A stretch of 64,000 nt of DNA from Hyalangium gracile (GTDB lineage: Bacteria; Myxococcota; Myxococcia; Myxococcales; Myxococcaceae): the NCBI RefSeq assembly GCF_020103725.1, contig NZ_JAHXBG010000014.1, positions 1 to 64,000 on the forward strand, written 5' to 3'. Positions 1 through 64,000 of the stretch are shown in pieces. A program made the position numbers and the translations under genes. The first letter of the stretch is position 1; every line of letters starts with the position of its first letter. Under the pieces are notes generated by a model. It worked only from the letters and a program-made list of their open reading frames with translations. It ran no database searches and had not been told where the DNA came from.

Positions 1-137
1 TCGAGCCCCGTCACCGGGAAGCCGGCCTCGGCGAACGCCATGCCCAGCGGCAGCCCCACGTAGCCCAGACCCACCACACCCACCTTCGCCTCCCGCTTGC
101 GAATCATGTCGACCAGCGGGCTCACCATCACGCGCAT
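1..137 (-). CDS. Nucleotide-sugar dehydrogenase, N-terminal fragment
   Basis: Only the first 45 codons lie in the window; the gene continues past its left edge. From an ATG at 137 the peptide begins MRVMVSPLVDMIRKREAKVG and then has the Rossmann motif GLGYVGLPLGMAFAEAG. The GxGYVGLP form is characteristic of UDP-glucose, UDP-N-acetylmannosamine and GDP-mannose 6-dehydrogenases, which oxidise the sugar C6 to a uronate using NAD. The substrate cannot be told from this fragment. It lies 61 bp downstream of the heparinase-like gene on the same strand, which suggests one polysaccharide-related transcription unit. Confidence 0.8.
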   Translation of the reverse strand, partial: MRVMVSPLVDMIRKREAKVGVVGLGYVGLPLGMAFAEAGFPVTGL

Positions 138-198
138 TGCCACACCCTCCCAATGAGACGCCGCGATTCACGGACCGCCTCAAGCCGTTCAACAACCC

Positions 199-2274
199 TC
201 AAAGAAAGACGACCACCCACCGCAGCCAGGCCGGGGGCACACGCCGTGCCCCGTAGATGACCACGCACGCCTGCTTCACCTGCCCGTACCCGGGTGAGTA
301 CGAGGACGACTCCAACCGAGGCGCCAGCCCCGAGGCGAAGAGCACCAGCGCTCGCGCCTCGCCCTCTGGCCCCAGCTCCACCGCGAGCGGCTCGAAGGCC
401 CGCGGCGCATCCGGCACCCGCAGGGCTCGCGTGACTTCGTCGCGCTCGGGAGCCCGAAGCCGCGCGTACGTGTCCGGCAGGTGCAGCCGGCCCACCACGT
501 CATGCGCGCCCGTCCCGACGAGCCGATCCGTCACCGCGAGCGCCCGCTCGCGCTTGTCCAGAAAGAAGGTCCGCTCCACACCCACCGGCGAGGACAGCAG
601 CCGGTAGCCGTCATGCCGCACCGTGAGCCGATCCAGCTGCGTGCCGGGCTGGAACACCTCCACCCGGGCGCGCGCCTCCTCGGGCAGCGCGAAGAGCCGC
701 TCCCGCGAGAAGGGCACCTGCTCCACCCCATCCACCTGCAGCGTGTTGTGCGCGGCGGTGCCACGGAAGGTGTTTCGCAGCGACGCGTTCCGCGTATACG
801 TGCCCGTCCCTGGATCCACGATGAGCGGCTGTCCTCTCAGGTGCAGCTCGAAGGACAGCTTGTCGTTGTGGCTGTGCCCGCCCACCCCGCGCTGTCCCTG
901 CCGACCCGCGCTGACGGTGACCACGGCCTCGGCTCCGCGCAACACGTGGAAGCCACCTTCCGGAAAGCTGACCGAGGAAGGAGGCGCGGCGGGAGGCAGC
1001 GACTGGAACCGCTCCAGCCCCGGCCGCCCCAGCAGCCACGCCGCCTCGTCCGGGAAGTCCCCTCCCGCCAGCGACGGCTCGCCGAAGAGCGCCGCCCCGA
1101 GCGGACTCAGGTAGCCATGCTCCAGATCCGCGCGCTCCCTCAACGGGAAGACACGGCCGGAGTCGTTGTCGCCAATCTGCGGCGCCAGCCCCTGCTCGGA
1201 GCACCACGCGCGCGTGGCCTGGAACATCCGCACCAGCCGCTCCGAATAGCCCTTCCCCAGGTCCACGCCCGCCCCGAGCGCCACCACCTGCGCCAGGGTG
1301 AACAGCTCCACCGCGAGCCGGTGGTACGGCGTGGAGCCCTCGAACGAGGTGCCCTCCGCGTGCACCTGCGCCTCCATCTGCGCGCGCAGGCCCTTCACCG
1401 CGAGCCCCACCTGACGCGGCGCGCCCGGCAGCTCCGGGAAGAGCAGACCCACCAACAGCAGGCCCACGTAGTTGGAGACGAGGTGGTTGTTGGGCACGGC
1501 GCCCCGATCCTCGAGGTGCGCCTCCACCCAGTCCGCGTGCTCGGCGAGCGCGCTCAGCACGGGCACGAGGAACTCGGGGCGCTGGATCTCCGGCGCCTCC
1601 GCGAACATGGCGAGCGCCTGCGCGAGGTTGGCCGCACGCAGCGCCACCTCCATGGGACACGCCCACTGCACCCCGTGCCCCAGCGGGTTGGCCTGGAGGA
1701 AGTCGAGCGTCTGCAGCACGAAGCCCCGCGCGTAGCGGGCCCGCGCCGCCGGCTCCTGCTCCACCCAGTAGCCCTGGGCCAGCGCCACCAGGCTGTCGAG
1801 CCGCCCCAGCACCCACGGGTACTTCGGATCCGAGCCGGGCCGCAGCAGCCGCAGCTGCTCCACCGGCTCCAGCGGATAGCGGTAGCCACTCAGTGGATCC
1901 AGCGACCAGTCCACCGGCCGCCCCTCACCGAAGGCCACACGCGTACCGAAGACCATGAACTCCTGGAAGAGCGCCGCCTGGGCCCGCTCGAGGGCCCGCT
2001 CCCGCGCGCCCGGCACCGCCTCGAGCGCCTGGAGCACGGACCGTCGCTGCTGACCCTCACACCAGATGCCGGTGTTGCGCGTCTCCAGGAACCGGCTCGC
2101 CAGCTCCTGGGCGGAGGTGGCGCCGTACGCCTGGAGCAGCCGCAGCTCGTCCACCGGATACCGGCGACGGTAGAGAGCCTGCCTCGCCACGCCCTGCACC
2201 CGCCGCACCGCGCTGCGAGCCACCGCCGCGGGAGCGAGTCGAACCAGCGCTGTGTAGTAATCGAAAGTCCCCAT
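199..2274 (-). CDS. Heparinase II/III family protein
   Basis: A 691-residue protein with the architecture of the heparinase II/III-like (alginate-lyase-like) family: an N-terminal alpha/alpha-toroid half and a C-terminal beta-sheet half. Visible signatures are MEVALRAANLAQAL and NNHLVSNYVGLLL in the first half, GTSFEGSTPYHRL in the middle, and GGHSHNDKLSFELHLRGQ followed by DPGTGTYTRN and GTAAHNTLQVDG, where catalytic His and Tyr residues lie in characterised members. No signal peptide is seen, so it may be cytoplasmic or exported by another route. The ATG at 2274 follows an AAGGGG ribosome site. Such genes commonly occur in bacterial exopolysaccharide clusters, and the next gene is a nucleotide-sugar dehydrogenase. 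The substrate is unknown. Confidence 0.85.
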   Translation of the reverse strand: MGTFDYYTALVRLAPAAVARSAVRRVQGVARQALYRRRYPVDELRLLQAYGATSAQELASRFLETRNTGIWCEGQQRRSVLQALEAVPGARERALERAQAALFQEFMVFGTRVAFGEGRPVDWSLDPLSGYRYPLEPVEQLRLLRPGSDPKYPWVLGRLDSLVALAQGYWVEQEPAARARYARGFVLQTLDFLQANPLGHGVQWACPMEVALRAANLAQALAMFAEAPEIQRPEFLVPVLSALAEHADWVEAHLEDRGAVPNNHLVSNYVGLLLVGLLFPELPGAPRQVGLAVKGLRAQMEAQVHAEGTSFEGSTPYHRLAVELFTLAQVVALGAGVDLGKGYSERLVRMFQATRAWCSEQGLAPQIGDNDSGRVFPLRERADLEHGYLSPLGAALFGEPSLAGGDFPDEAAWLLGRPGLERFQSLPPAAPPSSVSFPEGGFHVLRGAEAVVTVSAGRQGQRGVGGHSHNDKLSFELHLRGQPLIVDPGTGTYTRNASLRNTFRGTAAHNTLQVDGVEQVPFSRERLFALPEEARARVEVFQPGTQLDRLTVRHDGYRLLSSPVGVERTFFLDKRERALAVTDRLVGTGAHDVVGRLHLPDTYARLRAPERDEVTRALRVPDAPRAFEPLAVELGPEGEARALVLFASGLAPRLESSSYSPGYGQVKQACVVIYGARRVPPAWLRWVVVFL

Positions 2275-2473
2275 CCGCCCCTTCCACCGTCCTGCCCACC
2301 CGTTAGCAATCGCCCGGCCACCCAGAACCCATTGATGTTGCTGGAGTCCGCTCAGCCACCGGTCGCGGATGACAGTAAAAAGTCCAGCGCTCGCGGTACC
2401 TGATGGGTAAGTCGCTTCTTTGTAGGGTGGAGATCACTCCAGAGCGTGGGAAGCGTTGCGCCCGTGAAGAGGC

Positions 2474-3517
2474 ATGCGCATTCCTGTCGCCGTGCGTGGC
2501 CAAGCGTTGAGTGGACGGCATCCCGAGAAAATTCCAGGGACCGTAGAGGCGGAGCGGGTGATGTCGGCGGTGGCCGAGCATGCCCTCAGGGACGGTGCGC
2601 TCGCGGGGCTGGAGGCGCTGATGAACGAAGCGCTGCGGCTCACGGGCGTAGCGGGCATCGCGCTGCATGAGGGGCGCGTGCGGATCGCGGAGGCGGGCCT
2701 GCGGCCTCCTCCTCCTTCCAGGTCCCGAGCCGTTCAAGCGCTCCCCGTGGGGGACGGGCGCGCGACGCTCGCCATCCTCTCTGAGAGGATCAGCGCGGAG
2801 CAGCAGGAGCTGCTGACGCGGATCGCCCGTCTCGCGGGCACGCTCCTGGTGGCGCGCCGGCGCGAGGTCGCCACACAGACACGACAGCTCCAGCTCTGCC
2901 AGGAGCGGCGGAAGCTCGAGCGGGAGCTGACGTATCGCGAGTGCGCTCGCTCACGGGCCTCTCACGATCTCCGGACGCCGCTGCTCGTCATCAAGGGCTA
3001 CCTGGAGATGATGCGCAAGGGCATGGCGGGTCCGCTCTCGCCCACCATGGAGCGCTACGCCGAGCGCATGGCCAGCTCGGCCCAGGACATGAACACGCTC
3101 ATCGTGCAGCAGCTCTCGCGAGGGGGCGCTCCCGAGGACCTGCTCTGCCTGCTGACGGATGCCTTCGAGCCGCTGAAGAAGACCCAGAACATCTCCCTGA
3201 GCCTGGAGTGCGCGGCGCAGTCGGTGCCCGTGCGAGGCCCCGGCCCCGTGCTGGCGCAGCTGGCGAGGATGCTGGCACGGGATGTGAGCGCCACGCGCGC
3301 ACGGGCAGTGAGCGTGAAGCTCGACCCGCAGGAGAAGCTGGGGATGTGGCGGCTGCGAGTGTCCACCGACAAGCACCGGGCCCTGCCGGCCCGGAAGGTG
3401 GCGCGGCTGGAGCACCTCGTCCTCCGCCTGGGAGGCACCCTGTCGATCCAGGACGAGACCCCGTTCGAGCTGCGGGTGCACCTGCCCGCCGTGGGCTTCA
3501 CCTCGGTCCATCGCTAG
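2474..3517 (+). CDS. Histidine-kinase-like protein with degenerate ATPase half
   Basis: A soluble 347-residue protein. Residues 20-110 look like a small GAF-type sensor, followed by a charged coiled coil (about 115-155). Next is a HisKA dimerisation segment with the phospho-acceptor motif SHDLRTPLLVIKGYLEMM. The C-terminal 140 residues sit where the HATPase domain should be, but no N-box (NxxxNA), no DxGxG box and no GxGLGL lid can be found; only the final strand FELRVHLPA resembles a kinase end. It may therefore be a dimerising or phospho-accepting partner, not an active kinase. The start has a GAAGAGG site just upstream. It is divergent from the heparinase gene and has no adjacent response regulator. 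Confidence 0.7.
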   Translation: MRIPVAVRGQALSGRHPEKIPGTVEAERVMSAVAEHALRDGALAGLEALMNEALRLTGVAGIALHEGRVRIAEAGLRPPPPSRSRAVQALPVGDGRATLAILSERISAEQQELLTRIARLAGTLLVARRREVATQTRQLQLCQERRKLERELTYRECARSRASHDLRTPLLVIKGYLEMMRKGMAGPLSPTMERYAERMASSAQDMNTLIVQQLSRGGAPEDLLCLLTDAFEPLKKTQNISLSLECAAQSVPVRGPGPVLAQLARMLARDVSATRARAVSVKLDPQEKLGMWRLRVSTDKHRALPARKVARLEHLVLRLGGTLSIQDETPFELRVHLPAVGFTSVHR

Positions 3518-3568
3518 CCGGCGCGGCGGCGCTCGGTGGCTGTCGAGCTGCCCTGAGCAGGTCGAGCC

Positions 3569-4909
3569 TCAGTCCCGGTAGCGCTCGGCCACGCGGTAGA
3601 GCTGGGTGAGGGAGCAGTCCAGCAGGGACTGGCACGAGCGCAGGTATTTGTAGGCGCGCACGAAGGGGAGCCAGACCCGCTGGCCCACGCGCACCTGGGC
3701 CTCCTCCAGCTTCTTGCGTGGAATCCACTGGCCGCCCAGGTGGCGCACCAGCACCTGCCCCAGGTAGGCGCCCACGCTGGGCACCGCGCGCTGATCGATG
3801 AGCTGGCGCTCGAAGATGCGGGGGAAGTCCTCGAACCAGAACTGGAAGTCCAGGTCGGTGAGCGACTCGGGGGTCTGTTTGAAGAGAGCGGGCACCTCGA
3901 CGTGCCGCATGGCCACCATGTACTCGGCCAGTAGCGCGTAGTGCTCCAGCGCGGCCTGGGGGTCCGGCACGTCCGAGGGCAGAGCGGCGTGCGCGGGCAG
4001 CCACTCCTCCGGCTCGGGGGGCGGGTGGGCGTTGAGCTCGGCAATCATCCGCTGGCGCCTGGCCACACTCCTGTGAGCCACCAGGCGCGAGAACAGCGGA
4101 GCCACGTCTGGAGAGAAGCGCGGCTCCACCGGGACGAGGGCGGCGTCGCGCGCGTGCAACGAGCGCAGCACGGCGTCGAAGTCCAGCTCCGGGCGTAGGT
4201 GTACCAGGGCGCGCGCCTGAGCCTGTCGGGATTCCTCGCTCGTGAAGTCCGCGGCGATGGGCCAGGTCACCAGCAGGATGGAGCCGTTGGGAAGTTCCTC
4301 CACCCGGTGGGCCGGCGTGGACAGCATGCGCTCGCGCCCCACCGTCTCTATCAACTGCGGACCGAACACGTTCAGCCAGCACACCTCGTAGATCTTGTCG
4401 AACCCATCGCGCCGTGCGGTCTGCTGGTCACGGCCGTAGTAGGGCGCATCCGCCAGTTGCGCATCCGCCCCGCTGTGGGCCGTGCCATGGGACACGGGGT
4501 AGTGCGAGGACCAGGCACGCACGAGCTCCACGAACTTCCGGCAATGTTCCTCCTTGCTGAAGAAGGTGAGCGGCTGCACATGGAGGACGACACTCAGCTC
4601 CCGCGGCGACGGCTGAACCAAGCAATCGATCGTCATCGCCGCATACGGAGGCGTCGCGTGATTGAGCCCGATGAGCGTCCCGTATTTGTCGCTCTTCTCC
4701 GCCCAGGACTTCCAGAGGGCAGCGCGGGTGTACCTGCGGCGGCGCTTGCCCTTGACGAAGTCCGGCATCCACTCCCCGGCGTACTCCTCGAGCGTCTCGA
4801 GGAAAGGCGTCAACGCGCGCTCGACATCCATCTGGGAGTCGAAGGTCCCGTTCCAGAAGAGGTCGAGGGTGTCCTCCGTCTCCAGGTCTTTCATCGTCAG
4901 AAACTTCAT
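3569..4909 (-). CDS. Probable immunity protein for the adjacent lipoprotein toxin
   Basis: A cytoplasmic 446-residue protein with no signal peptide or membrane segment. It starts MKFLTMKDLETEDTLDLFWN and contains the segment YEVCWLNVFGPQLIETVGRE. That pattern (aromatic-x-W-L-N-x-x-G-P) resembles DUF3396-type type VI immunity proteins, though I cannot assign the family with certainty. Its ATG overlaps the stop of the upstream lipoprotein gene by four bases (ATGA at 4906-4909), so the two are translationally coupled. A large predicted secreted protein with a nuclease-like tail followed at once by a soluble partner is the usual toxin-then-immunity order of polymorphic toxin systems. The immunity role is inferred from this context. 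Confidence 0.6.
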   Translation of the reverse strand: MKFLTMKDLETEDTLDLFWNGTFDSQMDVERALTPFLETLEEYAGEWMPDFVKGKRRRRYTRAALWKSWAEKSDKYGTLIGLNHATPPYAAMTIDCLVQPSPRELSVVLHVQPLTFFSKEEHCRKFVELVRAWSSHYPVSHGTAHSGADAQLADAPYYGRDQQTARRDGFDKIYEVCWLNVFGPQLIETVGRERMLSTPAHRVEELPNGSILLVTWPIAADFTSEESRQAQARALVHLRPELDFDAVLRSLHARDAALVPVEPRFSPDVAPLFSRLVAHRSVARRQRMIAELNAHPPPEPEEWLPAHAALPSDVPDPQAALEHYALLAEYMVAMRHVEVPALFKQTPESLTDLDFQFWFEDFPRIFERQLIDQRAVPSVGAYLGQVLVRHLGGQWIPRKKLEEAQVRVGQRVWLPFVRAYKYLRSCQSLLDCSLTQLYRVAERYRD

Positions 4910-7029
4910 TGAATCCGCGCCTCCACGCCACGAACCTTCGCCGGCAATTGCTTCAGGGCCTTGTCCAAAACCCCGCGTTTCTCCGGCAAGAGTTTCCCAC
5001 CCTCATAGATGAGGTGGACGCGCTGTACCGCCACACGCTGCCTGAGCGAAGGCCGCCGAATGTCTACCGTCCCCCCGTAAGAGTCCAGGGCTGCCTGGGC
5101 ATCCGTCCTCACCTGTTCGCCCAGAGGCTCTTCCTCCAACAGGCTGAGGTTGCGGCTCTTGAAGCTGAAGGTGTCCACACGAGGAGCCTGGCCAGCGGGG
5201 GGCCGCTCCTCAATGACGAGCACGTCCGCGTAGCGCAGGCCCGGCACGTCTGGCTTGGACACACCCACGTGTGTCTCGATGCGCGGCTGGTGGAAATTCT
5301 GGAGCCACTGACGCCGCGCCCGCGGCAGGCGAGCATCCGCGCGCAGCAGTTCCACCATGGCACGCTCGAAGGCCAGCCCCCGGGCGAACGCCCCACGCAT
5401 CCGCTCGTAGGATTCCCACCGCAGCGGCCCTTTCGTGGCCTGGACCTGCTCCAACTCGACCAGCCGTGACTGGCGGTAGGCTCGGTAGTCCTCCCACAGC
5501 GCGTAGCCCTCGGGCACTCCCGGTGGCGGTGAGGACAGTGTGGCGTGCAGTCTCTTCAACAGCGCCACGTCTGCCGGCAGGCGCGGGCCGGAGGCTTCCA
5601 GCTCGGCTTCGCGCAGCTTCGCTTCCAGCACCTCCACTCTGAGCCCAGCGGCCTCGTCCACCAGCGAGGCCACTCCGCTCAGAGTTCCACCCGCGGTTCG
5701 CTTCGGCTCGGGGGCTGCCGGGTGCTCGGGCCGAGCCTCGGACAGCCACGCCTGCGCCCTGGCCACGTTGCCCTTCGCCTCGTACAGCGCCACTGCGGCT
5801 CGCTCGCCCCCGGCTCCCACCAGCACCCCCGCTTCCCGGCTGGCGCGCATGTAGCGAGCCAGCTCTCCCACCCCCTCCCGTCCCAGCCGCTCCGTCAGCT
5901 GCCACGCGACGTTCCGCAGTACCTCCAGTCTCAGCTCTGGCAGAGACAGCCGCGCTCCGGCTCCTTCCGTCCGAGCCAGGAACCGGGCTCCCTTGCCACC
6001 GGCGTACAGCGCCGCCAGCAGTGCCGCTGGCGCCAGCTCCCGCGTGGCCTGCTCGTACTGCCCCTTCACCAGCTCGCCCAGCCCGTGCGCCGTGCCCGCC
6101 GCCAGGTGGTAGAAGCCCAGCGGCACTCCGAAGCTCAGCTGATCGAAGGCGCCCAGCGCCACGTTGCCTGGAGCAAAGTGCTCTCGTGCCAGCACGCGTT
6201 CCAGCTCCCACTGCGCCTGCTGGTACGAGGGCGGCAACTGCTGGAGCTGCTCGGACATGGTGGCGTAGCGAGCCCCATCACTGCTCTGGGTGCCGTTGAG
6301 CGCGTCCGTGGCGGCCAGCCTCAGCCCTCGCAGCACGTCCGAGCCCTGCTCATGGCGCTCCGGGTAGTCGGAGAGCCTCAGGCCGCGCCGCTCCAACTCC
6401 TGGCACACTGCCTCCATGCGCCCCAGTGTCTGGCCCAGCTGCTTGTCCCGAGCCAGCAGCCGCAGTAGCGCGTCCAGCTCATCATCGAAGCTGGTGTGGA
6501 CGATGAAGAGGGCGAACACCTGGGCGTAGGCGCCGTAGTCCCGCGTGGCCTTCAGCAGGAAGGAGGCCCGCCTGGCGACGAGGACCTGCGAGGCCTTGGC
6601 ATCCACCAGCGGTCCCAGCGCGCCCAGCCGCACCGCGCCCCAGTCCCCCAGCCGCTCCACCAGCCGCGCCATGCCCACGCCGCGCTGCAGCGCCAGGTAC
6701 TCCCTCAACGAGGGGCACGCCAACAGCGGCGCGAGCAGTTCCTCATCCCCGTCTGCCTCCCGTGGCCAGCCCTCGGGCACGAGCGCACAGCTCTGGGCCT
6801 CAGCCTCCTCCGGCTCAGCCGCCAGCGGAGCCCTTGAGGTTGCTGACCGCTGCACCGCCCCCCAGGAGAGGGCCAGTTCGCGGCGCTGGGCCCGCTGCCG
6901 GTAGAAGTCTCCCGAGCCGGGAAACGCCGGCACCGTGGCGCAGCCGGTGGCCAGCACCAACGCAAACAGCCCCAGCGCCCCCATGACGCGCCCCAGGCGC
7001 GGTAGGGCCCAGACCCGACTCATCCACAT
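4906..7029 (-). CDS. Lipoprotein with C-terminal nuclease-like domain, probable polymorphic toxin
   Basis: A 707-residue protein with an N-terminal lipoprotein signal: Arg-rich start, hydrophobic MGALGLFALVL, and lipobox LATGC with the acceptor Cys near residue 30. The middle is alpha-helical with one hydrophobic helix (LAPAALLAALYAGG). The last 120 residues look like a PD-(D/E)XK nuclease fold: RYADVLVIEE gives an Asp near 600, and after a short loop the strand FSFKSRN gives the Lys near 623. The acidic residue usually two before this Lys is Ser here. The ATG at 7029 is preceded by a G-rich ribosome site. The downstream gene overlaps by four bases and probably encodes immunity. Myxobacteria transfer lipoprotein toxins between kin by outer-membrane exchange, so such delivery is possible but unproven here. 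Confidence 0.65.
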   Translation of the reverse strand: MWMSRVWALPRLGRVMGALGLFALVLATGCATVPAFPGSGDFYRQRAQRRELALSWGAVQRSATSRAPLAAEPEEAEAQSCALVPEGWPREADGDEELLAPLLACPSLREYLALQRGVGMARLVERLGDWGAVRLGALGPLVDAKASQVLVARRASFLLKATRDYGAYAQVFALFIVHTSFDDELDALLRLLARDKQLGQTLGRMEAVCQELERRGLRLSDYPERHEQGSDVLRGLRLAATDALNGTQSSDGARYATMSEQLQQLPPSYQQAQWELERVLAREHFAPGNVALGAFDQLSFGVPLGFYHLAAGTAHGLGELVKGQYEQATRELAPAALLAALYAGGKGARFLARTEGAGARLSLPELRLEVLRNVAWQLTERLGREGVGELARYMRASREAGVLVGAGGERAAVALYEAKGNVARAQAWLSEARPEHPAAPEPKRTAGGTLSGVASLVDEAAGLRVEVLEAKLREAELEASGPRLPADVALLKRLHATLSSPPPGVPEGYALWEDYRAYRQSRLVELEQVQATKGPLRWESYERMRGAFARGLAFERAMVELLRADARLPRARRQWLQNFHQPRIETHVGVSKPDVPGLRYADVLVIEERPPAGQAPRVDTFSFKSRNLSLLEEEPLGEQVRTDAQAALDSYGGTVDIRRPSLRQRVAVQRVHLIYEGGKLLPEKRGVLDKALKQLPAKVRGVEARIQ

Positions 7030-7127
7030 GAGAAGCCCCCCCTCACTCCGTGGAGGACCTCACGTTAGAGCAGCGCAGCCCTCAGCGGCGACGACGCTCC
7101 ATGTCGGTCAGGCTGCCTCGAGCGAAA

Positions 7128-7146
7128 CCCGGGCGCCATGCCCGGG
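7128..7146 (-). terminator. GC-rich hairpin after chemosensory operon
   Basis: Perfect 7-bp arms CCCGGGC and GCCCGGG flank a 5-base loop. The hairpin lies 8 bases beyond the stop of the CheA-like gene and is followed in the minus direction by only three T residues. It is a plausible but weak intrinsic terminator. Confidence 0.4.
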
Positions 7147-7154
7147 CGCCGGGC

Positions 7155-9734
7155 TCACCCAGGCAGCAGCTGGCGGACGAGCTCCAGCAGCTTGCCGCGC
7201 TCCACCTCGCGCTTGACGATGTAGCCGTCCGCGCCAGCCTCGAGGCCCTCGGCCCGCTCCTCGGGGCTGTCGAGCGAGGTGACGAGGATGACGGGCGTCC
7301 GGTTGAGCGTCGGGTGCGCGCGGATGCGCCGCGTGAGCCCCACGCCATCCAGCCGCGGCATCTGCCAGTCGCTGACCACGAGCTGGCAGGGCGTGCGCTC
7401 CAGCACCTCCCAGGCCTCCTCGCCGTCCGAGGCGGTGACCACCGGATAGCCGGCGATCTCCAGCAGGGACTTCATGGCGAAGCGCGTGGTGAGCGCGTCG
7501 TCCGTCACCAGGATGCGCGGGCGGCGGATCTCGCCCGTGACGGAGCGCGTGCTCGGCGAGGCGGCGCGCAACAGCTCGGGCGCGTTGAGCACCGGCACCA
7601 GGCGGCCATCGTCCAGCACGGCCGCTCCGGCCAGGTGCGCCACACCCTTGAGGTGCGGCCCCAGCGCGCGGACGACGATCTCCTGCTGCCCCACCACCTC
7701 GTCGATGGCGAAGAGCACCCGGTCCTTACCGAGCGTCAGCAGCATCACCGTCTGCATCTTCCCGTTCTCGAGCGCCAGCGGCAGCCGGGGCAGACCGATG
7801 GCCTCCGCCAGCGAGAGGAAGACGAGCTGTTCGTCATCCACCCGCGCCATCACGCGGCCCGCCACCGTGCCCACGGCATCCGGGGCCAGGCGGAACACGC
7901 GCTGCACCATGTCCGAGGGGACGGCGACGATGGAGGTGCCCACGCGCACCAGCAGCCCCAGCGCGGAGGCCAGCGAGAGCGGCAGATCGACGACGAAGCG
8001 CGTGCCCTGCCCCGGCGTATACGTGACGTCCACCGCGCCCTGGAGGCGCTGGGCCGTGGCCAGCACCACGTCCAGGCCCACGCCGCGTCCGGACGTCTCC
8101 GTCACCTGATCGCGGGTGGAGAAGCCGGGCTGGAAGATGAGCCGCGCCGCCTGCGCGTCCGTGAGCTTGGCCGCGGCGTCCGCCGTCAGCAGCCCGCGCT
8201 TGACGGCCGTGGCCCGCACCCGATCCGGGCTCAGCCCCCCGCCGTCATCCTCCACGATGACCGCGACGCGGGTGCCCCGGGACTCCACGCGCACCCACAG
8301 CCGGCCCTTCTCGGACTTGCCCGCCTGACGCCGGTCCTGCGGCGACTCGATGCCGTGGTCGATGGCGTTGCGCACCAGGTGGAGCAGCGGATCCTTCAGC
8401 GCGTCCAGGATGCGGCGATCCAGCCGCACGTCTCCGCCCACGACGAACAGATCCACCTGCTTGCTCAGCCGCGCGCTCACCTCGCGCACCGTGCGCCGCA
8501 GCGGCTCGAGCACCTGGAGGGCCGGCACCATGCGCAGATCGCGCAGATCGTCGCGCACCACCTGGGCCACCAGGTTGAGCTGCTCACCCTCGCGAGTGCT
8601 GTCCTTCAGCAGCTCCACCAGTCGCTTCTGCATGCCGCGCAGATTGACGACGCCGGCCCGCAGCGGCTCCAGCGCCTCGCCGCCGCCCGTCAGGGACAGC
8701 TGCGACGCGGAGCGCTCCAGGTGCACGATGGTGTCGTGCGTGTTGTCGAGCAGATCCCTCAGGGCGTCGGTCCGGCGCGCCTGCAGGGCACGGCCCGCGA
8801 TCAGGTGCTCCACCTGGAGCCCCAGCGACTCCAGCGTCTTCACCGAGACGCGCACCGCCTGATCGACGCCACCCTTGGCCTCGGCCGCCGCCGCGGGCGC
8901 TCCGGCCGCCTCACTGGCCGCGCGCAGCGCATTGGCCGCCTTCTTCGTCGGCTCGGGGACGGGCTCGGGCTCCGGCTCCCGGGGCGGGGGCTCGGGCGCC
9001 TTGGGCGCGGCGGCGGGAGGCTCGGGCGTCGCCGGGGTGAGCGCGCCCCGCAGCTCCACCAGCAGGCCGGTGAGATCCGACGCCGCGATGCTCGCGCCAT
9101 CCCCCGGCTGCTCCATCTTCGCGAAGCCCGCCACCATCCGGTCGGCGAGCGGCGAGATGTGTGTCTCCTGGGCCGCCTCGGCGGTGATCTTGATCGAGCG
9201 CGCCAGCGCCACCGCCGTCCGCACGGTGTCCTCGCGGTCCGGCACGTTCGGCGAGCACAGCGCGATCAGCGCCGCCTCGAGCTTCTCCAGCACGCCCAGC
9301 GCGTCCTTGCGGAAGCGCTCGCCCGGCGACGGCTTCGTCTTGCCACTGGCCTGGTGCCCGAGCGCGGCCAGCAGCGACTCCAGGCCGTCGATGGCCGGCT
9401 CCTCGCCCGCGTCCCCCAGCCCCAGCGCCAGCTCGATGGAGGACAGCCCGCGCAGGGTGACTTCCACCACCTCGCGCGGCAGCCGATCGTCCGGGCGATA
9501 CTTCGCCAGCCCATCCTCGATGGCGTGGACGACCTGCTCGATCTCCGAGAGGCCCAGGCTCGCGGCGGAGCCCTTCAGGCTGTGCACCAGCCGCTTCAGC
9601 GACGGGAGCAGATCCGGGTCCCGCCCGTCTGGCTCTTCCTCGAGCCCGAGCACCTTCGTGCCGATGGCCTGGATCTGCTCTCGCGTCTCCGCGGAGAAGA
9701 TGGGCCAGATGCTCTTGAGCACCTGCGGGTCCAT
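7155..9734 (-). CDS. Hybrid chemotaxis-type histidine kinase CheA with C-terminal receiver
   Basis: An 859-residue CheA-family kinase. Residues 1-105 are an Hpt domain with phospho-acceptor His51 in VHSLKGSAASLG. A helical stretch (about 150-250) may be a second, degenerate Hpt-like unit. It is followed by a Pro/Glu-rich linker, a dimerisation region, and the ATPase domain with LLHLVRNAIDHGIESP, VEDDGGGLSP and TSGRGVGLDVV. A CheW-like coupling domain comes next, then a receiver with acidic pair VTDDA, phospho-acceptor Asp in VVSDWQMPRLDG and a conserved Lys near the end. CheA fused to a receiver is typical of FrzE and WspE. It is the last gene of a six-gene operon with short gaps. It probably phosphorylates its own receiver and the free receiver encoded two genes upstream. 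Confidence 0.92.
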   Translation of the reverse strand: MDPQVLKSIWPIFSAETREQIQAIGTKVLGLEEEPDGRDPDLLPSLKRLVHSLKGSAASLGLSEIEQVVHAIEDGLAKYRPDDRLPREVVEVTLRGLSSIELALGLGDAGEEPAIDGLESLLAALGHQASGKTKPSPGERFRKDALGVLEKLEAALIALCSPNVPDREDTVRTAVALARSIKITAEAAQETHISPLADRMVAGFAKMEQPGDGASIAASDLTGLLVELRGALTPATPEPPAAAPKAPEPPPREPEPEPVPEPTKKAANALRAASEAAGAPAAAAEAKGGVDQAVRVSVKTLESLGLQVEHLIAGRALQARRTDALRDLLDNTHDTIVHLERSASQLSLTGGGEALEPLRAGVVNLRGMQKRLVELLKDSTREGEQLNLVAQVVRDDLRDLRMVPALQVLEPLRRTVREVSARLSKQVDLFVVGGDVRLDRRILDALKDPLLHLVRNAIDHGIESPQDRRQAGKSEKGRLWVRVESRGTRVAVIVEDDGGGLSPDRVRATAVKRGLLTADAAAKLTDAQAARLIFQPGFSTRDQVTETSGRGVGLDVVLATAQRLQGAVDVTYTPGQGTRFVVDLPLSLASALGLLVRVGTSIVAVPSDMVQRVFRLAPDAVGTVAGRVMARVDDEQLVFLSLAEAIGLPRLPLALENGKMQTVMLLTLGKDRVLFAIDEVVGQQEIVVRALGPHLKGVAHLAGAAVLDDGRLVPVLNAPELLRAASPSTRSVTGEIRRPRILVTDDALTTRFAMKSLLEIAGYPVVTASDGEEAWEVLERTPCQLVVSDWQMPRLDGVGLTRRIRAHPTLNRTPVILVTSLDSPEERAEGLEAGADGYIVKREVERGKLLELVRQLLPG

Positions 9735-9743
9735 ACGCCGTGC

Positions 9744-10319
9744 CTATCCTCGCCTCTCGGCGGACGGAGTGCCGAGCTGGGCCACATCGAGCACCGTCAG
9801 CCGGTCCGGAGTGAGGTGGAGGAAGGGGCCCGCGGGAGGCGCGGACAGCGTGGCGCGCAGCAGCTCCTGCCGCCCGTCCACCTGCTCCGCGGCGATGCCA
9901 AAGGCATCCCCCAGCAGATCCACCACCACCACCTTGCCCAGGTCGGACATGCCGCCGCCTTCCAGCCCGAGCAGCTGGCGCAGATCCAGCACCGGCACCA
10001 CGCGCGAGCGAGAGACGAGCGCCCCCATCACGTGGCGGGGCGCGCCGGGCAGCGCGCACAGCCCGCGCGACTCCAGCACGTGATCCACCTGCTCGATGGG
10101 CACCGCGTAGCGCTCGCCACCCACGCGGAAGGTGAGCACGGTGATGACCGCGGGGCGAACCTCGTCGCGAGAGCTCGCCAGCCCGCGCGCGCGGGCCGAC
10201 AGCACCTCGCGGCGCTTCTCGGGCGACACCTGCGCGTTCTCGATGAGCGCGCGCGCGTCATCCAGCCGCTGGAGGAGGCCGGAGTAGTCGATCTCGACCT
10301 TGGCGTCTTCCGTGGACAT
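9744..10319 (-). CDS. CheW-like coupling protein
   Basis: A 191-residue CheW-domain protein. The fold begins near residue 60 with VITVLTFRVGGERYAVPIEQV, followed by GAPRHVMGALVSRSRVVPVLDLRQLLGL and a GIAAEQVDG segment, all standard CheW landmarks. The first 55 residues form a helical extension not found in minimal CheW. It should link the methyl-accepting protein to the CheA hybrid kinase at the membrane array. It lies 9 bp from cheA and 7 bp from the receiver gene. This is the second of two different CheW proteins in the operon. Confidence 0.9.
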   Translation of the reverse strand: MSTEDAKVEIDYSGLLQRLDDARALIENAQVSPEKRREVLSARARGLASSRDEVRPAVITVLTFRVGGERYAVPIEQVDHVLESRGLCALPGAPRHVMGALVSRSRVVPVLDLRQLLGLEGGGMSDLGKVVVVDLLGDAFGIAAEQVDGRQELLRATLSAPPAGPFLHLTPDRLTVLDVAQLGTPSAERRG

Positions 10320-10326
10320 CCGTCGC

Positions 10327-10745
10327 TCAGCGGCCCGAGGGGCTCTTCACGGGGAGTTTCAGCAGCTCGCGCACCCGCTCACGCAGCTCGTCCACCGAGA
10401 CGGGCTTGTTGAGGAAGGCGCTGGCGCCCACCAGCCGTCCGCGCTGCCGGCTGGCCTCGTCCTTGAGCGAGGTGAGCAGGAGGAAGGGCGTGGCGTGCAG
10501 CGTGGAGTCGGCCCGCACCGCCGCGCACAGCGCGAAGCCGTCCATCTCCGGCATCTGCACGTCGGAGATGACCAGATCCGGCTTGATCTCGCGCGCCTTG
10601 GACAGGCCCTGCACGCCGTTGCCCGCTTCGAAGAACTGGAGCCCCCACCCCATCAGGTACACCTGCAGGAGGTTCGTGATCGTCTTGGTGTCCTCGACGA
10701 TCAAGACCTTCAGTGGTGCTCCCTTGGTCCCGGCCGTGTTCATAC

Positions 10746-10749
<4 letters not shown>
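10327..10749 (-). CDS. Single-domain response regulator, CheY-like
   Basis: A 140-residue stand-alone receiver. Landmarks are [15 protein letters not shown] (acidic pocket), phospho-acceptor Asp in [18 protein letters not shown], the conserved Ser/Thr in [11 protein letters not shown], and Lys in [12 protein letters not shown]. The ATG overlaps the stop of the upstream methyl-accepting gene by four bases (ATGA). No output domain is present, so it probably acts by protein contact as CheY does, or as a phosphate sink for the CheA hybrid. Its target is not evident in the window. Confidence 0.9.
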
Positions 10750-12377
<1,628 letters not shown>

Positions 12378-12403
12378 ATTGCCTCCCAGCTATCGCGAGC
12401 GCC

Positions 12404-13780
12404 CTACTGCGCCCCCTGCCAGCCCATCCGGTTCCTCGCGGCCAGCGCCTGACGCAGGCCTCCCGCCGTCATCGTCTCCACTCCCCGGAGCTGATGCTCG
12501 TCATCCAGTCCATCCAGCGCGCGCAGCGCGTTCTGCCGAGCCCGCTCCGCCTCCTCCCGCCGATTCAACCGCGTATAGAGCGTGACCAACGTAGCGTGGC
12601 CGAGCGCCATCTGCGGATCCAGATACAGTGCCTTTCGCACCAAATCCACCGCCCCGTTGAGGTTGCCCTTCGCCTCGGCGACCATCGCCAGCAGCAGGTA
12701 GGCCTCGGGCGACAGCTTGCGCGCCGCTTCCCGGGCCAGCTCCTCCGCCTTGTCGAACTTGCCCTCCCGCGCCGCCACCAGCGCCTGACGCAGCACGTCA
12801 TCACCGCCCGTGGAGGGAGTGGGACTGGGGGCGGGAGGAGGCTCGGGCGCCCTGGCCGGGGGAGCCGGCGCGGGCCGGGGCGGAGGCGGCGCCGGCTTGA
12901 GCTTGCGCAGCAGCTCCAGCTTCGCGCTCGACGTGGGCTCGGCGGGCAGCTCCGGGGCCGGCGCCGGCTTGACACGGGGGACACGCAGGACGGGAGAGCC
13001 CTGCACGTCGATCTGCTCCAGGCCCATGCCGTTGGTGAGGGGGATCTCCGCGGGCGCCAGGAAGAGCAGCCCGCCCGGGACGAGCGCGCTGATGAGCTTG
13101 GCCAGCACCTGCCGCACCAGCTCATGGGGGAAGTAGATGAGGACGTTGCGGCAGAAGACGGCGTCCTGCTCGCCCACCGGCGCCGCGTCGAGCACCAGGT
13201 TGTGGCGCTGGAACTCCACCGGCCGGCGCGCCTGGGAGTTGACCATCACCAGATCGCCCTGCGGCGTCAGGAAGCGCCGCTCCATGGAGGGCTCGATGCG
13301 CCGCACCGACCAGGGGCCATAGGTGGCGGCGCGAGCGCGCTGCAGCGAGCGCGCGGAGATGTCGCTGGCCGTCACCCGGATACGCTCCACCGGCAGGCCC
13401 GCGGCCAGCAGCGTCATCGCGATGCTGTAGGCCTCCTCGCCCGTGGCGCAGCCGGCGCTCCACACCCGGAACAGCCCGTCTTCCTTCTGGGCGGCGGCGC
13501 GCGCCAGCTCGCGCAGGTGCTCGGGGTGGCGGAAAAAGTACGTCTCTCCGATGACGGCGTACTCGATGAACGACTCGACGATGGCCGCCTCGCGCGCCAG
13601 CAGCTTCTGGAGGAAGGCGGCGATCTCCATCCCCCGAGCCTCGGCCGCCCGGGTGAGCGCGGTGCTCAGCGAGCGCCGCACACTGGAGGCCAGCGTCATG
13701 CCGCTGGCCTCGCGCAGCACGTTCTCGACCCGGCTGAGCGTGGCCTCATCGAGCGCGTCCGCTCGCGCTACCTCGCTCAC
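12404..13780 (-). CDS. CheR methyltransferase with C-terminal TPR repeats
   Basis: A 458-residue protein with an N-terminal helical CheR domain, then the SAM-dependent methyltransferase domain (GETYFFR, SAGCATGEEAYSIAM, CRNVLIYFPHELV), a Pro/Ala-rich linker (about 290-340), and two or three tetratricopeptide repeats (about 345-435). It should methylate glutamates of the neighbouring receptor. The start chosen is the GTG at 13780, which forms a four-base GTGA overlap with the upstream cheW and has GGAGGAG just before it; the open frame extends further upstream but would overlap cheW extensively. CheR with TPRs is the form seen in WspC, where the repeats aid partner binding. Confidence 0.9.
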   Translation of the reverse strand: MSEVARADALDEATLSRVENVLREASGMTLASSVRRSLSTALTRAAEARGMEIAAFLQKLLAREAAIVESFIEYAVIGETYFFRHPEHLRELARAAAQKEDGLFRVWSAGCATGEEAYSIAMTLLAAGLPVERIRVTASDISARSLQRARAATYGPWSVRRIEPSMERRFLTPQGDLVMVNSQARRPVEFQRHNLVLDAAPVGEQDAVFCRNVLIYFPHELVRQVLAKLISALVPGGLLFLAPAEIPLTNGMGLEQIDVQGSPVLRVPRVKPAPAPELPAEPTSSAKLELLRKLKPAPPPPRPAPAPPARAPEPPPAPSPTPSTGGDDVLRQALVAAREGKFDKAEELAREAARKLSPEAYLLLAMVAEAKGNLNGAVDLVRKALYLDPQMALGHATLVTLYTRLNRREEAERARQNALRALDGLDDEHQLRGVETMTAGGLRQALAARNRMGWQGAQ

Positions 13781-14340
13781 GTCTCCTCCGAGATCGCCAG
13801 GATGGCCGAGGTGCGCAGCAGCGGCCGCAGCCCGCCATCCGCCGTGCGACACAGGCCCGCCATCAGGCCCGTCGTGTCCCACGGGGAGCGCTCCTCGCCC
13901 TCGGCCCGATCCACCAGCAGCGGCGCCTCGACGATGTCCTGGACGTGGTCCACCAGCAGCGCCACCGTCCGGCTGCCGGAGCAGACCACCAGGTGCGCGT
14001 CCAGCGAGGGCTCGCGGCGCACGCCCATCAGCACCGCCAGATCCACGGCCAGGGCGGACACGCCCCGGTAGGTGAAGGCCCCCATCACCTGGGGAGGCGC
14101 GCCCGGCAGGGGCTGCATCTCCACCAGGCGGACCACCTCCTGCACGGAGTCGGAGGGCAACAGCACTTGTGTGCCAGCCACCTCCACGGTGAGGAAGAGC
14201 CCGGGGAGCCGGTGCTCACCTCCCAGGTGGACCAGTTCACGCCGCAGGCGCGTCAGCTCGTTCTCCAGCGAGAGCAGCCGCTGCTGGACCGACGCACGAC
14301 GCGCCAGGGCTTCCGCCGGAGTTGTAGGAGTTTCTGCCAT
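13777..14340 (-). CDS. CheW-like coupling protein, first gene of the operon
   Basis: A 187-residue CheW-family protein with an N-terminal coiled coil (RRASVQQRLLSLENELTRL). The coupling domain follows with LFLTVEVAGTQVLLPSDSV, GAPPQVMGAFTYRGVSALAVD and VALLVDHVQDIVEAP. The first ATG of the conserved protein (MAETPTTPAE) is at 14340; an in-frame TTG at 14409 would add 23 residues but is less likely. It is translationally coupled to cheR. Carrying two CheW proteins of different architecture matches Wsp-type systems (WspB and WspD). Confidence 0.85.
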   Translation of the reverse strand: MAETPTTPAEALARRASVQQRLLSLENELTRLRRELVHLGGEHRLPGLFLTVEVAGTQVLLPSDSVQEVVRLVEMQPLPGAPPQVMGAFTYRGVSALAVDLAVLMGVRREPSLDAHLVVCSGSRTVALLVDHVQDIVEAPLLVDRAEGEERSPWDTTGLMAGLCRTADGGLRPLLRTSAILAISEET

Positions 14341-14572
14341 CGGGGAGACCCCCCGGCGCACACGCACGGGTTGGCTCGAAACGTAGTCTGCCCGAAGGAG
14401 GACCGTCAATGCGGGCGAGAGGGCCTCTCTGCTTCCTCGCCTGCTCCAACCCCCCCGTCCGACCTGTTACGGTGGGTCCGCGAGCCCGATCGCGGAGTGC
14501 TCGCGGTTGTGGTTTGATGGGACGTGGGACAGCGGATGGAGGCCAGATGTCGTTTGGAGTCAGGGGGATGGA

Positions 14573-16597
14573 ATGATCAAGAGTGATGCTCCAGGCCCTG
14601 AGGCATCCGGGACACCGGGGGTGGATCCCCTCATCGGTCGTACCCTCAATGGTCGCTTCAGCATCACCGAGCCTATCGGCGTCGGCGGCATGGGCAAGGT
14701 GTACCGCGCCATGCAGGCCCCGCTGGATCGCGTCGTGGCCCTCAAGGTCCTCAACCCCAGCTTCCCGAGCACCAGGGACCCGGGCTTCCAGCAGCGCTTC
14801 CTGCGCGAGGCCTCCCTCACCTCCAAGTTGCGTCACCCCAACACGGTGACGGTGATCGACTACGGGCAGACCGACGACGGCATCTTCTACATCGCCATGG
14901 AGTACCTGGAGGGTAGGACGCTGGCCCAGGTGCTCGCCCAGACCGGTCCCCTGCCCTGGAGCCGGGTGATCGCGATCGTCCAGCAGGTGTGCCGCTCGCT
15001 GCGCGAGGCCCACGCCATGGGCATCGTCCACCGGGACCTGAAGCCGGCCAACATCATGCTGCTCAACGAGGCCGATCAGGATCTGGTGAAGGTCCTCGAC
15101 TTCGGCCTGGTGAAGTCCATCGGCCCGGGGGCGGAGGGCGAGAACGCCCCGCTCAGCCCGGAGATCACCCAGAGCGGCACCTTCCTGGGCTCGCCGCAGT
15201 ACATGGCGCCGGAGCAGGCGCGCAACGTGGCGGACGTGCGCAGCGACATCTACTCGCTGGGCGTGGTGATGTACCAGATGCTGCAGGGGCGCCCGCCGTT
15301 CGTCGCCCGCGATCACCTGGAGCTGATCTTCTCGCACTGCAAGGAGCCGCCTCCGCCCTTCAACTCGCTGCGGCCGCACATCCCCGTGCCGCACGACATC
15401 GAGGCGGTGGTGATGCGCTGCCTGGAGAAGGATCCGGCGCGGCGCTTCCAGTCGATGGACGAGATGCTGGAGGCGATGCGCACGGCCAACATGGCGGCCG
15501 GCGGCCACAGCGGCCTCTTCAAGCGCCCGGGCGGAGGCACGACGGGGCCGCACGCCTCGCCCCTGTTCGCCAGCGCTGGCGCGCCCGACACCAACGCCTC
15601 CACCCTGGCGCTGGACATCAGCGTGGAGGTGCCCGAGGCGGTGGCCAAGGCCCGCCGTCGCAGGCTGATGGGCATGGGGGCTCTCGCCGTCGGCGCGGTG
15701 GTCGTCGGGCTGACGGCGACCGTGCTGCTGCTGAAGTCGCGAGATGCGGCGGTGCCGGCGCCGGTGACCGAGACCGTGGCGGTGGCTCCGGCCCCCGCGA
15801 CGCCTCCGCCCGCCACGCCCGAGCCCGCGCAGGCCGCGCCGCAGCAGGTCCGCTTCCGCCTGATGAGCGAGCCCACCGGCGCGCGCGTCTACTACCAGGG
15901 CAAGGAGCGCGGCACGACGCCGTTCGTGCTGGAGATCCCCGCGGGCGGAGACGGCACCGTCACCGCCGAGCTCACCTTCGCGCTCGAGGGCTACCAGACC
16001 GAGAAGGTCATCACCGGTGGCTCGGGGGACGTGGTGCTCTCGCAGAAGCTCCAGAAGCGCCGGGGCGGCTCGGGCGGAGGCTCGTCCAAGGTCGAGTTCG
16101 CCAGCGCGCGCGGCACCGACAGCCTGGAGCCCGCCACCGCGATGCTGGATCCGGCCGAGTCCCTCGTCCCCTCGAGCCCTCCTCCGGGGAAGGCCTCGGC
16201 GTCGCCGGGGAAGGCCTCGGCGGCGGATGATGGCGCGGACTCGGGTGGAAAGCTCACGGTGCCAGGGCTGCCGGCGGGCGTACTGGCCGCGGCGAACAGC
16301 AACATGCCCATGCCCTACGGCCAGGGTATGAGCCGTCCGGAGCAGCTCGAGGGCAAGGAGATCACCTATACCCGCGAGGCGCTCGCGGCGAAGGTGCAGG
16401 GCATGATGGTGGTGAAGTGCACCATCACCCGCCAGGGCCGGGTGGAGAACTGCCGCACCATCAAGCCGGTGCCGCACATGGAGACGGCCGTGCTGGATGC
16501 GCTGAGGTCGCGCGTCTACAAGCCCATCCTCTACAAGGGCCAGCCGGTCGCCGTGGACTACGTCTTCAACATCAAGCTGCAGCTGCCGCGGCGCTGA
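14573..16597 (+). CDS. Transmembrane Ser/Thr protein kinase with PEGA and TonB-C-like domains
   Basis: A 674-residue protein. Residues 30-305 form an intact eukaryotic-like kinase: G-loop GVGGMGKVY, Lys58 in VVALKVL, HRDLKPAN at 153-160, DFG at 176-178 and APEQ at 212-215. A Pro/Ala-rich juxtamembrane region leads to one membrane helix at about 366-387. Outside the membrane are a PEGA domain (about 426-496, with SEPTGARVYYQGKERGTTPF) and a C-terminal domain (about 590-672) that reads like a TonB C-terminal or energy-transducer domain, with MMVVKCTITRQGRVENCRTI and LDALRSRVYKPILYKGQPV. The start is the ATG at 14573 with AGGGGG upstream. It may sense an envelope state through the outer domains and signal inward. 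The gene is divergent from the chemosensory operon. Confidence 0.88.
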   Translation: MIKSDAPGPEASGTPGVDPLIGRTLNGRFSITEPIGVGGMGKVYRAMQAPLDRVVALKVLNPSFPSTRDPGFQQRFLREASLTSKLRHPNTVTVIDYGQTDDGIFYIAMEYLEGRTLAQVLAQTGPLPWSRVIAIVQQVCRSLREAHAMGIVHRDLKPANIMLLNEADQDLVKVLDFGLVKSIGPGAEGENAPLSPEITQSGTFLGSPQYMAPEQARNVADVRSDIYSLGVVMYQMLQGRPPFVARDHLELIFSHCKEPPPPFNSLRPHIPVPHDIEAVVMRCLEKDPARRFQSMDEMLEAMRTANMAAGGHSGLFKRPGGGTTGPHASPLFASAGAPDTNASTLALDISVEVPEAVAKARRRRLMGMGALAVGAVVVGLTATVLLLKSRDAAVPAPVTETVAVAPAPATPPPATPEPAQAAPQQVRFRLMSEPTGARVYYQGKERGTTPFVLEIPAGGDGTVTAELTFALEGYQTEKVITGGSGDVVLSQKLQKRRGGSGGGSSKVEFASARGTDSLEPATAMLDPAESLVPSSPPPGKASASPGKASAADDGADSGGKLTVPGLPAGVLAAANSNMPMPYGQGMSRPEQLEGKEITYTREALAAKVQGMMVVKCTITRQGRVENCRTIKPVPHMETAVLDALRSRVYKPILYKGQPVAVDYVFNIKLQLPRR

Positions 16598-16602
16598 TCG
16601 CC

Positions 16603-16623
16603 GTGAGCCCGGCGCCGGCTCAC
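16603..16623. terminator. Hairpin between convergent kinase and HAD genes
   Basis: The arms GTGAGCC and GGCTCAC are perfect inverted repeats around a palindromic GC core. A second hairpin (arms at 16623-16629 and 16637-16644) adjoins it and has the HAD stop codon in its loop. Two back-to-back hairpins between convergent genes suggest a bidirectional terminator, though there is no T-run. Confidence 0.45.
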
Positions 16624-16633
16624 CTCGCCTGAC

Positions 16634-17332
16634 TCAGGGCGAGGGGGACGAGCCGGCGGCCGGGATGCCCGCGGAGGGCACGCCCCAGTCCACCACCGGC
16701 CAGCCCCTGCGCACCGCCTCGCGGCGCAGGCGGTAGTCGGGGTGGACGACGACGGGCCGCCCCACCACCTCCAGCACCGGCAGATCCGAGTACGAGTCCG
16801 TATAGAAGGAGCACGCGGACAGGAGCACTCCTGCCTCGCGCGCATAGGCCTCCGCGTGGGTGCGCTTGCCGGCCCCAAAGCACACCGCGCCCAGCGGCCG
16901 GCCGGTGTGCAGCCCCCGCTCATCCACCTCGAAGCGGTTGCAGAGGATGGCGTCCAGGCGCAGCTCCCGGGACACCAGCTCGGAGAGGTAGCCCGAGGAG
17001 GACGTGAGGAGCACGAGCCGATCTCCCGCGCCGCGGTGCTCCTCGAGCGCGCGCAGGGCCCCCGGGCGGTAGAGCGGGCGCACCTGCTCCTCATAGAAGG
17101 TGGCGGTGCGCTCCTGGAGCGCCTGGGCTGGAGTGCCCGCCAGGTGGCCGATGGCCGCGAGCACCGCGTCCTCCATGGAGACGAAGCCCAGGTGGTAGCG
17201 GGCGATCCACAGGCTGGCGCGGAGCGCCTGGAGCCGGGTGATGTGGCCCAGGGCCAGCTCCCGGCGGATCCACAGCGTCCCGGAGTTCACCGCGAGGAGC
17301 GTCTTGTCGAGATCGAAGAACGCGACGCTCAT
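16634..17332 (-). CDS. HAD-IB family phosphatase, phosphoserine-phosphatase-like
   Basis: A soluble 232-residue protein of the HAD superfamily, subfamily IB. Motif I is FFDLDKTLL near the N-terminus with the nucleophile Asp, motif II is LLTSSSGYLSE, motif III Lys is in GAGKRTHAEAY, and motif IV is FYTDSYSDLPVLEVVG. The helical cap between motifs I and II has the size found in phosphoserine phosphatases and in lipid or nucleotide phosphatases of this subfamily, so the substrate stays open. It begins 10 bp after the upstream metalloprotease gene and closes a four-gene operon. Why a phosphatase is coupled to secreted proteases is not clear. Confidence 0.8.
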   Translation of the reverse strand: MSVAFFDLDKTLLAVNSGTLWIRRELALGHITRLQALRASLWIARYHLGFVSMEDAVLAAIGHLAGTPAQALQERTATFYEEQVRPLYRPGALRALEEHRGAGDRLVLLTSSSGYLSELVSRELRLDAILCNRFEVDERGLHTGRPLGAVCFGAGKRTHAEAYAREAGVLLSACSFYTDSYSDLPVLEVVGRPVVVHPDYRLRREAVRRGWPVVDWGVPSAGIPAAGSSPSP

Positions 17333-17342
17333 GGAGCTCTCC

Positions 17343-18257
17343 TCACGTACGGCAGGCCCGGGCCCGCCGCCGCGCCCGGAACATCCACATGGACAGCAGC
17401 ACGCCGGGCAGGAACGAGCCAGGGGCCGCCGCGCAGTTCGTCCCCGCGCTCTGGCCGGACAGGTTCTTGCTGGACACGCCGATCTCGGTGCACTGGGTGG
17501 GCGGAAGGCCCCGCGGATAGGTGTCGCAGAAGCCCGCGGCGCTGCCGGCGTCGATGACGCGCTTCTGGGTCTCTCCGATGGGCGCGGAGGCCTCCATGGT
17601 GGACAGCGGCTCGAACACGTGGTCCAGCCCCATGGCGTGGCCGATCTCGTGGGTCATCGTGTTCTGGATGTCCGTGGCCACGCACTCCGTCGAGGGCAGC
17701 CCCTCGCAGATCGGCGAGCTGACGACGGTGAAGAGGAAGCCCAGGTTGCCGCCCGGCTGCGAGGCGTTGAGCTCGATGTCCGCGTCCAGGATGATGCCGT
17801 TCTTGAAGCTGAACGTGGTGGTGGTGAGCCCGATCGTCAGGTCGCCGTGCTCCCAGCAGGAGTAGTCATTGGCGCACGTCTCGGCCTCGATGCAGGGATC
17901 GTCATAGGGGACGACGTCCGAGCAGGCCGTCTCCCGGAAGGTGACGACGTTCTGGTTCTCCCCGTCCACGACGTAGCCCACGGCGGGGCGGCTCACGTCC
18001 GGGCCACGGACGAAGGTGAAGTCGCTGCACGTGGCCGACAGCGTGCGCCACGTGTCGAAGGAGGCGTCGATCGCGGGGAACTCGGTGTCCCGCGGCGTGC
18101 GGAGGCTGCCGGCCGAGTCGATGTGGTAGACGAACTCTCGACTGAGCCAGTTGAGGCACAGGGGCTTTCCGGGGACCACGGTGCGCCGGTACACCTGGGC
18201 GCTCGCGGCGGGCGCCACGAACAGGACGGCCAGCAGGAGCAGCCCGCGCGGGCTCAC
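17343..18257 (-). CDS. Secreted matrixin-like metalloprotease, MYXO-CTERM anchored (paralog A)
   Basis: A 304-residue exported protein. The signal peptide runs through GLLLLAVLFVAPAASAQ. The catalytic domain starts almost at once (WLSREFVYHID, then SFDTWRTL), with zinc motif THEIGHAMGLDH (HExxHxxGxxH) and a Met-turn candidate STMEAS, as in matrixins (M10 type). No propeptide with a cysteine switch is visible. Eight or more Cys suggest disulfides. The C-terminus (NCAAAPGSF, a hydrophobic stretch, then an Arg cluster) resembles the MYXO-CTERM tail removed by myxosortases. The GTG start at 18257 overlaps the stop of paralog B by four bases. The paralogs share SxNTMTHEIGH-type and CANxYxCW motifs, so they arose by tandem duplication. 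Confidence 0.82.
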   Translation of the reverse strand: MSPRGLLLLAVLFVAPAASAQVYRRTVVPGKPLCLNWLSREFVYHIDSAGSLRTPRDTEFPAIDASFDTWRTLSATCSDFTFVRGPDVSRPAVGYVVDGENQNVVTFRETACSDVVPYDDPCIEAETCANDYSCWEHGDLTIGLTTTTFSFKNGIILDADIELNASQPGGNLGFLFTVVSSPICEGLPSTECVATDIQNTMTHEIGHAMGLDHVFEPLSTMEASAPIGETQKRVIDAGSAAGFCDTYPRGLPPTQCTEIGVSSKNLSGQSAGTNCAAAPGSFLPGVLLSMWMFRARRRARACRT

Positions 18258-19150
18258 GAGCGCCCTCCCCGACGGCGACGGGCGAGCAGCAGCGCCCACC
18301 CGGCCAGCGCTGGCAGCCACGCCTCGGCCCCGACGGAGGCGCACCCGACCTGGGCCTTGCGGCCGAGGTTCGCGTCCGACGTGGGATGGACGCAGGCCTG
18401 GCTGGCCATGCCCTTCGGGTAGGCCTCCGAGCACACGAAGTCGCGCGAGCCCGGGTCGATGCTCCGCTTGGAGATCTCACCTGTCTGCGCCCGAGGGTTC
18501 ATCGTGGAGCCCACGGCGTTGGTGTGGTCCAGGCCGACGAAGTGGCCGATCTCGTGCGTCATGGTGTTCTGCACGTCCGTGGACACGCAGTTGGTGGTCA
18601 GCGCCGGCGGGTTGCAGAGCGGACCATCCGAGGTGGTGAAGTAGAAGGCCACCGAGTTCAGCTCGATGTCCGAGTCGTAGATGATGCCGGACTTCTCGTC
18701 GTAGGTGGTGAGGGTGACGGCGATCGTCCCGAGATCGTTGTCCCAGCAGTCATACTCGTTGGCGCACGACTCCTCTTCCCAGCACGGATCATTGGCCGGC
18801 ACGATGTTGGTGTCGCCGCAGCGCCGGGTGCGGAAGAGCACCAGGTTCCGGTTGTCGCCGTTGACCACGTAGCCCACCTTGCGGTCGTCGACGACGCCCC
18901 CCTCCTCGAGGGACAGGTTGCCGCACTGGTCGAAGATCGTCCGCCAGCCCTGGAACGAGCGCCGGACGGCGTCGAACTCGGAGGCCTGGGGCCTCGTCTG
19001 CGGGTTGCCCGCGCTGCTCTGGTACCAGGTGATCTTCGGCACCGTCCAATAGAGGCACTGCGTCGAGGGATCTCCCGCCTCGACGCGGCTGCGGACATAG
19101 GGAGCCGACTGGCCCAGCGAGAGGGCCAGCATCAACGCCGCGATCTTCAC
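18254..19150 (-). CDS. Secreted matrixin-like metalloprotease, MYXO-CTERM anchored (paralog B)
   Basis: A 298-residue protein with a short signal peptide (MKIAALMLALSLGQSAP). Its catalytic domain aligns by eye with paralog A along its length: EFDAVRRSFQGWRTIFDQC, KVGYVVNGDNRNLVLFRTRR, SCANEYDCW, IIYDSDIELN, and zinc motif THEIGHFVGLDH with Met-turn STMNPRAQ. The tail QVGCASVGAEAWLPALAGWA ending in RRRRGG is a MYXO-CTERM signal: Cys, membrane stretch, Arg cluster. Its ATG overlaps the stop of the companion gene by four bases. It probably acts at the cell surface on proteins; the substrate is unknown. Confidence 0.83.
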   Translation of the reverse strand: MKIAALMLALSLGQSAPYVRSRVEAGDPSTQCLYWTVPKITWYQSSAGNPQTRPQASEFDAVRRSFQGWRTIFDQCGNLSLEEGGVVDDRKVGYVVNGDNRNLVLFRTRRCGDTNIVPANDPCWEEESCANEYDCWDNDLGTIAVTLTTYDEKSGIIYDSDIELNSVAFYFTTSDGPLCNPPALTTNCVSTDVQNTMTHEIGHFVGLDHTNAVGSTMNPRAQTGEISKRSIDPGSRDFVCSEAYPKGMASQACVHPTSDANLGRKAQVGCASVGAEAWLPALAGWALLLARRRRGGRS

Positions 19151-19722
19151 TGGCGCTTCTCCTTGCCCGGCTGCTGGAGGGCATTCCGGATGGCGGCCTT
19201 CAGCTCATCCAGCGGGAGCGTCCGCGCGGTGGAGGCGGTGGGCTTGCGCGTCGTCGGCTCCAGCAGGAGCACATCCCCCGTGCTCTCCGGCACCGCGAGC
19301 GCCGAGCGGGTGTCCGCCGAGCGCTGCACCTGGTACTTGCCCTGCGCCATGCCCGTCACCCGAAAGGCGCTCGGGCCCTTGCGCTCCAGGAAGACCACCA
19401 CCTCCTCGCCCGGCGTGAAGGTGGCAAGGCCGTGGACCATCTGTCCGATATCCCCCACCCGACCACCGGGCTGGACGATGACGACGGTGCTGCCCGCCTG
19501 GCCCTTGAGTGTCTCCGTCACCTCGATCTCCACGTCGGTGACGATGCGGCGGCGGTCGCCGCTCCACCGGCTCTCGGCGCGGCGGACGGTGCCGTGCACC
19601 ACGGTGTCGGCCGTCTGGGCCAGCCCGGTCAGGTCGAATCGGAGCATCGTCGTGGCGGCGGCCGGCAGCCCGATCAGCAAGGCAGCGGCCAGGACAGCGG
19701 AGAGCGCGGAGCGCAGTGTCAT
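19147..19722 (-). CDS. Exported companion protein of matrixin module (copy 1)
   Basis: A 191-residue protein with a signal peptide (SAVLAAALLIGLPAAATT). The mature part is mostly beta, with TADTVVHGTVRRAES, EIEVTETLKGQAGSTVVIVQ, PGGRVGDIGQ and TFTPGEEVVVFLERKG, and a helical C-terminus (PLDELKAAIRNAL). I do not recognise a named family. It is clearly related to the protein at 57878-58420, which shares AD(T/R)VV, EV(T/L)E..(L/R)G, VVQ.GGR.G, GE....FL and a terminal DE....IR.A. Both precede a matrixin gene with a 4-base overlap, so a role in folding, inhibiting or targeting the protease is the simplest inference. The ATG at 19722 follows a GAGGTGA ribosome site. Confidence 0.72.
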   Translation of the reverse strand: MTLRSALSAVLAAALLIGLPAAATTMLRFDLTGLAQTADTVVHGTVRRAESRWSGDRRRIVTDVEIEVTETLKGQAGSTVVIVQPGGRVGDIGQMVHGLATFTPGEEVVVFLERKGPSAFRVTGMAQGKYQVQRSADTRSALAVPESTGDVLLLEPTTRKPTASTARTLPLDELKAAIRNALQQPGKEKRQ

Positions 19723-19830
19723 CAGGTCACCTCGGTTCCCCTCAGTGTAGCCCACGGGCCCCAGAGGTGCTCGAAGCACTGCGGGCTCACGTTGACCACC
19801 TATCCGCTGCTTGCTATCCGCGCCCCTCTC

Positions 19831-21270
19831 ATGGCCTCCGCACCCCGAGTCCGTTTCGCACCCTCTCCCACCGGCTACCTCCATATCGGCGGTGCCCGGA
19901 CGGCGCTCTTCAACTACCTCTATGCCCGGCGCTTCGGCGGCACCTTCATCCTGCGCATCGAGGACACGGATCTGGAGCGCTCCACCGAGGCCTCGCTGCA
20001 GGCCATCCTCGACGGCCTGAAGTGGCTGGACATCGACTGGGACGAGGGCCCCGGGAAGGGCGGGCCCTTCACCCCGTACTTCCAGACGCAGCGGCTGGAC
20101 ACGTACCGCCAGCACGCCGAGCAGCTCATCGCCGCGGGCAAGGCCTACCGCTGCTACTGCACGCCCGAGGAGATCAAGGAGCGCCGGGCCCGCGCCGAGA
20201 AGGAAGCCGGCGTGGCCGGCGTCTACAAGTACGAGGGCACCTGCCGGGACCGGAAGGACATCCCCGAGGGCCGGCAGTCCGTCGTGCGCTTCAAGATGCC
20301 GTCCAAGGAGGGCTCCGTCTCCTTCGACGACTTCGTGCTCGGGAAGATCACCAAGGAGTACTCGGACCTGGATGACTGGGTCATGCTCCGGGCGGACGGC
20401 ATCCCGCTCTACAACTTCGGCTGCGTCATCGATGACCACCTGATGGACATCACCCTGGTGGCGCGCGGGCAGGAGCACGTCAACTCCACCTTCCCGCAGC
20501 TGATGCTCTACCAGGCGTTCGGCTGGGAGCCGCCGCGCTTCGCCCACCTGCCGCTCATCCTCGGGCCGGACCGCGAGAAGCTGTCCAAGCGCAAGCACAA
20601 GGAGGCGGACGTCATGCTGCACAAGGCCAACGGGATCCTCCCGGAGGCCCTGCTCAACTTCGTCATCCGCCTGGGCTGGAGCCACGGCAACGACGAGGTC
20701 ATCTCCCGCCAGCAGATGATCGAGTGGTTCGACTTCAAGGACGTGGGCAGCACCTCCGGCGTGTGGAACCCGGAGAAGCTGCTGTGGCTCAACCAGCACT
20801 ACCTGAAGACGCTGCCCCCAGCCGACATCGCCCGGCGCCTGGGGCCCTTCCTCGCGGACAAGGGGCACGCACTGCCCGCGGGCGACTCGCGCCTGGAGCG
20901 CTTCGTCGTCGCCTTCCGCGAGCGCGCCAAGACACTCGAGGAGATGGCCACCATGGCCGTGCCGTACCTCGCCTCGGGCGTGACGCTCGACGAGAAGGCC
21001 GCCGCCAAGCACCTCACGGCGGACTCCCTGAAGCTCGTCCGGCAGGTGCGGGACGACGCGGCCGCCCTGCCCGAGTGGAGCGTGCCGGCCCTGGATGCGG
21101 TCATCAAGACGGTGAGCGAGCGGGCAGGCGTGGGCATGGGCAAGGTGGCCCAGCCCGTCCGGGTGGCCATCACCGGGAACACCACGAGCCCGGGCATCGG
21201 CGAGACGCTCCTCCTGATGGGCAAGGACGAGGCGCTGCGCCGCCTGGATGCCGCCCTGGCTCGCGGCTGA
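19831..21270 (+). CDS. gltX: Glutamate--tRNA ligase
   Basis: A 479-residue class I aminoacyl-tRNA synthetase that charges tRNA-Glu. The N-terminus has the HIGH-type signature FAPSPTGYLHIGGARTALF, followed by RIEDTDLERS. The second ATP-binding motif is EKLSKRKH, and the length fits bacterial GluRS. The ATG at 19831 is chosen because the conserved protein starts MASAPRVRFAPSPTG; the frame is open further upstream but shows no conservation. No glutaminyl-tRNA synthetase is seen here, so whether this enzyme is discriminating cannot be judged. The gene is divergent from the matrixin operon and lies 676 bp before a tRNA-Glu gene. Confidence 0.96.
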   Translation: MASAPRVRFAPSPTGYLHIGGARTALFNYLYARRFGGTFILRIEDTDLERSTEASLQAILDGLKWLDIDWDEGPGKGGPFTPYFQTQRLDTYRQHAEQLIAAGKAYRCYCTPEEIKERRARAEKEAGVAGVYKYEGTCRDRKDIPEGRQSVVRFKMPSKEGSVSFDDFVLGKITKEYSDLDDWVMLRADGIPLYNFGCVIDDHLMDITLVARGQEHVNSTFPQLMLYQAFGWEPPRFAHLPLILGPDREKLSKRKHKEADVMLHKANGILPEALLNFVIRLGWSHGNDEVISRQQMIEWFDFKDVGSTSGVWNPEKLLWLNQHYLKTLPPADIARRLGPFLADKGHALPAGDSRLERFVVAFRERAKTLEEMATMAVPYLASGVTLDEKAAAKHLTADSLKLVRQVRDDAAALPEWSVPALDAVIKTVSERAGVGMGKVAQPVRVAITGNTTSPGIGETLLLMGKDEALRRLDAALARG

Positions 21271-21335
21271 CACACGCCCCGGGCCCTCGCGAAGTCGGTG
21301 GACGACACCGCGCCAGGGCCCTATCTTGTCGCCCC

Positions 21336-21749
21336 ATGACGCGAGCGCTTGACAGCCTGAGAGGCCATTTCTATAAGGCGCGCCCGCTCTGGGCGGCGGT
21401 GGCGGTGTTGTGGGTGACGGCGGCGGGGGCAGAGACGGTCAGCGGAGCACAGCTGCCCGATGGCGCACAGAAGGTGGGCGAGAATCGGTACCGGGCGCCA
21501 CGCGACTTCGAGGAGACGCTGAAGTACTACCGGACGGTGTACCCGGTTCAGGCGTATCCTCGGAAGTCGATCGTCAACCAGCCGGGCGTGAAGGCCGTGC
21601 ACATCACCAACCCCTCTGGGAAGAACTTCGAGGGGTTGAACATTTATGAAGCAAACGACGAGGTCCGTATCTACGTCGTTCCGGTTCCGGCTCCCGCCAA
21701 GCCCGTCAGGAAGGCGCCCGAGCCCAAGTCGGGGAAGAAAACTCGGTAG
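21336..21749 (+). CDS. Small exported protein of unknown function
   Basis: A 137-residue protein with an N-terminal signal peptide (RPLWAAVAVLWVTAAGAET). The mature part is about 110 residues, with ENRYRAPRDFEETLKYYRTV, HITNPSGKNFEGLNIYEAND and EVRIYVVPV, and ends in a Lys/Pro-rich tail. Predicted strands and absence of Cys suggest a small periplasmic alpha/beta domain. No family recognised. It follows gltX by 65 bp on the same strand and precedes two tRNA genes. The start is the ATG at 21336; there is no strong ribosome site. Confidence 0.7.
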   Translation: MTRALDSLRGHFYKARPLWAAVAVLWVTAAGAETVSGAQLPDGAQKVGENRYRAPRDFEETLKYYRTVYPVQAYPRKSIVNQPGVKAVHITNPSGKNFEGLNIYEANDEVRIYVVPVPAPAKPVRKAPEPKSGKKTR

Positions 21750-21816
21750 TTCACGAGCCCCAGCGAGTTGTGGTAGTAGAAGTCCCGAAGTCAGCAGCAC
21801 GCAGCACGGCGGTTCT

Positions 21817-21887
21817 TGGGGAATCGTCTAACGGCAGGACAGCAGACTCTGACTCTGCTTATCTAGGTTCGAATCCTAGTTCCCCAG
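21817..21887 (+). tRNA. tRNA-Gln (anticodon CTG)
   Basis: The sequence folds as a cloverleaf: acceptor arms TGGGGAA and TTCCCCA, D arm around GTCTAACGGCAGGAC, anticodon stem GCAGA/TCTGC with loop CTCTGAC (anticodon CTG, reading CAG), and T arm CTAGG-TTCGAAT-CCTAG. CCA is not encoded. Confidence 0.95.
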
Positions 21888-21946
21888 CTTGAAATCTTCG
21901 GTTGACGTGAGCACACCGAAGAGATACTTGAAGTCGCAGTCGCAAC

Positions 21947-22018
21947 GGCCCTGTCGTCTAGTGGTTAGGACGGTGCCCTCTCACGGCACAAACTCGGGTT
22001 CGAATCCCGGCAGGGTCA
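21947..22018 (+). tRNA. tRNA-Glu (anticodon CTC)
   Basis: Cloverleaf with acceptor arms GGCCCTG and CAGGGTC, D arm GTCTAGTGGTTAGGAC, anticodon stem GTGCC/GGCAC with loop CTCTCAC (anticodon CTC, reading GAG), and T arm CGGG-TTCGAAT-CCCG. Discriminator base A; CCA is not encoded. It is likely co-transcribed with the tRNA-Gln gene 59 bp upstream. Confidence 0.95.
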
Positions 22019-22023
22019 CTGAG

Positions 22024-22062
22024 ACGCCCGCTCTCCTCACGGAGGGCGGGCGTTTCGCTTTT
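22024..22062 (+). terminator. Intrinsic terminator of the tRNA pair
   Basis: A strong hairpin with arms ACGCCCGC and GCGGGCGT, extended by CTCC/GGAG, and a TCAC loop. It is followed by TTCGCTTTT, six bases after the end of tRNA-Glu. Confidence 0.85.
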
Positions 22063-22114
22063 GCGTGCTCGAGCGCCCCGAACAGGCGGCGCCCCGGCTC
22101 GGCGACTCCCCCAC

Positions 22115-23083
22115 TCAGCGGCGGGTGATGCTCCGGTGGAAGAGCAGCAGCGCGTTGGCCAGCCGCGTCTGCGCCCGCTGGATCGTCCGGCGCACCAGCA
22201 GCATCCGCACGCGCTCCGGCAGGCTCTGCGTCCCCGAGGAGGAGCCGAAGCCCACCAGGTCCAGCCTCAGGCCGATGGCCTCCAGCAGGTCCGCGAGATC
22301 CGCCTGCGGGTTGGCCAGCAGCAGCACGTCCGGCGCCCGGGACTGGAGGATCTCCGCCAGCATCCGCCAGCGCGGCTCGCCCGTCTCCAGGATGACGACG
22401 TCGCAGTGCTCCAGCTCCGGAGAGGTGGCCGGCAGCTCCACCACCTGGAAGCCCTCGGAGTTGAGCACCTGCACGGCCTCGGGGCTGCCGACCACGGCCA
22501 CGCGGCCCGTCATCGCCCCGCTCTTCACCGCCTGCTCGTAGTTGCGCAGCTCGTCCTCGAGCGCCTGGTGCGCCGGCTCGGGCGCGTCCTGTCCGCTCTC
22601 CAGCAGCGCGGCGGCCTGCCGGGCCACATCCCGGGCCTGCTCTCGGCCCTTGATGCGCTCGGAGCGCCGCTCGAGCGCGGCCCTCACCTTGGCCCGCAGC
22701 ACGCGCAGATCATCGAAGGGCTTGAGGATGTAGTCGCTCGCCCCCGCCGCGAAGGCGGCGATCACCGACTCCGAGCTGGCATAGCCGGTGATCATCATCG
22801 CCTCGAGCGCGGGTTGCAGGCGCCGCGCCTCGGCGATGAGCTCGATGCCGCTCATCTGCGGCAGGTTCTTGTCGGTGATGAGCACGTCGATGCGCTGGTT
22901 CTGCAGCAACGGCAGGGCCTCCTCGGCGCTGGTGGCCTGGATGACGACCAGGTCCGCCTCACGCGCCAGGAGCCGACCGCATACGTCCAGCACGACGGGC
23001 TCGTCGTCCACTACCAGCAGGGTCGAGGCGAGCGTTCCCCCCGTTCCTCCCTCGCTCTCCTCGGTCTCGAACGGCAGATCCAT
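22115..23083 (-). CDS. Response regulator with second, degenerate receiver-like domain
   Basis: A 322-residue protein. The N-terminal receiver is complete: DD at 26-27 in LLVVDDEPV, phospho-acceptor Asp71 in VLITDKNLPQMSG, Thr99 in MMITGYAS and Lys121 in YILKPFDDL. A coiled coil (about 130-185) leads to a second domain beginning GRVAVVGSPEAVQVLNSEGF and containing DVVILETGEPRWRML and PDVLLLANPQADL. It has the beta/alpha rhythm of a receiver but lacks the catalytic acidic pair and Lys. The protein ends in a basic helix. There is no DNA-binding or enzymatic output, so it may work through protein contact. The ATG at 23083 is the first codon of the conserved part. It is divergent from the membrane protein at 23235. 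Confidence 0.8.
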   Translation of the reverse strand: MDLPFETEESEGGTGGTLASTLLVVDDEPVVLDVCGRLLAREADLVVIQATSAEEALPLLQNQRIDVLITDKNLPQMSGIELIAEARRLQPALEAMMITGYASSESVIAAFAAGASDYILKPFDDLRVLRAKVRAALERRSERIKGREQARDVARQAAALLESGQDAPEPAHQALEDELRNYEQAVKSGAMTGRVAVVGSPEAVQVLNSEGFQVVELPATSPELEHCDVVILETGEPRWRMLAEILQSRAPDVLLLANPQADLADLLEAIGLRLDLVGFGSSSGTQSLPERVRMLLVRRTIQRAQTRLANALLLFHRSITRR

Positions 23084-23234
23084 TGGACGGGAGGATCTCA
23101 CAGCTCGAAGGTAACTTCGAGCGAAGCGAAGAGCCGACCTATGCTGTAGGCTGTGAGCTTCGCCGACGCCTTGGTGGAGAACCGTATCCCCCCCCCGGGT
23201 TGGAGACGTGCGCCTGAGGTATGACGAGGGGCGC

Positions 23235-23741
23235 ATGGTCGGGGAGTCCCTCCCCCCCACCTTCGGGCAGCGCCTGGTCCCGGAGCTGTGCCTGCTCCTG
23301 GCCGCCGCCTGCGGTCTGGGTAGCCTGTCACTCCTGGTGCTCACCCCCAGCCACTATGGCACCCCCGCCGCCCTGGCCCTGGCGGCGGCGGCCTTCATCG
23401 GGTACGCCCTGCGGACGGAGGCCCGGCTGGGGCGCCGGCGCTTCGTCCTCCACTTCTCCACCGAGACGTTCCGGCTGGAGCGCCTGAGCTGGGCGCCCTC
23501 GGCCACCCGCACCGAGACGGTCCCCTTCGACGACGTGACGGCCGTCGAGGTGGTCCAGCGCCCCTCGGGGCACTACGCCATCGTCGTCGTCTGGAAGGCC
23601 GGCCCCCCGGACAAGCGCCAGGAGCGACGCGCGGCGGTGGTGGAGCACGTCCGCCCCAGCGAGGCGGAGACGCTCCACCGCGTCTGGCGCATGCTCCACA
23701 ACGCCTTCGGACTCAAGGCATCGGCGCCCGAAGCAGGGTGA
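23235..23741 (+). CDS. Small membrane protein of unknown function
   Basis: About 168 residues, with two adjacent membrane helices near the N-terminus (LCLLLAAACGLGSLSLLVL and AALALAAAAFIGYAL). A soluble domain follows that may have a PH-like beta fold (RRFVLHFSTETFRLERL, TVPFDDVTAVEVV, HYAIVVVWKAG). No family recognised. Two starts are possible: GTG at 23208, or the ATG at 23235 preceded by GAGGGG, which I prefer. The 3' end overlaps the convergent kinase gene by 29 bp. Confidence 0.6.
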   Translation: MVGESLPPTFGQRLVPELCLLLAAACGLGSLSLLVLTPSHYGTPAALALAAAAFIGYALRTEARLGRRRFVLHFSTETFRLERLSWAPSATRTETVPFDDVTAVEVVQRPSGHYAIVVVWKAGPPDKRQERRAAVVEHVRPSEAETLHRVWRMLHNAFGLKASAPEAG

Positions 23742-24870
23742 TCTCGATGTCCGTGCCCTCGCCCGGCACGGAGGACAGCTTGAGCTTGCCTCCGTACTGC
23801 GTGACGAGATCCTTGCAGATGGACAGCCCCAGCCCCGTGCCGATGCCCACCGGCTTGGTGGTGAAGAGCGGCTGGAAGACCTTCTCCTGCAGCTCGACGG
23901 GGATGCCGCAGCCGTTGTCCGAGACGGTGAGGATCACGTTGTGGTCCTGCATCGTCCAGCGCACGTCGATCTTCCCCTGGCGGCCGATGCCCTCCATGGC
24001 CTGCGCGGCGTTGACGATGAGGTTGAGCACCACCTGGCAGAGCTTCACCGGCCCGAACAGCACCCGCGCCGCCTCGCCGCTGCTCGTCAGGCGCGCCCTG
24101 TCCCGCACCTCGGCGCGCGCGAGCTTCACCGCGAAGGAGACCACTTCGGAGATCTCCGCCGCCTGCTCCGTCTCGTCGCCGCGCGCCTGCGCCTTCAGGC
24201 CGTGCGCCACCTGCCGCAGGTGCTCGGTGCCCGTGGACAGATCGCCGATCAGCGAGGGCAGATCCTTCACCGTCTCGGCCACCGCACGGTCCGGATCACT
24301 CGCCAGGTGCTTGTTCACGTACTCGATGACCTGATCGATGTCCCGGCGCAGCGCGGACACGTTCTGCGAGAGGTAGCCCACCGGCCCCATCAGCTCGTGG
24401 GCGATGCCGGCCGTCACCTGTCCCAGGGTGGCCAGACGCTCGGCCTTCATCATCCGGCTCTCGACTTCGCGGATCTTCAGCTCCAGGCGCGCGATCTTCA
24501 GCGCGTCCTCGAGCGCGGCCAGCATCTCCGCGCGATCCCACGGCTTGACGAAGTAGCGCGTCACCTGGCCGCGGTTGACGGCGTCCACCACCGCCTGCAG
24601 GTCCGCGTAGGCGGTGACGAGCATGCGCTTGGCGTCGGGCGCCAGCGTGCGGGCGCGCTCCAGCAGCTCCACGCCGCTCATGCCCGGCATGCGCTGATCG
24701 GAGATGACGACGCCGATCTCTCCGCGCCGCTGCTCCAGCAGGGCCAGCGCCTCGTTGGGCGAGGAGCAGCGGAAGATGCGGAAGCGCTGGCCGAAGTTGG
24801 CGTCGAACACCCGGAGGTTCAGGGCGTCGTCGTCACAGTAGAGGACTGCGGGAAGATCGTACGGGCTCAT
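23713..24870 (-). CDS. Receiver-histidine kinase hybrid
   Basis: A soluble 385-residue protein with an N-terminal receiver followed by a kinase. The receiver has VLYCDDDALNLRVFD, phospho-acceptor Asp in GVVISDQRMPGMSG, and Lys in YFVKPWDRAEM. The HisKA segment has phospho-acceptor His in VTAGIAHELMGPVGYL. The ATPase domain has NLIVNAAQAMEG, VSDNGCGIP and GIGTGLGLSIC, so it looks active. The receiver-first order suggests its kinase activity is governed by an upstream kinase. The ATG at 24870 begins the conserved receiver; an upstream extension is open but unlike the family. No partner regulator adjoins it except the receiver protein at 22115. Confidence 0.88.
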   Translation of the reverse strand: MSPYDLPAVLYCDDDALNLRVFDANFGQRFRIFRCSSPNEALALLEQRRGEIGVVISDQRMPGMSGVELLERARTLAPDAKRMLVTAYADLQAVVDAVNRGQVTRYFVKPWDRAEMLAALEDALKIARLELKIREVESRMMKAERLATLGQVTAGIAHELMGPVGYLSQNVSALRRDIDQVIEYVNKHLASDPDRAVAETVKDLPSLIGDLSTGTEHLRQVAHGLKAQARGDETEQAAEISEVVSFAVKLARAEVRDRARLTSSGEAARVLFGPVKLCQVVLNLIVNAAQAMEGIGRQGKIDVRWTMQDHNVILTVSDNGCGIPVELQEKVFQPLFTTKPVGIGTGLGLSICKDLVTQYGGKLKLSSVPGEGTDIEITLLRAPMP

Positions 24871-25035
24871 GAAGGGGATCCAGGCCGAGGAGGGAGGCGT
24901 CCTGGAATGACCCCAGGATAACGCCACCCGCCGCCACCGCATCTTCATCCCGAGCAAAGCCGCTCAGAGAGCGAGCGCACTCGTGACGCACCGCGTCTCA
25001 AGACCTGCATACCCTGTCGGGTTCGCGCGGAGTTC

Positions 25036-25317
25036 CTATCTCGCGCGAGCCCTGTCCTGCGCTTCTCCCTCGAGGGCGAACTCCACCGCGTCGAGCGAGC
25101 GGAACTCTCCGCGAGGCAGGCCGCTCAACAAGGTGAGGACCTCCGCCGGAGCGGCGTTTTCCCGAGCCACACGGCTCAGCTGCTCCATGGAGAGCGGGTA
25201 GACCGCGCCCTGGAGCGCCTGCCGCAGCAGGGATGCGAGCGAGAGAGGCGGCTTCGCACGTGCCTCCGGCCCACCATCGCCGAGGGTGGACCGGGCTCGT
25301 GTCATGTCGTCGTTCAT
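25036..25317 (-). CDS. DUF2795-like small protein
   Basis: A 93-residue soluble protein. After a variable basic N-terminus it carries one DUF2795-like unit: LRQALQGAVYPLSMEQLSRV, followed by a conserved-looking NAAPAEVLTLLSGLP and FRSLDAVEFALEG. DUF2795 proteins are small helical proteins of unknown role found in many bacteria, sometimes tied to stress. The ATG at 25317 lacks a clear ribosome site. It stands alone, between the receiver-kinase and a small convergent/divergent gene pair. Confidence 0.65.
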   Translation of the reverse strand: MNDDMTRARSTLGDGGPEARAKPPLSLASLLRQALQGAVYPLSMEQLSRVARENAAPAEVLTLLSGLPRGEFRSLDAVEFALEGEAQDRARAR

Positions 25318-25470
25318 TTGAGGAGAAGTTAAGCAGGCGACGGGGACATTGCGGGCTTTTTTCATCGTCCGCTGAGCGAGCAAGAAGCCAGGCGCCCTCC
25401 TGCTCAGCCTATGGCTACCTCCACCTCCACACCTCACCGTATCTCCACGGACACGAAGAGGAGGCAGAGG

Positions 25471-25668
25471 ATGGAGAAGAAGGACAAGGGCTACGTGGAG
25501 CACATCGAGCACGCGCAGGACACCCGGCCGGAGCCGTGGCCCGGCATCCAGGGCCGCTCGAAGGAGCACGAGGAGGAGCTGCCCACCGGCACCCCGCGCG
25601 AGGCGCAGGCCGAAGTCACCGAGGCCCAGCGCCGGCTCGAGCAGGACATGGACGAGGAGAAGGAGTGA
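25471..25668 (+). CDS. Small highly charged protein of unknown function
   Basis: A 65-residue, Glu/Lys-rich protein starting MEKKDKGYVEHIEHAQDTRP and ending in the helix VTEAQRRLEQDMDEEKE. The ATG at 25471 is preceded by GAGGAGG at good spacing; an upstream in-frame ATG at 25411 would add 20 residues. The composition suggests a soluble, partly disordered protein of the kind often made under stress, but no family is recognised. Confidence 0.6.
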   Translation: MEKKDKGYVEHIEHAQDTRPEPWPGIQGRSKEHEEELPTGTPREAQAEVTEAQRRLEQDMDEEKE

Positions 25669-25675
25669 GTCTCCC

Positions 25676-25706
25676 GGCCTCGCCCTCGTTCATCGGGGGC
25701 GAGGCC
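25676..25706. terminator. Hairpin between convergent genes
   Basis: Perfect 10-bp arms GGCCTCGCCC and GGGCGAGGCC with an 11-base loop, lying between the ends of the small charged-protein gene and the E2 gene. There is no T-run; it probably works in both directions. Confidence 0.55.
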
Positions 25707-25723
25707 TGGGGCTCGCGAGGCGA

Positions 25724-27343
25724 CTAGAACAGCAGCCGCATCGGGTGCTCGAGCAGCGTCTTGAACTCGCGCAGGTACTCCGCGCCGATGGCACCGTCGA
25801 TCACCCGGTGATCGCACGAGAGCGTCACCGTGAGGATCTTCCGCGCGACGATCTGTCCGTCGCGCACCACCGCCTTGTCCGCCACCGAGCCCACCGCGAG
25901 GATGGACGCCTGCGGCGGGTTGATGACGGCGACGAACTGGTCGATGCCGTACATGCCCAGGTTGGACACCGTGAGCGAGCCGCCCGTGTACTCGTCCGGC
26001 TTGAGGGCCCGCTTGCGCGCGCGCTCGGCCAGCTCGCGGGACTCGGCGGAGATGGCCGCCAGCCCCTTCTGATCCGCGTCCCGGATGATGGGCGTGATGA
26101 GCCCCTCCTCCAGCGCCACGGCGATGCCCACGTCCGCCGTCGCGTACTGCAGGATGTGATCGCCCTGCAGCGACACGTTGATCTTCGGGTAGCGCCGCAG
26201 CGCGATGGCCGCCGCCTTCACGATGATGTCGTTGACGGAGACCTTGGACTCCAGCGCCTTGGCCTCCTCGCGGATCTTCATCGCCGCGTCCATCTCCACG
26301 TCCACCGTCAGGTAGAAGTGGGGCACGCCCGGCTTCACCTCCGTCATGCGCTGGGCGATCACCCGGCGCATCGACGAGATGGGCACCGACTGGGGCTCGG
26401 GCCTGACACCCGCCCGGGCCGCCGCCGCAGGAGCCTTCGCGGGCTTCTGGGCCGCGGGCGGCCCCTTGGCCAGCGCCGCCTCGATGTCGCGCTTCACCAC
26501 GCGGCCGAGCGGACCGGAGCCCTGCAGCGCCGAGAGATCCAGGCCTCGGTCCCGCGCCATCCGCTTCGCCAGCGGGCTGGCACGGACACGGCCTCCAGCG
26601 GGCGCGGCGGCCTTGGGAGCCTCCGCCTTCGGAGCGGAAGGAGCCGGCGCCGGAGCAGCGGCCTTGGGAGCCTCCGCCTTCGGAGCGGAAGGAGCCGGCG
26701 CGGGAGCCGCCTTGCCTGCCTTGCCGGCGATGTACGCGATGGGAGCCCCCACCGTCGCCACCTGGCCCTCGCCCACGACGATCTTCGACAGCGTGCCGTC
26801 GTCGTAGGCCTCGATCTCGAGGTTGGACTTGTCCGTCTCCACCTCGGCGATGGGCTCACCGGAGGAGACCTTGTCCCCCTCCTTCTTGAGCCACTTGACG
26901 ATCTTCCCCTCCTTCATGGTCGGGGAGAGCGAGGGCATGGGGATGGCGATCCCCTCCCCTCCTCCCGCGGCCGGAGCGGCGGCGGGAGCCGGAGCGGGCG
27001 CGGCGGCCTTCGGAGCCTCGGCCTTCGGAGCCTCGGCCTTCGGAGCCTCGGCCTTCGGAGCGGAGGGAGCCGGCGCGGCGGCCTTGCCGGCCTGGACCTT
27101 CTCCCCCTTGGCGCCGATATGGGCGATGGGAGCGCCCACCTGGGCCATCTCTCCCTCGCCGACGACGATCTCCAGCAGGACGCCGTCGTCGTAGGCCTCG
27201 ATCTCGAGGTTGGACTTGTCGGTCTCGACCTCGGCGATCGCTTCACCGGACGAGACCTTGTCCCCTACCTTCTTCAGCCACTTGATGATCTTGCCCTCCT
27301 TCATGGTCGGGGAGAGCGAAGGCATCGGGATGGGCGTGGACAT
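25724..27343 (-). CDS. pdhC: Pyruvate dehydrogenase E2 (dihydrolipoamide acetyltransferase), two lipoyl domains
   Basis: A 539-residue E2. Two lipoyl domains (about 3-78 and 120-195) each carry the lipoylated Lys in ETDKSNLEIEAYDDG. Ala/Pro-rich swinging linkers follow, one with repeated KAEAP units. The peripheral subunit-binding domain contains SPLAKRMARDRGLDLSALQG and GRVVKRDIEAAL. The C-terminal acyltransferase has VPHFYLTVDVEMDAAM and the active-site motif LSCDHRVIDGAIGAE. It moves acetyl groups from E1 to CoA. The ATG at 27343 has GAGGGAG upstream. It follows E1 beta by 5 bp. No E3 gene adjoins, so E3 must be encoded elsewhere. Branched-chain 2-oxoacid activity cannot be excluded. Confidence 0.92.
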   Translation of the reverse strand: MSTPIPMPSLSPTMKEGKIIKWLKKVGDKVSSGEAIAEVETDKSNLEIEAYDDGVLLEIVVGEGEMAQVGAPIAHIGAKGEKVQAGKAAAPAPSAPKAEAPKAEAPKAEAPKAAAPAPAPAAAPAAGGGEGIAIPMPSLSPTMKEGKIVKWLKKEGDKVSSGEPIAEVETDKSNLEIEAYDDGTLSKIVVGEGQVATVGAPIAYIAGKAGKAAPAPAPSAPKAEAPKAAAPAPAPSAPKAEAPKAAAPAGGRVRASPLAKRMARDRGLDLSALQGSGPLGRVVKRDIEAALAKGPPAAQKPAKAPAAAARAGVRPEPQSVPISSMRRVIAQRMTEVKPGVPHFYLTVDVEMDAAMKIREEAKALESKVSVNDIIVKAAAIALRRYPKINVSLQGDHILQYATADVGIAVALEEGLITPIIRDADQKGLAAISAESRELAERARKRALKPDEYTGGSLTVSNLGMYGIDQFVAVINPPQASILAVGSVADKAVVRDGQIVARKILTVTLSCDHRVIDGAIGAEYLREFKTLLEHPMRLLF

Positions 27344-27348
27344 ACGGC

Positions 27349-28335
27349 TCAGGCTCCCTCGCGGTAGAGGACCTTCTTCACGGCGTCGATGATCTTGGGC
27401 GCGTCCGGCTGGGTCGCGTTCTCCAGGTTGGCCGCGTAGGACATGTTCACGTCGAGCCCCGTCACGCGCACCACCGGCGCGTCCAGGTCGTCGAACGCCT
27501 TGGACTGGATGATGTCCACCACCGAGGCGCCCACACCCGCCAGCGCCCAGCCCTCCTCCACGATGACGACGCGGTTCGTCTTGCGCACCGTGGCCAGGAT
27601 GGCCTCCTCGTCGAGCGGCCGCAGCGTGCGCAGGTCCAGGATCTCCACCGAGATGCCCTCCTGCTCCAGCTGCTTCGCGGCCTCCTCGCAGAAGTAGTAC
27701 ATGCGGCTCCACGTGATGATGGAGACGTCCTTGCCCTCGCGCTTCACGTCCGCCTTGCCGATGGGGACGACGTGCTCACCCTCGGGCACCTCGCCCTTGA
27801 TGGCATAGAGCCGCTCGCCCTCGAACATGATGACGGGGTTCTCGTCGCGGATGGCCGACTTGAGCATGCCCTTGGCGTCCGCGGGCGTGGCCGGCGCGAT
27901 CACCTTCAGGCCCGGGAAGTGGGCGTAGTTGGCCTCGAGCGCCTGGCTGTGCTGGCTGGAGAGCCGGCCGCCCGCGCCACCCGGGCCGCGAAACACGATG
28001 GGGCAGCGCAGCTGGCCGCCGGACATGTGCCGCAGCTTGGCCGCGTTGTTGACGATCTGGTCCATCGCCAGGATGGCGAAGTTCCACGTCATCATCTCCA
28101 CCACCGGACGCAGGCCCACCATCGCCGCGCCCACGCCCAGGCCCGCGAAGCCCAGCTCGGAGATGGGCGCGTCGATGATGCGCGCGCTCCCGAACCTGTC
28201 CAGCAGCCCCAGCGACACCTTGAACGCGCCGTTGTAGCGGCCCACTTCCTCACCAATCAGGAAGACGTTGGCGTCGCGCTCCATCTCCTCGGCGAGCGCC
28301 TGGTTCAGCGCCTCGCGGTACATCAACTCGGCCAT
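27349..28335 (-). CDS. pdhB: Pyruvate dehydrogenase E1 component, beta subunit
   Basis: A 328-residue transketolase-like beta subunit. It begins MAELMYREALNQALAEEMER and contains GEEVGRYNGAFKVSLGL, DAPISELGFAGLGVGAAM, RGPGGAGGRLSSQHSQ and DLRTLRPLDEEAILATVRKT, all standard for E1 beta of pyruvate dehydrogenase. With the alpha subunit it decarboxylates pyruvate using thiamine diphosphate and acetylates the E2 lipoyl groups. It is 45 bp after E1 alpha and 5 bp before E2, so one operon pdhA-pdhB-pdhC is clear. Confidence 0.94.
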   Translation of the reverse strand: MAELMYREALNQALAEEMERDANVFLIGEEVGRYNGAFKVSLGLLDRFGSARIIDAPISELGFAGLGVGAAMVGLRPVVEMMTWNFAILAMDQIVNNAAKLRHMSGGQLRCPIVFRGPGGAGGRLSSQHSQALEANYAHFPGLKVIAPATPADAKGMLKSAIRDENPVIMFEGERLYAIKGEVPEGEHVVPIGKADVKREGKDVSIITWSRMYYFCEEAAKQLEQEGISVEILDLRTLRPLDEEAILATVRKTNRVVIVEEGWALAGVGASVVDIIQSKAFDDLDAPVVRVTGLDVNMSYAANLENATQPDAPKIIDAVKKVLYREGA

Positions 28336-28380
28336 GATTTTGGCTCCGACTCTCTCAGTAAAGGGTTGCGAGGCGGCTCG

Positions 28381-29502
28381 CTAGCGAGCCAGACCGGCCT
28401 TCTTGTCCTCTCGCTCGGCGTGCTCGCGAGGCTCCAGATCCCACGTCACCTTCAGCTCCTGGCCGGAGGGGTACGAGGGCCACTTCACCTTCATGCCCAG
28501 CACGCGCTCGCGCGGGCGCACGTCCTCCTCGCCCGGCTCCACGATGGTGTCGCGCCACAGCTCGTCCAGGCTGGGCTCGGGCGACTCGTCGGCGAACTTC
28601 ACCGCCGCGTCCACCTGCGCCTTCACCTCCTCGTCGATGGCCTCGAACTCCGCCTCCGTGGCCAGCTTCTTCTTGAGCGTGTACTCGCGCAGCTTCGGGA
28701 TGGGGTCGTTCTTGCGCTCCTCCTCGACCTCCTCCTTCTTGCGGTAGCTGGCCGGGTCCACCACCGAGTGGCCGCGGAAGCGGTAGGTGTTGGCCTCCAG
28801 CAGCACCGGGCCCTTGCCCGCGCGGCAGTACTCGGCCGCGTCCTTCACCGCCTCGTACATCTTCAGGCAGTCCATGCCGTCCACGGCCTCGCCGCGCATG
28901 TTGTAGGCCGCCGCGCGCTTGTGGATCTCCGGCACCGCCGCCACGCGGCCGATGGCCGTGCCCATGCCGTAGCGGTTGTTCTCGCAGATGTAGATGACCG
29001 GCAGCTTCCACTTGGCCGCCATGTTGAACGTCTCGTGGAAGGAGCCCTGGTTGGCCGCCGCGTCGCCGAAGTAGCAGACGGTGACGCGATCCTCGTTGCG
29101 GTAGCGGCTGGCGAACGCCATGCCGGCCGCCAGCGGGATCTGCGCGCCGACGATGCCGTAGCCTCCGTAGAAGTGGTGCTCGATGTCGAAGATGTGCATC
29201 GAGCCGCCCTTGCCCTTGCTGTAGCCGGTGCTGCGGCCGAACAGCTCCGCCATCACCATGCCCGGGTCCGAGCCACGCGCCAGCGGCTGACCGTGATCGC
29301 GGTACGCCGAGAGCATGTAGTCATCCGGCCGGATGGCCTCGTTGGGGCCCACCGCCACGGCCTCCTGGCCGATGTAGAGGTGGCAGAAGCCGGCGATCTT
29401 CCCCTGCTTGTACTGCTGGTCCGTGCGCTCCTCGAAACGGCGGATGAGGTACATCTTCCGGTACATCGTCAACAGCAGTTCCTTCGAGTACTGGCTGGCC
29501 AC
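28381..29502 (-). CDS. pdhA: Pyruvate dehydrogenase E1 component, alpha subunit
   Basis: A 373-residue E1 alpha. Landmarks are RRFEERTDQQYKQGKIAGF near the N-terminus, KGKGGSMHIFD, and the thiamine diphosphate motif GDAAANQGSFHETFN followed by PVIYICENNRYGMGT. RFRGHSVVDPASYR is the segment containing the phosphorylation loop in mitochondrial homologues. The C-terminal 40 residues (KVTWDLEPREHAEREDKKAG) form a charged extension beyond the usual E1 alpha end. First gene of the operon; the 119 bp upstream should hold the promoter. Confidence 0.94.
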   Translation of the reverse strand: MASQYSKELLLTMYRKMYLIRRFEERTDQQYKQGKIAGFCHLYIGQEAVAVGPNEAIRPDDYMLSAYRDHGQPLARGSDPGMVMAELFGRSTGYSKGKGGSMHIFDIEHHFYGGYGIVGAQIPLAAGMAFASRYRNEDRVTVCYFGDAAANQGSFHETFNMAAKWKLPVIYICENNRYGMGTAIGRVAAVPEIHKRAAAYNMRGEAVDGMDCLKMYEAVKDAAEYCRAGKGPVLLEANTYRFRGHSVVDPASYRKKEEVEEERKNDPIPKLREYTLKKKLATEAEFEAIDEEVKAQVDAAVKFADESPEPSLDELWRDTIVEPGEEDVRPRERVLGMKVKWPSYPSGQELKVTWDLEPREHAEREDKKAGLAR

Positions 29503-29621
29503 CGCGAGCTGCCTCCTGAAGAGGTCGCCCCGCCCTGTGCCGGCGAGGCGTCAAACGCCGTGCGCCTCATAGCGCGCGGCTGGGGGACTTCAAAGCCAAA
29601 CTGTTGCCTGGCCGCACTGCG

Positions 29622-30368
29622 TCAAGACACGCCCGTGAAGTGAGGAATGGAGATCACGGCCTCCAACAGTTCCACCGGCCGGCCCGAGTGATCGGTGGCC
29701 AGGTGGATGACTGTCGCCTGGGGGAAATTTCGCTGATAGTCATTGACGTGGGTGGGCTCGTTGTCGAACGCGGCGATCACCTGCCCCAGCATCCCCAGCC
29801 GCGCGTGGGCCTCGCGCTTGAAAGCGTCATCGCTCTCGCGCGGCGTGGGCTTCATGAGGAGCTGGGTGGAGCGCTCGCCCGGGAGCGCCAGGCCGCAGCG
29901 CTGCATGGCCTCCACCGTGCCGGCCCGCATGCCCTCGTGGCGGCCCGTCACGTAGACGAGCTGGGCGCCGGTGCCCACCACGGCGTGCGTGAAGGCGGCC
30001 GCCCCCTCGATGGCAATGTCTTCCACGCAGTACTCGCTGGTGAAGAAGCGCTCCAGCCAGAACGCGCGGGCCTCCGGGTAGTGGGCCTCCACCTGCTCGG
30101 GGTCCAGGCCGCAGTTGCGCATGGCCGTCTTCATGTCCCACCCGCTGCTCCAGTGGGCCACCACGCACTGTCCGAGCGGCGTCAACCCACGCGCCGCTCC
30201 GAACTCCCGGAGGATGCGCACCTGGCGCGGGCGGTTGTCGAAGAGCGTGGAGTCCAGGTCGAACGCCAGCACGGCCTCCGTCCCGAGCGAGCGGGCTCGC
30301 TCCAGGATGTCACGCAGGGTGTCCTGCCAGCCTTCCCGGATGCGGCTCTTGAGGTCGTCGTAGGCCAT
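29622..30368 (-). CDS. HAD superfamily hydrolase
   Basis: A soluble 248-residue protein. Motif I is VLAFDLDSTLFDNRPRQ (DxDST type), motif II is LVYVTGRHEGM, the motif III Lys is probably in LLMKPTPRESDDAFKRE, and motif IV is FDNEPTHVNDY. The helical insert between motifs I and II places it in subfamily I. The DxDST nucleophile motif and an acidic motif IV suggest a phosphatase, but the substrate is unknown. The ATG at 30368 begins MAYDDLKSRIREGW; an in-frame extension upstream lacks conservation. It lies downstream of pdhA on the same strand, with a separate promoter region likely. Confidence 0.78.
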   Translation of the reverse strand: MAYDDLKSRIREGWQDTLRDILERARSLGTEAVLAFDLDSTLFDNRPRQVRILREFGAARGLTPLGQCVVAHWSSGWDMKTAMRNCGLDPEQVEAHYPEARAFWLERFFTSEYCVEDIAIEGAAAFTHAVVGTGAQLVYVTGRHEGMRAGTVEAMQRCGLALPGERSTQLLMKPTPRESDDAFKREAHARLGMLGQVIAAFDNEPTHVNDYQRNFPQATVIHLATDHSGRPVELLEAVISIPHFTGVS

Positions 30369-30484
30369 GGGGGACGCGAGGATATACGCGGCCCTCGCAT
30401 ACCAGGACAGGGGATGACATGGATGTGGCACCACCGCCTACATCCACAACGAAATTTTGACGTCCGGTTGACGCAACTCCGCGA

Positions 30485-31216
30485 GTGAAACCCCGAAAAT
30501 CCAGACGTCAATTCCCTTTCTGGAAAATCACACCATGGCCAAGATCACCTCTTCCGTCGCGAGCCCCCCCCCTGCCCGCCACGACTGCGACCCCGGCGCA
30601 GCCGAAGCCCGCCCTGACCCTGCCCAAGCCGCAGGTGCCGGTGAAGCCGGGCGCCCTGGACAAGTTCCTCACCCCGGTGCGCTCCGAGAAGATCGCCAGC
30701 ACCCAGGCCCGGCAGCTCGACACCATCCAGAAGGGCATCAAGAGCGGCGCCGTCACCGAGACGGAGGCCGCCAAGCTCCTGGCCCAGCAGGCGAAGATCG
30801 CCGAGGCCACCAGCAAGGCGTCCGCGGACGGCGTGATCTCCGCCCGCGAGGCCCTCAGCATCCAGCTCCAGCAGGCCAAGGCCGGCCTCGACGTGTTCCT
30901 GGCCAGCCACAACCGCACGCAGGCCTCCCCCCGCGATCCGGCCGTCGCCAAGGCGCAGGCCTCGCAGATCGGCAGCATCGCCCAGGGCATCCGCAACGGC
31001 TCGCTCACCGGCGCCGAGGCGAACACGGTGCTCGCCGATCAGGCCGACATCGCCCAGACCGTGGCTGACGCCCAGGCCGATGGCGAGGTGGACTTCATCG
31101 AGCAGCAGATGGTGAACATCCGCCAGGACGCGGCCTCCTTCGAGATCGGCCTGGAGAAGGGCGACGCCGAGAAGGCCCCGCACGCCAGGCGCTCCAGCTT
31201 CCCGGTCGTCTACTGA
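30485..31216 (+). CDS. Protein with two tandem helical repeats; start region disturbed by a C9 tract
   Basis: The intact frame starts at a GTG (30485) and gives 243 residues. The body has two homologous units of about 65 residues: the first around RQLDTIQKGIKSGAVTETEA to ISAREALSIQLQQAKAGLD, the second around SQIGSIAQGIRNGSLTGAEA to VDFIEQQMVNIRQDAASFE. Each has a GI.(S/N)G.(V/L)T..EA motif and an ADG turn. A better-looking start is the ATG at 30535 (MAKITSSVASPP), but it is out of frame with the body by one base within a run of nine Cs. With eight Cs it would read straight into PLPATTATPAQPKP. Either a sequence error or slippage is possible. No signal peptide is seen and the function is unknown. 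Confidence 0.6.
   Translation: MKPRKSRRQFPFWKITPWPRSPLPSRAPPLPATTATPAQPKPALTLPKPQVPVKPGALDKFLTPVRSEKIASTQARQLDTIQKGIKSGAVTETEAAKLLAQQAKIAEATSKASADGVISAREALSIQLQQAKAGLDVFLASHNRTQASPRDPAVAKAQASQIGSIAQGIRNGSLTGAEANTVLADQADIAQTVADAQADGEVDFIEQQMVNIRQDAASFEIGLEKGDAEKAPHARRSSFPVVY
30564..30572. repeat. Homopolymeric C9 tract near a gene start
   Basis: Nine consecutive C residues inside the N-terminal coding region of the duplicated-repeat gene. The likely native start codon at 30535 and the main reading frame agree only if the tract has eight (or eleven) Cs. Confidence 0.7.
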
Positions 31217-31243
31217 CGCGTCCGGCGGTCCCCGCGCACCACG

Positions 31244-31274
31244 AGGCCATCCTCGCTCCGAGCGGGGGTGGCCT
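31244..31274. terminator. Extended hairpin between convergent genes
   Basis: Outer arms AGGCCA and TGGCCT enclose inner arms CGCTC and GAGCG with small matched bulges, giving a long near-perfect hairpin just before the end of the small minus-strand gene. It probably terminates transcription from 30485-31216. Confidence 0.55.
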
Positions 31275-31282
31275 TCGTCGCT

Positions 31283-31489
31283 TCAGGGCTTGATGCGTGA
31301 GCGCCAGCCGGAGTCGATCTCCCGCTCGACCCACAGGATGCTCTTCACGTCCTCACGGGCGGCCAGCTCGGCCTCCGCGCGCGGCAGCCCGCCCAGGAAC
31401 TCGCGGATGGCCGCGCGCTCCTCGAAGAGCGCCTGCTCGACCTCGGACGAGGGCAGGTCCATCGCGGGACGTGGCTTCTTGTGGCCCAT
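31283..31489 (-). CDS. Small hypothetical protein
   Basis: A 68-residue protein beginning MGHKKPRPAMDLPSSEVEQA, with a charged helix (ALFEERAAIREFLGGLPRAE) and ending GWRSRIKP. No family or signal is visible. The ATG is preceded by a G-rich run and the length is modest, so it could be a chance frame in GC-rich DNA. In its favour, it fills the space between two hairpin-bounded units and has an ordinary composition. Confidence 0.4.
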   Translation of the reverse strand: MGHKKPRPAMDLPSSEVEQALFEERAAIREFLGGLPRAEAELAAREDVKSILWVEREIDSGWRSRIKP

Positions 31490-31631
31490 GCAGCCCCTGG
31501 TCTAGCCCGAGGGTCTGACAGCCGGGAAGCCACGCGGGGAGCGCATCCACCCTCGCGGCGGCCATGCTCCGGGTCCGTGGACCTGACGCGTCCTCCCGCG
31601 GATTCCCATCTCGCGGGTAGTCCCGCCACGC

Positions 31632-32402
31632 TCAGCGCCGGAAGCGAGCGCTGGCCTCCGCCTCGAAGGCCGCGACATCGCGGTAGTAGCGCTCCACCTC
31701 GGCCTGGGTGATCGGGTTGGTGTAGGCCTCGGGCCGAGGCTGCTCGATGACGTCGACGATGGCCTTCGTGGCGTCCTCGACGCCCTGCGCCCCGGGCAGC
31801 ACCCGCGAGTCGGGGCCCCCGCCCAGCGCGTTGCTGCCGAACTCGGTGGCCACCACGCCCGGCATCACCACCGTCACCATGATGCCCGGATGCGTCTGCC
31901 GCAGCTCCATGCGCAGACACGCACTGAGCGCGTTGAGCGCGTGCTTGGCCGCGCTGTACGCCGAGCGGAAGGCCACCAGGGGCACCCGCCCCAGCCCGCT
32001 GGAGATGTTGACGAGCTGCCCGGCGTTGCGCGACTTGAAGTGCGGCAGCACGGCCTGCATGCCGTAGAGCGCGCTCTTCACGTTGTCCCGCATCATCACG
32101 TCGAGCTCCTCGTCCGTGAGCTCCGACACCGAGCGGGTGATGCCTCGCCCGGCGTTGTTCACCCAGACGTCGATGCGGCCGAAGCGCTGGAGCGCGGCGT
32201 CCCGCAGCTTCTCCATGTCACCGCGCACCGTGGCATCCGCGACGACCGCGATCGCCTCCGTCCCCGAGCGGGCCGCCACGGCCTCCAGCTCCGGCTTCCG
32301 GCGCGCCGACAGCACCAGCTTCGCGCCCTTGCCTCCCAGCTGGCGCGCCAGCTCCGCCCCGATGCCCGCGCTCGCTCCCGTAATCACGATGACCTTGTCC
32401 AT
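31632..32402 (-). CDS. Short-chain dehydrogenase/reductase
   Basis: A 256-residue classical SDR. The cofactor motif is VIVITGASAGIGAELARQLG; the RR of SARRKPEL after the second strand favours NADP. Further landmarks are WVNNAGRG, the catalytic Ser in LVNISSGLG and YSAAKHALNALS with catalytic Tyr and Lys. The C-terminal variable region gives no substrate clue; related proteins are often annotated as oxidoreductases of the DltE/YqjQ type. It starts 116 bp after the thioesterase gene ends, on the same strand, and may be expressed with it. Confidence 0.9.
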   Translation of the reverse strand: MDKVIVITGASAGIGAELARQLGGKGAKLVLSARRKPELEAVAARSGTEAIAVVADATVRGDMEKLRDAALQRFGRIDVWVNNAGRGITRSVSELTDEELDVMMRDNVKSALYGMQAVLPHFKSRNAGQLVNISSGLGRVPLVAFRSAYSAAKHALNALSACLRMELRQTHPGIMVTVVMPGVVATEFGSNALGGGPDSRVLPGAQGVEDATKAIVDVIEQPRPEAYTNPITQAEVERYYRDVAAFEAEASARFRR

Positions 32403-32518
32403 GCACGCTCCCCGTCAGGCCCGTCGCGCGCTGCGCGAGGGCTCGGTCCTCTTCCTCCAACGCCTGCCGCCGCACGCCCAGTCCCCGCCGACGAATGTGT
32501 CTCCGAGGGGACACGGCG

Positions 32519-32926
32519 TCACAGGGGCTCGAGCGTGAAGCGCTGCACCACCTCGGGCGGGATGCGGAGGGGCCGCCCGGTGGTCGTGGAGACATACGCC
32601 CACTGCGTCTGCGCCTGCACCAGCACCTGCCGGTCCGACGCCCGCCGGATGAAGTTCTGCCGCGTCGCCGTCACCGCGCTCAGCCCCACCACCCGCGTCT
32701 CCACCTCGATGTCCTCGCCGAGGAGCGCCGGCCGCAGGTAGTCCACCTCGTGGCGGCGCACCATGAAGACGCCGCCCAGCTGCCGATAGGCCTCCAGCGT
32801 CAACCCCACCGAGATGGAGTGCGCCACGGCCACATCCTGGATCCACCGGATGTAGACGATGTTGCTCACGTGGTGGAGCTCATCGAGCTCCTGCGCGGTG
32901 ACCTGCACTCGGATGGTGAATGGCAC
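32519..32926 (-). CDS. Acyl-CoA thioesterase, 4-hydroxybenzoyl-CoA thioesterase fold
   Basis: A 135-residue hot-dog fold protein. It starts VPFTIRVQVTAQELDELHHV, in which the Asp and His-His of the usual DxxxHxN pattern are partly kept (ELDELHHVSNIVYIRW). It continues with FMVRRHEVDYLRPALLGEDI and TVRR-like substrate-wall strands. Members hydrolyse acyl-CoA thioesters; the acyl chain cannot be predicted. The GTG at 32926 is chosen because GGGAGG stands seven bases upstream and the resulting length fits the YbgC/FadM range; an upstream start at 32992 would add a non-conserved 22 residues. Confidence 0.85.
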   Translation of the reverse strand: MPFTIRVQVTAQELDELHHVSNIVYIRWIQDVAVAHSISVGLTLEAYRQLGGVFMVRRHEVDYLRPALLGEDIEVETRVVGLSAVTATRQNFIRRASDRQVLVQAQTQWAYVSTTTGRPLRIPPEVVQRFTLEPL

Positions 32927-33005
32927 GGCGGCACCTCCCCACCGGGAGCATAGGAAATCCCATGCCCCCGAAGGGAGAGGTCTGTCAGTCACCCCGCTCG
33001 GCGAC

Positions 33006-35744
33006 TCAGGGCTTGAAGCGACCGGTCACCGCCATCGCGGTGTGGTGCACCGGCCCGCTCATGTACGGCTTGTTCGGATCCGACACGGGATCGAAGATCG
33101 CCGTCACCTGGAGGTAGTAGCTCTTGCCCTGCACCACCAGCCCGGGCGGCAGCCGGAGCTGCGTCTGGGTCGTCGTGAGGTTCGTCAGCTGGAGCCGGTT
33201 GGTGCCGCCGCTGCTCGTGATGACCAGCTCGTACAGGCGCAGCGAGTAGGAGGTCGGCACGCCCAGGCTCGGCGGCGTCCAGCTCACCAGCGGCGCCAGC
33301 CCCACGTTCGCCAGGTTCCCCGTGGCCACCACCCCGTTGATCCGCAGCTCCCTCGGCGGTCCCACCCGAGGAATGACCGGCTGGCTCGACAGCGGCTCCT
33401 GGGCGAACGTGAAGACCGAGAACGCGCGAGGCGTGGTCGTGCTGCCATCCTCGCGCTCCACCGAGTAGCTGACCCGGGAGGACGTCTGGGCGGTGACGAA
33501 CCGCGGCCACGTCGCCGGGTAGGGGTTGCCGTACGTGAACATGGGAACCAGGTCCCCCTGCCCCGCCACGCTGCGCGCGCCGGCGAGATCCGGCCAGCCC
33601 GCGTACTCACCGTACTGCCCGTGGCCCGGCAGGGTGCCGATGTACAGCAGGGTGTCGTACGCCGTCGCGGTGGGGTGCGCGGCCATCGACAGGGCCTCGA
33701 ACGAGGAGGCGCGGTAGTCCACCGGCTGGGTTGTGGTGGGCAGCGGCTCCAGCGTTCCGCTCAGCAGCAGCGAGCCGTCCTCCGACGTCGCGCCGTTCAG
33801 GGTGTTGGTCTGGAAGCTCCGGCGCAGTTCCCGGATCTGCATCCCCACCGGGTCGGTCCGGGACACCATCTGGGAGGCGTAGAACACGTCTCCCCGGTTC
33901 GGGTCGATCCGGGCCGGTGGGGACCCGCAGTTCCGCATGGAGGTCACGTAGTCCATGGAGCCCACGAAGCTCGTGTCGCCCATCTGCGGCGCCTCGAAGA
34001 CGGGCGCAGCGCAGTCCCAGGCGGAGAAGTAGCCGATGCCCGTGCTCGGCGAGTGGAACTCGAGGTCATCGGTGTCCTGCCAGGGAGCCAGGCCGCTGAT
34101 CTGCACGGCGAGCTGGGTGCCCGTCGGCTCGCTCTCCACATCCGGACGGCCTAGCTCGGCGCGGCTCAGATCGAGCGACCGGCTGGTGGCCCACAGGTAC
34201 GCGTTGCCGAACTTGAGCAGGTACGGAGTGCTCTCCACGTTGGGAATCGTGAACGAGCCGTTGCTCTGGCCGCTCCCCGGACGCCAGCTGTAGCTCAGGC
34301 CATCCGCGGTGGGCACCCAGGCGCCGATCGACACCGCGCTCAGATCGGCCGGAACCATGAAGACGGACCCGTCCGCCTGGACGCGGTGGGAGAGGCGCGT
34401 GCCGGTCACCGCCAGCCCGCCGCACGCGGCGCCCCCGCGTGGAGCGATGGAGAACTGCTGGCGCGTGGTGGCCCCGCCCCCGTCGGTGATGACCGCCGTG
34501 AGGACGACCGTGCCGTCGATGCAGGCCGGCGCCCGCCAGTCGATCTCGCTCGAGGTGCTCGTGCTCCGCGTGGTGAGGATGACGCCCTGGTTCGCGCTCC
34601 AGGTGAAGGTCAGCGGCGTCGACTCCGGATCATGCGCCGTGAGGCCCACCGTGGCGACCTCGCTGCCGCCCACCTGCTCGGAGCTCTTGAAGGTGCTGTC
34701 GACCTGGGGCGCCACATTGGCGCTCGGGTCGGACCCCACCAGGAGCGAGAGCGTGCCCGTGGTCTGCCCCCCGCGCCCATCCGTGACGGTGACGGTGAGG
34801 TTGCAGCGGTTGCCAGAGGCCGGCTGCGCCAGCACGGCGAACGAGGGCGTGGCCGTGTTGCTCCGGCCGAACACGCCCTGGCAGTTGGAGGTCCAGGAGA
34901 AGCTCAGCGTGTCCGCGTCCGGATCGAAGACCACCGCGGCGATCTGGGAGTCCCGGTTGGGGACGAGGACGGACGGCGCCGCCATCATGGCGGTGATGCG
35001 GGGCCACGTGTTGAAGCCCACCGTCACCGTGGCATTGCCCGTCGAGCCGGAGCGCTGCACGCTGATGTCGACCGTCAGGGTGGCGCTCGTGCCCTTCGAG
35101 TCCGTCACCTCGAGCCGCAGCACCTGCACGCCCTCGGTGGTGGGAGCCACCCAGTTCGTCACCGCCGCGGTCGACGCGCTGAAGCTGCCCGCGGACGAGG
35201 TCCACGCGTAGGTGATCGTGTCCTCCGGGTTGTCGTCATGCGCGGTGGCCGTCAGCGTGATCGTGCCCCCGGGCGACACCTGGTTGGAGGACACCACGAC
35301 CGAGTCGATCGTCGGCGCCACGTTGTTGTACTGCGGCGGAGGGTTCACCTGCTGCAGCAGGATGAGGATGTTGACCGTGCTGCCCGCCGCGACCGTCGTC
35401 GGCCCCGCCTGCCCCTGGTAGAGGAGCGTCGAGGCCGCGTCGAAGGCCTGGGCCTCGAAGACGCGATCCAGCCCCGCCGGAATGTCGGCCAGGGTGCCCT
35501 GCCAGGTGCCGCCCTGCAGCGTCAGCTCCGTGCCGATGGGCGTGGGGATGCCAGGCCCCCGCACCGCCACATGGACCCGAGCCACCCCCTCGGCCGCCAG
35601 CTCCCGCGGGAGCATGACCTTGATCTCCGCGCGACCTGGCTGCGGAGCGTTGTTCCCATTGCCGCCACAGCCGGCGAGCACCACCATGGCCAGCGCCGCG
35701 ATGGCATGCGCCACCGCCCGCCGGCTCCCATTCAGAAATGACAC
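33006..35744 (-). CDS. Large surface lipoprotein with Ig-like/PKD and fibronectin-like domains
   Basis: A 912-residue lipoprotein with lipobox VLAGC near residue 25. After an N-terminal beta domain (AEIKVMLPRELAAEGVARVH), three PKD or cadherin-like units follow, recognisable by NNVAPTIDSVVVSSNQVSPG, TAHDDNPEDTITYAWTSS, FDPDADTLSFSWTSNC and TAHDPESTPLTFTWSANQG. The C-terminal part includes a fibronectin-III-like segment (PLVSWTPPSLGVPTSYSLRL). The GTG start has GGGGGAGG seven bases upstream. Such proteins typically sit on the outer surface and bind polymers or other cells; no enzymatic motif is visible. It is a single gene between the thioesterase and the methyltransferase. Confidence 0.8.
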   Translation of the reverse strand: MSFLNGSRRAVAHAIAALAMVVLAGCGGNGNNAPQPGRAEIKVMLPRELAAEGVARVHVAVRGPGIPTPIGTELTLQGGTWQGTLADIPAGLDRVFEAQAFDAASTLLYQGQAGPTTVAAGSTVNILILLQQVNPPPQYNNVAPTIDSVVVSSNQVSPGGTITLTATAHDDNPEDTITYAWTSSAGSFSASTAAVTNWVAPTTEGVQVLRLEVTDSKGTSATLTVDISVQRSGSTGNATVTVGFNTWPRITAMMAAPSVLVPNRDSQIAAVVFDPDADTLSFSWTSNCQGVFGRSNTATPSFAVLAQPASGNRCNLTVTVTDGRGGQTTGTLSLLVGSDPSANVAPQVDSTFKSSEQVGGSEVATVGLTAHDPESTPLTFTWSANQGVILTTRSTSTSSEIDWRAPACIDGTVVLTAVITDGGGATTRQQFSIAPRGGAACGGLAVTGTRLSHRVQADGSVFMVPADLSAVSIGAWVPTADGLSYSWRPGSGQSNGSFTIPNVESTPYLLKFGNAYLWATSRSLDLSRAELGRPDVESEPTGTQLAVQISGLAPWQDTDDLEFHSPSTGIGYFSAWDCAAPVFEAPQMGDTSFVGSMDYVTSMRNCGSPPARIDPNRGDVFYASQMVSRTDPVGMQIRELRRSFQTNTLNGATSEDGSLLLSGTLEPLPTTTQPVDYRASSFEALSMAAHPTATAYDTLLYIGTLPGHGQYGEYAGWPDLAGARSVAGQGDLVPMFTYGNPYPATWPRFVTAQTSSRVSYSVEREDGSTTTPRAFSVFTFAQEPLSSQPVIPRVGPPRELRINGVVATGNLANVGLAPLVSWTPPSLGVPTSYSLRLYELVITSSGGTNRLQLTNLTTTQTQLRLPPGLVVQGKSYYLQVTAIFDPVSDPNKPYMSGPVHHTAMAVTGRFKP

Positions 35745-35887
35745 GAAGCAACCTCCCCCACTGCGTGGAATCGATTTCGCCGAAGCGTAACGAGACGCCC
35801 GACACGCCCCGGGAGCACACGGCCCATCCCGGAGACAGAGGACTCTCCGGTGCGCTCACTGGGGACGCGGCGCGCACCCTACCATGC

Positions 35888-36451
35888 TCAGGGCCGGAGC
35901 GTCGCCACCAGCCGCGCCTCGTGCCGTCCTTCCTCGGTCCAGCCCTCGGTGTAGGAGACGACTTCCAGTCCTCGGAGCAGCCCGGGCAGCTCGCCGTCCT
36001 CGAGCAGGAACCGCGCGGACGGGTGCGGGTTGCGCTGGAGGTTGCTGCGCGTCGGCTGGGCGAACACGAGCAGCCCGCCCGGCGCGAGCACCCTCGGGAA
36101 CGCCGCGAACAGCGGGCGCCAGAGGAAGTTCAGGCAGAGCACGAGCGCATGAGGCCCGCTCGGCAGCGGCTCCGTCTCCAGATCCACCCGCTCGCACCGC
36201 AGCGGGAGTCCTGCCTCTCGCGCGACGGCCGCGGCGCGCTCCAGCGCCACGTCCGAGACATCCACCAGCGTCACCTCCAGGCCGCGCCTCGCGAGCCACA
36301 GGGAGTCATGCCCCGGCCCTCCCGCCACGTCGAGCGCCCGGCCGCCACTCGGGAGCCGGTCCGCGAGCGACTGGAGGAAGCGCGAGGGCTCCGAGGCCCC
36401 CGCCTGCTCCCGGTAGCGGCCATTCCACCTCTCACGATCGGCTTGGGACAT
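35888..36451 (-). CDS. SAM-dependent class I methyltransferase
   Basis: A 187-residue methyltransferase. Motif I is ALDVAGGPGHDSLWLARRG, followed by acidic VTLVDVSDVAL, then CERVDLETEPLP and VLCLNFLWRPLF. The compact size and the opening ERWNGRYRE resemble TehB-like and thiopurine-methyltransferase-like proteins. The substrate is unknown. It begins 16 bp after the end of the Ser/Thr kinase gene on the same strand, so the two are likely co-transcribed. Confidence 0.85.
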   Translation of the reverse strand: MSQADRERWNGRYREQAGASEPSRFLQSLADRLPSGGRALDVAGGPGHDSLWLARRGLEVTLVDVSDVALERAAAVAREAGLPLRCERVDLETEPLPSGPHALVLCLNFLWRPLFAAFPRVLAPGGLLVFAQPTRSNLQRNPHPSARFLLEDGELPGLLRGLEVVSYTEGWTEEGRHEARLVATLRP

Positions 36452-36467
36452 TCCGCCTGCTCTCCGC

Positions 36468-39026
36468 TCACGGGCGCCGGGTGGTGGCGCTGAACTGCTG
36501 GTCCAGCCAGCGGGAGACTTCCTGGCTCCGAGGCTTGTTGCCGATGGAGCGGTAGTGCTCCAACGCCTCCCGGGCCAGGCGCTGAGCCTGTTCCCCCGAC
36601 TGGCCCGCGGCCACGAGCGCGCGCGCCAGGGTGAACTGGAGCTCCGCGGGCTCGGGGGGCCGCACCTCCTCCAGGGCTCGCCGCAGCGGGGCCAGGGCCT
36701 CCCCGGGCCGGCCTCGCGCCAGGGCCACCTCGGCCAGGCCCAGCAGCGACTCGGCGACCTGATGGTGTTTGTTGCCCAGCGCCTTCTCCGAGATGGTCAG
36801 CCCTCGGAGCAGGTGGCGCTCGGCATCATCCAGCGCCCCCACCCGCACCAGCGCGCGGCCCAGGCCGGTGAGCGTGTTGCCCATCTCCGGATGCTCGGGC
36901 CCCAGCGCCTTCTGCGTCATGAGCAGGGCGCGCTCGTAGCTGGTGCGCGCCTCCTCGAAGCGCCCGAGCTCCGTGAGCACCACCCCCATATTGTTGTGCA
37001 TGGCAGCCACGAAGGGGTGCCCGGGCCCCAGCACCTTCTCCATGTGGACCGCGGCCTGCTGGAAGCGGCTGAGCGCATCCTCGAGCCGCCCCACCTTGTA
37101 GAACATGCCTCCCAGGATGTGGAGCGACTCGGCCCGCGCCAGCGCGTCCCCTGAGCGCTCGACGGCCGTCTCCAGGAGCACCGTCTCGGTGGACAGCGCG
37201 TCCGGAGGCCTCGACATGCGGACCTCCGCGTTCCAGATGAGCATGTTCCACAGCCGGGCCATCAGCACGTCATCCTTCGAGCGGGCGGCCTGCACCAGCG
37301 CCTGACGCAGCAGCGCGTCCGCCTGCTCGAAGTGGCCCATCGCCCCGTTCAGCCTTCCCAGGTGGTACAGCGCCTGGGCGCGCAGCGGCGCATGGTCCAG
37401 CGCCTCCACCTCCGGGAGCACCTCGCGGCCCAGCACCACGCCCTCCTGGTACTTGCCCGCCATCCACATGGACTCCAGGCGGTCCACCTTCGCCTGCAGC
37501 GCCTCGGCCCGGGCGCGCGCCGCGGGCTCCCGGGGCAGGGGCACCGCCGCGGTGAGCGCCTGCGTGTTCGCGCACTCCTCCAGCGGCGGCAGCAGGCCCA
37601 CGGCCTGGAGGGACTGGGACACCATCTCCGGGTTGGAGTCCGCCGAGAGCAGCTTCACCACCGCGCCGAGCTGGGCGCGGCGGCGCTCCAGGCAGGACAC
37701 CTGCAGCGTGATGAGCTCGAGCTGCCCCTCGTCGCTGCCCCGGCCAGCCTCGCACACCTCGGTGCGCAGCCGGCTCCACTCGCCGGCATAGCCGTCCAGC
37801 GCCGCCTGCACGCGCTCCGCGGTGCCCTCCGCGTACGAGAGGCCCGTGGCCAGCAGTGCCTTGCGCAGCTGCTGGCGCAGCGGCGCGTCCCACACCCCGG
37901 ACAGCCGACGCTCCATCTGCTGGCAGTCCACCCGCTCCCGCGTCCCCCAGGTGAACGCCAGCGCCACCAGCGCGCCCGTGCCCACCACCAGCCCCGCCAC
38001 GCGCAGCCGGGCCCGCCGCTTCTGCTCGGGGTCCGCCTCCAGCGCGGCGATGAGCTCCTGCATGGAGGCGGGCCGCTGCAGTGGATCCGCGCTCAGGCCC
38101 CGGCACACCACCGCCCTCACCCAGGCGGGCACCGGGGAGGACTCGGGCGGAGGGTTGATGCGGCCCTGGCGCTGCGCCTCCCAGCGCTCGGAGATGCCCT
38201 CGCCCGGGAAGGCGGGCTGCTGATAGAGGGCCTCGTAGAGCGCCACGCAGAAGGAGAACAGATCGCTGCGCGTGTCCACCGGCTGCCCCGACAGCACCTC
38301 CGGAGCCATGTAGAGCGGGGTGCCCACCAGCAGGCCGTGATCGGTGTCCGGGCCGTTGACCTGCTGCCCCACCGAGGCGGGATCCACGCCTCGAGGCGCG
38401 GCCGCCCGGGCCAGGCCGAAGTCCGTCACCCGCGGCCGGCCCTCCTTGCCCACCAGCACGTTCTCCGGCTTGAAGTCGCGGTGCACCAGCCCGGCCGCGT
38501 GGGCGGCCGACAGCCCGCGCGCCGCCGCCAGGAACATCCCCAGCACCTCACGCCACGGGCGCGAGCCATGGCACCACTGGCGCAGGGTCTGCCCCTCCAC
38601 CAGCTCCATGGCGATGAAGACGGTGCCGTCATCCAGCGTGCCCGCGTCGTAGACGGCCACCACGTTGGGGTGGCTCAGGCGCGCCATGGACTGCGCCTCG
38701 CGCAGCATGCGCACGTGGAGCGAGGAGCCGCGCTCGTCCTGCTCCAGGCGCATCAGCTTGAGGGCCACCCGCCTGTCCAGCCGCGTGTCATAGGCGGCCC
38801 GCACCGTGCCCATACCGCCCCGGCCCAGCTCGTCCAGGACGATGTAGCGGCTGGCCAGCGAGCGCCACTCGGGCGTCGCGGCGATGGCGGGCACGCTCCC
38901 GGGGGTCTTCAGCTCCACGACAGGCAGCTGGCCATCAGGCCCCCGCCGGGCGACGAGCGTATCGTCGAGCGACTCGGGGACCTGCTCCGCGCTGGTGCCA
39001 CTGCTGCTCTTCGGGTCGCCGCTCAC
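36468..39026 (-). CDS. Ser/Thr protein kinase with TPR repeats
   Basis: An 852-residue protein. The kinase domain (about 60-335) has G-loop GRGGMGTVRAAYD, Lys in RRVALKLM, HRDFKPENVLVG, VTDFGLARA and APEVLSGQP, so it should be active. A likely membrane helix (VAGLVVGTGALVALAFTWG) sits near residue 350. The rest is helical, with tetratricopeptide repeats from about 550 to 810 (for instance ALYHLGRLNGAMGHFEQADA, AAMHNNMGVVLTELGRFEEA and NTLTGLGRALVRVGALDDAE). Myxobacteria have many such kinases, in which the repeats bind partners. The GTG start is the first of the frame. The methyltransferase follows in the same direction. Confidence 0.9.
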   Translation of the reverse strand: MSGDPKSSSGTSAEQVPESLDDTLVARRGPDGQLPVVELKTPGSVPAIAATPEWRSLASRYIVLDELGRGGMGTVRAAYDTRLDRRVALKLMRLEQDERGSSLHVRMLREAQSMARLSHPNVVAVYDAGTLDDGTVFIAMELVEGQTLRQWCHGSRPWREVLGMFLAAARGLSAAHAAGLVHRDFKPENVLVGKEGRPRVTDFGLARAAAPRGVDPASVGQQVNGPDTDHGLLVGTPLYMAPEVLSGQPVDTRSDLFSFCVALYEALYQQPAFPGEGISERWEAQRQGRINPPPESSPVPAWVRAVVCRGLSADPLQRPASMQELIAALEADPEQKRRARLRVAGLVVGTGALVALAFTWGTRERVDCQQMERRLSGVWDAPLRQQLRKALLATGLSYAEGTAERVQAALDGYAGEWSRLRTEVCEAGRGSDEGQLELITLQVSCLERRRAQLGAVVKLLSADSNPEMVSQSLQAVGLLPPLEECANTQALTAAVPLPREPAARARAEALQAKVDRLESMWMAGKYQEGVVLGREVLPEVEALDHAPLRAQALYHLGRLNGAMGHFEQADALLRQALVQAARSKDDVLMARLWNMLIWNAEVRMSRPPDALSTETVLLETAVERSGDALARAESLHILGGMFYKVGRLEDALSRFQQAAVHMEKVLGPGHPFVAAMHNNMGVVLTELGRFEEARTSYERALLMTQKALGPEHPEMGNTLTGLGRALVRVGALDDAERHLLRGLTISEKALGNKHHQVAESLLGLAEVALARGRPGEALAPLRRALEEVRPPEPAELQFTLARALVAAGQSGEQAQRLAREALEHYRSIGNKPRSQEVSRWLDQQFSATTRRP

Positions 39027-39092
39027 GTCCGCTCATTCTAGGCGAATGAAGCGGCCTGTCCCCAGCGACACCACGGCAGGCGCGAGCGCCCG

Positions 39093-40088
39093 TCAGCGGC
39101 AGGGGCCGCAGTCGATGCCGCAGTTGTCGGGCCGGCGCGCCACGCCTGCCCCCTGGCCGCAGTGCTCGGTCGCCTGGCAGATGCCATCGCCACAGACATG
39201 CAGGGCCGCCGGCTGGATGCGTGTGGTCACCGGGCGGTACCGCACCCCATTGTAGGTACACTCGCTGTAGTAGAGGCCCGACGCATCCAACGTGCAGTGA
39301 TGGTGCTCACACGCACCGACCCGGAGGATGGGCTCGCACTCGGGGTTCGTCCCGATCTGCGTCCTCGACAGCCCGCAGCCCCGCACGGAGCTCTCGTCAC
39401 AGGCCAGCATGTTGCGATCGTTGCCGGCGTACAGCCCCTCGTTCCGGAAGAGGTTGCCGAAGAAGCACGCCTCCCTCACACCGTAGTCCGAGAGCTCCTG
39501 CGCCGTGTAGGGGATCTCCGCGCCCAGGGCGTCGCGCCCCAGCAGCGAGAAGTTCACGTGCAGTCCGTACGGGTTGGCGTGAGCGGCCAGGCACGCCGAG
39601 ACGAGCTGCTCCTCCAGCTCGGTGGCGGCCTGCCCCGACGCCCAGCCGGGAGCCAGCCCCACCTGGCCGTACCACGTGTGCGTCACCCCCGTGCCGGGGA
39701 TCGAAAAGGTGCGCGTCTCACCGGCCGGCACCGCGCAGGCGACGATGTACTTCATCAGCTCGGCGCGCACCTGGGGATCGGCGTTGAGCCAGGTGGCGAA
39801 GGCGCCATTGGTGGCCAGCCCGTTGGTGGCCAGCCCGTTGGTGGCCAGCCCGTTGGTGGCCAGCCCGTTGGTGGCCAGCCCGTTGGGATCCTCCAGCGCC
39901 TGGGTGTGCTGGCCCAGCGAGGACTCCTCAGGGAGCACAGCGTCACACATGCTCCCCAGCCCCTCAGCCTCATCCGAGAGCGAGGAGCCGCCGCACGCGC
40001 TCCCCAGCAAGGTGATTCCCAGCAGCCCTACCGCCCATGCCGCCCTCTTGCCTACGCAGTGCGTGCTTCCGCCCCAGGACAAGCTCAT
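39093..40088 (-). CDS. Lipoprotein with NGLAT tandem repeats and Cys-rich tail
   Basis: A 331-residue lipoprotein with signal GLLGITLLG and lipobox GSAC near residue 27. Shortly after comes a stretch of five exact NGLAT pentapeptides. The central domain (FATWLNADPQVRAELMKYIV, TWYGQVGLAPGW, EEQLVSACLAAHANPYGLHV) is of unknown family. The C-terminus is Cys-rich, with VCGDGICQATEHCGQG and NCGIDCGPC, a pattern common in exported myxobacterial proteins. The ATG at 40088 is preceded by AGGTGGGGGTGA. The upstream 130 bp are unusually AT-rich and should hold the promoter. Confidence 0.75.
   Translation of the reverse strand: MSLSWGGSTHCVGKRAAWAVGLLGITLLGSACGGSSLSDEAEGLGSMCDAVLPEESSLGQHTQALEDPNGLATNGLATNGLATNGLATNGLATNGAFATWLNADPQVRAELMKYIVACAVPAGETRTFSIPGTGVTHTWYGQVGLAPGWASGQAATELEEQLVSACLAAHANPYGLHVNFSLLGRDALGAEIPYTAQELSDYGVREACFFGNLFRNEGLYAGNDRNMLACDESSVRGCGLSRTQIGTNPECEPILRVGACEHHHCTLDASGLYYSECTYNGVRYRPVTTRIQPAALHVCGDGICQATEHCGQGAGVARRPDNCGIDCGPCR
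39808..39882. repeat. Five exact 15-bp tandem repeats in coding sequence
   Basis: The unit TTGGTGGCCAGCCCG is repeated five times without change and followed by a partial copy. In the minus-strand gene it encodes NGLAT repeats. Perfect identity at DNA level suggests recent or ongoing copy-number change. Confidence 0.9.
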
Positions 40089-40217
40089 GGAATCACCCCC
40101 ACCTCGGTTGTTTTTTTCCAGTGTACTCAAACTCACAAGGTATGACACTGGTTTTTTGTCGAAAGGGGGACATCCAGAGTTGCTTTGAGTCCCTCGCCTG
40201 GAGGGGAATTCCGGGCC

Positions 40218-41789
40218 TCAGGCGGCGGTGCGGTAGGGCTCGGGGCGCGGGGGCATCCCCGGCGCATCCGGCACTACCCGCAGCATCCGCTTGATGCCGT
40301 TGCGGTCCAGCACCAGCCGCACCATCTGCACGGAGACCTTCTCCTGGTCTGCCTCGTCGGTGGTGAAGCGGAAGGCCAGATCGATCTGGTAGCTCTTGGT
40401 GGCCTTCACCCGGCCCACGGTGAAGTCCTCCAGGTCCACGTACTCCAGCGCCAGCTCCGGGTCGTCCATGTCGCGCAGGAAGCGCTCCACGTTGAAGCGG
40501 ATGATGTCCGTGACGCCCTCCAGCCCGCGCTGCGTCTGCGGCAGCAGCTCCGCGTCCAGGACGATCTCCTTCTGGTAGCGGATGACCGTCTCGGCCAGCT
40601 CGCCCTGGGACACGGTGATGAAGTCATCCAGCCGGCGCAGGGCGGCGATCTCGGGCGGCACCTTCACCGTGCGCCCGTAGTCCACGCGCTCCTCGAGCGT
40701 ACCCAGGCACTTCTTCGTCACCGGATCGACGATCTCCGCCATGCGATCGAACAGGTGCATGGAGGCGAACTTGCTGAAGATGCGGCGCAGGCCCTCCTTG
40801 ATGCGGTCCTTCACCATGTAGCCGACCACGGCGATGAGGAAGAAGTTGAGGCTCACCTGGGTGAAGCGCGCCTGCGCCCAGATGGCCACCGCGGTGGCGA
40901 ACGCCATGGCCAGGCCCGCGGCGATGGCGAACAGCACCTCCTCCCAGCCCTGGCGCTTCTGCTTCCGGCGCGCCGAGAGGAAGAGGATGTTCATGCAGAA
41001 CTTCTTCAGGAAGCCGATCCGGAAGATGTACTCCTCGTTGTCTCCGGTGGGGCTCAGCACGCTGCGCAGCTGGTTCTCCTTGCGGTAGGACTCCTCGCGG
41101 ATGACGGTGCCCATCAGCGCCTTGCGCGGCTCGATGTAGACGCCCGAGCGCGGCAGCGAGTCCATGTCCGCCACGGCCTTGCGGAAGTACTGCTCCACCG
41201 TGAGGCTCATGTACTCGTCCACCAGGCGCAGCGAGGCGCGCGTCTTCTCCTGGAGCCGCTGCACGGCGTCGGCCTTGGCCCACGCGCGGAAGCGCCCCAG
41301 CACCTGGACCACCGCCTCCTGGGTGCCGAGCACCAGCCGCTGCAATTCGGCGCAGTCGGCCTCGCTGAGCGTGGAGGCGGCGGGCGGCTCGCACCGCCCA
41401 TCCACCAGCTTGCCGAAGCGGCGCAGCGCCCCGCGGAAGATGCAGCACAGGAGCTTGGCCTGGTAGACGAGCTCCGCCTCCGTCCCCTCCCCCGTGCGCA
41501 GCCACGCCTCCAGCTTCGCCAGCGGAGAGGTGTCCGAGCTGAGCACCTCCTCCAGGCCCATCACCGGCGTGGTGAAGCGCACGTAGTTGTGGATGTCCGC
41601 GTAGAAGTCCGCCCGCGGGTACGTCTCCGCGTCGATGTTCAGGCTGTTGGGCAGGAACAGGAACATCTCCACGAGATAGCGCGTCTCGTCGTCGGCACCC
41701 GACGGCTGATACTCGAGCTTGATCTCGAACTGCTTCCGGTCGTGGACCTCCAACCGGTTCTGAAGCAGTGGAGCGGGTTCCTGACGCAC
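40218..41789 (-). CDS. Conserved-looking membrane protein of unknown function
   Basis: A 523-residue protein with a long cytoplasmic N-terminal region, two membrane helices at about 290-330 (VLFAIAAGLAMAFATAVAIW and VSLNFFLIAVVGYMV) and a C-terminal soluble domain of nearly 190 residues. Features include LVEMFLFLPNSLNID, DFYADIHNYVRFTTP and DFTVGRVKATKSYQIDLAF. The N-terminal and C-terminal parts probably face the cytoplasm. No family recognised. The start is a GTG at 41789 without a strong ribosome site. It is a stand-alone gene followed by a divergent AT-rich region. Confidence 0.7.
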   Translation of the reverse strand: MRQEPAPLLQNRLEVHDRKQFEIKLEYQPSGADDETRYLVEMFLFLPNSLNIDAETYPRADFYADIHNYVRFTTPVMGLEEVLSSDTSPLAKLEAWLRTGEGTEAELVYQAKLLCCIFRGALRRFGKLVDGRCEPPAASTLSEADCAELQRLVLGTQEAVVQVLGRFRAWAKADAVQRLQEKTRASLRLVDEYMSLTVEQYFRKAVADMDSLPRSGVYIEPRKALMGTVIREESYRKENQLRSVLSPTGDNEEYIFRIGFLKKFCMNILFLSARRKQKRQGWEEVLFAIAAGLAMAFATAVAIWAQARFTQVSLNFFLIAVVGYMVKDRIKEGLRRIFSKFASMHLFDRMAEIVDPVTKKCLGTLEERVDYGRTVKVPPEIAALRRLDDFITVSQGELAETVIRYQKEIVLDAELLPQTQRGLEGVTDIIRFNVERFLRDMDDPELALEYVDLEDFTVGRVKATKSYQIDLAFRFTTDEADQEKVSVQMVRLVLDRNGIKRMLRVVPDAPGMPPRPEPYRTAA

Positions 41790-41839
41790 ACCCGCAGTCT
41801 ACGTCACACGACTGTCACAAATGAAGCCAGGGGCCAGCC

Positions 41840-41854
41840 CCCCGGGCGCCGGGG
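41840..41854 (-). terminator. Short GC hairpin downstream of transporter gene
   Basis: Arms CCCCGG and CCGGGG with a three-base loop, 44 bases beyond the transporter stop codon. There is no T-run; a weak candidate only. Confidence 0.3.
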
Positions 41855-41897
41855 AGGAACGCCGTCCACCGATGAACGGCGTCTCTTCCCTCAGGTG

Positions 41898-43295
41898 CTA
41901 TCCGTGGGTGCCGGTCCGTGGAGCCCCAACTTCCGTGGGCGGCTGGGCCGGGGGGCCTCCCGCCTTGTCGCGCGAGGGCCCGACGTGGGCCTTGGGGCGC
42001 GCGTTCCAGAGCACCAGCATCAGCACGGCGCCGATGGCGGAGAAGCCGATCATGCTCGGGCCCCAGACGCCCCAGCCGAAGCGGTCCAGCAGCGAGCCCA
42101 TGCCCGCGCCCACCGCCGCGCCGCCCACGTACTGCATGCCGTCGAACATGCCCGCCGCCGTGGCCGCGGCCTTCTTCCCGCCGAAGTCCATGGAGGCGGT
42201 GCCCGACAGCATGGAGTGGACGATGCTGATGGCGAACGAGTTGAGGACGAAGGCAATCACCACCGCGTTGAGGCTGGGGGCCATCCACACCACGCCCAGG
42301 CACGCCACCTGGATGAGATAGCCCAGGAAGGCCACCGGCGGCCGGCGCGACTTGAAGAGCAGGTCCGACAGCAGGCCGGCGGCGAAGGCGCCCAGGATGC
42401 CGGCGATGACCACCGCCATGGCGCCCTTCTTGAAGACGGCGCTGTCCAGCGACAGCTTCTGCGCCTCCTGCATGTAGCGGGGGAACCACTGCTCGAAGCC
42501 GTGGCGCACGAAGCCGGTGCAGAACTCCGCCACGGCGATCGTCAGCGTGACGGGGTTGGTGAAGACCACCTTCGCCACGTACTTGAGGTCCACCTTGCCG
42601 GTGTAGCCGGAGGAGGCATCCCCGGTGTCCAGCGCGGGCAGGCCCGCCTCGTCCGGCCCGTCGCGGACCACGAGCCACGTCAGCAAGCCCATGCCCGCGA
42701 TGATGAGGGCGGGCACGAAGAAGACCCACTGCCAGGGCAGCGCCAGCACCACCAGCGGGCCGATGGCGTAGATGAGCGCGCGGCCGCTCTGGATCATCGA
42801 GCCGAAGATGGCGGAGAACACGCCGCGCTCGCCCACGTGGAACCAGCCCGAGTTCACCTTGATGAGCGCCAGGGCCGAGTAGGACTGGAAGTACATGTTG
42901 AGCGACCAGACCGTGGCCAGGTAGCCCAGCAGCACCGTGCCGGTGCCCACCATGCCCAGGTAGGCGCCCAGGCCGAAGGCGAAGTTGAACACCACCGAGC
43001 CCACCGCGCCCACCAGCATGGCCTTGCGGCCGCCGATGCGATCGGCGATGGGGCCGTTGAAGAGCGCCGACAGGCCGTAGATGAGGGTGGCCGCGCTGAT
43101 GATGGCGCCCACCTCCGTCTTCGTCCAACCGTACGTCTCCGACAGCTTGGCGTTGGCGAAGGAGAAGTTGTAGCGGCCCATGTACATCGCCGCGTAGGTG
43201 AAGCCGAGCGTCAGCCAGTTCTGCGCCCGGCGGAAGCGGAAGGCCCGGGAGTGCTCGGGCCGAGGCACCGGGGATGAAGTCGGGGCGTCGTGCAT
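41898..43295 (-). CDS. Major facilitator transporter, organophosphate:phosphate antiporter-like
   Basis: A 465-residue integral membrane protein with about 12 hydrophobic segments. The first loop has YMGRYNFSFANAKLSETYGW followed by GAIISAATLIYGLSALFNG and PIADRIGGRKAML. This arrangement is typical of the OPA family (GlpT, UhpT, PgtP), which exchange organic phosphates such as glycerol-3-phosphate for inorganic phosphate. Both ends of the repeat are present and the length is normal. The substrate cannot be fixed from sequence. The ATG at 43295 begins a hydrophilic 30-residue N-terminus. Confidence 0.85.
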   Translation of the reverse strand: MHDAPTSSPVPRPEHSRAFRFRRAQNWLTLGFTYAAMYMGRYNFSFANAKLSETYGWTKTEVGAIISAATLIYGLSALFNGPIADRIGGRKAMLVGAVGSVVFNFAFGLGAYLGMVGTGTVLLGYLATVWSLNMYFQSYSALALIKVNSGWFHVGERGVFSAIFGSMIQSGRALIYAIGPLVVLALPWQWVFFVPALIIAGMGLLTWLVVRDGPDEAGLPALDTGDASSGYTGKVDLKYVAKVVFTNPVTLTIAVAEFCTGFVRHGFEQWFPRYMQEAQKLSLDSAVFKKGAMAVVIAGILGAFAAGLLSDLLFKSRRPPVAFLGYLIQVACLGVVWMAPSLNAVVIAFVLNSFAISIVHSMLSGTASMDFGGKKAAATAAGMFDGMQYVGGAAVGAGMGSLLDRFGWGVWGPSMIGFSAIGAVLMLVLWNARPKAHVGPSRDKAGGPPAQPPTEVGAPRTGTHG

Positions 43296-43347
43296 GCGGG
43301 GCGCACCCTACCCGGTCCCTCTCCGCTGGCCAACCTGCGCGGTGTGG

Positions 43348-44019
43348 CTACGGCTGCTCGGCCAGCAGCCGGGTGATGGCGATCTCCAGCTTCGCGTCCG
43401 GCACCTCGCCCCGCCGGCACGCGGCGAGCACCTCGGGCAGCGGGCGCCACCGCAGCCGCGTCCCCTCCTCCAGGGGCGAGCCATCTCCCCGCGGCTCGTG
43501 GGCCGGCTTGCCCGTCACATCCACCGCCGTGGGGAACACCTTCTCCGACAGGATGCCGGGCGCCACGAAGAAGGCGCCGCCCAGCAGGCGGATCTCCTCG
43601 GGGCGCACCTCGTAGCCGGCCTCCTCGCGCACCTCCTCCACCGCGCGGCGCCGCAGGCCCTCCTCCCCCTTGTCCTCCACCTCCATCACCCCCGCGACGA
43701 GCTCCTCCACCAGCAGGTAGCTCACCGGGTCCGGCACCACCATCTCCTTGCCCTTGCGGAAGTAGGCCGCGGGCCGGAGGTTCTGCCGCGTGAGCACCTC
43801 GAGCCCCGACGCACCGCGGCGATAGACGAGCACCGCCACCGCGTCCAGCCGGGGGCGATCCACCACGTCCACCCGATACACCGGCGATGTGGTTCCATCC
43901 GCACGCCGGTTGCGACAGCGCAGCCGCCGCAGCCTCAGAAAGCCCTCGTCACAGCGGGCGGTTGCCGAGAAATCCTCGATGATCTCGATATCCGTCACGG
44001 TGGTCTGCTCCGTGCGCAT
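43348..44019 (-). CDS. NUDIX hydrolase-like protein
   Basis: A 223-residue protein of the ADP-ribose-pyrophosphatase-like NUDIX group: RPRLDAVAVLVYRRG before the box, VEELVAGVMEVEDKGEEG, then RRAVEEVREEAGYE. The Nudix consensus REUxEExGU is read here as EEVREEAGY, so the usual Arg is Glu, and the loop before it is four residues longer than the standard box. The metal-binding EE pair is kept, so hydrolysis is possible. The ATG at 44019 is chosen because AGGGAGG lies directly upstream; a GTG at 44049 would add 10 residues. It is divergent from the nucleotidase operon. Confidence 0.8.
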   Translation of the reverse strand: MRTEQTTVTDIEIIEDFSATARCDEGFLRLRRLRCRNRRADGTTSPVYRVDVVDRPRLDAVAVLVYRRGASGLEVLTRQNLRPAAYFRKGKEMVVPDPVSYLLVEELVAGVMEVEDKGEEGLRRRAVEEVREEAGYEVRPEEIRLLGGAFFVAPGILSEKVFPTAVDVTGKPAHEPRGDGSPLEEGTRLRWRPLPEVLAACRRGEVPDAKLEIAITRLLAEQP

Positions 44020-44138
44020 GCCTGCCTCCCTGGCGGGTGAGTTCTCCACTCCTGCGTCGCTTGCCCGTGATTCCCTGATCCCGTACCTTGCGCCGTCTCC
44101 TGCTGAGTTCCTTCACATCAGCCCCCCGGAACCACCTG

Positions 44139-46541
44139 ATGAGTCGTGCCCTGATCGGCCTCCTGTGCGCCCTGGTTTCCGCCTCGTGCATGCCCGTGCT
44201 GGACGGCGAGGAATACAACCTGGCGGGCCAGGAAGTTCGCCTCTCCCTGCTGCATACCGCGGACATCCACTCGCGGCTCGTTCCTTATGACTTCGCGCCG
44301 CTGAAGACGGACACGGACCTGGGGCTCATCCCCGAGGCCGGCCCCTTCGGAGGCGCCACGCGCATCGCGGCGATCATCAAGCGCGAGCGCGCCAAGGCCG
44401 ACCGCATGATCCACCTGGACTCGGGAGACTGCTTCCAGGGCGCGCCCATCTTCAACACCAACCTGGGCGAGGTGGAGTTCCGCTTCCTCTCGGACGTGCG
44501 GCTGGACGCGGCGGTGATCGGCAACCACGAGTTCGACGCGGGCGCGCCCAACTTCGTGCAGAAGGCGCGCGACTTCGCCACCTTCCCCCTGCTGGCCGCC
44601 AACTACGCCTGGGACGTGCCCGCCGACAGCAGCAACAACGGCGCCGCCCAGGTGTCCTCGCCCTACACCATGCGCGTCATCAAGGGCCTGCGGGTGGCCA
44701 TCATCGGCATGGCCAACCTCTCCTCGCTCAACTCGCTGGTGGAGGGCGGCAACTCCCTGCAGGCCACGCCGCTGGAGCAGAACGAGGTGGCGCGCGCCTA
44801 CGTGGATCTGCTGCGCCCCGTCTCGGATCTGATCCTCATCACCAGCCACCTGGGCCTCGTGGAGGATCAGCAGATCCTCCTGGGCTACGAGGCCTTCTAC
44901 GAGTACGAGCGTGCCAGGCCCTTCATCGAGCGCGAGAAGAACCCGTGGAAGATCCTCGAGTGGTCCGGCGAGGAGGGCAACCCCAAGTCCGTGGTCCGCG
45001 TGCAGATCCCCGGCGTGTCCGGCATCGACGCCATCTTCGGTGGCCACCTGCACGTGGTGCTCAACCCGCCGCAGCAGGTGACGGACCCCAGCGGCCGCAA
45101 GGTGCTGCTGGTCCACTCCGGCGCGTTCGCCAAGTACGTGGGCCGCGTGGACCTGGTGGTGAAGGTGCCCGAGGAGCCCCAGCTGGACGGCGCGGAGCTC
45201 GTCACCCACGACTTCCGCGTCTTCCCGCTGGACTCGCTCTGGTGCGATGACGCCATGCGCTCCTACTACACCTCGCGGTTCTGGGACGCGGGCCAGTTCT
45301 CCTCGCTGCCGCAGGTGCGCGCGGCCATCGAGGCGTGCCGCAACCAGGAGGACCGCAGGACGACGGGCCTGCTCCAGGAGTACATCCTGGGCATGGACTT
45401 CAACCTCCAGCTGACGTCCATCTTCTCGTACGCGCCGCAGGACGTGGCGCGCCGCAACAACTCCACGGGCGGAGACTCGCCGCTGGGCAACGTCGCCGCG
45501 GACTCCATGCGCAAGCGCCGCCGCGTGGAGGCGGAGATGGCCATCACCAACTCGCTGGGCATCCGCGACAACCTCTACGCCGGCGTCATCACCCAGGAGT
45601 CCATGTTCAACGTGTTCCCCTTCGAGAACACGATCAACATCATGTACCTGTCCGGCGTGGAGATGCAGGAGATGTTCGACTTCGTCGCCGAGCGCTCCGC
45701 CGAGCGCGGCTGCGTCAGCCAGGCGCAGATCTCCGGCGCGCGCTTCACCATGGACTGCGCCCAGGTGCAGCTCAACGAGCTGCGCATCCCCTGCGATCCG
45801 GACGATGGCGGCGCCGAGAAGTGGTGCCCCAAGGAGGGCCGCGAAGGCCACGCCCCCTACCAGTGCCTGGAGGACATCAACGGCAGCCGCTGCTGGGCCC
45901 ACCCGGCCATCGACATCGAGGTCAACGGCAAGCCGCTGGACTCCAACGGCACCTACCGCATCGCCGTCAACGACTACATCGCCAAGGGCGGCTCGGGCTT
46001 CCGGGTGCTCAAGCGCAACACCACGCGCATCGAGACGGGCATCAGCCTGAGAGACTCGCTCATCGGCTACATGCAGGGCTTCTGCACCTGCGACGACATC
46101 AACAACCCGGACATCCCCGACGAGCAGAAGGTCTCCAGCACGGGCGAGTACTGCGGCTCCCTGGTCAACGGCCGGCGGGTGATCGACGAGCAGCTGAAGG
46201 GCTTCTGCCGACAGGCGGCCGCCTTCAAGACGATGCTGACGGAAGGGACGTTCGGCACCTGCGCCTGCCGCGACCTGCTGGACAAGCCCCTGAACGACAC
46301 GCTCGCGAAGAGCTGCGACACGTCGAACAGGGCCGTCACCGAGAAGGTCAAGGAGCTGCAGGCGACGTGCGGCGCGGTCGGCCCCTACACGGGCCGCTGC
46401 AGCTGTCGTGACGCCCTGGCGGGCACCAACCCCATCTGCGGCACCATCACGCCGCAGCTCCGCAGCTTCTGCGAGAACCCCACCTCCCGGGCTATCGCCA
46501 ACGCGAACGAGGACGGCCGCATCGGCCGGAGGGTGAAGTGA
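44139..46541 (+). CDS. Exported 5'-nucleotidase-type metallophosphatase with Cys-rich tail
   Basis: An 800-residue probable lipoprotein (signal ALIGLLCALVSASC; the Cys is preceded by SAS, an imperfect lipobox). The metallophosphoesterase half has LLHTADIHSRL, HLDSGDCFQGAP, IGNHEFDAG and GGHLHVV, together forming the dinuclear metal site of the UshA/5'-nucleotidase family. The C-terminal nucleotidase domain has TNSLGIRDNLYAG, FPFENTINIMYLSGVEM and YRIAVNDYIAKGGSGF. The last 150 residues add Cys-rich units (GFCTCDD, FGTCACRDLL, GRCSCRDALAG) not usual in the family. The ATG at 44139 was chosen over a TTG at 44088. Its stop overlaps the next gene. It probably scavenges phosphate or nucleosides outside the cell. 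Confidence 0.88.
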   Translation: MSRALIGLLCALVSASCMPVLDGEEYNLAGQEVRLSLLHTADIHSRLVPYDFAPLKTDTDLGLIPEAGPFGGATRIAAIIKRERAKADRMIHLDSGDCFQGAPIFNTNLGEVEFRFLSDVRLDAAVIGNHEFDAGAPNFVQKARDFATFPLLAANYAWDVPADSSNNGAAQVSSPYTMRVIKGLRVAIIGMANLSSLNSLVEGGNSLQATPLEQNEVARAYVDLLRPVSDLILITSHLGLVEDQQILLGYEAFYEYERARPFIEREKNPWKILEWSGEEGNPKSVVRVQIPGVSGIDAIFGGHLHVVLNPPQQVTDPSGRKVLLVHSGAFAKYVGRVDLVVKVPEEPQLDGAELVTHDFRVFPLDSLWCDDAMRSYYTSRFWDAGQFSSLPQVRAAIEACRNQEDRRTTGLLQEYILGMDFNLQLTSIFSYAPQDVARRNNSTGGDSPLGNVAADSMRKRRRVEAEMAITNSLGIRDNLYAGVITQESMFNVFPFENTINIMYLSGVEMQEMFDFVAERSAERGCVSQAQISGARFTMDCAQVQLNELRIPCDPDDGGAEKWCPKEGREGHAPYQCLEDINGSRCWAHPAIDIEVNGKPLDSNGTYRIAVNDYIAKGGSGFRVLKRNTTRIETGISLRDSLIGYMQGFCTCDDINNPDIPDEQKVSSTGEYCGSLVNGRRVIDEQLKGFCRQAAAFKTMLTEGTFGTCACRDLLDKPLNDTLAKSCDTSNRAVTEKVKELQATCGAVGPYTGRCSCRDALAGTNPICGTITPQLRSFCENPTSRAIANANEDGRIGRRVK

Positions 46542-48652
46542 TGAAGCGCCTGCTCCTGGTGACGGCCCTGGCGGCCGCTGGCTGCTACTCCGAGGATGGG
46601 AGGATTGGCACCACGGGGAACACCTCGGGGATCAGCACCTTCCGCGTCGAGGCCCGGGAGCTCATCGGCGTGGAGTACGAGAAGAACTCCGCCGGAGACG
46701 TGATCGGAGAGATCCGCTCGCCGCTGAGCGTGGTGAGCGCCTGCCTGGCGAAGTACGGCAACGACGCGGCCAAGGTGCCCGCCGCGGTGAAGGGGACGAC
46801 GGAGTGCCCCTACTCCATCCCCAAGCACATGGTGGACGTCACCCTGGCCATCACCGCGCTGGACGGGCAGGGCAAGCCGCTCGAGTCCTTCAATGGCCCG
46901 GTCTCCTATCGCGTCACGCCGGGCGACATCACCGGCATCTACCCCCTGCGGTGGACCCAGCTCACCCACGGCGTGGGCACGGGCACCGTCCGGGTGGCCC
47001 ACATCTACGGCCCGGTCCGCATCTGGGTGCAGGACGAGCCGCCCCAGGTGGAGTTCTCCGACGGCGGGGTGAAGGACGCAGGCGCGCTGCCGCCCTCGAG
47101 CAGCGGCCCGTACAGCTACGCCACGGGCCTCACGGCGCCCATCTACTTCGAGGAGCCCACGCTCGGGCGCGTGCAGGAGCCGGAGGCCTACAACAACAAC
47201 CGCCTGTCGCCCTTCGCCGGCCAGTTCCTCACCGTCGGCCGGCCCCCCGAGTCCGGCCCACCGCTCGTGCAGAGCTGCCCGCCGGGGTACACCGCGAGCG
47301 ACGGGGGCGTGGACGGAGGGGTGGACGGAGGGATGAAGGATCCCAATGACGGCAAGCTCGTCACCATGGTGGTGACGGGGCTGGATCCGGGCGGCTTCTT
47401 CGTCACGGACATGACGGCCTGCCGCGTGAGGGAGTTCACCGGCACCGGCGCCAACGTCCGCACACCCGAGCCGGACGGCTACCTGCCCGGCACGTATGCC
47501 TCGCTGTACGTCTACAACTACTCGTTCCCCGAGGGGCTCTACCCCGGGGATCTGCTCTGGTCGCTGTCCGGCTCGGTGCAGGAGTTCACGGGCACCACGC
47601 AGCTGACGTTCCCGGCGTGGATCATCCGCGAGCGGGTGCGCGAGGGGCCGCCCGAGACGTGGGGCAAGTACCTCGATCAGGTGCCGGTGCCGGAGCTGAA
47701 CCTGCGCCACTGCGGCCTGGACAACGTGGTGACGCCCTACGTCACCGACGCGCTGTGCGGCCAGAGCTACGGCAACATGAAGATGGAGAGCCTGGAGTCC
47801 GCGCTGGTGAAGCTGCGGCGGGTGCGCTTTCCCCAGGCCTTCAAGAGCTGTGACGCCAACGGCAACGGCGCCGTCCCCTTCTTCTGCCAGGGCCCCAGCG
47901 GTGGCGCGTGGCAGAGCTGCGCCGACGAGCCCCCCAGCGCCGCGGACGCGGCCGAGATGCAGTGCAACATCGACTGCACGGTGGGCCTGGGCGAGTTCGC
48001 GGGCAAGGTCTGCGCCGAGCGCACCTCGTACCTGGGCTTCGGCCAGTTCCCCGTGGAGCTGTCCGGCCCGGGTCCGCGCGTGGCGGGGCTGGATGAGGCG
48101 CTGGACAAGCGGACCCAGATCATCAAGGTCTCCGACATCAGCGCGCGGACGACCACGGCGCTCACCACGGGCGTCAACGGCCAGGGCCAGGTGCGCGTGT
48201 GGTGCGACACGCCGGTGCGGGTGAAGTTCGGCCCCTCCAGCGTGGAGGCCACCACCGCGGATCAGCCGCTGGCGGCCCGGGCGCGCCTGGATCACGTGCT
48301 GACGGGCAACGAGGTGCACGTGGCCTTCCTCGCGGACGGCCCCCTCCAGGGCAAGGGCGAGTGCCACGTGGCGCTCAACAGCCGCACCCGCGTCAACATC
48401 ATCACCCGGGACGCGGTGCCGGAGCTCCGGGTGGACTGCAGCGAGACGGACCCGGACGCCGAGCGCGCCCGGCAGTGCCGGCTGCTGCGCGCGGCCACCT
48501 ACAACGTGACGGGCCACGTGCGGCAGGTCACGGCCGCCCGCCCGCGGTGGATGATCATGCCGCGAGACGCGGATGACATCTGCTGCTTCCCGGGGCCGGA
48601 GGCCGAGTGCCCCCGTCCCATCAAGCAGTGCCCGCCGGAACCGCAGCCGTAG
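46541..48652 (+). CDS. Large lipoprotein of unknown function
   Basis: A 703-residue lipoprotein with signal LLLVTALAAAGC. It contains many Tyr/Pro-rich beta segments (TFRVEARELIGVEYEK, GPVSYRVTPGDITGIYPL, GPVRIWVQDEPPQVEFSDGG), a GGVDGGVDGGM repeat stretch near 265, and a Cys-rich central part (KSCDANGNGAVPFFCQGP, whose DANGNG could bind calcium). No family recognised. The ATG is formed by TGATG with the upstream stop and has GGAGGG eight bases before it, so it is coupled to the nucleotidase gene. It may form a surface complex with the nucleotidase and the following barrel protein. Confidence 0.75.
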   Translation: MKRLLLVTALAAAGCYSEDGRIGTTGNTSGISTFRVEARELIGVEYEKNSAGDVIGEIRSPLSVVSACLAKYGNDAAKVPAAVKGTTECPYSIPKHMVDVTLAITALDGQGKPLESFNGPVSYRVTPGDITGIYPLRWTQLTHGVGTGTVRVAHIYGPVRIWVQDEPPQVEFSDGGVKDAGALPPSSSGPYSYATGLTAPIYFEEPTLGRVQEPEAYNNNRLSPFAGQFLTVGRPPESGPPLVQSCPPGYTASDGGVDGGVDGGMKDPNDGKLVTMVVTGLDPGGFFVTDMTACRVREFTGTGANVRTPEPDGYLPGTYASLYVYNYSFPEGLYPGDLLWSLSGSVQEFTGTTQLTFPAWIIRERVREGPPETWGKYLDQVPVPELNLRHCGLDNVVTPYVTDALCGQSYGNMKMESLESALVKLRRVRFPQAFKSCDANGNGAVPFFCQGPSGGAWQSCADEPPSAADAAEMQCNIDCTVGLGEFAGKVCAERTSYLGFGQFPVELSGPGPRVAGLDEALDKRTQIIKVSDISARTTTALTTGVNGQGQVRVWCDTPVRVKFGPSSVEATTADQPLAARARLDHVLTGNEVHVAFLADGPLQGKGECHVALNSRTRVNIITRDAVPELRVDCSETDPDAERARQCRLLRAATYNVTGHVRQVTAARPRWMIMPRDADDICCFPGPEAECPRPIKQCPPEPQP

Positions 48653-48719
48653 TAGAGAAGCTCGCCCCGGCGACGGGGCATTGGGAGGCGCGGCCCCCGC
48701 CGCGTCCTTGGAGGGTAGT

Positions 48720-50255
48720 TTGAAAACGTTGCGCACCCTGGCCCTGACCGGGCTGTTGTCCCTCTCCGCGCCCGCGTGGGCCGGGGACTACGTCGACACC
48801 CGCCTCTCCTTCGTCTTCGCGGACGACAACGTGCTGGCCGGCGCGGGAGAGACGACGCCCAACAGCCCCAATGCCCGCTTCGGCGCGGGCAACCAGAACA
48901 CCCAGTTCTACGACAACTTCAACACCCGGTTCTCCGGCTTCGAGACGCTGTCGAACGTGGTGCTGTACAAGCGGATGCCCGCTTTCTTCGAGGGGCTCAC
49001 CACGGAGGCGGCCCTCACCATCCTGGTGCTGGAGCAGCCCTCGGGTGGCGTGACGCTGCGGGACAACTCCAGCTACATCCGGCTCAACTACCAGCCGCCG
49101 GGCTGGGGCGAGCGCGAGGGCATCTCGCTCACGGGCTTCCCGGTGTCGGCGGACCGCTTCCGGCTGGGCTACGCCTACCGCATCTCCTGGGGCGGCAGCG
49201 GCGTCTTCACCAACCGCGCCAACGCGGCCGGTGTGCCGGGCGTGAAGCTGCAGGTGACGCGGGACCGGTGGTACGCGTACCTGGGCGGCAAGACGTCGCT
49301 GGTGCTCAACGATCTGATCCTCGAGCAGGAGACGCTGTATGGTGCCATGGCGGGCGCGGGCGTGGACGTGCTGGAGACGCTGCGGCTGGAGGTGGGCGGC
49401 GGCTTCTTCCAGAAGGGCCTCATCCCGGGCCTGGCGAACCAGGGCATCCGCGCGCCGGTGAACTCGGCGGGCGCGTCCGCGCAGGCCGTGTACCACGTGG
49501 GTCTGCCGGTGGGCACGAGCATCGACTTCCGGCTGTACCGGAATGATCCGGACGTGTACCAGCGCTTCTTCGCTCCGGAGACGTACCCGGGCGGGCTCAG
49601 CTACTCGGTGTCGCTCGAGGGCAGCTACCTGGTGCAGACCCTGGAGGATCCGGACGTGTTCGCCCAGACGGTGCAGCAGAGCGCCACGGCGGTGGCGCTG
49701 CAGGCGCGGGCGAAGCTGAACTACTGGCGCTTCCACCTGCTGGGGCTCTACCGCAGCCTGTCCTTCATCCAGTTCGAGGTGCCGGGCCTGCCGCCGTTCC
49801 GCGACTTCCCGGACGGCACGGAGCTCAAGCCGGAGATGTTCATCGCGGCCGGCGTGGACTACTACCTGCCCAGGCTGCACCTGACGCCGGGCTTCATCAT
49901 CGGCGTGCAGCAGCCGGCCTCGTACCGCAGCCCCGAGTTCACCGGCGGAGGCAACAACCCGCCGCCTGGCCTGACGGGCACGCGCACGGTGGTGGTGCGC
50001 GACGTGAACCAGCTCAGCATCCTGCCGACGACGTGCGGCGGCTCCACCACCACGTGCAATCCGGAGCCCATCCTCTCCGCCAAGGCCACCTTCCGGTGGG
50101 ATCTCTCGGAGACGGTGGCCGCGGTGGGCGAGGTCTATTACACGTTCGACAACAACCGGACGACGTTCCGGGACGACGTGACGGGCGTGGCGCAGCCGCG
50201 CTTCGAGGAGCCCAACGCCTTGGGCTTCAACACGCTGCTCCAGGCGCGCTTCTGA
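48720..50255 (+). CDS. Outer-membrane beta-barrel protein
   Basis: A 511-residue exported protein with signal peptide LALTGLLSLSAPAWAGD. The mature chain alternates short polar turns with amphipathic strands (for example AALTILVLEQPSGGVTL, RLGYAYRISWGGSG, LSYSVSLEGSYLVQTL and FRWDLSETVAAVGEVYYTF) and ends in the aromatic signature LLQARF typical of outer-membrane barrels inserted by BamA. A TTG start at 48720 is chosen because GGAGGG lies immediately upstream and the signal peptide follows. It is the third gene of the nucleotidase operon (67 bp gap) and could be its porin or anchoring barrel. Confidence 0.8.
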   Translation: MKTLRTLALTGLLSLSAPAWAGDYVDTRLSFVFADDNVLAGAGETTPNSPNARFGAGNQNTQFYDNFNTRFSGFETLSNVVLYKRMPAFFEGLTTEAALTILVLEQPSGGVTLRDNSSYIRLNYQPPGWGEREGISLTGFPVSADRFRLGYAYRISWGGSGVFTNRANAAGVPGVKLQVTRDRWYAYLGGKTSLVLNDLILEQETLYGAMAGAGVDVLETLRLEVGGGFFQKGLIPGLANQGIRAPVNSAGASAQAVYHVGLPVGTSIDFRLYRNDPDVYQRFFAPETYPGGLSYSVSLEGSYLVQTLEDPDVFAQTVQQSATAVALQARAKLNYWRFHLLGLYRSLSFIQFEVPGLPPFRDFPDGTELKPEMFIAAGVDYYLPRLHLTPGFIIGVQQPASYRSPEFTGGGNNPPPGLTGTRTVVVRDVNQLSILPTTCGGSTTTCNPEPILSAKATFRWDLSETVAAVGEVYYTFDNNRTTFRDDVTGVAQPRFEEPNALGFNTLLQARF

Positions 50256-50285
50256 GCCCCGAAGTCCTCGAGGAGCCCGGCCCGC

Positions 50286-52118
50286 TCAGGCGCCGGCCAC
50301 GGGCTCCCGAGGCAGCCGCACGGTGAAGGTGGTGCCGCGCTCCGCGGTGGACTCGAAGGTGACGGTGCCTCCGTGGGCCGTCACGATCTCCCGGACGATG
50401 TAGAGCCCCAGGCCCAGGCCTTCCCTCGCATGGGCCCGCGCCTGCTCCCCTCCCCGGAACGGCTTGAAGAGCTGGGCCTGCACCGCCTCGGGGATGGGCG
50501 CGCCCTCGTTGTGCACCTCGAACGTCACCGCGCCCTCCTCGCCCTGGCAGCTCACCCTCACGGGCGCCTCCGGCTGGCCGTGGCGCAGCGCATTGGTGAG
50601 CAGGTTGCCCATCACCTGCATCAGCCGCCCCGGATCCCACGCTCCCCTCGTGTCCCCCGTGACGGTGAGCTCCACCCGGGCCCGAGGCGAGGCCCCGCGC
50701 ACCTCGTCACAGACCTGCTCCGCCAGCGTGCCCAGCACCACGCGCTCGTACTGGAGCGGCAGGGGCTGACCGAACTGCACGCGGGTAAAGTCCAGCAGGG
50801 TGGCGACGAGCTTCTCGATCCGATCCGCGCTGCTGGCGATGCGCTGCAGGGGGCGCAGGTAGCCCTGCGGCAGTCCCTCCTGCTTGAGCAGCGTGACGGC
50901 GCTCAGGCTGATGGCGGAGATGGGGTTGCGGATGTCGTGCCCCACGATGCCCAGCAGCCGCTGCTGGAAGTCCTGGGTGCGCTTGCGCTCCGTCACATCC
51001 AGCGTCAGCCCCATGGCCCCTTCCACCACTCCCGCCGCGCTCCGGTGGGGAATGTAGTGGACCTCGAACCAGCGGCCCTCGCCCTCCTCCTCGGCGACGA
51101 ACTCCTCGCCGGCCAGCGCCCTGCGCACGTTGGTGACGACCCAGGACATGCCCTGGAACAGCTCGAAGAGCGACTGCCCCACGAAGGTGTCGGCCTTCAA
51201 GCCCGCCCGCTCCACCCCCTTGCCCTCCATCAGGGTGACGACGCCCCGCGCATCGATGGCCCAGAGGATGACGGGCAGGTGGCTCAGCACCGTGCGGAGC
51301 CGCTGCTGCGTCTCTCGCAGCGCCTGCTGCGCCTGGATGCGCTCGGTGATGTCGGTGGAGATGCCGCCCACGGCGTTGGGCCTCCCCTCGGCATCGTGGA
51401 GCGGGAACTTCAGGGAGATGTACGTATGCAGGCCGTCCGCCTGGGGAATCACCTCCTCCACCTGCAGGGGCCGGTTCTCCGCCAGCACGCGCCGGTCATT
51501 GCCCCGGGTGACGTCCGCTACCTCCTTCGGGAGGCGCTCGTAGTCCGTCCTGCCCAGGATGGCCTCCTTGGACAGGCCGAAGATGCTCTCCAGCCGGCGG
51601 TTGGCCACCAGGCAGCGCCCCTCCACGTCCGTCACGTAGATGGCGGCCGGGGCGTTGTCGATGATGGCCTGGAGCCGCTCCTCGCCCTCGCGCTGGCGGC
51701 CCTGGCTGTAGGCCACGTACTGCGTCACCGAGTCGGCGGTGGCGGCGGACACGCAGTCCGAGAGGATGCGCAGTTCCCGGAGTGAGGGCATCACCCCCTG
51801 CTCCTCGAGCAGCTCGAAGATGCAGTCGCGCAGCAGGCCGTACTCGCGGGTGAGCGCGTCCAGGTCGAAGCCCACCCGCAAGCGCTGGCGCCCATGCTGT
51901 TCCGCCGTGGCGTCGTGGGCGAAGACTCGCGCCGGAGGCCAGGCGTCGTCCCGGATGGCCTCGGTGACCGCCTCCAGGAAGTCGGGCAGGTGGTCCTCCA
52001 GCTCGCTCGAGGAGAGCCCTCGCGGCGCCAGCGTCTGCTCCACGCGCGCCTTGAAGCGCTCCACGAGCGCGTCTCTGTGGACCGACAGGAAGTCAGCCAG
52101 GGATGTCATCAGCCGCAT
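50286..52118 (-). CDS. PAS-domain sensor histidine kinase with RsbRD-type N-terminus
   Basis: A soluble 610-residue kinase. Residues 1-135 form a helical RsbRD-type sensor (FDLDALTREYGLLRDCIFEL), followed by two PAS domains (LQAIIDNAPAAIYVTDVEG and VLSHLPVILWAIDARGVV, each ending in a DITER/DVTER motif). The HisKA segment has phospho-acceptor His in IVGHDIRNPISAI, and the ATPase domain has NLLTNALRHG and REGLGLGLYIV. The catalytic motifs look intact. It begins 15 bp after the other kinase gene on the same strand, so the two may be co-expressed. No response regulator adjoins. Confidence 0.9.
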   Translation of the reverse strand: MRLMTSLADFLSVHRDALVERFKARVEQTLAPRGLSSSELEDHLPDFLEAVTEAIRDDAWPPARVFAHDATAEQHGRQRLRVGFDLDALTREYGLLRDCIFELLEEQGVMPSLRELRILSDCVSAATADSVTQYVAYSQGRQREGEERLQAIIDNAPAAIYVTDVEGRCLVANRRLESIFGLSKEAILGRTDYERLPKEVADVTRGNDRRVLAENRPLQVEEVIPQADGLHTYISLKFPLHDAEGRPNAVGGISTDITERIQAQQALRETQQRLRTVLSHLPVILWAIDARGVVTLMEGKGVERAGLKADTFVGQSLFELFQGMSWVVTNVRRALAGEEFVAEEEGEGRWFEVHYIPHRSAAGVVEGAMGLTLDVTERKRTQDFQQRLLGIVGHDIRNPISAISLSAVTLLKQEGLPQGYLRPLQRIASSADRIEKLVATLLDFTRVQFGQPLPLQYERVVLGTLAEQVCDEVRGASPRARVELTVTGDTRGAWDPGRLMQVMGNLLTNALRHGQPEAPVRVSCQGEEGAVTFEVHNEGAPIPEAVQAQLFKPFRGGEQARAHAREGLGLGLYIVREIVTAHGGTVTFESTAERGTTFTVRLPREPVAGA

Positions 52119-52133
52119 CGTCGGGAGCGTGCC

Positions 52134-54110
52134 TCACAGCCCTCCCTGAGTCCCGCTCGATCCACCCTGTGAGTCCGCCACGAAGACTCGCCTCGGCACC
52201 TCCGGCGCACCGGACGCCATGGCCGTCGGCTTGCTCGCCATCACGTCCGGCATCAGGGCCGGCAGGCTGATGCGGAAGGTGCTGCCCTTGCCCGGTGTGC
52301 TCCGGGCCGTAAGGCTGCCGCCGTACCCCTCGATGATGTTGCGGGAGGTGGACAGGCCCAGCCCCGTGCCCTGCCCCACGGGCCGGGTGGTGAAGAAGGG
52401 CTCGAAGATGCGCTGGAGCACCTCCGGAGGCATCCCCGTGCCCGTGTCGCTCACCTCGATCACCACGAAGCCGACCGTCCCCGAGCGGTTCGTCCCCATG
52501 GACGTGGTGATGCGGACCTCGTTCTCGTGGGCGTGCCCCTCCGGCATGGCCTGCGCCGCGTTGACGAGCAGGTTGATGAAGACCTGGACCAGCCGGGCCT
52601 CGTTGGCCAGCACCGCGGCCGTCTGCTGGAAGTCACAGGTGACGCGCGCCCGATGCCGCAGCGTGTTGGAGACGATCTTCAGGGCCGTCTCGATGACGGG
52701 GCGGATCGACAGCGCCTGCTTCTCCTCCTGATGATCGGAGCGGGCGAAGGCGCGCAGCTCCTTGACGATCCGGCCCACGCGCTCGGCCCCATCCTGCGCC
52801 TCCTCGAGCGCCTGGGAGACCTCCTGGAGCCGCGCTGTCACCTCGAGAGGCAGGGGCTGCGCGGGCGCGCTCTCCGCCGTGCCGCTCAGCTCCGCGAGCG
52901 TCTCGCGGGCGAAGGTGATGTTGGCCCCCACGTAGGACAGCGGATTGTTGATCTCGTGCCCCACCCCGGCGGCGAGCTGACCGATGGCGGCCATCTTCTC
53001 CGAGTGCGAGAGCTGGAGCTGCGTCTCCCTCAGCTTCTCCACCATCACGTTGAAGTCATGGGAGAGCTGGCCCAGCTCGTCCTTGCGCTTCACGGGGAGC
53101 TCGCACTCCAGGTCCCCCTCCGCCACCCGAGCCGTCATCTCCCCGAGCATCGCGATGGGCTTCATGAAGCTGTTGACGAGCCTCCAGACGATGAACCCCA
53201 GGAATGGCAGCAGCAGCAGGCAGCTGAAGGCGATCATCGTCAGCGTGCTGTAGAACGCCCCGATGTCCAGCGTCTCCGAGGGCACGAGGAGCACGGCCCG
53301 GACAGGCACCTCGGGCTGACTCGCGAGCAGCGGGACGACATACAGGTAGCTGGAAACCACGGACTCGCCCACCGCCAGCGGCTGGCTGCCAGCCAGGTAG
53401 CCCCGGTAGCCAGGCACGCCCACCCGGTACTTGCCGAAGTGGCCGGCCTCGGCCCACAGCCGCTCGGCGGGCACCGCCCCGAGATCGGGCGTGAGGCGCT
53501 GGCCCTTGGAGTCCAGGAAGGTGCTGACCAGCGTCCCCTGCCGGTCGATGAGCACCACCTCCGCCCCGCCCGCGGAGTAGTAGGCATCCGCGTAGGCCTC
53601 GTTGGCCGGGGCGCCCAGGACGAGCCAGCCCTCGAACCTCTCCCCCGCCATCACCGGCGCCGTCACCGCGAACACCGGGACGCGGCCACACATCAGCACC
53701 CGCCGCACGGGCTTGACGGTGGAGTCGGGCCTGCCGCGCACTCCCGTCAGGATGCAGGAGGGGTGGCTGGTGGCGATCACCGCGCCGTCCTCGCCCACCA
53801 CGGCCCAGAAGTCCTCCTCCTGGAGCCCTCCGAGCACCTCCAGCTGCGACTGCAGCTCCAGCAGGTGCCGGGTCGAGATGGCCTCCTGGACGGCGGGCAC
53901 GCGCGCCAGGAGCCGGGCCTGCGCATCCAGCCGCTCGAAGAGCTGCCGGTGGAAGGAGCCGATGGCGTTGCGGTAGATGCCGTCCAGCCACTCGTAGGCG
54001 CCTCTCGAGGCGCCATAGAAGCTGATCCGGGAGCTGGCCAGGGTGATGATGGCCATGCCGACGAACACCACCCCCAGCATGCTTGCGAGCCACCGTGCCT
54101 TGAGCGACAT
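52134..54110 (-). CDS. Transmembrane sensor histidine kinase, dCache-HAMP type
   Basis: A 658-residue kinase. The first membrane helix is ASMLGVVFVGMAIITLAS, followed by a periplasmic domain of about 240 residues resembling dCache (FWAVVGEDGAVIATSH, EVVLIDRQGTLVSTFLD). The second helix is IAFSCLLLLPFLGFIVW, then a HAMP domain (KPIAMLGEMTARVAEGDL). The HisKA has His in AAGVGHEINNPLSYV; the ATPase has NLLVNAAQAMPEG, VSDTGTGMPP and GQGTGLGLSTSRNII. All motifs look active. The start at ATG 54110 is preferred over a GTG at 54128. The ligand and cognate regulator are unknown. Confidence 0.9.
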   Translation of the reverse strand: MSLKARWLASMLGVVFVGMAIITLASSRISFYGASRGAYEWLDGIYRNAIGSFHRQLFERLDAQARLLARVPAVQEAISTRHLLELQSQLEVLGGLQEEDFWAVVGEDGAVIATSHPSCILTGVRGRPDSTVKPVRRVLMCGRVPVFAVTAPVMAGERFEGWLVLGAPANEAYADAYYSAGGAEVVLIDRQGTLVSTFLDSKGQRLTPDLGAVPAERLWAEAGHFGKYRVGVPGYRGYLAGSQPLAVGESVVSSYLYVVPLLASQPEVPVRAVLLVPSETLDIGAFYSTLTMIAFSCLLLLPFLGFIVWRLVNSFMKPIAMLGEMTARVAEGDLECELPVKRKDELGQLSHDFNVMVEKLRETQLQLSHSEKMAAIGQLAAGVGHEINNPLSYVGANITFARETLAELSGTAESAPAQPLPLEVTARLQEVSQALEEAQDGAERVGRIVKELRAFARSDHQEEKQALSIRPVIETALKIVSNTLRHRARVTCDFQQTAAVLANEARLVQVFINLLVNAAQAMPEGHAHENEVRITTSMGTNRSGTVGFVVIEVSDTGTGMPPEVLQRIFEPFFTTRPVGQGTGLGLSTSRNIIEGYGGSLTARSTPGKGSTFRISLPALMPDVMASKPTAMASGAPEVPRRVFVADSQGGSSGTQGGL

Positions 54111-54261
54111 GCTCGAGTCTCGTTTCACGGCCCAGACACCGGCCCGTCAGTCACGAGCTCGATTCTAGGGTTCCTCCCTGTCCCGGGAATACAGGAGATG
54201 ACGGACGATGATGTTTCACGCGTCCACACGGGGGGGAGGAGGGCGTGAAGGGGACGACACT

Positions 54262-56085
54262 TCACACCGAGGTCATCCTCATCACCTCGTCAAACGTGGT
54301 AAGGCCCTGGGCCAGCTTGCGCACCCCGGCTTCACGCAGTGTGCGCATTCCCGCACGGCGGGCGGCCTCCACCAGCTCGTGATGAGGGGCCTGCTGGGTG
54401 ATGAGCTCCTTGAGCTCCTGCCCGATGCTGACGATCTCGAACACGCCGGTGCGGCCGAAGTAGCCCGTGCCGCGGCAGCGCACGCACCCGGTGCCCTTGC
54501 GCAGCTTCACCCCGCCAGGCAGCAGCGGGATGGGCACCATCAGCGCCGTGAGCTCGTCCGGGGTGAGCGAGGCCTCCTGCGCGCAGTGCACGCAGATGCG
54601 CCGCAGCAGGCGCTGGGCCATCAGCCCCACCAGGCTCTGCGAGAGCAGGAAGGGCGGCACGCTCAGGTCCTTCATGCGGGCCACCGCGCCGATGGCATCG
54701 TTGGTGTGCAGCGTGGAGAGCACCAGGTGGCCGGTGAGCGCGGACTGGATGGCGTTCTCCGCCGTCTCCGAGTCGCGGATCTCGCCCACCATGATGACGT
54801 CCGGGTCCTGGCGCAGGATGTGGCGCAGCGCCCCGGCGAAGTCCAGCCCCACCTTGGGCTGCACCTGCACCTGGTTGAAGCCCTCCCACACCATCTCGAT
54901 CGGATCCTCGATGGTGGTGACGTTCACGTCCGGGCCGGCCACCGCCTTGAGCGCCGAGTACAGCGTCGTCGTCTTGCCGCTGCCCGTGGGGCCCGTCACC
55001 AGGATGAGCCCGTGCGGCTGGTCGATCCAGGACTCGAAGGCGTCCTTCTCGTCTGGCTCGAAGCCCAGCTGGGCGATGTCCTGCACCAGCGTGTCCGGAT
55101 CGAAGATACGGATGACCACCTTCTCGCCGAAGGCGGTGGGCAGGGTGGACACACGCAGCTCCACCTCGCGGCTCTCGCGCTCCGTCTTGATGCGCCCGTC
55201 CTGCGGCTTGCGCTTCTCGGAGATGTCCATGCGCGAGAGCATCTTCACGCGCGAGACGATGGGCGGGTGCACACCGGCCGGCAGCGTGTAGACGGTGTGC
55301 AGCACGCCATCGATGCGCAGGCGCACGTGGGACTGGGCGCGCTTGGGCTCGATGTGGATGTCCGAGGCGCGGTTGTCGAAGGCGTAGCGCAGCAGGTAGT
55401 CCACCGCCTGCACCACGGGCTTGTCCGCGGCATCCAGCTCCTGGGTGCCGCTGAGCGACACCAATTGCTCGAAGTTGGTGAGCTGCGGCGAGGCGGCGAA
55501 GTCGTCCGCGGCCCGGGCCAGCGTCTTCTTGAAGCCGTAGATCTCCGCGATGGACTTGAGGATGTCCGACTTGGCCGACAGCACCGGCTCGATGGGCAGG
55601 CCCGCCAGCCGGTAGAGGTTCTCGAACAGCTCGCGATCGAACGGGTTGGCCACCGCCACCACGAGCCGCCCCTGCTGCGTGCGCTCCAGCGGCAGCAGCG
55701 CGTGCTTCAGCGCGAAGGGGCGGGACACGGTGCGCGTGGCCAGCGCCATGTCCAGCTTGAGCGGGTCGATCTTCCGGTACGGCATACCGGCGGCGCGCGC
55801 GGCGGCCTCCGTCACCCGGTCCTCGTCGAGCACGCCCCGGTTCTCCGGCATCGGCACCTGGAAGGCCGCGACGATCTCCACCGGCGACACGTCATAACGT
55901 GCCGCCTCCTTGGAGCCGGCCTGGGACTTCGCCTTGAGGACGCGCGCGCGAGCGGCCGGCTCGCGCGCCAGGATCTCCTGGGCCTGCTGCGGGTTGAGCA
56001 GGCCCTGGGCCACCAGGGCCTCGAGCACGAAGGTGGTGCTGAAGTCCGACTGGCTCCGGGTGACGTTGCTTACGGGCGCTGCCAA
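54262..56085 (-). CDS. GspE/PilB-family secretion or assembly ATPase
   Basis: A 607-residue AAA-type secretion ATPase. The N-terminal region matches T2SSE-type domains (FVLEALVAQGLLNPQQAQEI, AAFQVPMPENRGV). The ATPase half has ASDIHIEP, Walker A GPTGSGKTTT, the Asp box IEDPIE, Walker B-like DPDVIMVGEIRDSETAE and THTNDA-like STLHTNDA. A zinc-binding tetracysteine motif is made of CVHC and CVRCRGTGYFGRTGVFE. I place the start at a TTG (56085) because GGAGG lies eight bases before it and the open frame upstream is not conserved. The start overlaps the protease gene by 16 bases. It may power type II secretion or a type IV pilus; context favours secretion. Confidence 0.85.
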   Translation of the reverse strand: MAAPVSNVTRSQSDFSTTFVLEALVAQGLLNPQQAQEILAREPAARARVLKAKSQAGSKEAARYDVSPVEIVAAFQVPMPENRGVLDEDRVTEAAARAAGMPYRKIDPLKLDMALATRTVSRPFALKHALLPLERTQQGRLVVAVANPFDRELFENLYRLAGLPIEPVLSAKSDILKSIAEIYGFKKTLARAADDFAASPQLTNFEQLVSLSGTQELDAADKPVVQAVDYLLRYAFDNRASDIHIEPKRAQSHVRLRIDGVLHTVYTLPAGVHPPIVSRVKMLSRMDISEKRKPQDGRIKTERESREVELRVSTLPTAFGEKVVIRIFDPDTLVQDIAQLGFEPDEKDAFESWIDQPHGLILVTGPTGSGKTTTLYSALKAVAGPDVNVTTIEDPIEMVWEGFNQVQVQPKVGLDFAGALRHILRQDPDVIMVGEIRDSETAENAIQSALTGHLVLSTLHTNDAIGAVARMKDLSVPPFLLSQSLVGLMAQRLLRRICVHCAQEASLTPDELTALMVPIPLLPGGVKLRKGTGCVRCRGTGYFGRTGVFEIVSIGQELKELITQQAPHHELVEAARRAGMRTLREAGVRKLAQGLTTFDEVMRMTSV

Positions 56086-57881
56086 GTGTCCCGCCTCCGG
56101 GAGAAGAAGACCAACGCGAGCACGCCGAAGAGCACCAGGGCCGTGGCCGGCGCCTGGCCGCAGCCGCACCCGCTCGGCTCACCGTTACCGCCTCCGCCGC
56201 TGCCACCGTCGGTGGGAGGAGGAGGAGGCGGCGGCGGGGTGCCGCCATCGTTGCAGAGCGAGCAACCCCCGTCCGGACGGTTCAGGGGATCCTCGCAGCG
56301 ACCGCCGTAGCACTCGGTGCCGCTGGGGCAGTCCGCGCGGTTGCGGCAGGCCGGCGTGCACGAGTAGGTCTCCCCCACCGGGTTGCACTGGAGCGGCGAG
56401 GAGCAGGTGCCGGCGGCGCAGTTCTTCATGCACACGCTCTGGGCGCCCACCCGCTTGCAGGAGCTGCCCGGCGGGCAGCCGCACTGAGCCGTGGTGCACG
56501 GCTCCGCGCAGACGCCCTGCGGGTGGTCATTGAGGAAGAGGCAGATCTGCCCCGTGCCGCACTGCGAGGCGTTGGAGCAGGGCTCGCCCACCGCGCCTCC
56601 GGCCGGCCGCTTCTCGACGCAGACGCGATCGCACACGCGGCAGGTGAAGGCGGAGGAGCTGGGCTCATTGCAGTCCGCGTCCGAGTAGCAGCTGGGGACG
56701 CAGACGTTGCCCTCGGGGAGCGGGGAGCAGGTGTAGCCATCGCGGCAGTCACCCGAGCCCGGACGGCAGGGTTTGAAGCACCGGTCCGAGGCCCCCAGCT
56801 CCACGCACACCGAGCCCGCGGGGCACGAGGAGGCCGAGGGGCCGGCGACGCACTCCTCCTGGCAGTAGCCCCCCACCCAGGCCGTCCCGCCCGAGGGCAG
56901 CGCCACGGGCCCCTGGCAGAGGGAGCGCGGCGAGCCGCAGTCCACGCCCGCGTCGATGGTGCTGTCGCAGGGCTTGCCCACCTGGGTGATGGCCTCGCCG
57001 GGCACCGCCAGACAGGCCTTGGTGAAGCCGGAGATCAGGGTGGAGTCCCGGCACACGAAGGGGCTGGGGCACTCGCCGTTGGTGATGCCGGCGCAGCCCT
57101 TCGAGCAGTAGTCGTAGAGCTTGATGCCGTTCGCGTTCCGGAAGGGGATGCAGCTCAGCCCTCCCGTGCAGGGATCACTCGCCGAGCAGGGCGAGCCAAC
57201 CGCGCCATTCTCCGGGTAGTAGGTGCACAACTGCTCCACGTCCGACGGGTCCAACACGCGCCGGCTGCCGCCCACCGGGAAGTTGGTGTCCATCACCGCC
57301 GTGTCGGGGAAGTAGGCATCCCCGAGGCCCAGGCAGTGGCCCACCTCGTGGGTGAGCACCGTCTGGAGATCGCGCAGCTTCTCGCGCTCCGGTGTGTCCG
57401 GCAGCGTGGTCCAGCTGACGTTCACCGCGTTCACGAAGATGTCGCACTGGTAGAGGTAGCCGGCGTACGTGAGCGGGATGGTGCCCGCCAGCGCCTGCCC
57501 GGACTCGAGCGCCAGCTTGAAGTACGGATCGGCCGGGTTGGTGACCCAGACGGTGCTCACATTGAAGGCGTCGTAGGGGTTGCCCACGTTGCTGGGATCG
57601 ATCGCGGAGTTGGTGTTGGTCCGCCCCGCGTACACGAAGTCCGGGTACGCGCAGCTCTGGTCCTCCCACGTCTGGAACGCCGCGTTGGTGGCCTTCTCCA
57701 CCTCCGAGATGGCGATGCCCGCCGGGGCGTTCGAGCGCCCATCCAGGTAGTAGCGGAACGGGTAGTCCCGCGTGTTGAGCATCTTGAAGCCCAGGTACGT
57801 GTAGTTGTTGCTCTGCGCGGAGGCCGTGGCACCGAGCACCATCAGCACGAGCCCCGCGGTCCACTGCATGCTGCGGTTCAT
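56070..57881 (-). CDS. Secreted metalloprotease with Cys-rich repeats and MYXO-CTERM (paralog C)
   Basis: A 603-residue exported protein with signal LVLMVLGATASAQ. The catalytic domain is related to the paralogs at 17343 and 18254: FQTWEDQSCAYPDFV, DIFVNAVNVSWTTLP, and zinc motif THEVGHCLGLGDAYFP. Here the third metal ligand is Asp (HExxHxxGxxD), as in snapalysin-like enzymes. The next 330 residues contain many Cys pairs (for instance GSPCSASDPCTGGLSCIPF, SCYSDADCNEP, CSNASQCGTGQICLF), then a Pro/Gly linker and the MYXO-CTERM tail GCGCGQAPATALVLFGVLAL followed by Arg residues. It overlaps the companion gene (4 bases) upstream and the ATPase gene (16 bases) downstream. A role as surface or matrix protease is inferred. 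Confidence 0.82.
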   Translation of the reverse strand: MNRSMQWTAGLVLMVLGATASAQSNNYTYLGFKMLNTRDYPFRYYLDGRSNAPAGIAISEVEKATNAAFQTWEDQSCAYPDFVYAGRTNTNSAIDPSNVGNPYDAFNVSTVWVTNPADPYFKLALESGQALAGTIPLTYAGYLYQCDIFVNAVNVSWTTLPDTPEREKLRDLQTVLTHEVGHCLGLGDAYFPDTAVMDTNFPVGGSRRVLDPSDVEQLCTYYPENGAVGSPCSASDPCTGGLSCIPFRNANGIKLYDYCSKGCAGITNGECPSPFVCRDSTLISGFTKACLAVPGEAITQVGKPCDSTIDAGVDCGSPRSLCQGPVALPSGGTAWVGGYCQEECVAGPSASSCPAGSVCVELGASDRCFKPCRPGSGDCRDGYTCSPLPEGNVCVPSCYSDADCNEPSSSAFTCRVCDRVCVEKRPAGGAVGEPCSNASQCGTGQICLFLNDHPQGVCAEPCTTAQCGCPPGSSCKRVGAQSVCMKNCAAGTCSSPLQCNPVGETYSCTPACRNRADCPSGTECYGGRCEDPLNRPDGGCSLCNDGGTPPPPPPPPTDGGSGGGGNGEPSGCGCGQAPATALVLFGVLALVFFSRRRDTWQRP

Positions 57882-58420
57882 CGCTTGCCCCTCTCCTGCT
57901 GCGCCGGGGGCGGAGTCGCCCGCCGGATCTCCTCGAGGACTTCATCGAGCGGCCGCCGGACCGGTCCGCCCTTCACCTGGTGGGGCAGCTGCACCTCGCG
58001 CCGCCCGTCTGCTCCGGTCGTCACCGTCTGCTTCCCCGCGCCCTGCCCGACCAGGACACACTTGTCCGCCGCCTTCGCGTCCGGGCACCGCAGGAACATG
58101 AGCGCCGTCTCTCCCACCGTGAGCGTCGCATCCCCCGCCAGGCGGGACTCCCACTGCCCGCTGCGCCCGCCGAGCTGCACCACTTCTAGCGCGCGGGGCC
58201 CCTTGCCACGGTACTCCTCCAGCACCTCCAGCCGGGAGACGGTGGTCATCTGTCTGACGTCGCCTCCGGGCACATTGACACGCTGGTCCGCGATGCGCGC
58301 AAGGACGACGCGATCGGCGGCGAGGGTGAGCTGGGAGAGCGTCTGTCGAGGCAGGGAGCCCCAGGCGAGCGCGGGCACACAGAGCGCGAGCAGGAGCCCC
58401 AGGAGGCGGAGGGAATTCAT
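57878..58420 (-). CDS. Exported companion protein of matrixin module (copy 2)
   Basis: A 180-residue protein with signal peptide LRLLGLLLALCVPALAWGS. The mature part contains LPRQTLSQLTLAADRVVLAR, SRLEVLEEYRGKGPRALEVV, GGRSGQWESRLAG, LTVGETALMFLRCP and a C-terminal helix PLDEVLEEIRRA, and it aligns by eye with the companion at 19147. Like that gene, it precedes a matrixin-type protease with a four-base overlap. It starts 12 bp after the hemD stop, so it can be read from the heme operon. The ATG at 58420 is preferred to a GTG at 58429. Confidence 0.75.
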   Translation of the reverse strand: MNSLRLLGLLLALCVPALAWGSLPRQTLSQLTLAADRVVLARIADQRVNVPGGDVRQMTTVSRLEVLEEYRGKGPRALEVVQLGGRSGQWESRLAGDATLTVGETALMFLRCPDAKAADKCVLVGQGAGKQTVTTGADGRREVQLPHQVKGGPVRRPLDEVLEEIRRATPPPAQQERGKR

Positions 58421-58432
58421 CGGGGGCACAGC

Positions 58433-59194
58433 TTACCCGTGAATCGCTCGAATCGCGGCGTCCACGAGCCCTTCGGGGGTGGGACGTTCGGCCACCGCCG
58501 CTACCTCGATGCCCAGTCGAGCCAGCGCGCCGGCGGTGGTGGGGCCGATGGCCACCACGCGGGACTGCCCCAGCCGCTCGCGGCCCGCGGACTCCAGGAA
58601 GACTTCAGCGGTACGCGGCGAGGCGAAGAGCACCACGTCTGGCGGTGAAGTCCGCAGCAGCTCCCGAGCCTCCGCCGACAGCTCGGCGGGAGAGGTGCGA
58701 TAGGCCGTCACCCGGGTGACGCGCACGCCCTGCTCGCGCAGCGCCAGCTCCAGCTCTCGGCGGCCCTCCTCGGCGGCGGGCAGGAGCACCTCGTCGTCCG
58801 GGTGCAGCTCGGGGCGGAGCACCTCGTAGAGCCCCAGGCCGGTGGACTCGGCGGGCTCGGCGACCACCTTGAGGCCATAGCCCTCGGCGGTCCGCGCCGT
58901 GCGAGGCCCCACCGCGGCCACGCGGACATGGCTCAGGTGCTCCACCGTCCCGGCCTCCCGGAGCGCCTCCATGAGCGCCTCCACGGCCGAGGGGCTGGCG
59001 AACACCACCCACCGGTAGCGCTGGATGGACTCCGCCGCGGCCGCCAGGGGCCGGGGATCCTCCGGGGGCTGCAGTTCCAGCAGCGGGAGGCTGAGCACCT
59101 CCGCGCCCTCGTCCTCCAGGAGGAAGCACAGCTCCTCCACCCGCTCCTTCGGGCGGGTCACCAGCACACGCTTGCCTTCGAGTCGCTTTTCCAC
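58433..59194 (-). CDS. hemD: Uroporphyrinogen-III synthase
   Basis: A 253-residue two-domain HemD. It opens EKRLEGKRVLVTRPKERVEE, typical of the family, and continues with LPLLELQPPEDP, YRWVVFASPSAVEALMEAL and RVAAVGPRTARTAEGYGLKV; the second domain has VTAYRTSP and LFASPRTAEVFLESAG. The enzyme cyclises hydroxymethylbilane to uroporphyrinogen III. HemD is a poorly conserved family, so genomic position next to hemC supports the call. It starts with a GTG and follows hemC by 75 bp. Confidence 0.88.
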   Translation of the reverse strand: MEKRLEGKRVLVTRPKERVEELCFLLEDEGAEVLSLPLLELQPPEDPRPLAAAAESIQRYRWVVFASPSAVEALMEALREAGTVEHLSHVRVAAVGPRTARTAEGYGLKVVAEPAESTGLGLYEVLRPELHPDDEVLLPAAEEGRRELELALREQGVRVTRVTAYRTSPAELSAEARELLRTSPPDVVLFASPRTAEVFLESAGRERLGQSRVVAIGPTTAGALARLGIEVAAVAERPTPEGLVDAAIRAIHG

Positions 59195-59269
59195 GGGCGC
59201 GGACTCTAGTCCAGTTCTACGCGCCGCGTCCCACCCATGAGGTATGGCGCGCGCGGGGGAACGTCCGCC

Positions 59270-60214
59270 TCAGGAGTTCGGCGTGTACCCGGTGCGTCCG
59301 AAGTCGCGGAGGATCTCCTGGGCGCCGCGCGAGAGCAGATCGTCCGCGAGCGCCTCCCCCAGCGCGTGGGCCTTCTCCACCGGGCCGCGGACCTCGCCCC
59401 GCACCACCTTGGAGCCGTCGGGCCGGCCCACCAGGCCGCGCAGGTGCACCACGCCGTCCGTCACCGTGGCGTGGCCCGCCAGGGGCACCGTGCAGCCGCC
59501 CTCCAGCTTCGCCAGCAGCGCGCGCTCGGCCGTCACCGCCACGCGCGTCTTCGCGTCCTCGAGCGGCGCGAGCAGGGCCCGCACCTCGGCATCGTCCACC
59601 CGGCACTGGATGGCGAGCACGCCCTGCCCCACCGCCGGCAGGCTCACGTCGGGCGACAGCACCTCGGTGATCTCCCGCTCCAGGCCCAGGCGCTTGAGGC
59701 CCGCGGAGGCCAGCATCGCGCCCGCCAGCCCCAGGTCCCGCGTCTTCTGGAGCCGCGTCTGCACGTTGCCGCGCAGGCTGACGATCTCCAGGTCCGGCCG
59801 CCGCGAGCGCAGGATGCAGCTGCGGCGCAGCGAGGAGGTGCCCACCCGCGCGCCCTTCGGCAGCGAGTCCAGCGTGAGCCCCGAGGGGCTGCAGAACGCG
59901 TCACGCGGATCCTCGCGCTCCGGCACCGTCGCGAGCATCAGGCCCTCGGGCATCACGGACGTCATGTCCTTGAGGCTGTGCACGGCGATGTCCGCGCGCC
60001 CGTCGATCAGCGCCTGCTCGATCTCCTTGACGAACAGCCCCTTGCCGCCCACGGCGGACAGGGGCGCCGAGAGGAACCGGTCCCCCTCGGTGGTCATCTC
60101 CACCAGCGCCACCTCGAGGCCCGCGTGGCGCGAGGACAGCAGCGCGCCCACGTGACGGGCCTGCCAGAGCGCCAGGGGGCTCTGCCGGGTGGCGATCCGC
60201 ACGGTCCTGCTCAT
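59270..60214 (-). CDS. hemC: Hydroxymethylbilane synthase (porphobilinogen deaminase)
   Basis: A 314-residue enzyme. Landmarks are [72 protein letters not shown], and the cofactor Cys in [13 protein letters not shown] that binds the dipyrromethane. It joins four porphobilinogen units into hydroxymethylbilane for HemD. The ATG overlaps the hemA stop by four bases, so translation is coupled. Confidence 0.96.
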
Positions 60215-61530
60215 CGCTTGCCTCCGCTCGCGGCGGTGGCCGCGGCGCTCTCGGGCTCGGCTCCCGCGGCGGGCTCCTCCGCCAGGCCGAAGAGCTCGGC
60301 GGCGGCACCCGCCAGCCGGTGGCTCTCCTCCTTCTCGGAGCCCACGGCGCGCAGCCGCGCGGTGGGCTCGTGCAGCAGCTTGTTCACGATGGCGCGCCCC
60401 ATGGCCTCGATGCTCTTGCGCTGCTTCTCGGTGAGCCCCTCGCCCATCGCCGCCAGCGTCTTCTCCACCTCGGCCTTGGCGATCTGCTCGGCCCGCTGAC
60501 GCAGCCGCGCCAGCACCGGCACCCCGTCGCGCACCGCCCGGTCCCGCATGAAGCGAGACACCTCCTGGATGACCAGGACGCCCGCCTTCTGCGCCTCCTC
60601 GGCCCGCGCCGCCTCGTTCTCCGCGACGAACTTCTGGATGTCGTCCACGTCGTAGGCCGTCACCCAGTCCAGCGCGGACACGTCCGGATCGATGTCCCGC
60701 GGCACCGCCAGGTCCACCATGAACAGCGGCCGGAAGCGGCGCGCCTTGCCCACCGCGCCCACGTTCTCCTTGGTGAACAGGGCCACCGGCGAGGCCGTGG
60801 AGCACACCACCACGTCCGCCTCCTTCAGCAGCGCGTTCAGCTCCTCGAAGGGCCGGGCCGTGCCACCCACCTCCGCCGCCAGCGCCTCGGCGCGAGCCAG
60901 CGTGCGGTTGGTGACGATGAGCCGCCCCACCTTCGCCTGCTTCAGGTTCCTGGCGGCCAGCTCGCCCATCTCGCCCGCGCCCACCACCAGCGCCGTCTTG
61001 TCCGACAGCTCGTCGAACACCTTGGTGGCCAGCGCCACCGCCGCCGACGCCATGGAGGTCGCCGCCCGGCCGATGGCCGTCTCGGTGCGCACGCGCTTGG
61101 CGCAGCTGAAGGCCGCCGCGCACACCCGCGTGAGCCCGCCTCTGACCGCGCCCGCGCCCTGCCCCAGCTCGAAGGACTCCTTCACCTGGCCCAGGATCTG
61201 CGCCTCGCCCACCACCATGGAGTCCAGGCTGGAGGCCACGCGGAACAGGTGCTCCAGCGCCCCGGCGCCGTGGTGCTCATAGAGGTGATCGAGCGTCTCC
61301 GGGCCGCCCAGGTGGCTCAGCTCCTCCCGGGCGCGGGTGGCCGCCTGGGCCAGGTCCGGCGACGTGAGGTACAGCTCCACCCGGTTGCAGGTGGAGACGA
61401 GCAGCGCCTCGGTGGGCGCCTGCGCCAGCCGCTGGAGCACCTCCACCTGCCGAGGCTCCGGCAGCGCGAGCCGCTCGCGCACCGACAAGGGCGCCGTCCG
61501 GTGAGACAGGCCGATGCAGATCAGCTCCAT
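60211..61530 (-). CDS. hemA: Glutamyl-tRNA reductase
   Basis: A 439-residue HemA that reduces Glu-tRNA to glutamate-1-semialdehyde, the first step of C5-pathway heme synthesis. The catalytic Cys is in [15 protein letters not shown]; other landmarks are [36 protein letters not shown] and the NADPH motif [19 protein letters not shown]. The C-terminus is a helical dimerisation domain with an acidic/Ala-rich tail. It starts 2 bp after the hemX stop. Together with gltX and tRNA-Glu (tens of kb away) it makes up the tRNA-dependent route. Confidence 0.97.
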
Positions 61531-61532
61531 GA

Positions 61533-62342
61533 CTAGCGCATCCCCCCGGCGGTGAAGTCATACGACGAGAGGAACGACACCAGCACCAGCCCGAAGCCCG
61601 CCATCGTCAGCAGCGCCACCCTCCGCCCTCGCCAGCCCACGAAGACGCGCGCCGCCGCCAGTCCGGCGAACAGCCCCCACGCCACCCCGGTGGCCACCAC
61701 CTTCGCGTCCATCATCCACGTGAGCCCCTGGCTGGAGCCGGCGATGAAGAAGGCGCCCGTGGCCAGGGTGATGGACAGCGCGATGAAGCCCACCACCACC
61801 AGCCGGCGGTTAAGCGTGTCCAGGAACTCCAGCGAGGGCAGCCGGGAGAAGAGCAGCCCGAAGCGCTTGCCCTTCACCTGCCGCTCCATCAGCAGGTACA
61901 TGACGCCCACCCCCGCCGCGACGGCGAAGGCCGCCATCCCCACCAGCGCGATGGAGATGTGCATGCGCAGCAGCGGCTGGCGCAGCGTGGGAGACAGCGG
62001 CGTCTGGCCCGCCCGCAGCAGCAGCCCGGGCACCAGCGTGGCCACCGCCAGCGGGGTGATGAAGGCGCCAATGACGGGCTTGCGGTAGCGCAGATCCAGG
62101 ATGAGCCCCAGCGCCAGCAGCAGGAAGGCCAGCGTGGAGAACCCTTGCGCCGCGCCCACCGGCATCCCACCTTGTGCGACGAGCAGCGGGAGCAGCGCCA
62201 CCCCATGGAGGACCAGGCCCAGCCCCACCAGGACGCGCCCCGCCACCGCGAGCGCGTTCCACTGGCGCGCCAGGTAGGTGAGGTACACCAGCGCGGCAAA
62301 GCCGTATGCGTGGCAGGCGAGCGAGACCAGGCTTTCGTTCAT
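61533..62342 (-). CDS. hemX: HemX/CcsA-like integral membrane protein
   Basis: A 269-residue protein with about eight membrane helices (for instance GFAALVYLTYLARQWNALAV, FITPLAVATLVPGLLLRAG, ISIALVGMAAFAVAAGVGVM). It belongs to the cytochrome c assembly family (CcsA/CcmC-like), with SSQGLTWMMDAK near the site of the WWD-like periplasmic motif. In many bacteria such a gene, hemX, precedes or follows hemA and influences its level; other members handle heme for cytochrome c. It is the gene directly ahead of hemA in this operon. Naming it hemX rests on position. Confidence 0.82.
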   Translation of the reverse strand: MNESLVSLACHAYGFAALVYLTYLARQWNALAVAGRVLVGLGLVLHGVALLPLLVAQGGMPVGAAQGFSTLAFLLLALGLILDLRYRKPVIGAFITPLAVATLVPGLLLRAGQTPLSPTLRQPLLRMHISIALVGMAAFAVAAGVGVMYLLMERQVKGKRFGLLFSRLPSLEFLDTLNRRLVVVGFIALSITLATGAFFIAGSSQGLTWMMDAKVVATGVAWGLFAGLAAARVFVGWRGRRVALLTMAGFGLVLVSFLSSYDFTAGGMR

Positions 62343-62376
62343 GGCGGCAGCCAGATAACTCCGGGCGACCGTGCGG

Positions 62377-62745
62377 TCAGCCCATCTTGTTGAGGATGAA
62401 GGCGGCCAGCAGGTCCGTCTCGTTGCTCGGCTTCTTGTCGGACGAGCGTGGGGCCGTGGGGACCTCCGTGACGTAGCCGGGCACCACCTCGTAGGCCGAC
62501 TCCCCGACGATGACCGAGTCCGCCATCTGCTCGGCCCCCAGGCTGGCCAGCTGGCTCTCCGTCTTCACCTTGGCCACCAGCTTGTGGGTGTCCTCGCCGG
62601 AGACGATCTGGACGAAGTGCACCGCGGGCACCGTCGGATAGCTGCCGCCACCCTCCGCCATCACCACCAGCTTGCCGTCCTTGAGATCGGCTTGGTCTCC
62701 CAGGGCCCACTCCTCCAGCTGGGTCTGGGGCAGAAAGAGCTTCAT
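62377..62745 (-). CDS. Hypothetical protein, first gene before the heme operon
   Basis: A 122-residue soluble protein with no signal peptide. It begins MKLFLPQTQLEEWALGDQAD and continues with KLVVMAEGGGSYPTVPAVHF, GEDTHKLVAKVKTESQLASL and SVIVGESAYEVVPGY, ending in a disordered charged region and a helix LLAAFILNKMG. No family recognised. The ATG at 62745 has GGTGGA five bases before it, while a GTG at 62754 would add three residues. It lies 34 bp upstream of hemX and may be co-transcribed, so a link to heme or redox is possible but unproven. Confidence 0.65.
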   Translation of the reverse strand: MKLFLPQTQLEEWALGDQADLKDGKLVVMAEGGGSYPTVPAVHFVQIVSGEDTHKLVAKVKTESQLASLGAEQMADSVIVGESAYEVVPGYVTEVPTAPRSSDKKPSNETDLLAAFILNKMG

Positions 62746-62940
62746 CACGTCCACCAGCTTACATCACCCCTGGCAACGAGGTCTGTCTCTCGTGGCGCCT
62801 GCCTGCTTGAAACCCCCACTGTCCGTCCGCATCTCACCGGTTGGGAACGGTCTGGACGACCGGTCCTTGCAGGCCATTGCGGTGCGTACTAGACGACGCG
62901 CCAGAGCCAGGCCCGTAGACGGCCTGTGAAGGAGTGACCC

Positions 62941-63270
62941 ATGGCAGGACCTGAGGTGATGAACATCGGGGACGGAGACTTCTCCAAGGAAGTGCTCCAG
63001 TCCGACAAGCCAGTGCTCGTGGACTTCTGGGCCACCTGGTGCGCCCCGTGCCGGGCGATTGCCCCGGCCGTCGAGGATCTGGCCAGGCAGTACGAGGGCA
63101 AGGTGAAGTTCACCAAGCTCAACATCGACGACAACCAGGACACCCCGCAGCAGTACGGCATCCGCTCCATCCCCACGCTGCTCGTCTTCAAGGGCGGCAA
63201 GGTCGTCGGGCAGATCGTCGGCGCGGTGCCCAAGACGAAGATCGAGGACGCCATCAGCAAGGCCCTCTAG
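62941..63270 (+). CDS. trxA: Thioredoxin
   Basis: A 109-residue thioredoxin of normal length. The active site is W33-C34-A35-P36-C37 in FWATWCAPCRAIAPAVE, the cis-Pro is in RSIPTLLVFKGG, and the buried Asp in PVLVDFW is kept. It reduces disulfides in cytoplasmic proteins. The ATG at 62941 follows AAGGAGTGACCC, a good ribosome site. It is divergent from the hypothetical gene before hemX across a 195-bp region. Confidence 0.96.
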   Translation: MAGPEVMNIGDGDFSKEVLQSDKPVLVDFWATWCAPCRAIAPAVEDLARQYEGKVKFTKLNIDDNQDTPQQYGIRSIPTLLVFKGGKVVGQIVGAVPKTKIEDAISKAL

Positions 63271-63278
63271 TGTGGTGC

Positions 63279-63317
63279 CTCCACCCGAGCGGGGCCATGC
63301 GCCTCACTCGGGTGGAG
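63279..63317 (+). terminator. Long hairpin downstream of trxA
   Basis: Perfect 11-bp arms CTCCACCCGAG and CTCGGGTGGAG with a 17-base loop, 9 bases after the trxA stop. There is no T-run after it; probably a terminator or mRNA-stabilising stem. Confidence 0.5.
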
Positions 63318-63730
63318 CCGTTGTAACGACAGGAACGTCCGGCCCGACGTTCGGAGTGCTCGAGCAGCCCTGGCTCGCTCTCCTGGTAGCGATCGTGTGC
63401 CTCTCCTGGTCGATGTGGATGACGACTGTACAAACACGTCATCCTCGGTGAGCCTCTACCCCCGCGGGGTGCTTGCTTCTGGCAGGTACGTGGTTCAATC
63501 CGCTCCTACACGTCTTCTCCTCCATTCGGGGGAGAGTCCCCGCTATACGAGCACGAACGAACCTGGCAGGTAGGTACCAGACACACGGTCGATACACCTG
63601 TCAGTCCCGCGGAGCAGAGTCAGGATTAACCCACCAACCGCGTGTTGACAGACTTCACGTTAAAGGCCAAATAAGCAGTTCAACTTTGTATCCAAGCTTA
63701 AACCGGCATCTAAGACTTTTAGGAGTTGTC
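63318..63730 (+). promoter_or_regulatory. Long intergenic leader with direct repeats and a -35-like box
   Basis: The only gene-free stretch above 300 bp in the window. I find no convincing coding frame. It holds a direct repeat CTGGCAGGTA(C/G)GT at 63479-63491 and 63563-63575 (84 bp apart), and becomes clearly AT-richer from about 63640. TTGACA at 63645-63650 is a perfect -35 box, but the -10 area 17-18 bases later (AAATAA) fits poorly. TTTTAGGAG stands just before the start of the next gene. This looks like a regulated promoter with a long 5' leader. Confidence 0.4.
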
Positions 63731-64000
63731 ATGAACCGTCAACGCAAGCCCGCCGTGTCCATGTCCTCTTCCGCCCTGCCCCCCGCGCTCAACCAGTGGG
63801 CGGAGGCCATCGGCGATGCCATCGGTCGAGGTGTGATGCGCGCGCTCCACAACGGTGGGCTGAGCTCCGCGTCCGGTGTGGCCGCGGCACCCATGCGGCG
63901 TCGCGGGCGGCCACCCAAGTCGGCAACGGGAGGAGCCGTCCCTCCGGAGCGGATGTGCACCGTGCCCGGCTGCGGTCGCGAGTCGCGCTCCAAGGGCCTG
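63731..64000 (+). CDS. AT-hook protein with zinc-binding motif (3' end outside window)
   Basis: The first 90 codons are present. The N-terminal part is a short helix (LNQWAEAIGDAIGRGVMRAL), followed by a basic AT-hook-like motif RRRGRPPKS near residues 56-64. It then enters a Cys motif MCTVPGCGRESRSKGL, which in other proteins continues as CxxHY to form a zinc finger. AT-hooks bind the minor groove of AT-rich DNA, so this is probably a nucleoid or regulatory DNA-binding protein. The ATG has AGGAG eight bases upstream. A long AT-rich leader precedes it. Confidence 0.7.
   Translation, partial: MNRQRKPAVSMSSSALPPALNQWAEAIGDAIGRGVMRALHNGGLSSASGVAAAPMRRRGRPPKSATGGAVPPERMCTVPGCGRESRSKGL

Follow-up and report, generated by a model that had tools for sequence, protein, structure and literature searches.

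A Ser/Thr kinase of Hyalangium gracile with a PEGA-like region and a TonB C-terminal domain, a candidate reader of outer-membrane transporters

What does a Ser/Thr kinase sense if it ends in a TonB C-terminal domain? TonB-type domains normally touch outer-membrane transporters, so a kinase that carries one may sense the outer membrane. To our knowledge, few Ser/Thr kinases of Myxococcaceae have a known input. A genome of this family encodes about a hundred such kinases (PMC7694542). The protein described here, encoded in a 64,000-nt stretch of Hyalangium gracile DNA (the window), offers a concrete candidate, in that its input could be the TonB box of transporters in the outer membrane; if this is true, the outer membrane would be sensed directly by a protein kinase.

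The gene opens with an ATG at 14573 and closes with a stop codon at 16595-16597, and the 674-aa frame at 14573-16597 that a sequence-only reading had given is right (Table 1). The purine-rich AGGGGGAT lies just 5' of the kinase ATG, and the N-terminus is common to the relatives in our alignment, which holds 22 sequences from 22 genomes (the window protein and 21 relatives).

Table 1. Coordinates of the kinase gene, its parts and its divergent neighbours in the window.
Feature	Position	Strand	Basis
Ser/Thr kinase - TM - PEGA-like - TonB_C protein, 674 aa	14573..16597	+	ORF, Pfam, relatives
Kinase domain, residues 21-306	14633..15490	+	Pfam, PknB match, alignment
Single transmembrane helix, residues ~364-387, KARRRR ahead	15662..15733	+	
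PEGA-like beta domain, residues 424-497	15842..16063	+	sub-cut-off Pfam, AlphaFold2
Variable linker, mostly disordered, residues 498-580	16064..16312	+	AlphaFold2, alignment
TonB C-terminal domain, residues 581-674	16313..16594	+	Pfam, NCBIfam, PDB phmmer, predicted fold
Cysteine pair C616 and C627	16418..16453	+	alignment
Intergenic region between kinase gene and divergent CheW gene	14341..14572	.	ORFs, Pfam
Chemosensory cluster CheW-CheR(TPR)-MCP-CheY-CheW-CheA/receiver	7155..14340	-	Pfam

Hanks-type kinases are recognised by their glycine loop, catalytic Lys, HRD and DFG motifs. The glycine loop, the lysine of VALK, HRDLKPAN and DFG are all preserved in 22/22 aligned sequences, and the Pfam profile PF00069 (Pkinase) matches residues 31-298 well over its cut-off (E 9.9e-49, 166.5 bits against 31.7). 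The catalytic motifs are thus intact, as had been claimed for the kinase, and by sequence the protein is a Hanks-type kinase with predicted activity. It has one membrane helix.

The beta domain beyond the helix can be called only PEGA-like. PEGA (PF08308) matches residues 430-481 with E 0.0026 and 18.1 bits, below the Pfam cut-off of 20.8; the match recurs in 20 of the 22 aligned sequences (E <= 0.1), and a paralogue, the L193 kinase, passes the cut-off with 22.0 bits. AlphaFold2 models the domain with pLDDT blocks of 85-94, and the model finds transthyretin-like matches, with Z 8.7 to 5aq0, barely over the level usual for any model. From residue 424 to 674 the model consists of two ordered domains with disorder between them. 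Mean pairwise identity among the 22 sequences is 0.84 in the kinase, 0.74 in the PEGA-like domain and 0.65 in TonB_C, and drops to 0.28 and 0.29 in the linkers. Since both Pkinase and TonB_C are matched in 22/22 sequences (E <= 0.1), their combination does not arise by chance. The three-domain make-up is therefore real: the kinase, the PEGA region and TonB_C named in the earlier description were all found, with PEGA reduced to PEGA-like. The sequence-only reading also knew of no characterisation of this combination, in agreement with our literature search, which, outside the main kinome paper (PMC2572974), found no study of a protein with a kinase, a TonB C-terminal domain and PEGA; a search for PEGA domain, kinase and Myxococcus likewise found no paper.

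Profiles and the predicted fold agree that the C-terminal end is a true TonB_C domain. TonB_C (PF03544) matches residues 596-667 with E 7.1e-11 and 42.9 bits against a cut-off of 24.6, which bears out the earlier call of a TonB-like terminus, and the NCBIfam model TIGR01352 (tonB_Cterm) scores 37.3 bits against 27.1. When the last 118 residues were compared with PDB sequences by phmmer, the best match was E. coli TonB (E 2.8e-5). The AlphaFold2 model, with pLDDT blocks mostly of 84-92 over this domain, superposes on the FoxA-bound TonB domain 6i97_D with Z 11.2 and an rmsd of 2.1 over 88 residues, and further matches are 1u07_A (Z 10.3) and 2gsk_B (Z 9.7). The nearest folds are TonB domains, several of them taken from receptor complexes (6i97 with FoxA, 2gsk with BtuB, 2grx with FhuA). 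Together with the alignment of all 22 sequences, these results rule out another family or a chance match. Nor is the domain a common, unrelated kinase tail, since kinase frames carry 1/20 TonB_C places of this genome (a count in which some frames are clipped by locus ends). C616 and C627 are invariant in 22/22 aligned sequences and in 8/8 aligned TonB paralogues.

From which Ton system could this domain come? Its 94 residues are 62.8% identical to a canonical TonB (242 aa) encoded at L072 in this genome, and a counterpart of that TonB at locus L082 shows 59.6% identity to the window domain. The genes at L082 run tonB-exbB-exbD-exbD, where the second ExbD was identified from reading alone, and an Oar-like receptor with CarboxypepD_reg and barrel domains is encoded divergently from them; this gene content matches ton-oar of M. 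xanthus as published (PMC6434023). In that report, the ton-oar TonB domain bound the plug region of Oar in a two-hybrid assay, as did the TonB domains of MXAN_0276, MXAN_0820 and E. coli TonB, and PopC, a protease of the C-signal pathway, required Oar for its secretion (PMC6434023). We divide the kinases into type I (the window kind, with TonB_C), type II (with another type of TonB_C) and tail-type (without TonB_C). The TonB domains of type II share about 60% identity with a second canonical TonB, whose gene neighbours are ExbB, two ExbD and an ORF of receptor size, 1028 aa (the ExbD and the ORF by reading). Trees of the kinase domain reject the grouping of all type I kinases in a single clade (p-AU 0.005), and trees of the TonB domain reject a single origin of all kinase-borne TonB domains (p-AU 0.0165). 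One clade of type I TonB domains is allowed (p-AU 0.268); the trees, whose groups were named only after the sequences were seen and in which long branches are flagged, do not fix the direction and number of swaps. Since the TonB_C of type II is of the kind found in another Ton system, the sequences indicate that TonB ends were gained or swapped on two or more occasions within this family of kinases.

The paralogues without TonB_C bear on transporter input in another way. We kept kinases whose match to the tail-type query reaches at least residue 545 with more than 300 bits and at least 300 nt of downstream sequence, which left 36 distinct kinases: 28 end in [YF]K[DE][DN]PY and the other 8 in TonB_C. 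A receptor gene lies directly 3' of the tail-type kinase in 28/28 distinct cases, which all belong to one bacterial family and are not independent, and in 0/8 of the TonB-ended kinases that passed the same filter. This receptor is a homologue of the TPR-Plug-barrel gene at L193 and begins between about -13 and +30 nt relative to the stop of the kinase gene. Among the loci that the filter left out are L141, L135 and L150, where a receptor was seen and the kinase match was broken or the contig ended, and L145, where the match runs to residue 516 and no receptor was seen in 1612 nt downstream. In Pfam, run on the L193 receptor alone, we found TPR, Plug and barrel and no STN match. The motif VPYEE.VVTASR, which we take to be the likeness of a TonB box, precedes the plug in 28 of 30 receptor alignments (L193/L170 and L194/L182 being second cuts of the same loci) and is absent in L183 and L184. 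These kinase-receptor pairs provide a second, independent route for testing a transporter input.

Based on these findings, we propose that the protein is a trans-envelope kinase whose TonB domain docks on transporters in the outer membrane, so that the kinase can report on their state, a proposal to which we give an even chance. The kinase domain would lie on the cytoplasmic side, with the inner membrane crossed by the single helix, and flexible linkers and the PEGA-like domain would span the periplasm. The TonB domain would bind the TonB box of at least one outer-membrane TonB-dependent transporter, as TonB does; docking should hinge on whether the TonB box of the transporter is exposed for binding and on how far real TonB proteins compete for it. 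Docking could alter the spacing or clustering of the kinases and hence their autophosphorylation, through which the activity of the transporter would be reported to cytoplasmic targets. The earlier suggestion that the kinase reads transporter state is in this way indirectly supported by the kinship with the Oar-type TonB, by the two or more exchanges of TonB ends and by the receptor-coupled paralogues without TonB, while binding and signalling themselves are predicted. For peptidoglycan state, which the sequence-only reading had offered as another possible input, we observed no pointer. The kinase may also be linked to Che4 targets or to Oar; if it does sense the outer membrane, uptake or secretion in M. 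xanthus could be tied to motility and development. More tentatively still, Myxococcaceae might possess a whole class of transporter-coupled Ser/Thr kinases, in which one kinase - helix - PEGA-like scaffold is wired in two ways: by a receptor gene directly downstream together with the conserved [YF]K[DE][DN]PY end, or by replacement of that tail with a TonB end, drawn on two or more occasions from different Ton systems. The [YF]K[DE][DN]PY C-terminus may dock on the periplasmic TPR domain of the receptor. Such a class would form a phosphorylation route from the outer membrane to the cytoplasm, distinct from FecR and anti-sigma factors. Of its TonB-bearing members, the window protein would be the one retained most widely.

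The kinase is neither a lineage-specific oddity nor an assembly error, as a full-length match (from query residue 1-5 to 673-674, 64-100% identity) occurs in at least 62 of 147 genomes of the class, its own included. At least another 4 (G086, G092, G122, G123) match at 52-54% identity; with 8 candidates scored per genome, these counts are lower bounds. The kinase lies in pieces at contig ends in G119 and G068, and that of G042, a partial match in the genome search, is whole as L066 in the alignment. The search of the phylum covered 195 Myxococcota genomes. A filter for orthologues (kinase match reaching residue 660, more than 600 bits) retained 41 distinct sequences, and the divergent CheW gene is kept in 40/40 that could be tested, L098 having too little upstream sequence. 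CheW is also present in all three partial or split matches that the filter dropped (L066, L112, L114); the deeper relatives that it dropped (L111, L115, L116) have no Che neighbours, and on reading ORFs none resembling Che4 was found at the diverged type I locus L152. The order and lengths of the cluster genes agree with the tables for M. xanthus Che4 (PMC3945109). In M. xanthus MXAN_2680, like the window kinase, is divergent from the che4 operon (MXAN_2681-2686). A record of an M. xanthus strain (L112) holds kinase residues 1-396 up to the contig end, plus the cluster. With a divergent Che4-like cluster in 40/40, the window kinase is probably the orthologue of MXAN_2680, an assignment made by position and by the order and lengths of the cluster genes. 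Of six MXAN_26xx tags looked for in the literature, MXAN_2680 and MXAN_2681 came up in a single paper, where the one remark found on MXAN_2680 concerns a putative MrpC site near the gene (PMC4320627).

Since this conserved neighbour is a chemosensory cluster, the input or output of the kinase could differ from transporter sensing. The TonB domain might be a general periplasmic binding or dimerising module for a partner other than a transporter, for instance a lipoprotein of the outer membrane, a protein bound to peptidoglycan or the chemoreceptor of the adjacent cluster, and the kinase might work in the Che4 motility circuit. Besides the retention of the cluster, it is consistent with this idea that Che4 regulates S motility in M. 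xanthus (PMC4320627), that the TonB_C proteins GltG and GltJ act in gliding motility (PMC5349195, PMC3169522), and that neither the Plug profile nor three receptor queries found a receptor gene adjoining the window kinase. The Plug profile placed 0/25 of its matches in this genome on the window contig, a search that misses Oar-like receptors because they score below the Plug cut-off, and the three queries matched at 0/51 type I loci, a set without L152, which has a receptor nearby (some genomes are represented by more than one cut among the 51 type I and 11 type II loci). We nevertheless regard a non-transporter partner as somewhat unlikely: among the relatives found, the TonB domain is closest to that of a TonB serving a classical receptor system, the tail model of AgmX/PglI gives the window protein only 15.5 against a cut-off of 40, the TonB-less paralogues are receptor-coupled, and the deeper type I relatives L115 and L116, as well as L152, lack Che4-like neighbours.

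A docked kinase would probably not be driven by ExbB/ExbD. In E. coli TonB, S-x3-H in the membrane helix is needed for coupling to ExbB/ExbD. The opposite idea, that the protein is a TonB with a kinase for its N-terminus, which harvests ExbB/ExbD energy to power a transporter while the kinase regulates transport, agrees with the order of membrane helix and terminal domain, which is that of TonB, and ExbBD do adjoin the canonical TonB relatives. It appears improbable to us, as the helix lacks His in 22/22 aligned sequences against S-x3-H in 7/8 aligned TonB paralogues (the exception is L079) and as 0/8 MotA_ExbB places of the genome lie on the window contig. Both arguments have their limits: TonB can use ExbBD encoded elsewhere, and a canonical TonB adjoining ExbB and ExbD (L195) is also without the helix His, so that S-x3-H is not universal in TonB and its absence is weak evidence against energisation. 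Neutral domain shuffling, with the TonB domain as a structural spacer that has no present sensing role, is very unlikely, since 21/94 positions of the domain are invariant among the 22 sequences against 0/83 in the neighbouring linker, TonB_C dN/dS is 0.14-0.41 in 6/6 pairs, the TonB end has long been retained in the family and the same kind of domain has been recruited repeatedly. For it speak the exchange of the C-terminal module within the family, by which the scaffold tolerates several ends, and the dN/dS of the second linker, which is below 1 in 5/6 pairs and lower than the TonB_C value in 2/6, the window's own included, so that dN/dS proves constraint on the domain less well.

Parts of this scheme recall known systems. 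PknB has a single helix and an extracytoplasmic part. Among solved structures the window kinase domain is closest to PknB (E 3.5e-55); unlike PknB/Stk1-type PASTA kinases, the protein has no Pfam match to PASTA repeats, and it reaches 313.5 on the PASTA-kinase model NF033483, whose cut-off is 450, with the match confined to residues 21-316. FecA-FecR-FecI also relays a report from a TonB-dependent receptor through the periplasm to the cytoplasm, by means of an STN domain and an anti-sigma factor, whereas here the reporter would be a Ser/Thr kinase and the paralogue-linked L193 receptor is the one without an STN match. Proteins that match M. xanthus TonB1, the TonB of the Oar Ton system, in size and gene context share the terminal domain at about 60% identity and the cysteine pair; unlike the window protein, they have no kinase or PEGA-like domain, and they have a long proline run, an S-x3-H helix and adjoining exbB/exbD. 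GltG (PglI) has one membrane helix and a TonB_C-type end, like the window protein, with FHA as its cytosolic part, and GltJ (AgmX) is reported to be built in a similar modular way, as a TolA/TonB-like protein (PMC3169522, PMC5349195). GltG and GltJ work with AglRQS in gliding, and the window protein falls below the cut-off of their tail model. Where the FHA domain of GltG reads phosphorylation, the kinase domain of the window protein would make it.

From the parts, kinship and context observed for the window kinase, we propose as most likely that its TonB domain docks on TonB boxes of receptors and that the kinase reports this docking: a signal would pass through the membrane helix to the kinase and then to its targets. 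As the sequence-only reading had held, the kinase is intact, its catalytic motifs being complete and kept in 22/22 aligned sequences (its own and 21 relatives'), and PknB is the nearest solved structure to the kinase domain. Hydropathy likewise gives the single membrane helix of that reading; since KARRRR precedes it, the kinase should lie in the cytoplasm, with the PEGA-like part and the TonB domain on the periplasmic side. The TonB-like end held up in the profile check, with TonB_C above the Pfam cut-off, NCBIfam agreeing and a TonB-like predicted fold. The PEGA domain was found in its place, but its score lies slightly below the Pfam cut-off, hence "PEGA-like."

In our AlphaFold2 model of residues 424-674, run on the alignment of 22 sequences, a disordered linker connects 2 ordered domains, most of whose pLDDT blocks lie at 84-94; at pTM 0.38, their mutual placement is undefined. 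The second predicted domain aligns with TonB C-terminal domains, among them those of two receptor complexes, 6i97_D with FoxA (rmsd 2.1 across 88 residues, Z 11.2) and 2gsk_B with BtuB (Z 9.7). In the first predicted domain the arrangement resembles transthyretin (Z 8.7 to 5aq0 and Z 8.6 to the SusC-type receptor NTE 9hfj, both barely higher than the 7 to 8 that models without a clear match attain), which fits a PEGA-like domain and is no indicator of function.

Coordinates of the window kinase, its parts and related features
Feature	Location	Strand	Basis or remark
Kinase-TonB_C ORF	14573-16597	+	open frame, 674 residues
Pkinase	residues 31-298	+	Pfam
Membrane helix, single	near residues 364-387	+	hydropathy
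PEGA	residues 430-481	+	Pfam, slightly below cut-off
TonB_C	residues 596-667	+	Pfam, above cut-off; NCBIfam concurs on TonB
2 adjacent HEIGH ORFs	17343-19150	-	by reading
Tail-type PEGA kinase without TonB_C	L193 7089-8768	-	paralogue, window genome
Kinase-receptor pair	L193 4573-8768 = contig C18 about 71572-75767		window genome
Diverged type I locus with receptor	L152 1955-9061
Second canonical TonB	L195 6708-7508
TonB_C + Plug frames	C6:38622, C8:164604, C16:85918, C10:234121, C7:241818, C9:290594		window genome

Related kinases have the kinase, helix and PEGA-like part in common and differ at the C-terminus. Type I kinases, such as the window kinase, end in an Oar-TonB-like domain, type II kinases (e.g., L190, L191 and L192) in another TonB_C subfamily, and the third type in a short conserved tail, [YF]K[DE][DN]PY, commonly YKDDPYQ. 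Of 145 genomes, 13 have a type II frame of 647-680 aa, and one further frame is 449 aa long; these 14 places also match the kinase query, and six were read as proteins. Their TonB domain shares about 60% identity with a second canonical TonB (locus L195), which has as neighbors ExbB, two ExbD and an ORF of receptor size, 1028 aa (ExbD and ORF by reading). In the kinase tree, type II stands beside most type I and apart from three deeper type I rows, and in the TonB-domain tree a strongly supported branch parts two kinds of TonB domain (long branches flagged in both). Single clades of all type I kinases (p-AU 0.005) and of all kinase-borne TonB domains (p-AU 0.0165) were rejected; one of all type I TonB domains was not (p-AU 0.268). 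The trees and rejected clades together indicate that this family gained or exchanged TonB ends on two or more occasions.

The window genome also encodes a tail-type paralogue (L193), whose gene overlaps that of a TPR-Plug-barrel receptor by 4 nt; a 414-aa ORF without Pfam match and a response regulator follow the pair. For 28/28 distinct tail-type kinases, a homologue of this receptor gene begins close to the kinase stop, at about -13 to +30 nt, whereas one adjoins 0/8 TonB-ended kinases passing the same filter; because all kinases counted come from one bacterial family, the 28 cases are not independent events. Three receptors served as queries against 51 type I and 11 type II loci and had no match in any of them. 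At L152, a diverged type I locus outside the 51, a receptor lies nearby with one gene between; it is a TonB_C-CarboxypepD-Plug fusion on the strand opposite to the kinase. VPYEE.VVTASR, a TonB-box-like sequence, precedes the plug in 28 of 30 receptor alignments. The TPR domain of the partner receptor might bind the kinase tail. The finding that a receptor gene in cis and a TonB domain within the protein stand in for each other is our strongest evidence that the family functions together with TonB-dependent receptors. The earlier suggestion that the kinase could read transporter state gains indirect backing from its TonB kinship and receptor-coupled paralogues; docking and signal transfer are steps that we infer.

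The window kinase has, upstream and in divergent orientation, a chemosensory cluster (CheW, CheR with TPR, MCP with HAMP, CheY, CheW, CheA with receiver), whose gene order and lengths agree with those tabulated in PMC3945109 for Che4 of M. xanthus (MXAN_2681-2686). Of 41 distinct orthologues passing the filter, 40 had sufficient upstream sequence, and all 40 had a divergent CheW. Because of these two agreements, MXAN_2680 is probably the M. xanthus orthologue of the window gene; PMC4320627 gives a putative MrpC site between MXAN_2680 and che4. The TonB domain could accordingly have a non-transporter partner inside the Che4 motility circuit; Che4-like neighbors are absent from the deeper relatives L111, L115 and L116, and a profile search of the kinase's contig matched no exbB and no Plug receptor (Plug being weak in Oar-like receptors). 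Downstream are a HAD hydrolase gene and a matrixin-like gene. Two adjacent ORFs there carry HEIGH zinc-protease motifs; only the second matches Pfam (Peptidase_M10), and both adjoin the kinase in many related loci.

TonB_C matches 20 places in the window genome, one on a kinase frame. A canonical TonB of 242 aa is the protein there that best matches the TonB domain of the kinase (62.8% identity, 94 residues), and its counterpart at locus L082 is 59.6% identical to that domain; downstream of the L082 gene come ExbB and two ExbD (the second by reading), and a 1071-aa Oar-like receptor is divergent from it. This is the gene content of the Oar Ton system in PMC6434023, where TonB domains from E. 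coli and from three Ton systems of M. xanthus bound the Oar plug region. Given this kinship, Oar-type receptors are the first candidate partners. The window kinase might instead be an energised transducer. Its membrane helix has His in 0/22 aligned sequences and 7/8 TonB paralogues have S-x3-H, which suggests docking without energisation, a reading tempered by the canonical TonB of L195, also without helix His though beside ExbB and ExbD. Six long frames (840-1126 aa) in the window genome match both TonB_C and Plug, being TonB domains fused to TonB-dependent receptors; locus L019 combines an FHA-like N-terminus with a TonB_C/AgmX-type end (label by reading).

Full-length matches of 64-100% identity occur in at least 62 of 147 genomes of the class, the window's own counted, and at least 4 more match at 52-54%. 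Among the named relatives are Hyalangium, Archangium, Corallococcus, Pyxidicoccus, Myxococcus and Citreicoccus. Two records titled Comamonas sp. KCTC 72670 (L110, L129) hold these Myxococcaceae loci in full synteny, which looks like a wrong record name or a mixed assembly. C616 and C627 are invariant in 22/22 kinase sequences and 8/8 aligned TonB paralogues. A spacer without sensing, another of the rivals, would have to be squared with domains that are conserved where linkers are not (22 aligned sequences) and with a TonB-part dN/dS of 0.14-0.41 (six pairs), which the adjoining linker exceeds in 4/6 pairs and falls below in 2/6, the window's own pair included.

Each domain of the window kinase is already known. 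The sequence-only reading was aware of no characterisation of this combination, and the literature searched agrees: we found no published description of the kinase form or its receptor-coupled paralogues in a search aimed elsewhere than kinase-receptor gene pairs, with the main kinome paper outside its scope. A precedent is GltG, which, according to PMC3169522, joins a cytosolic signalling domain through a helix to TonB_C, as the window kinase does; that domain is FHA in GltG, whereas here it is a kinase.
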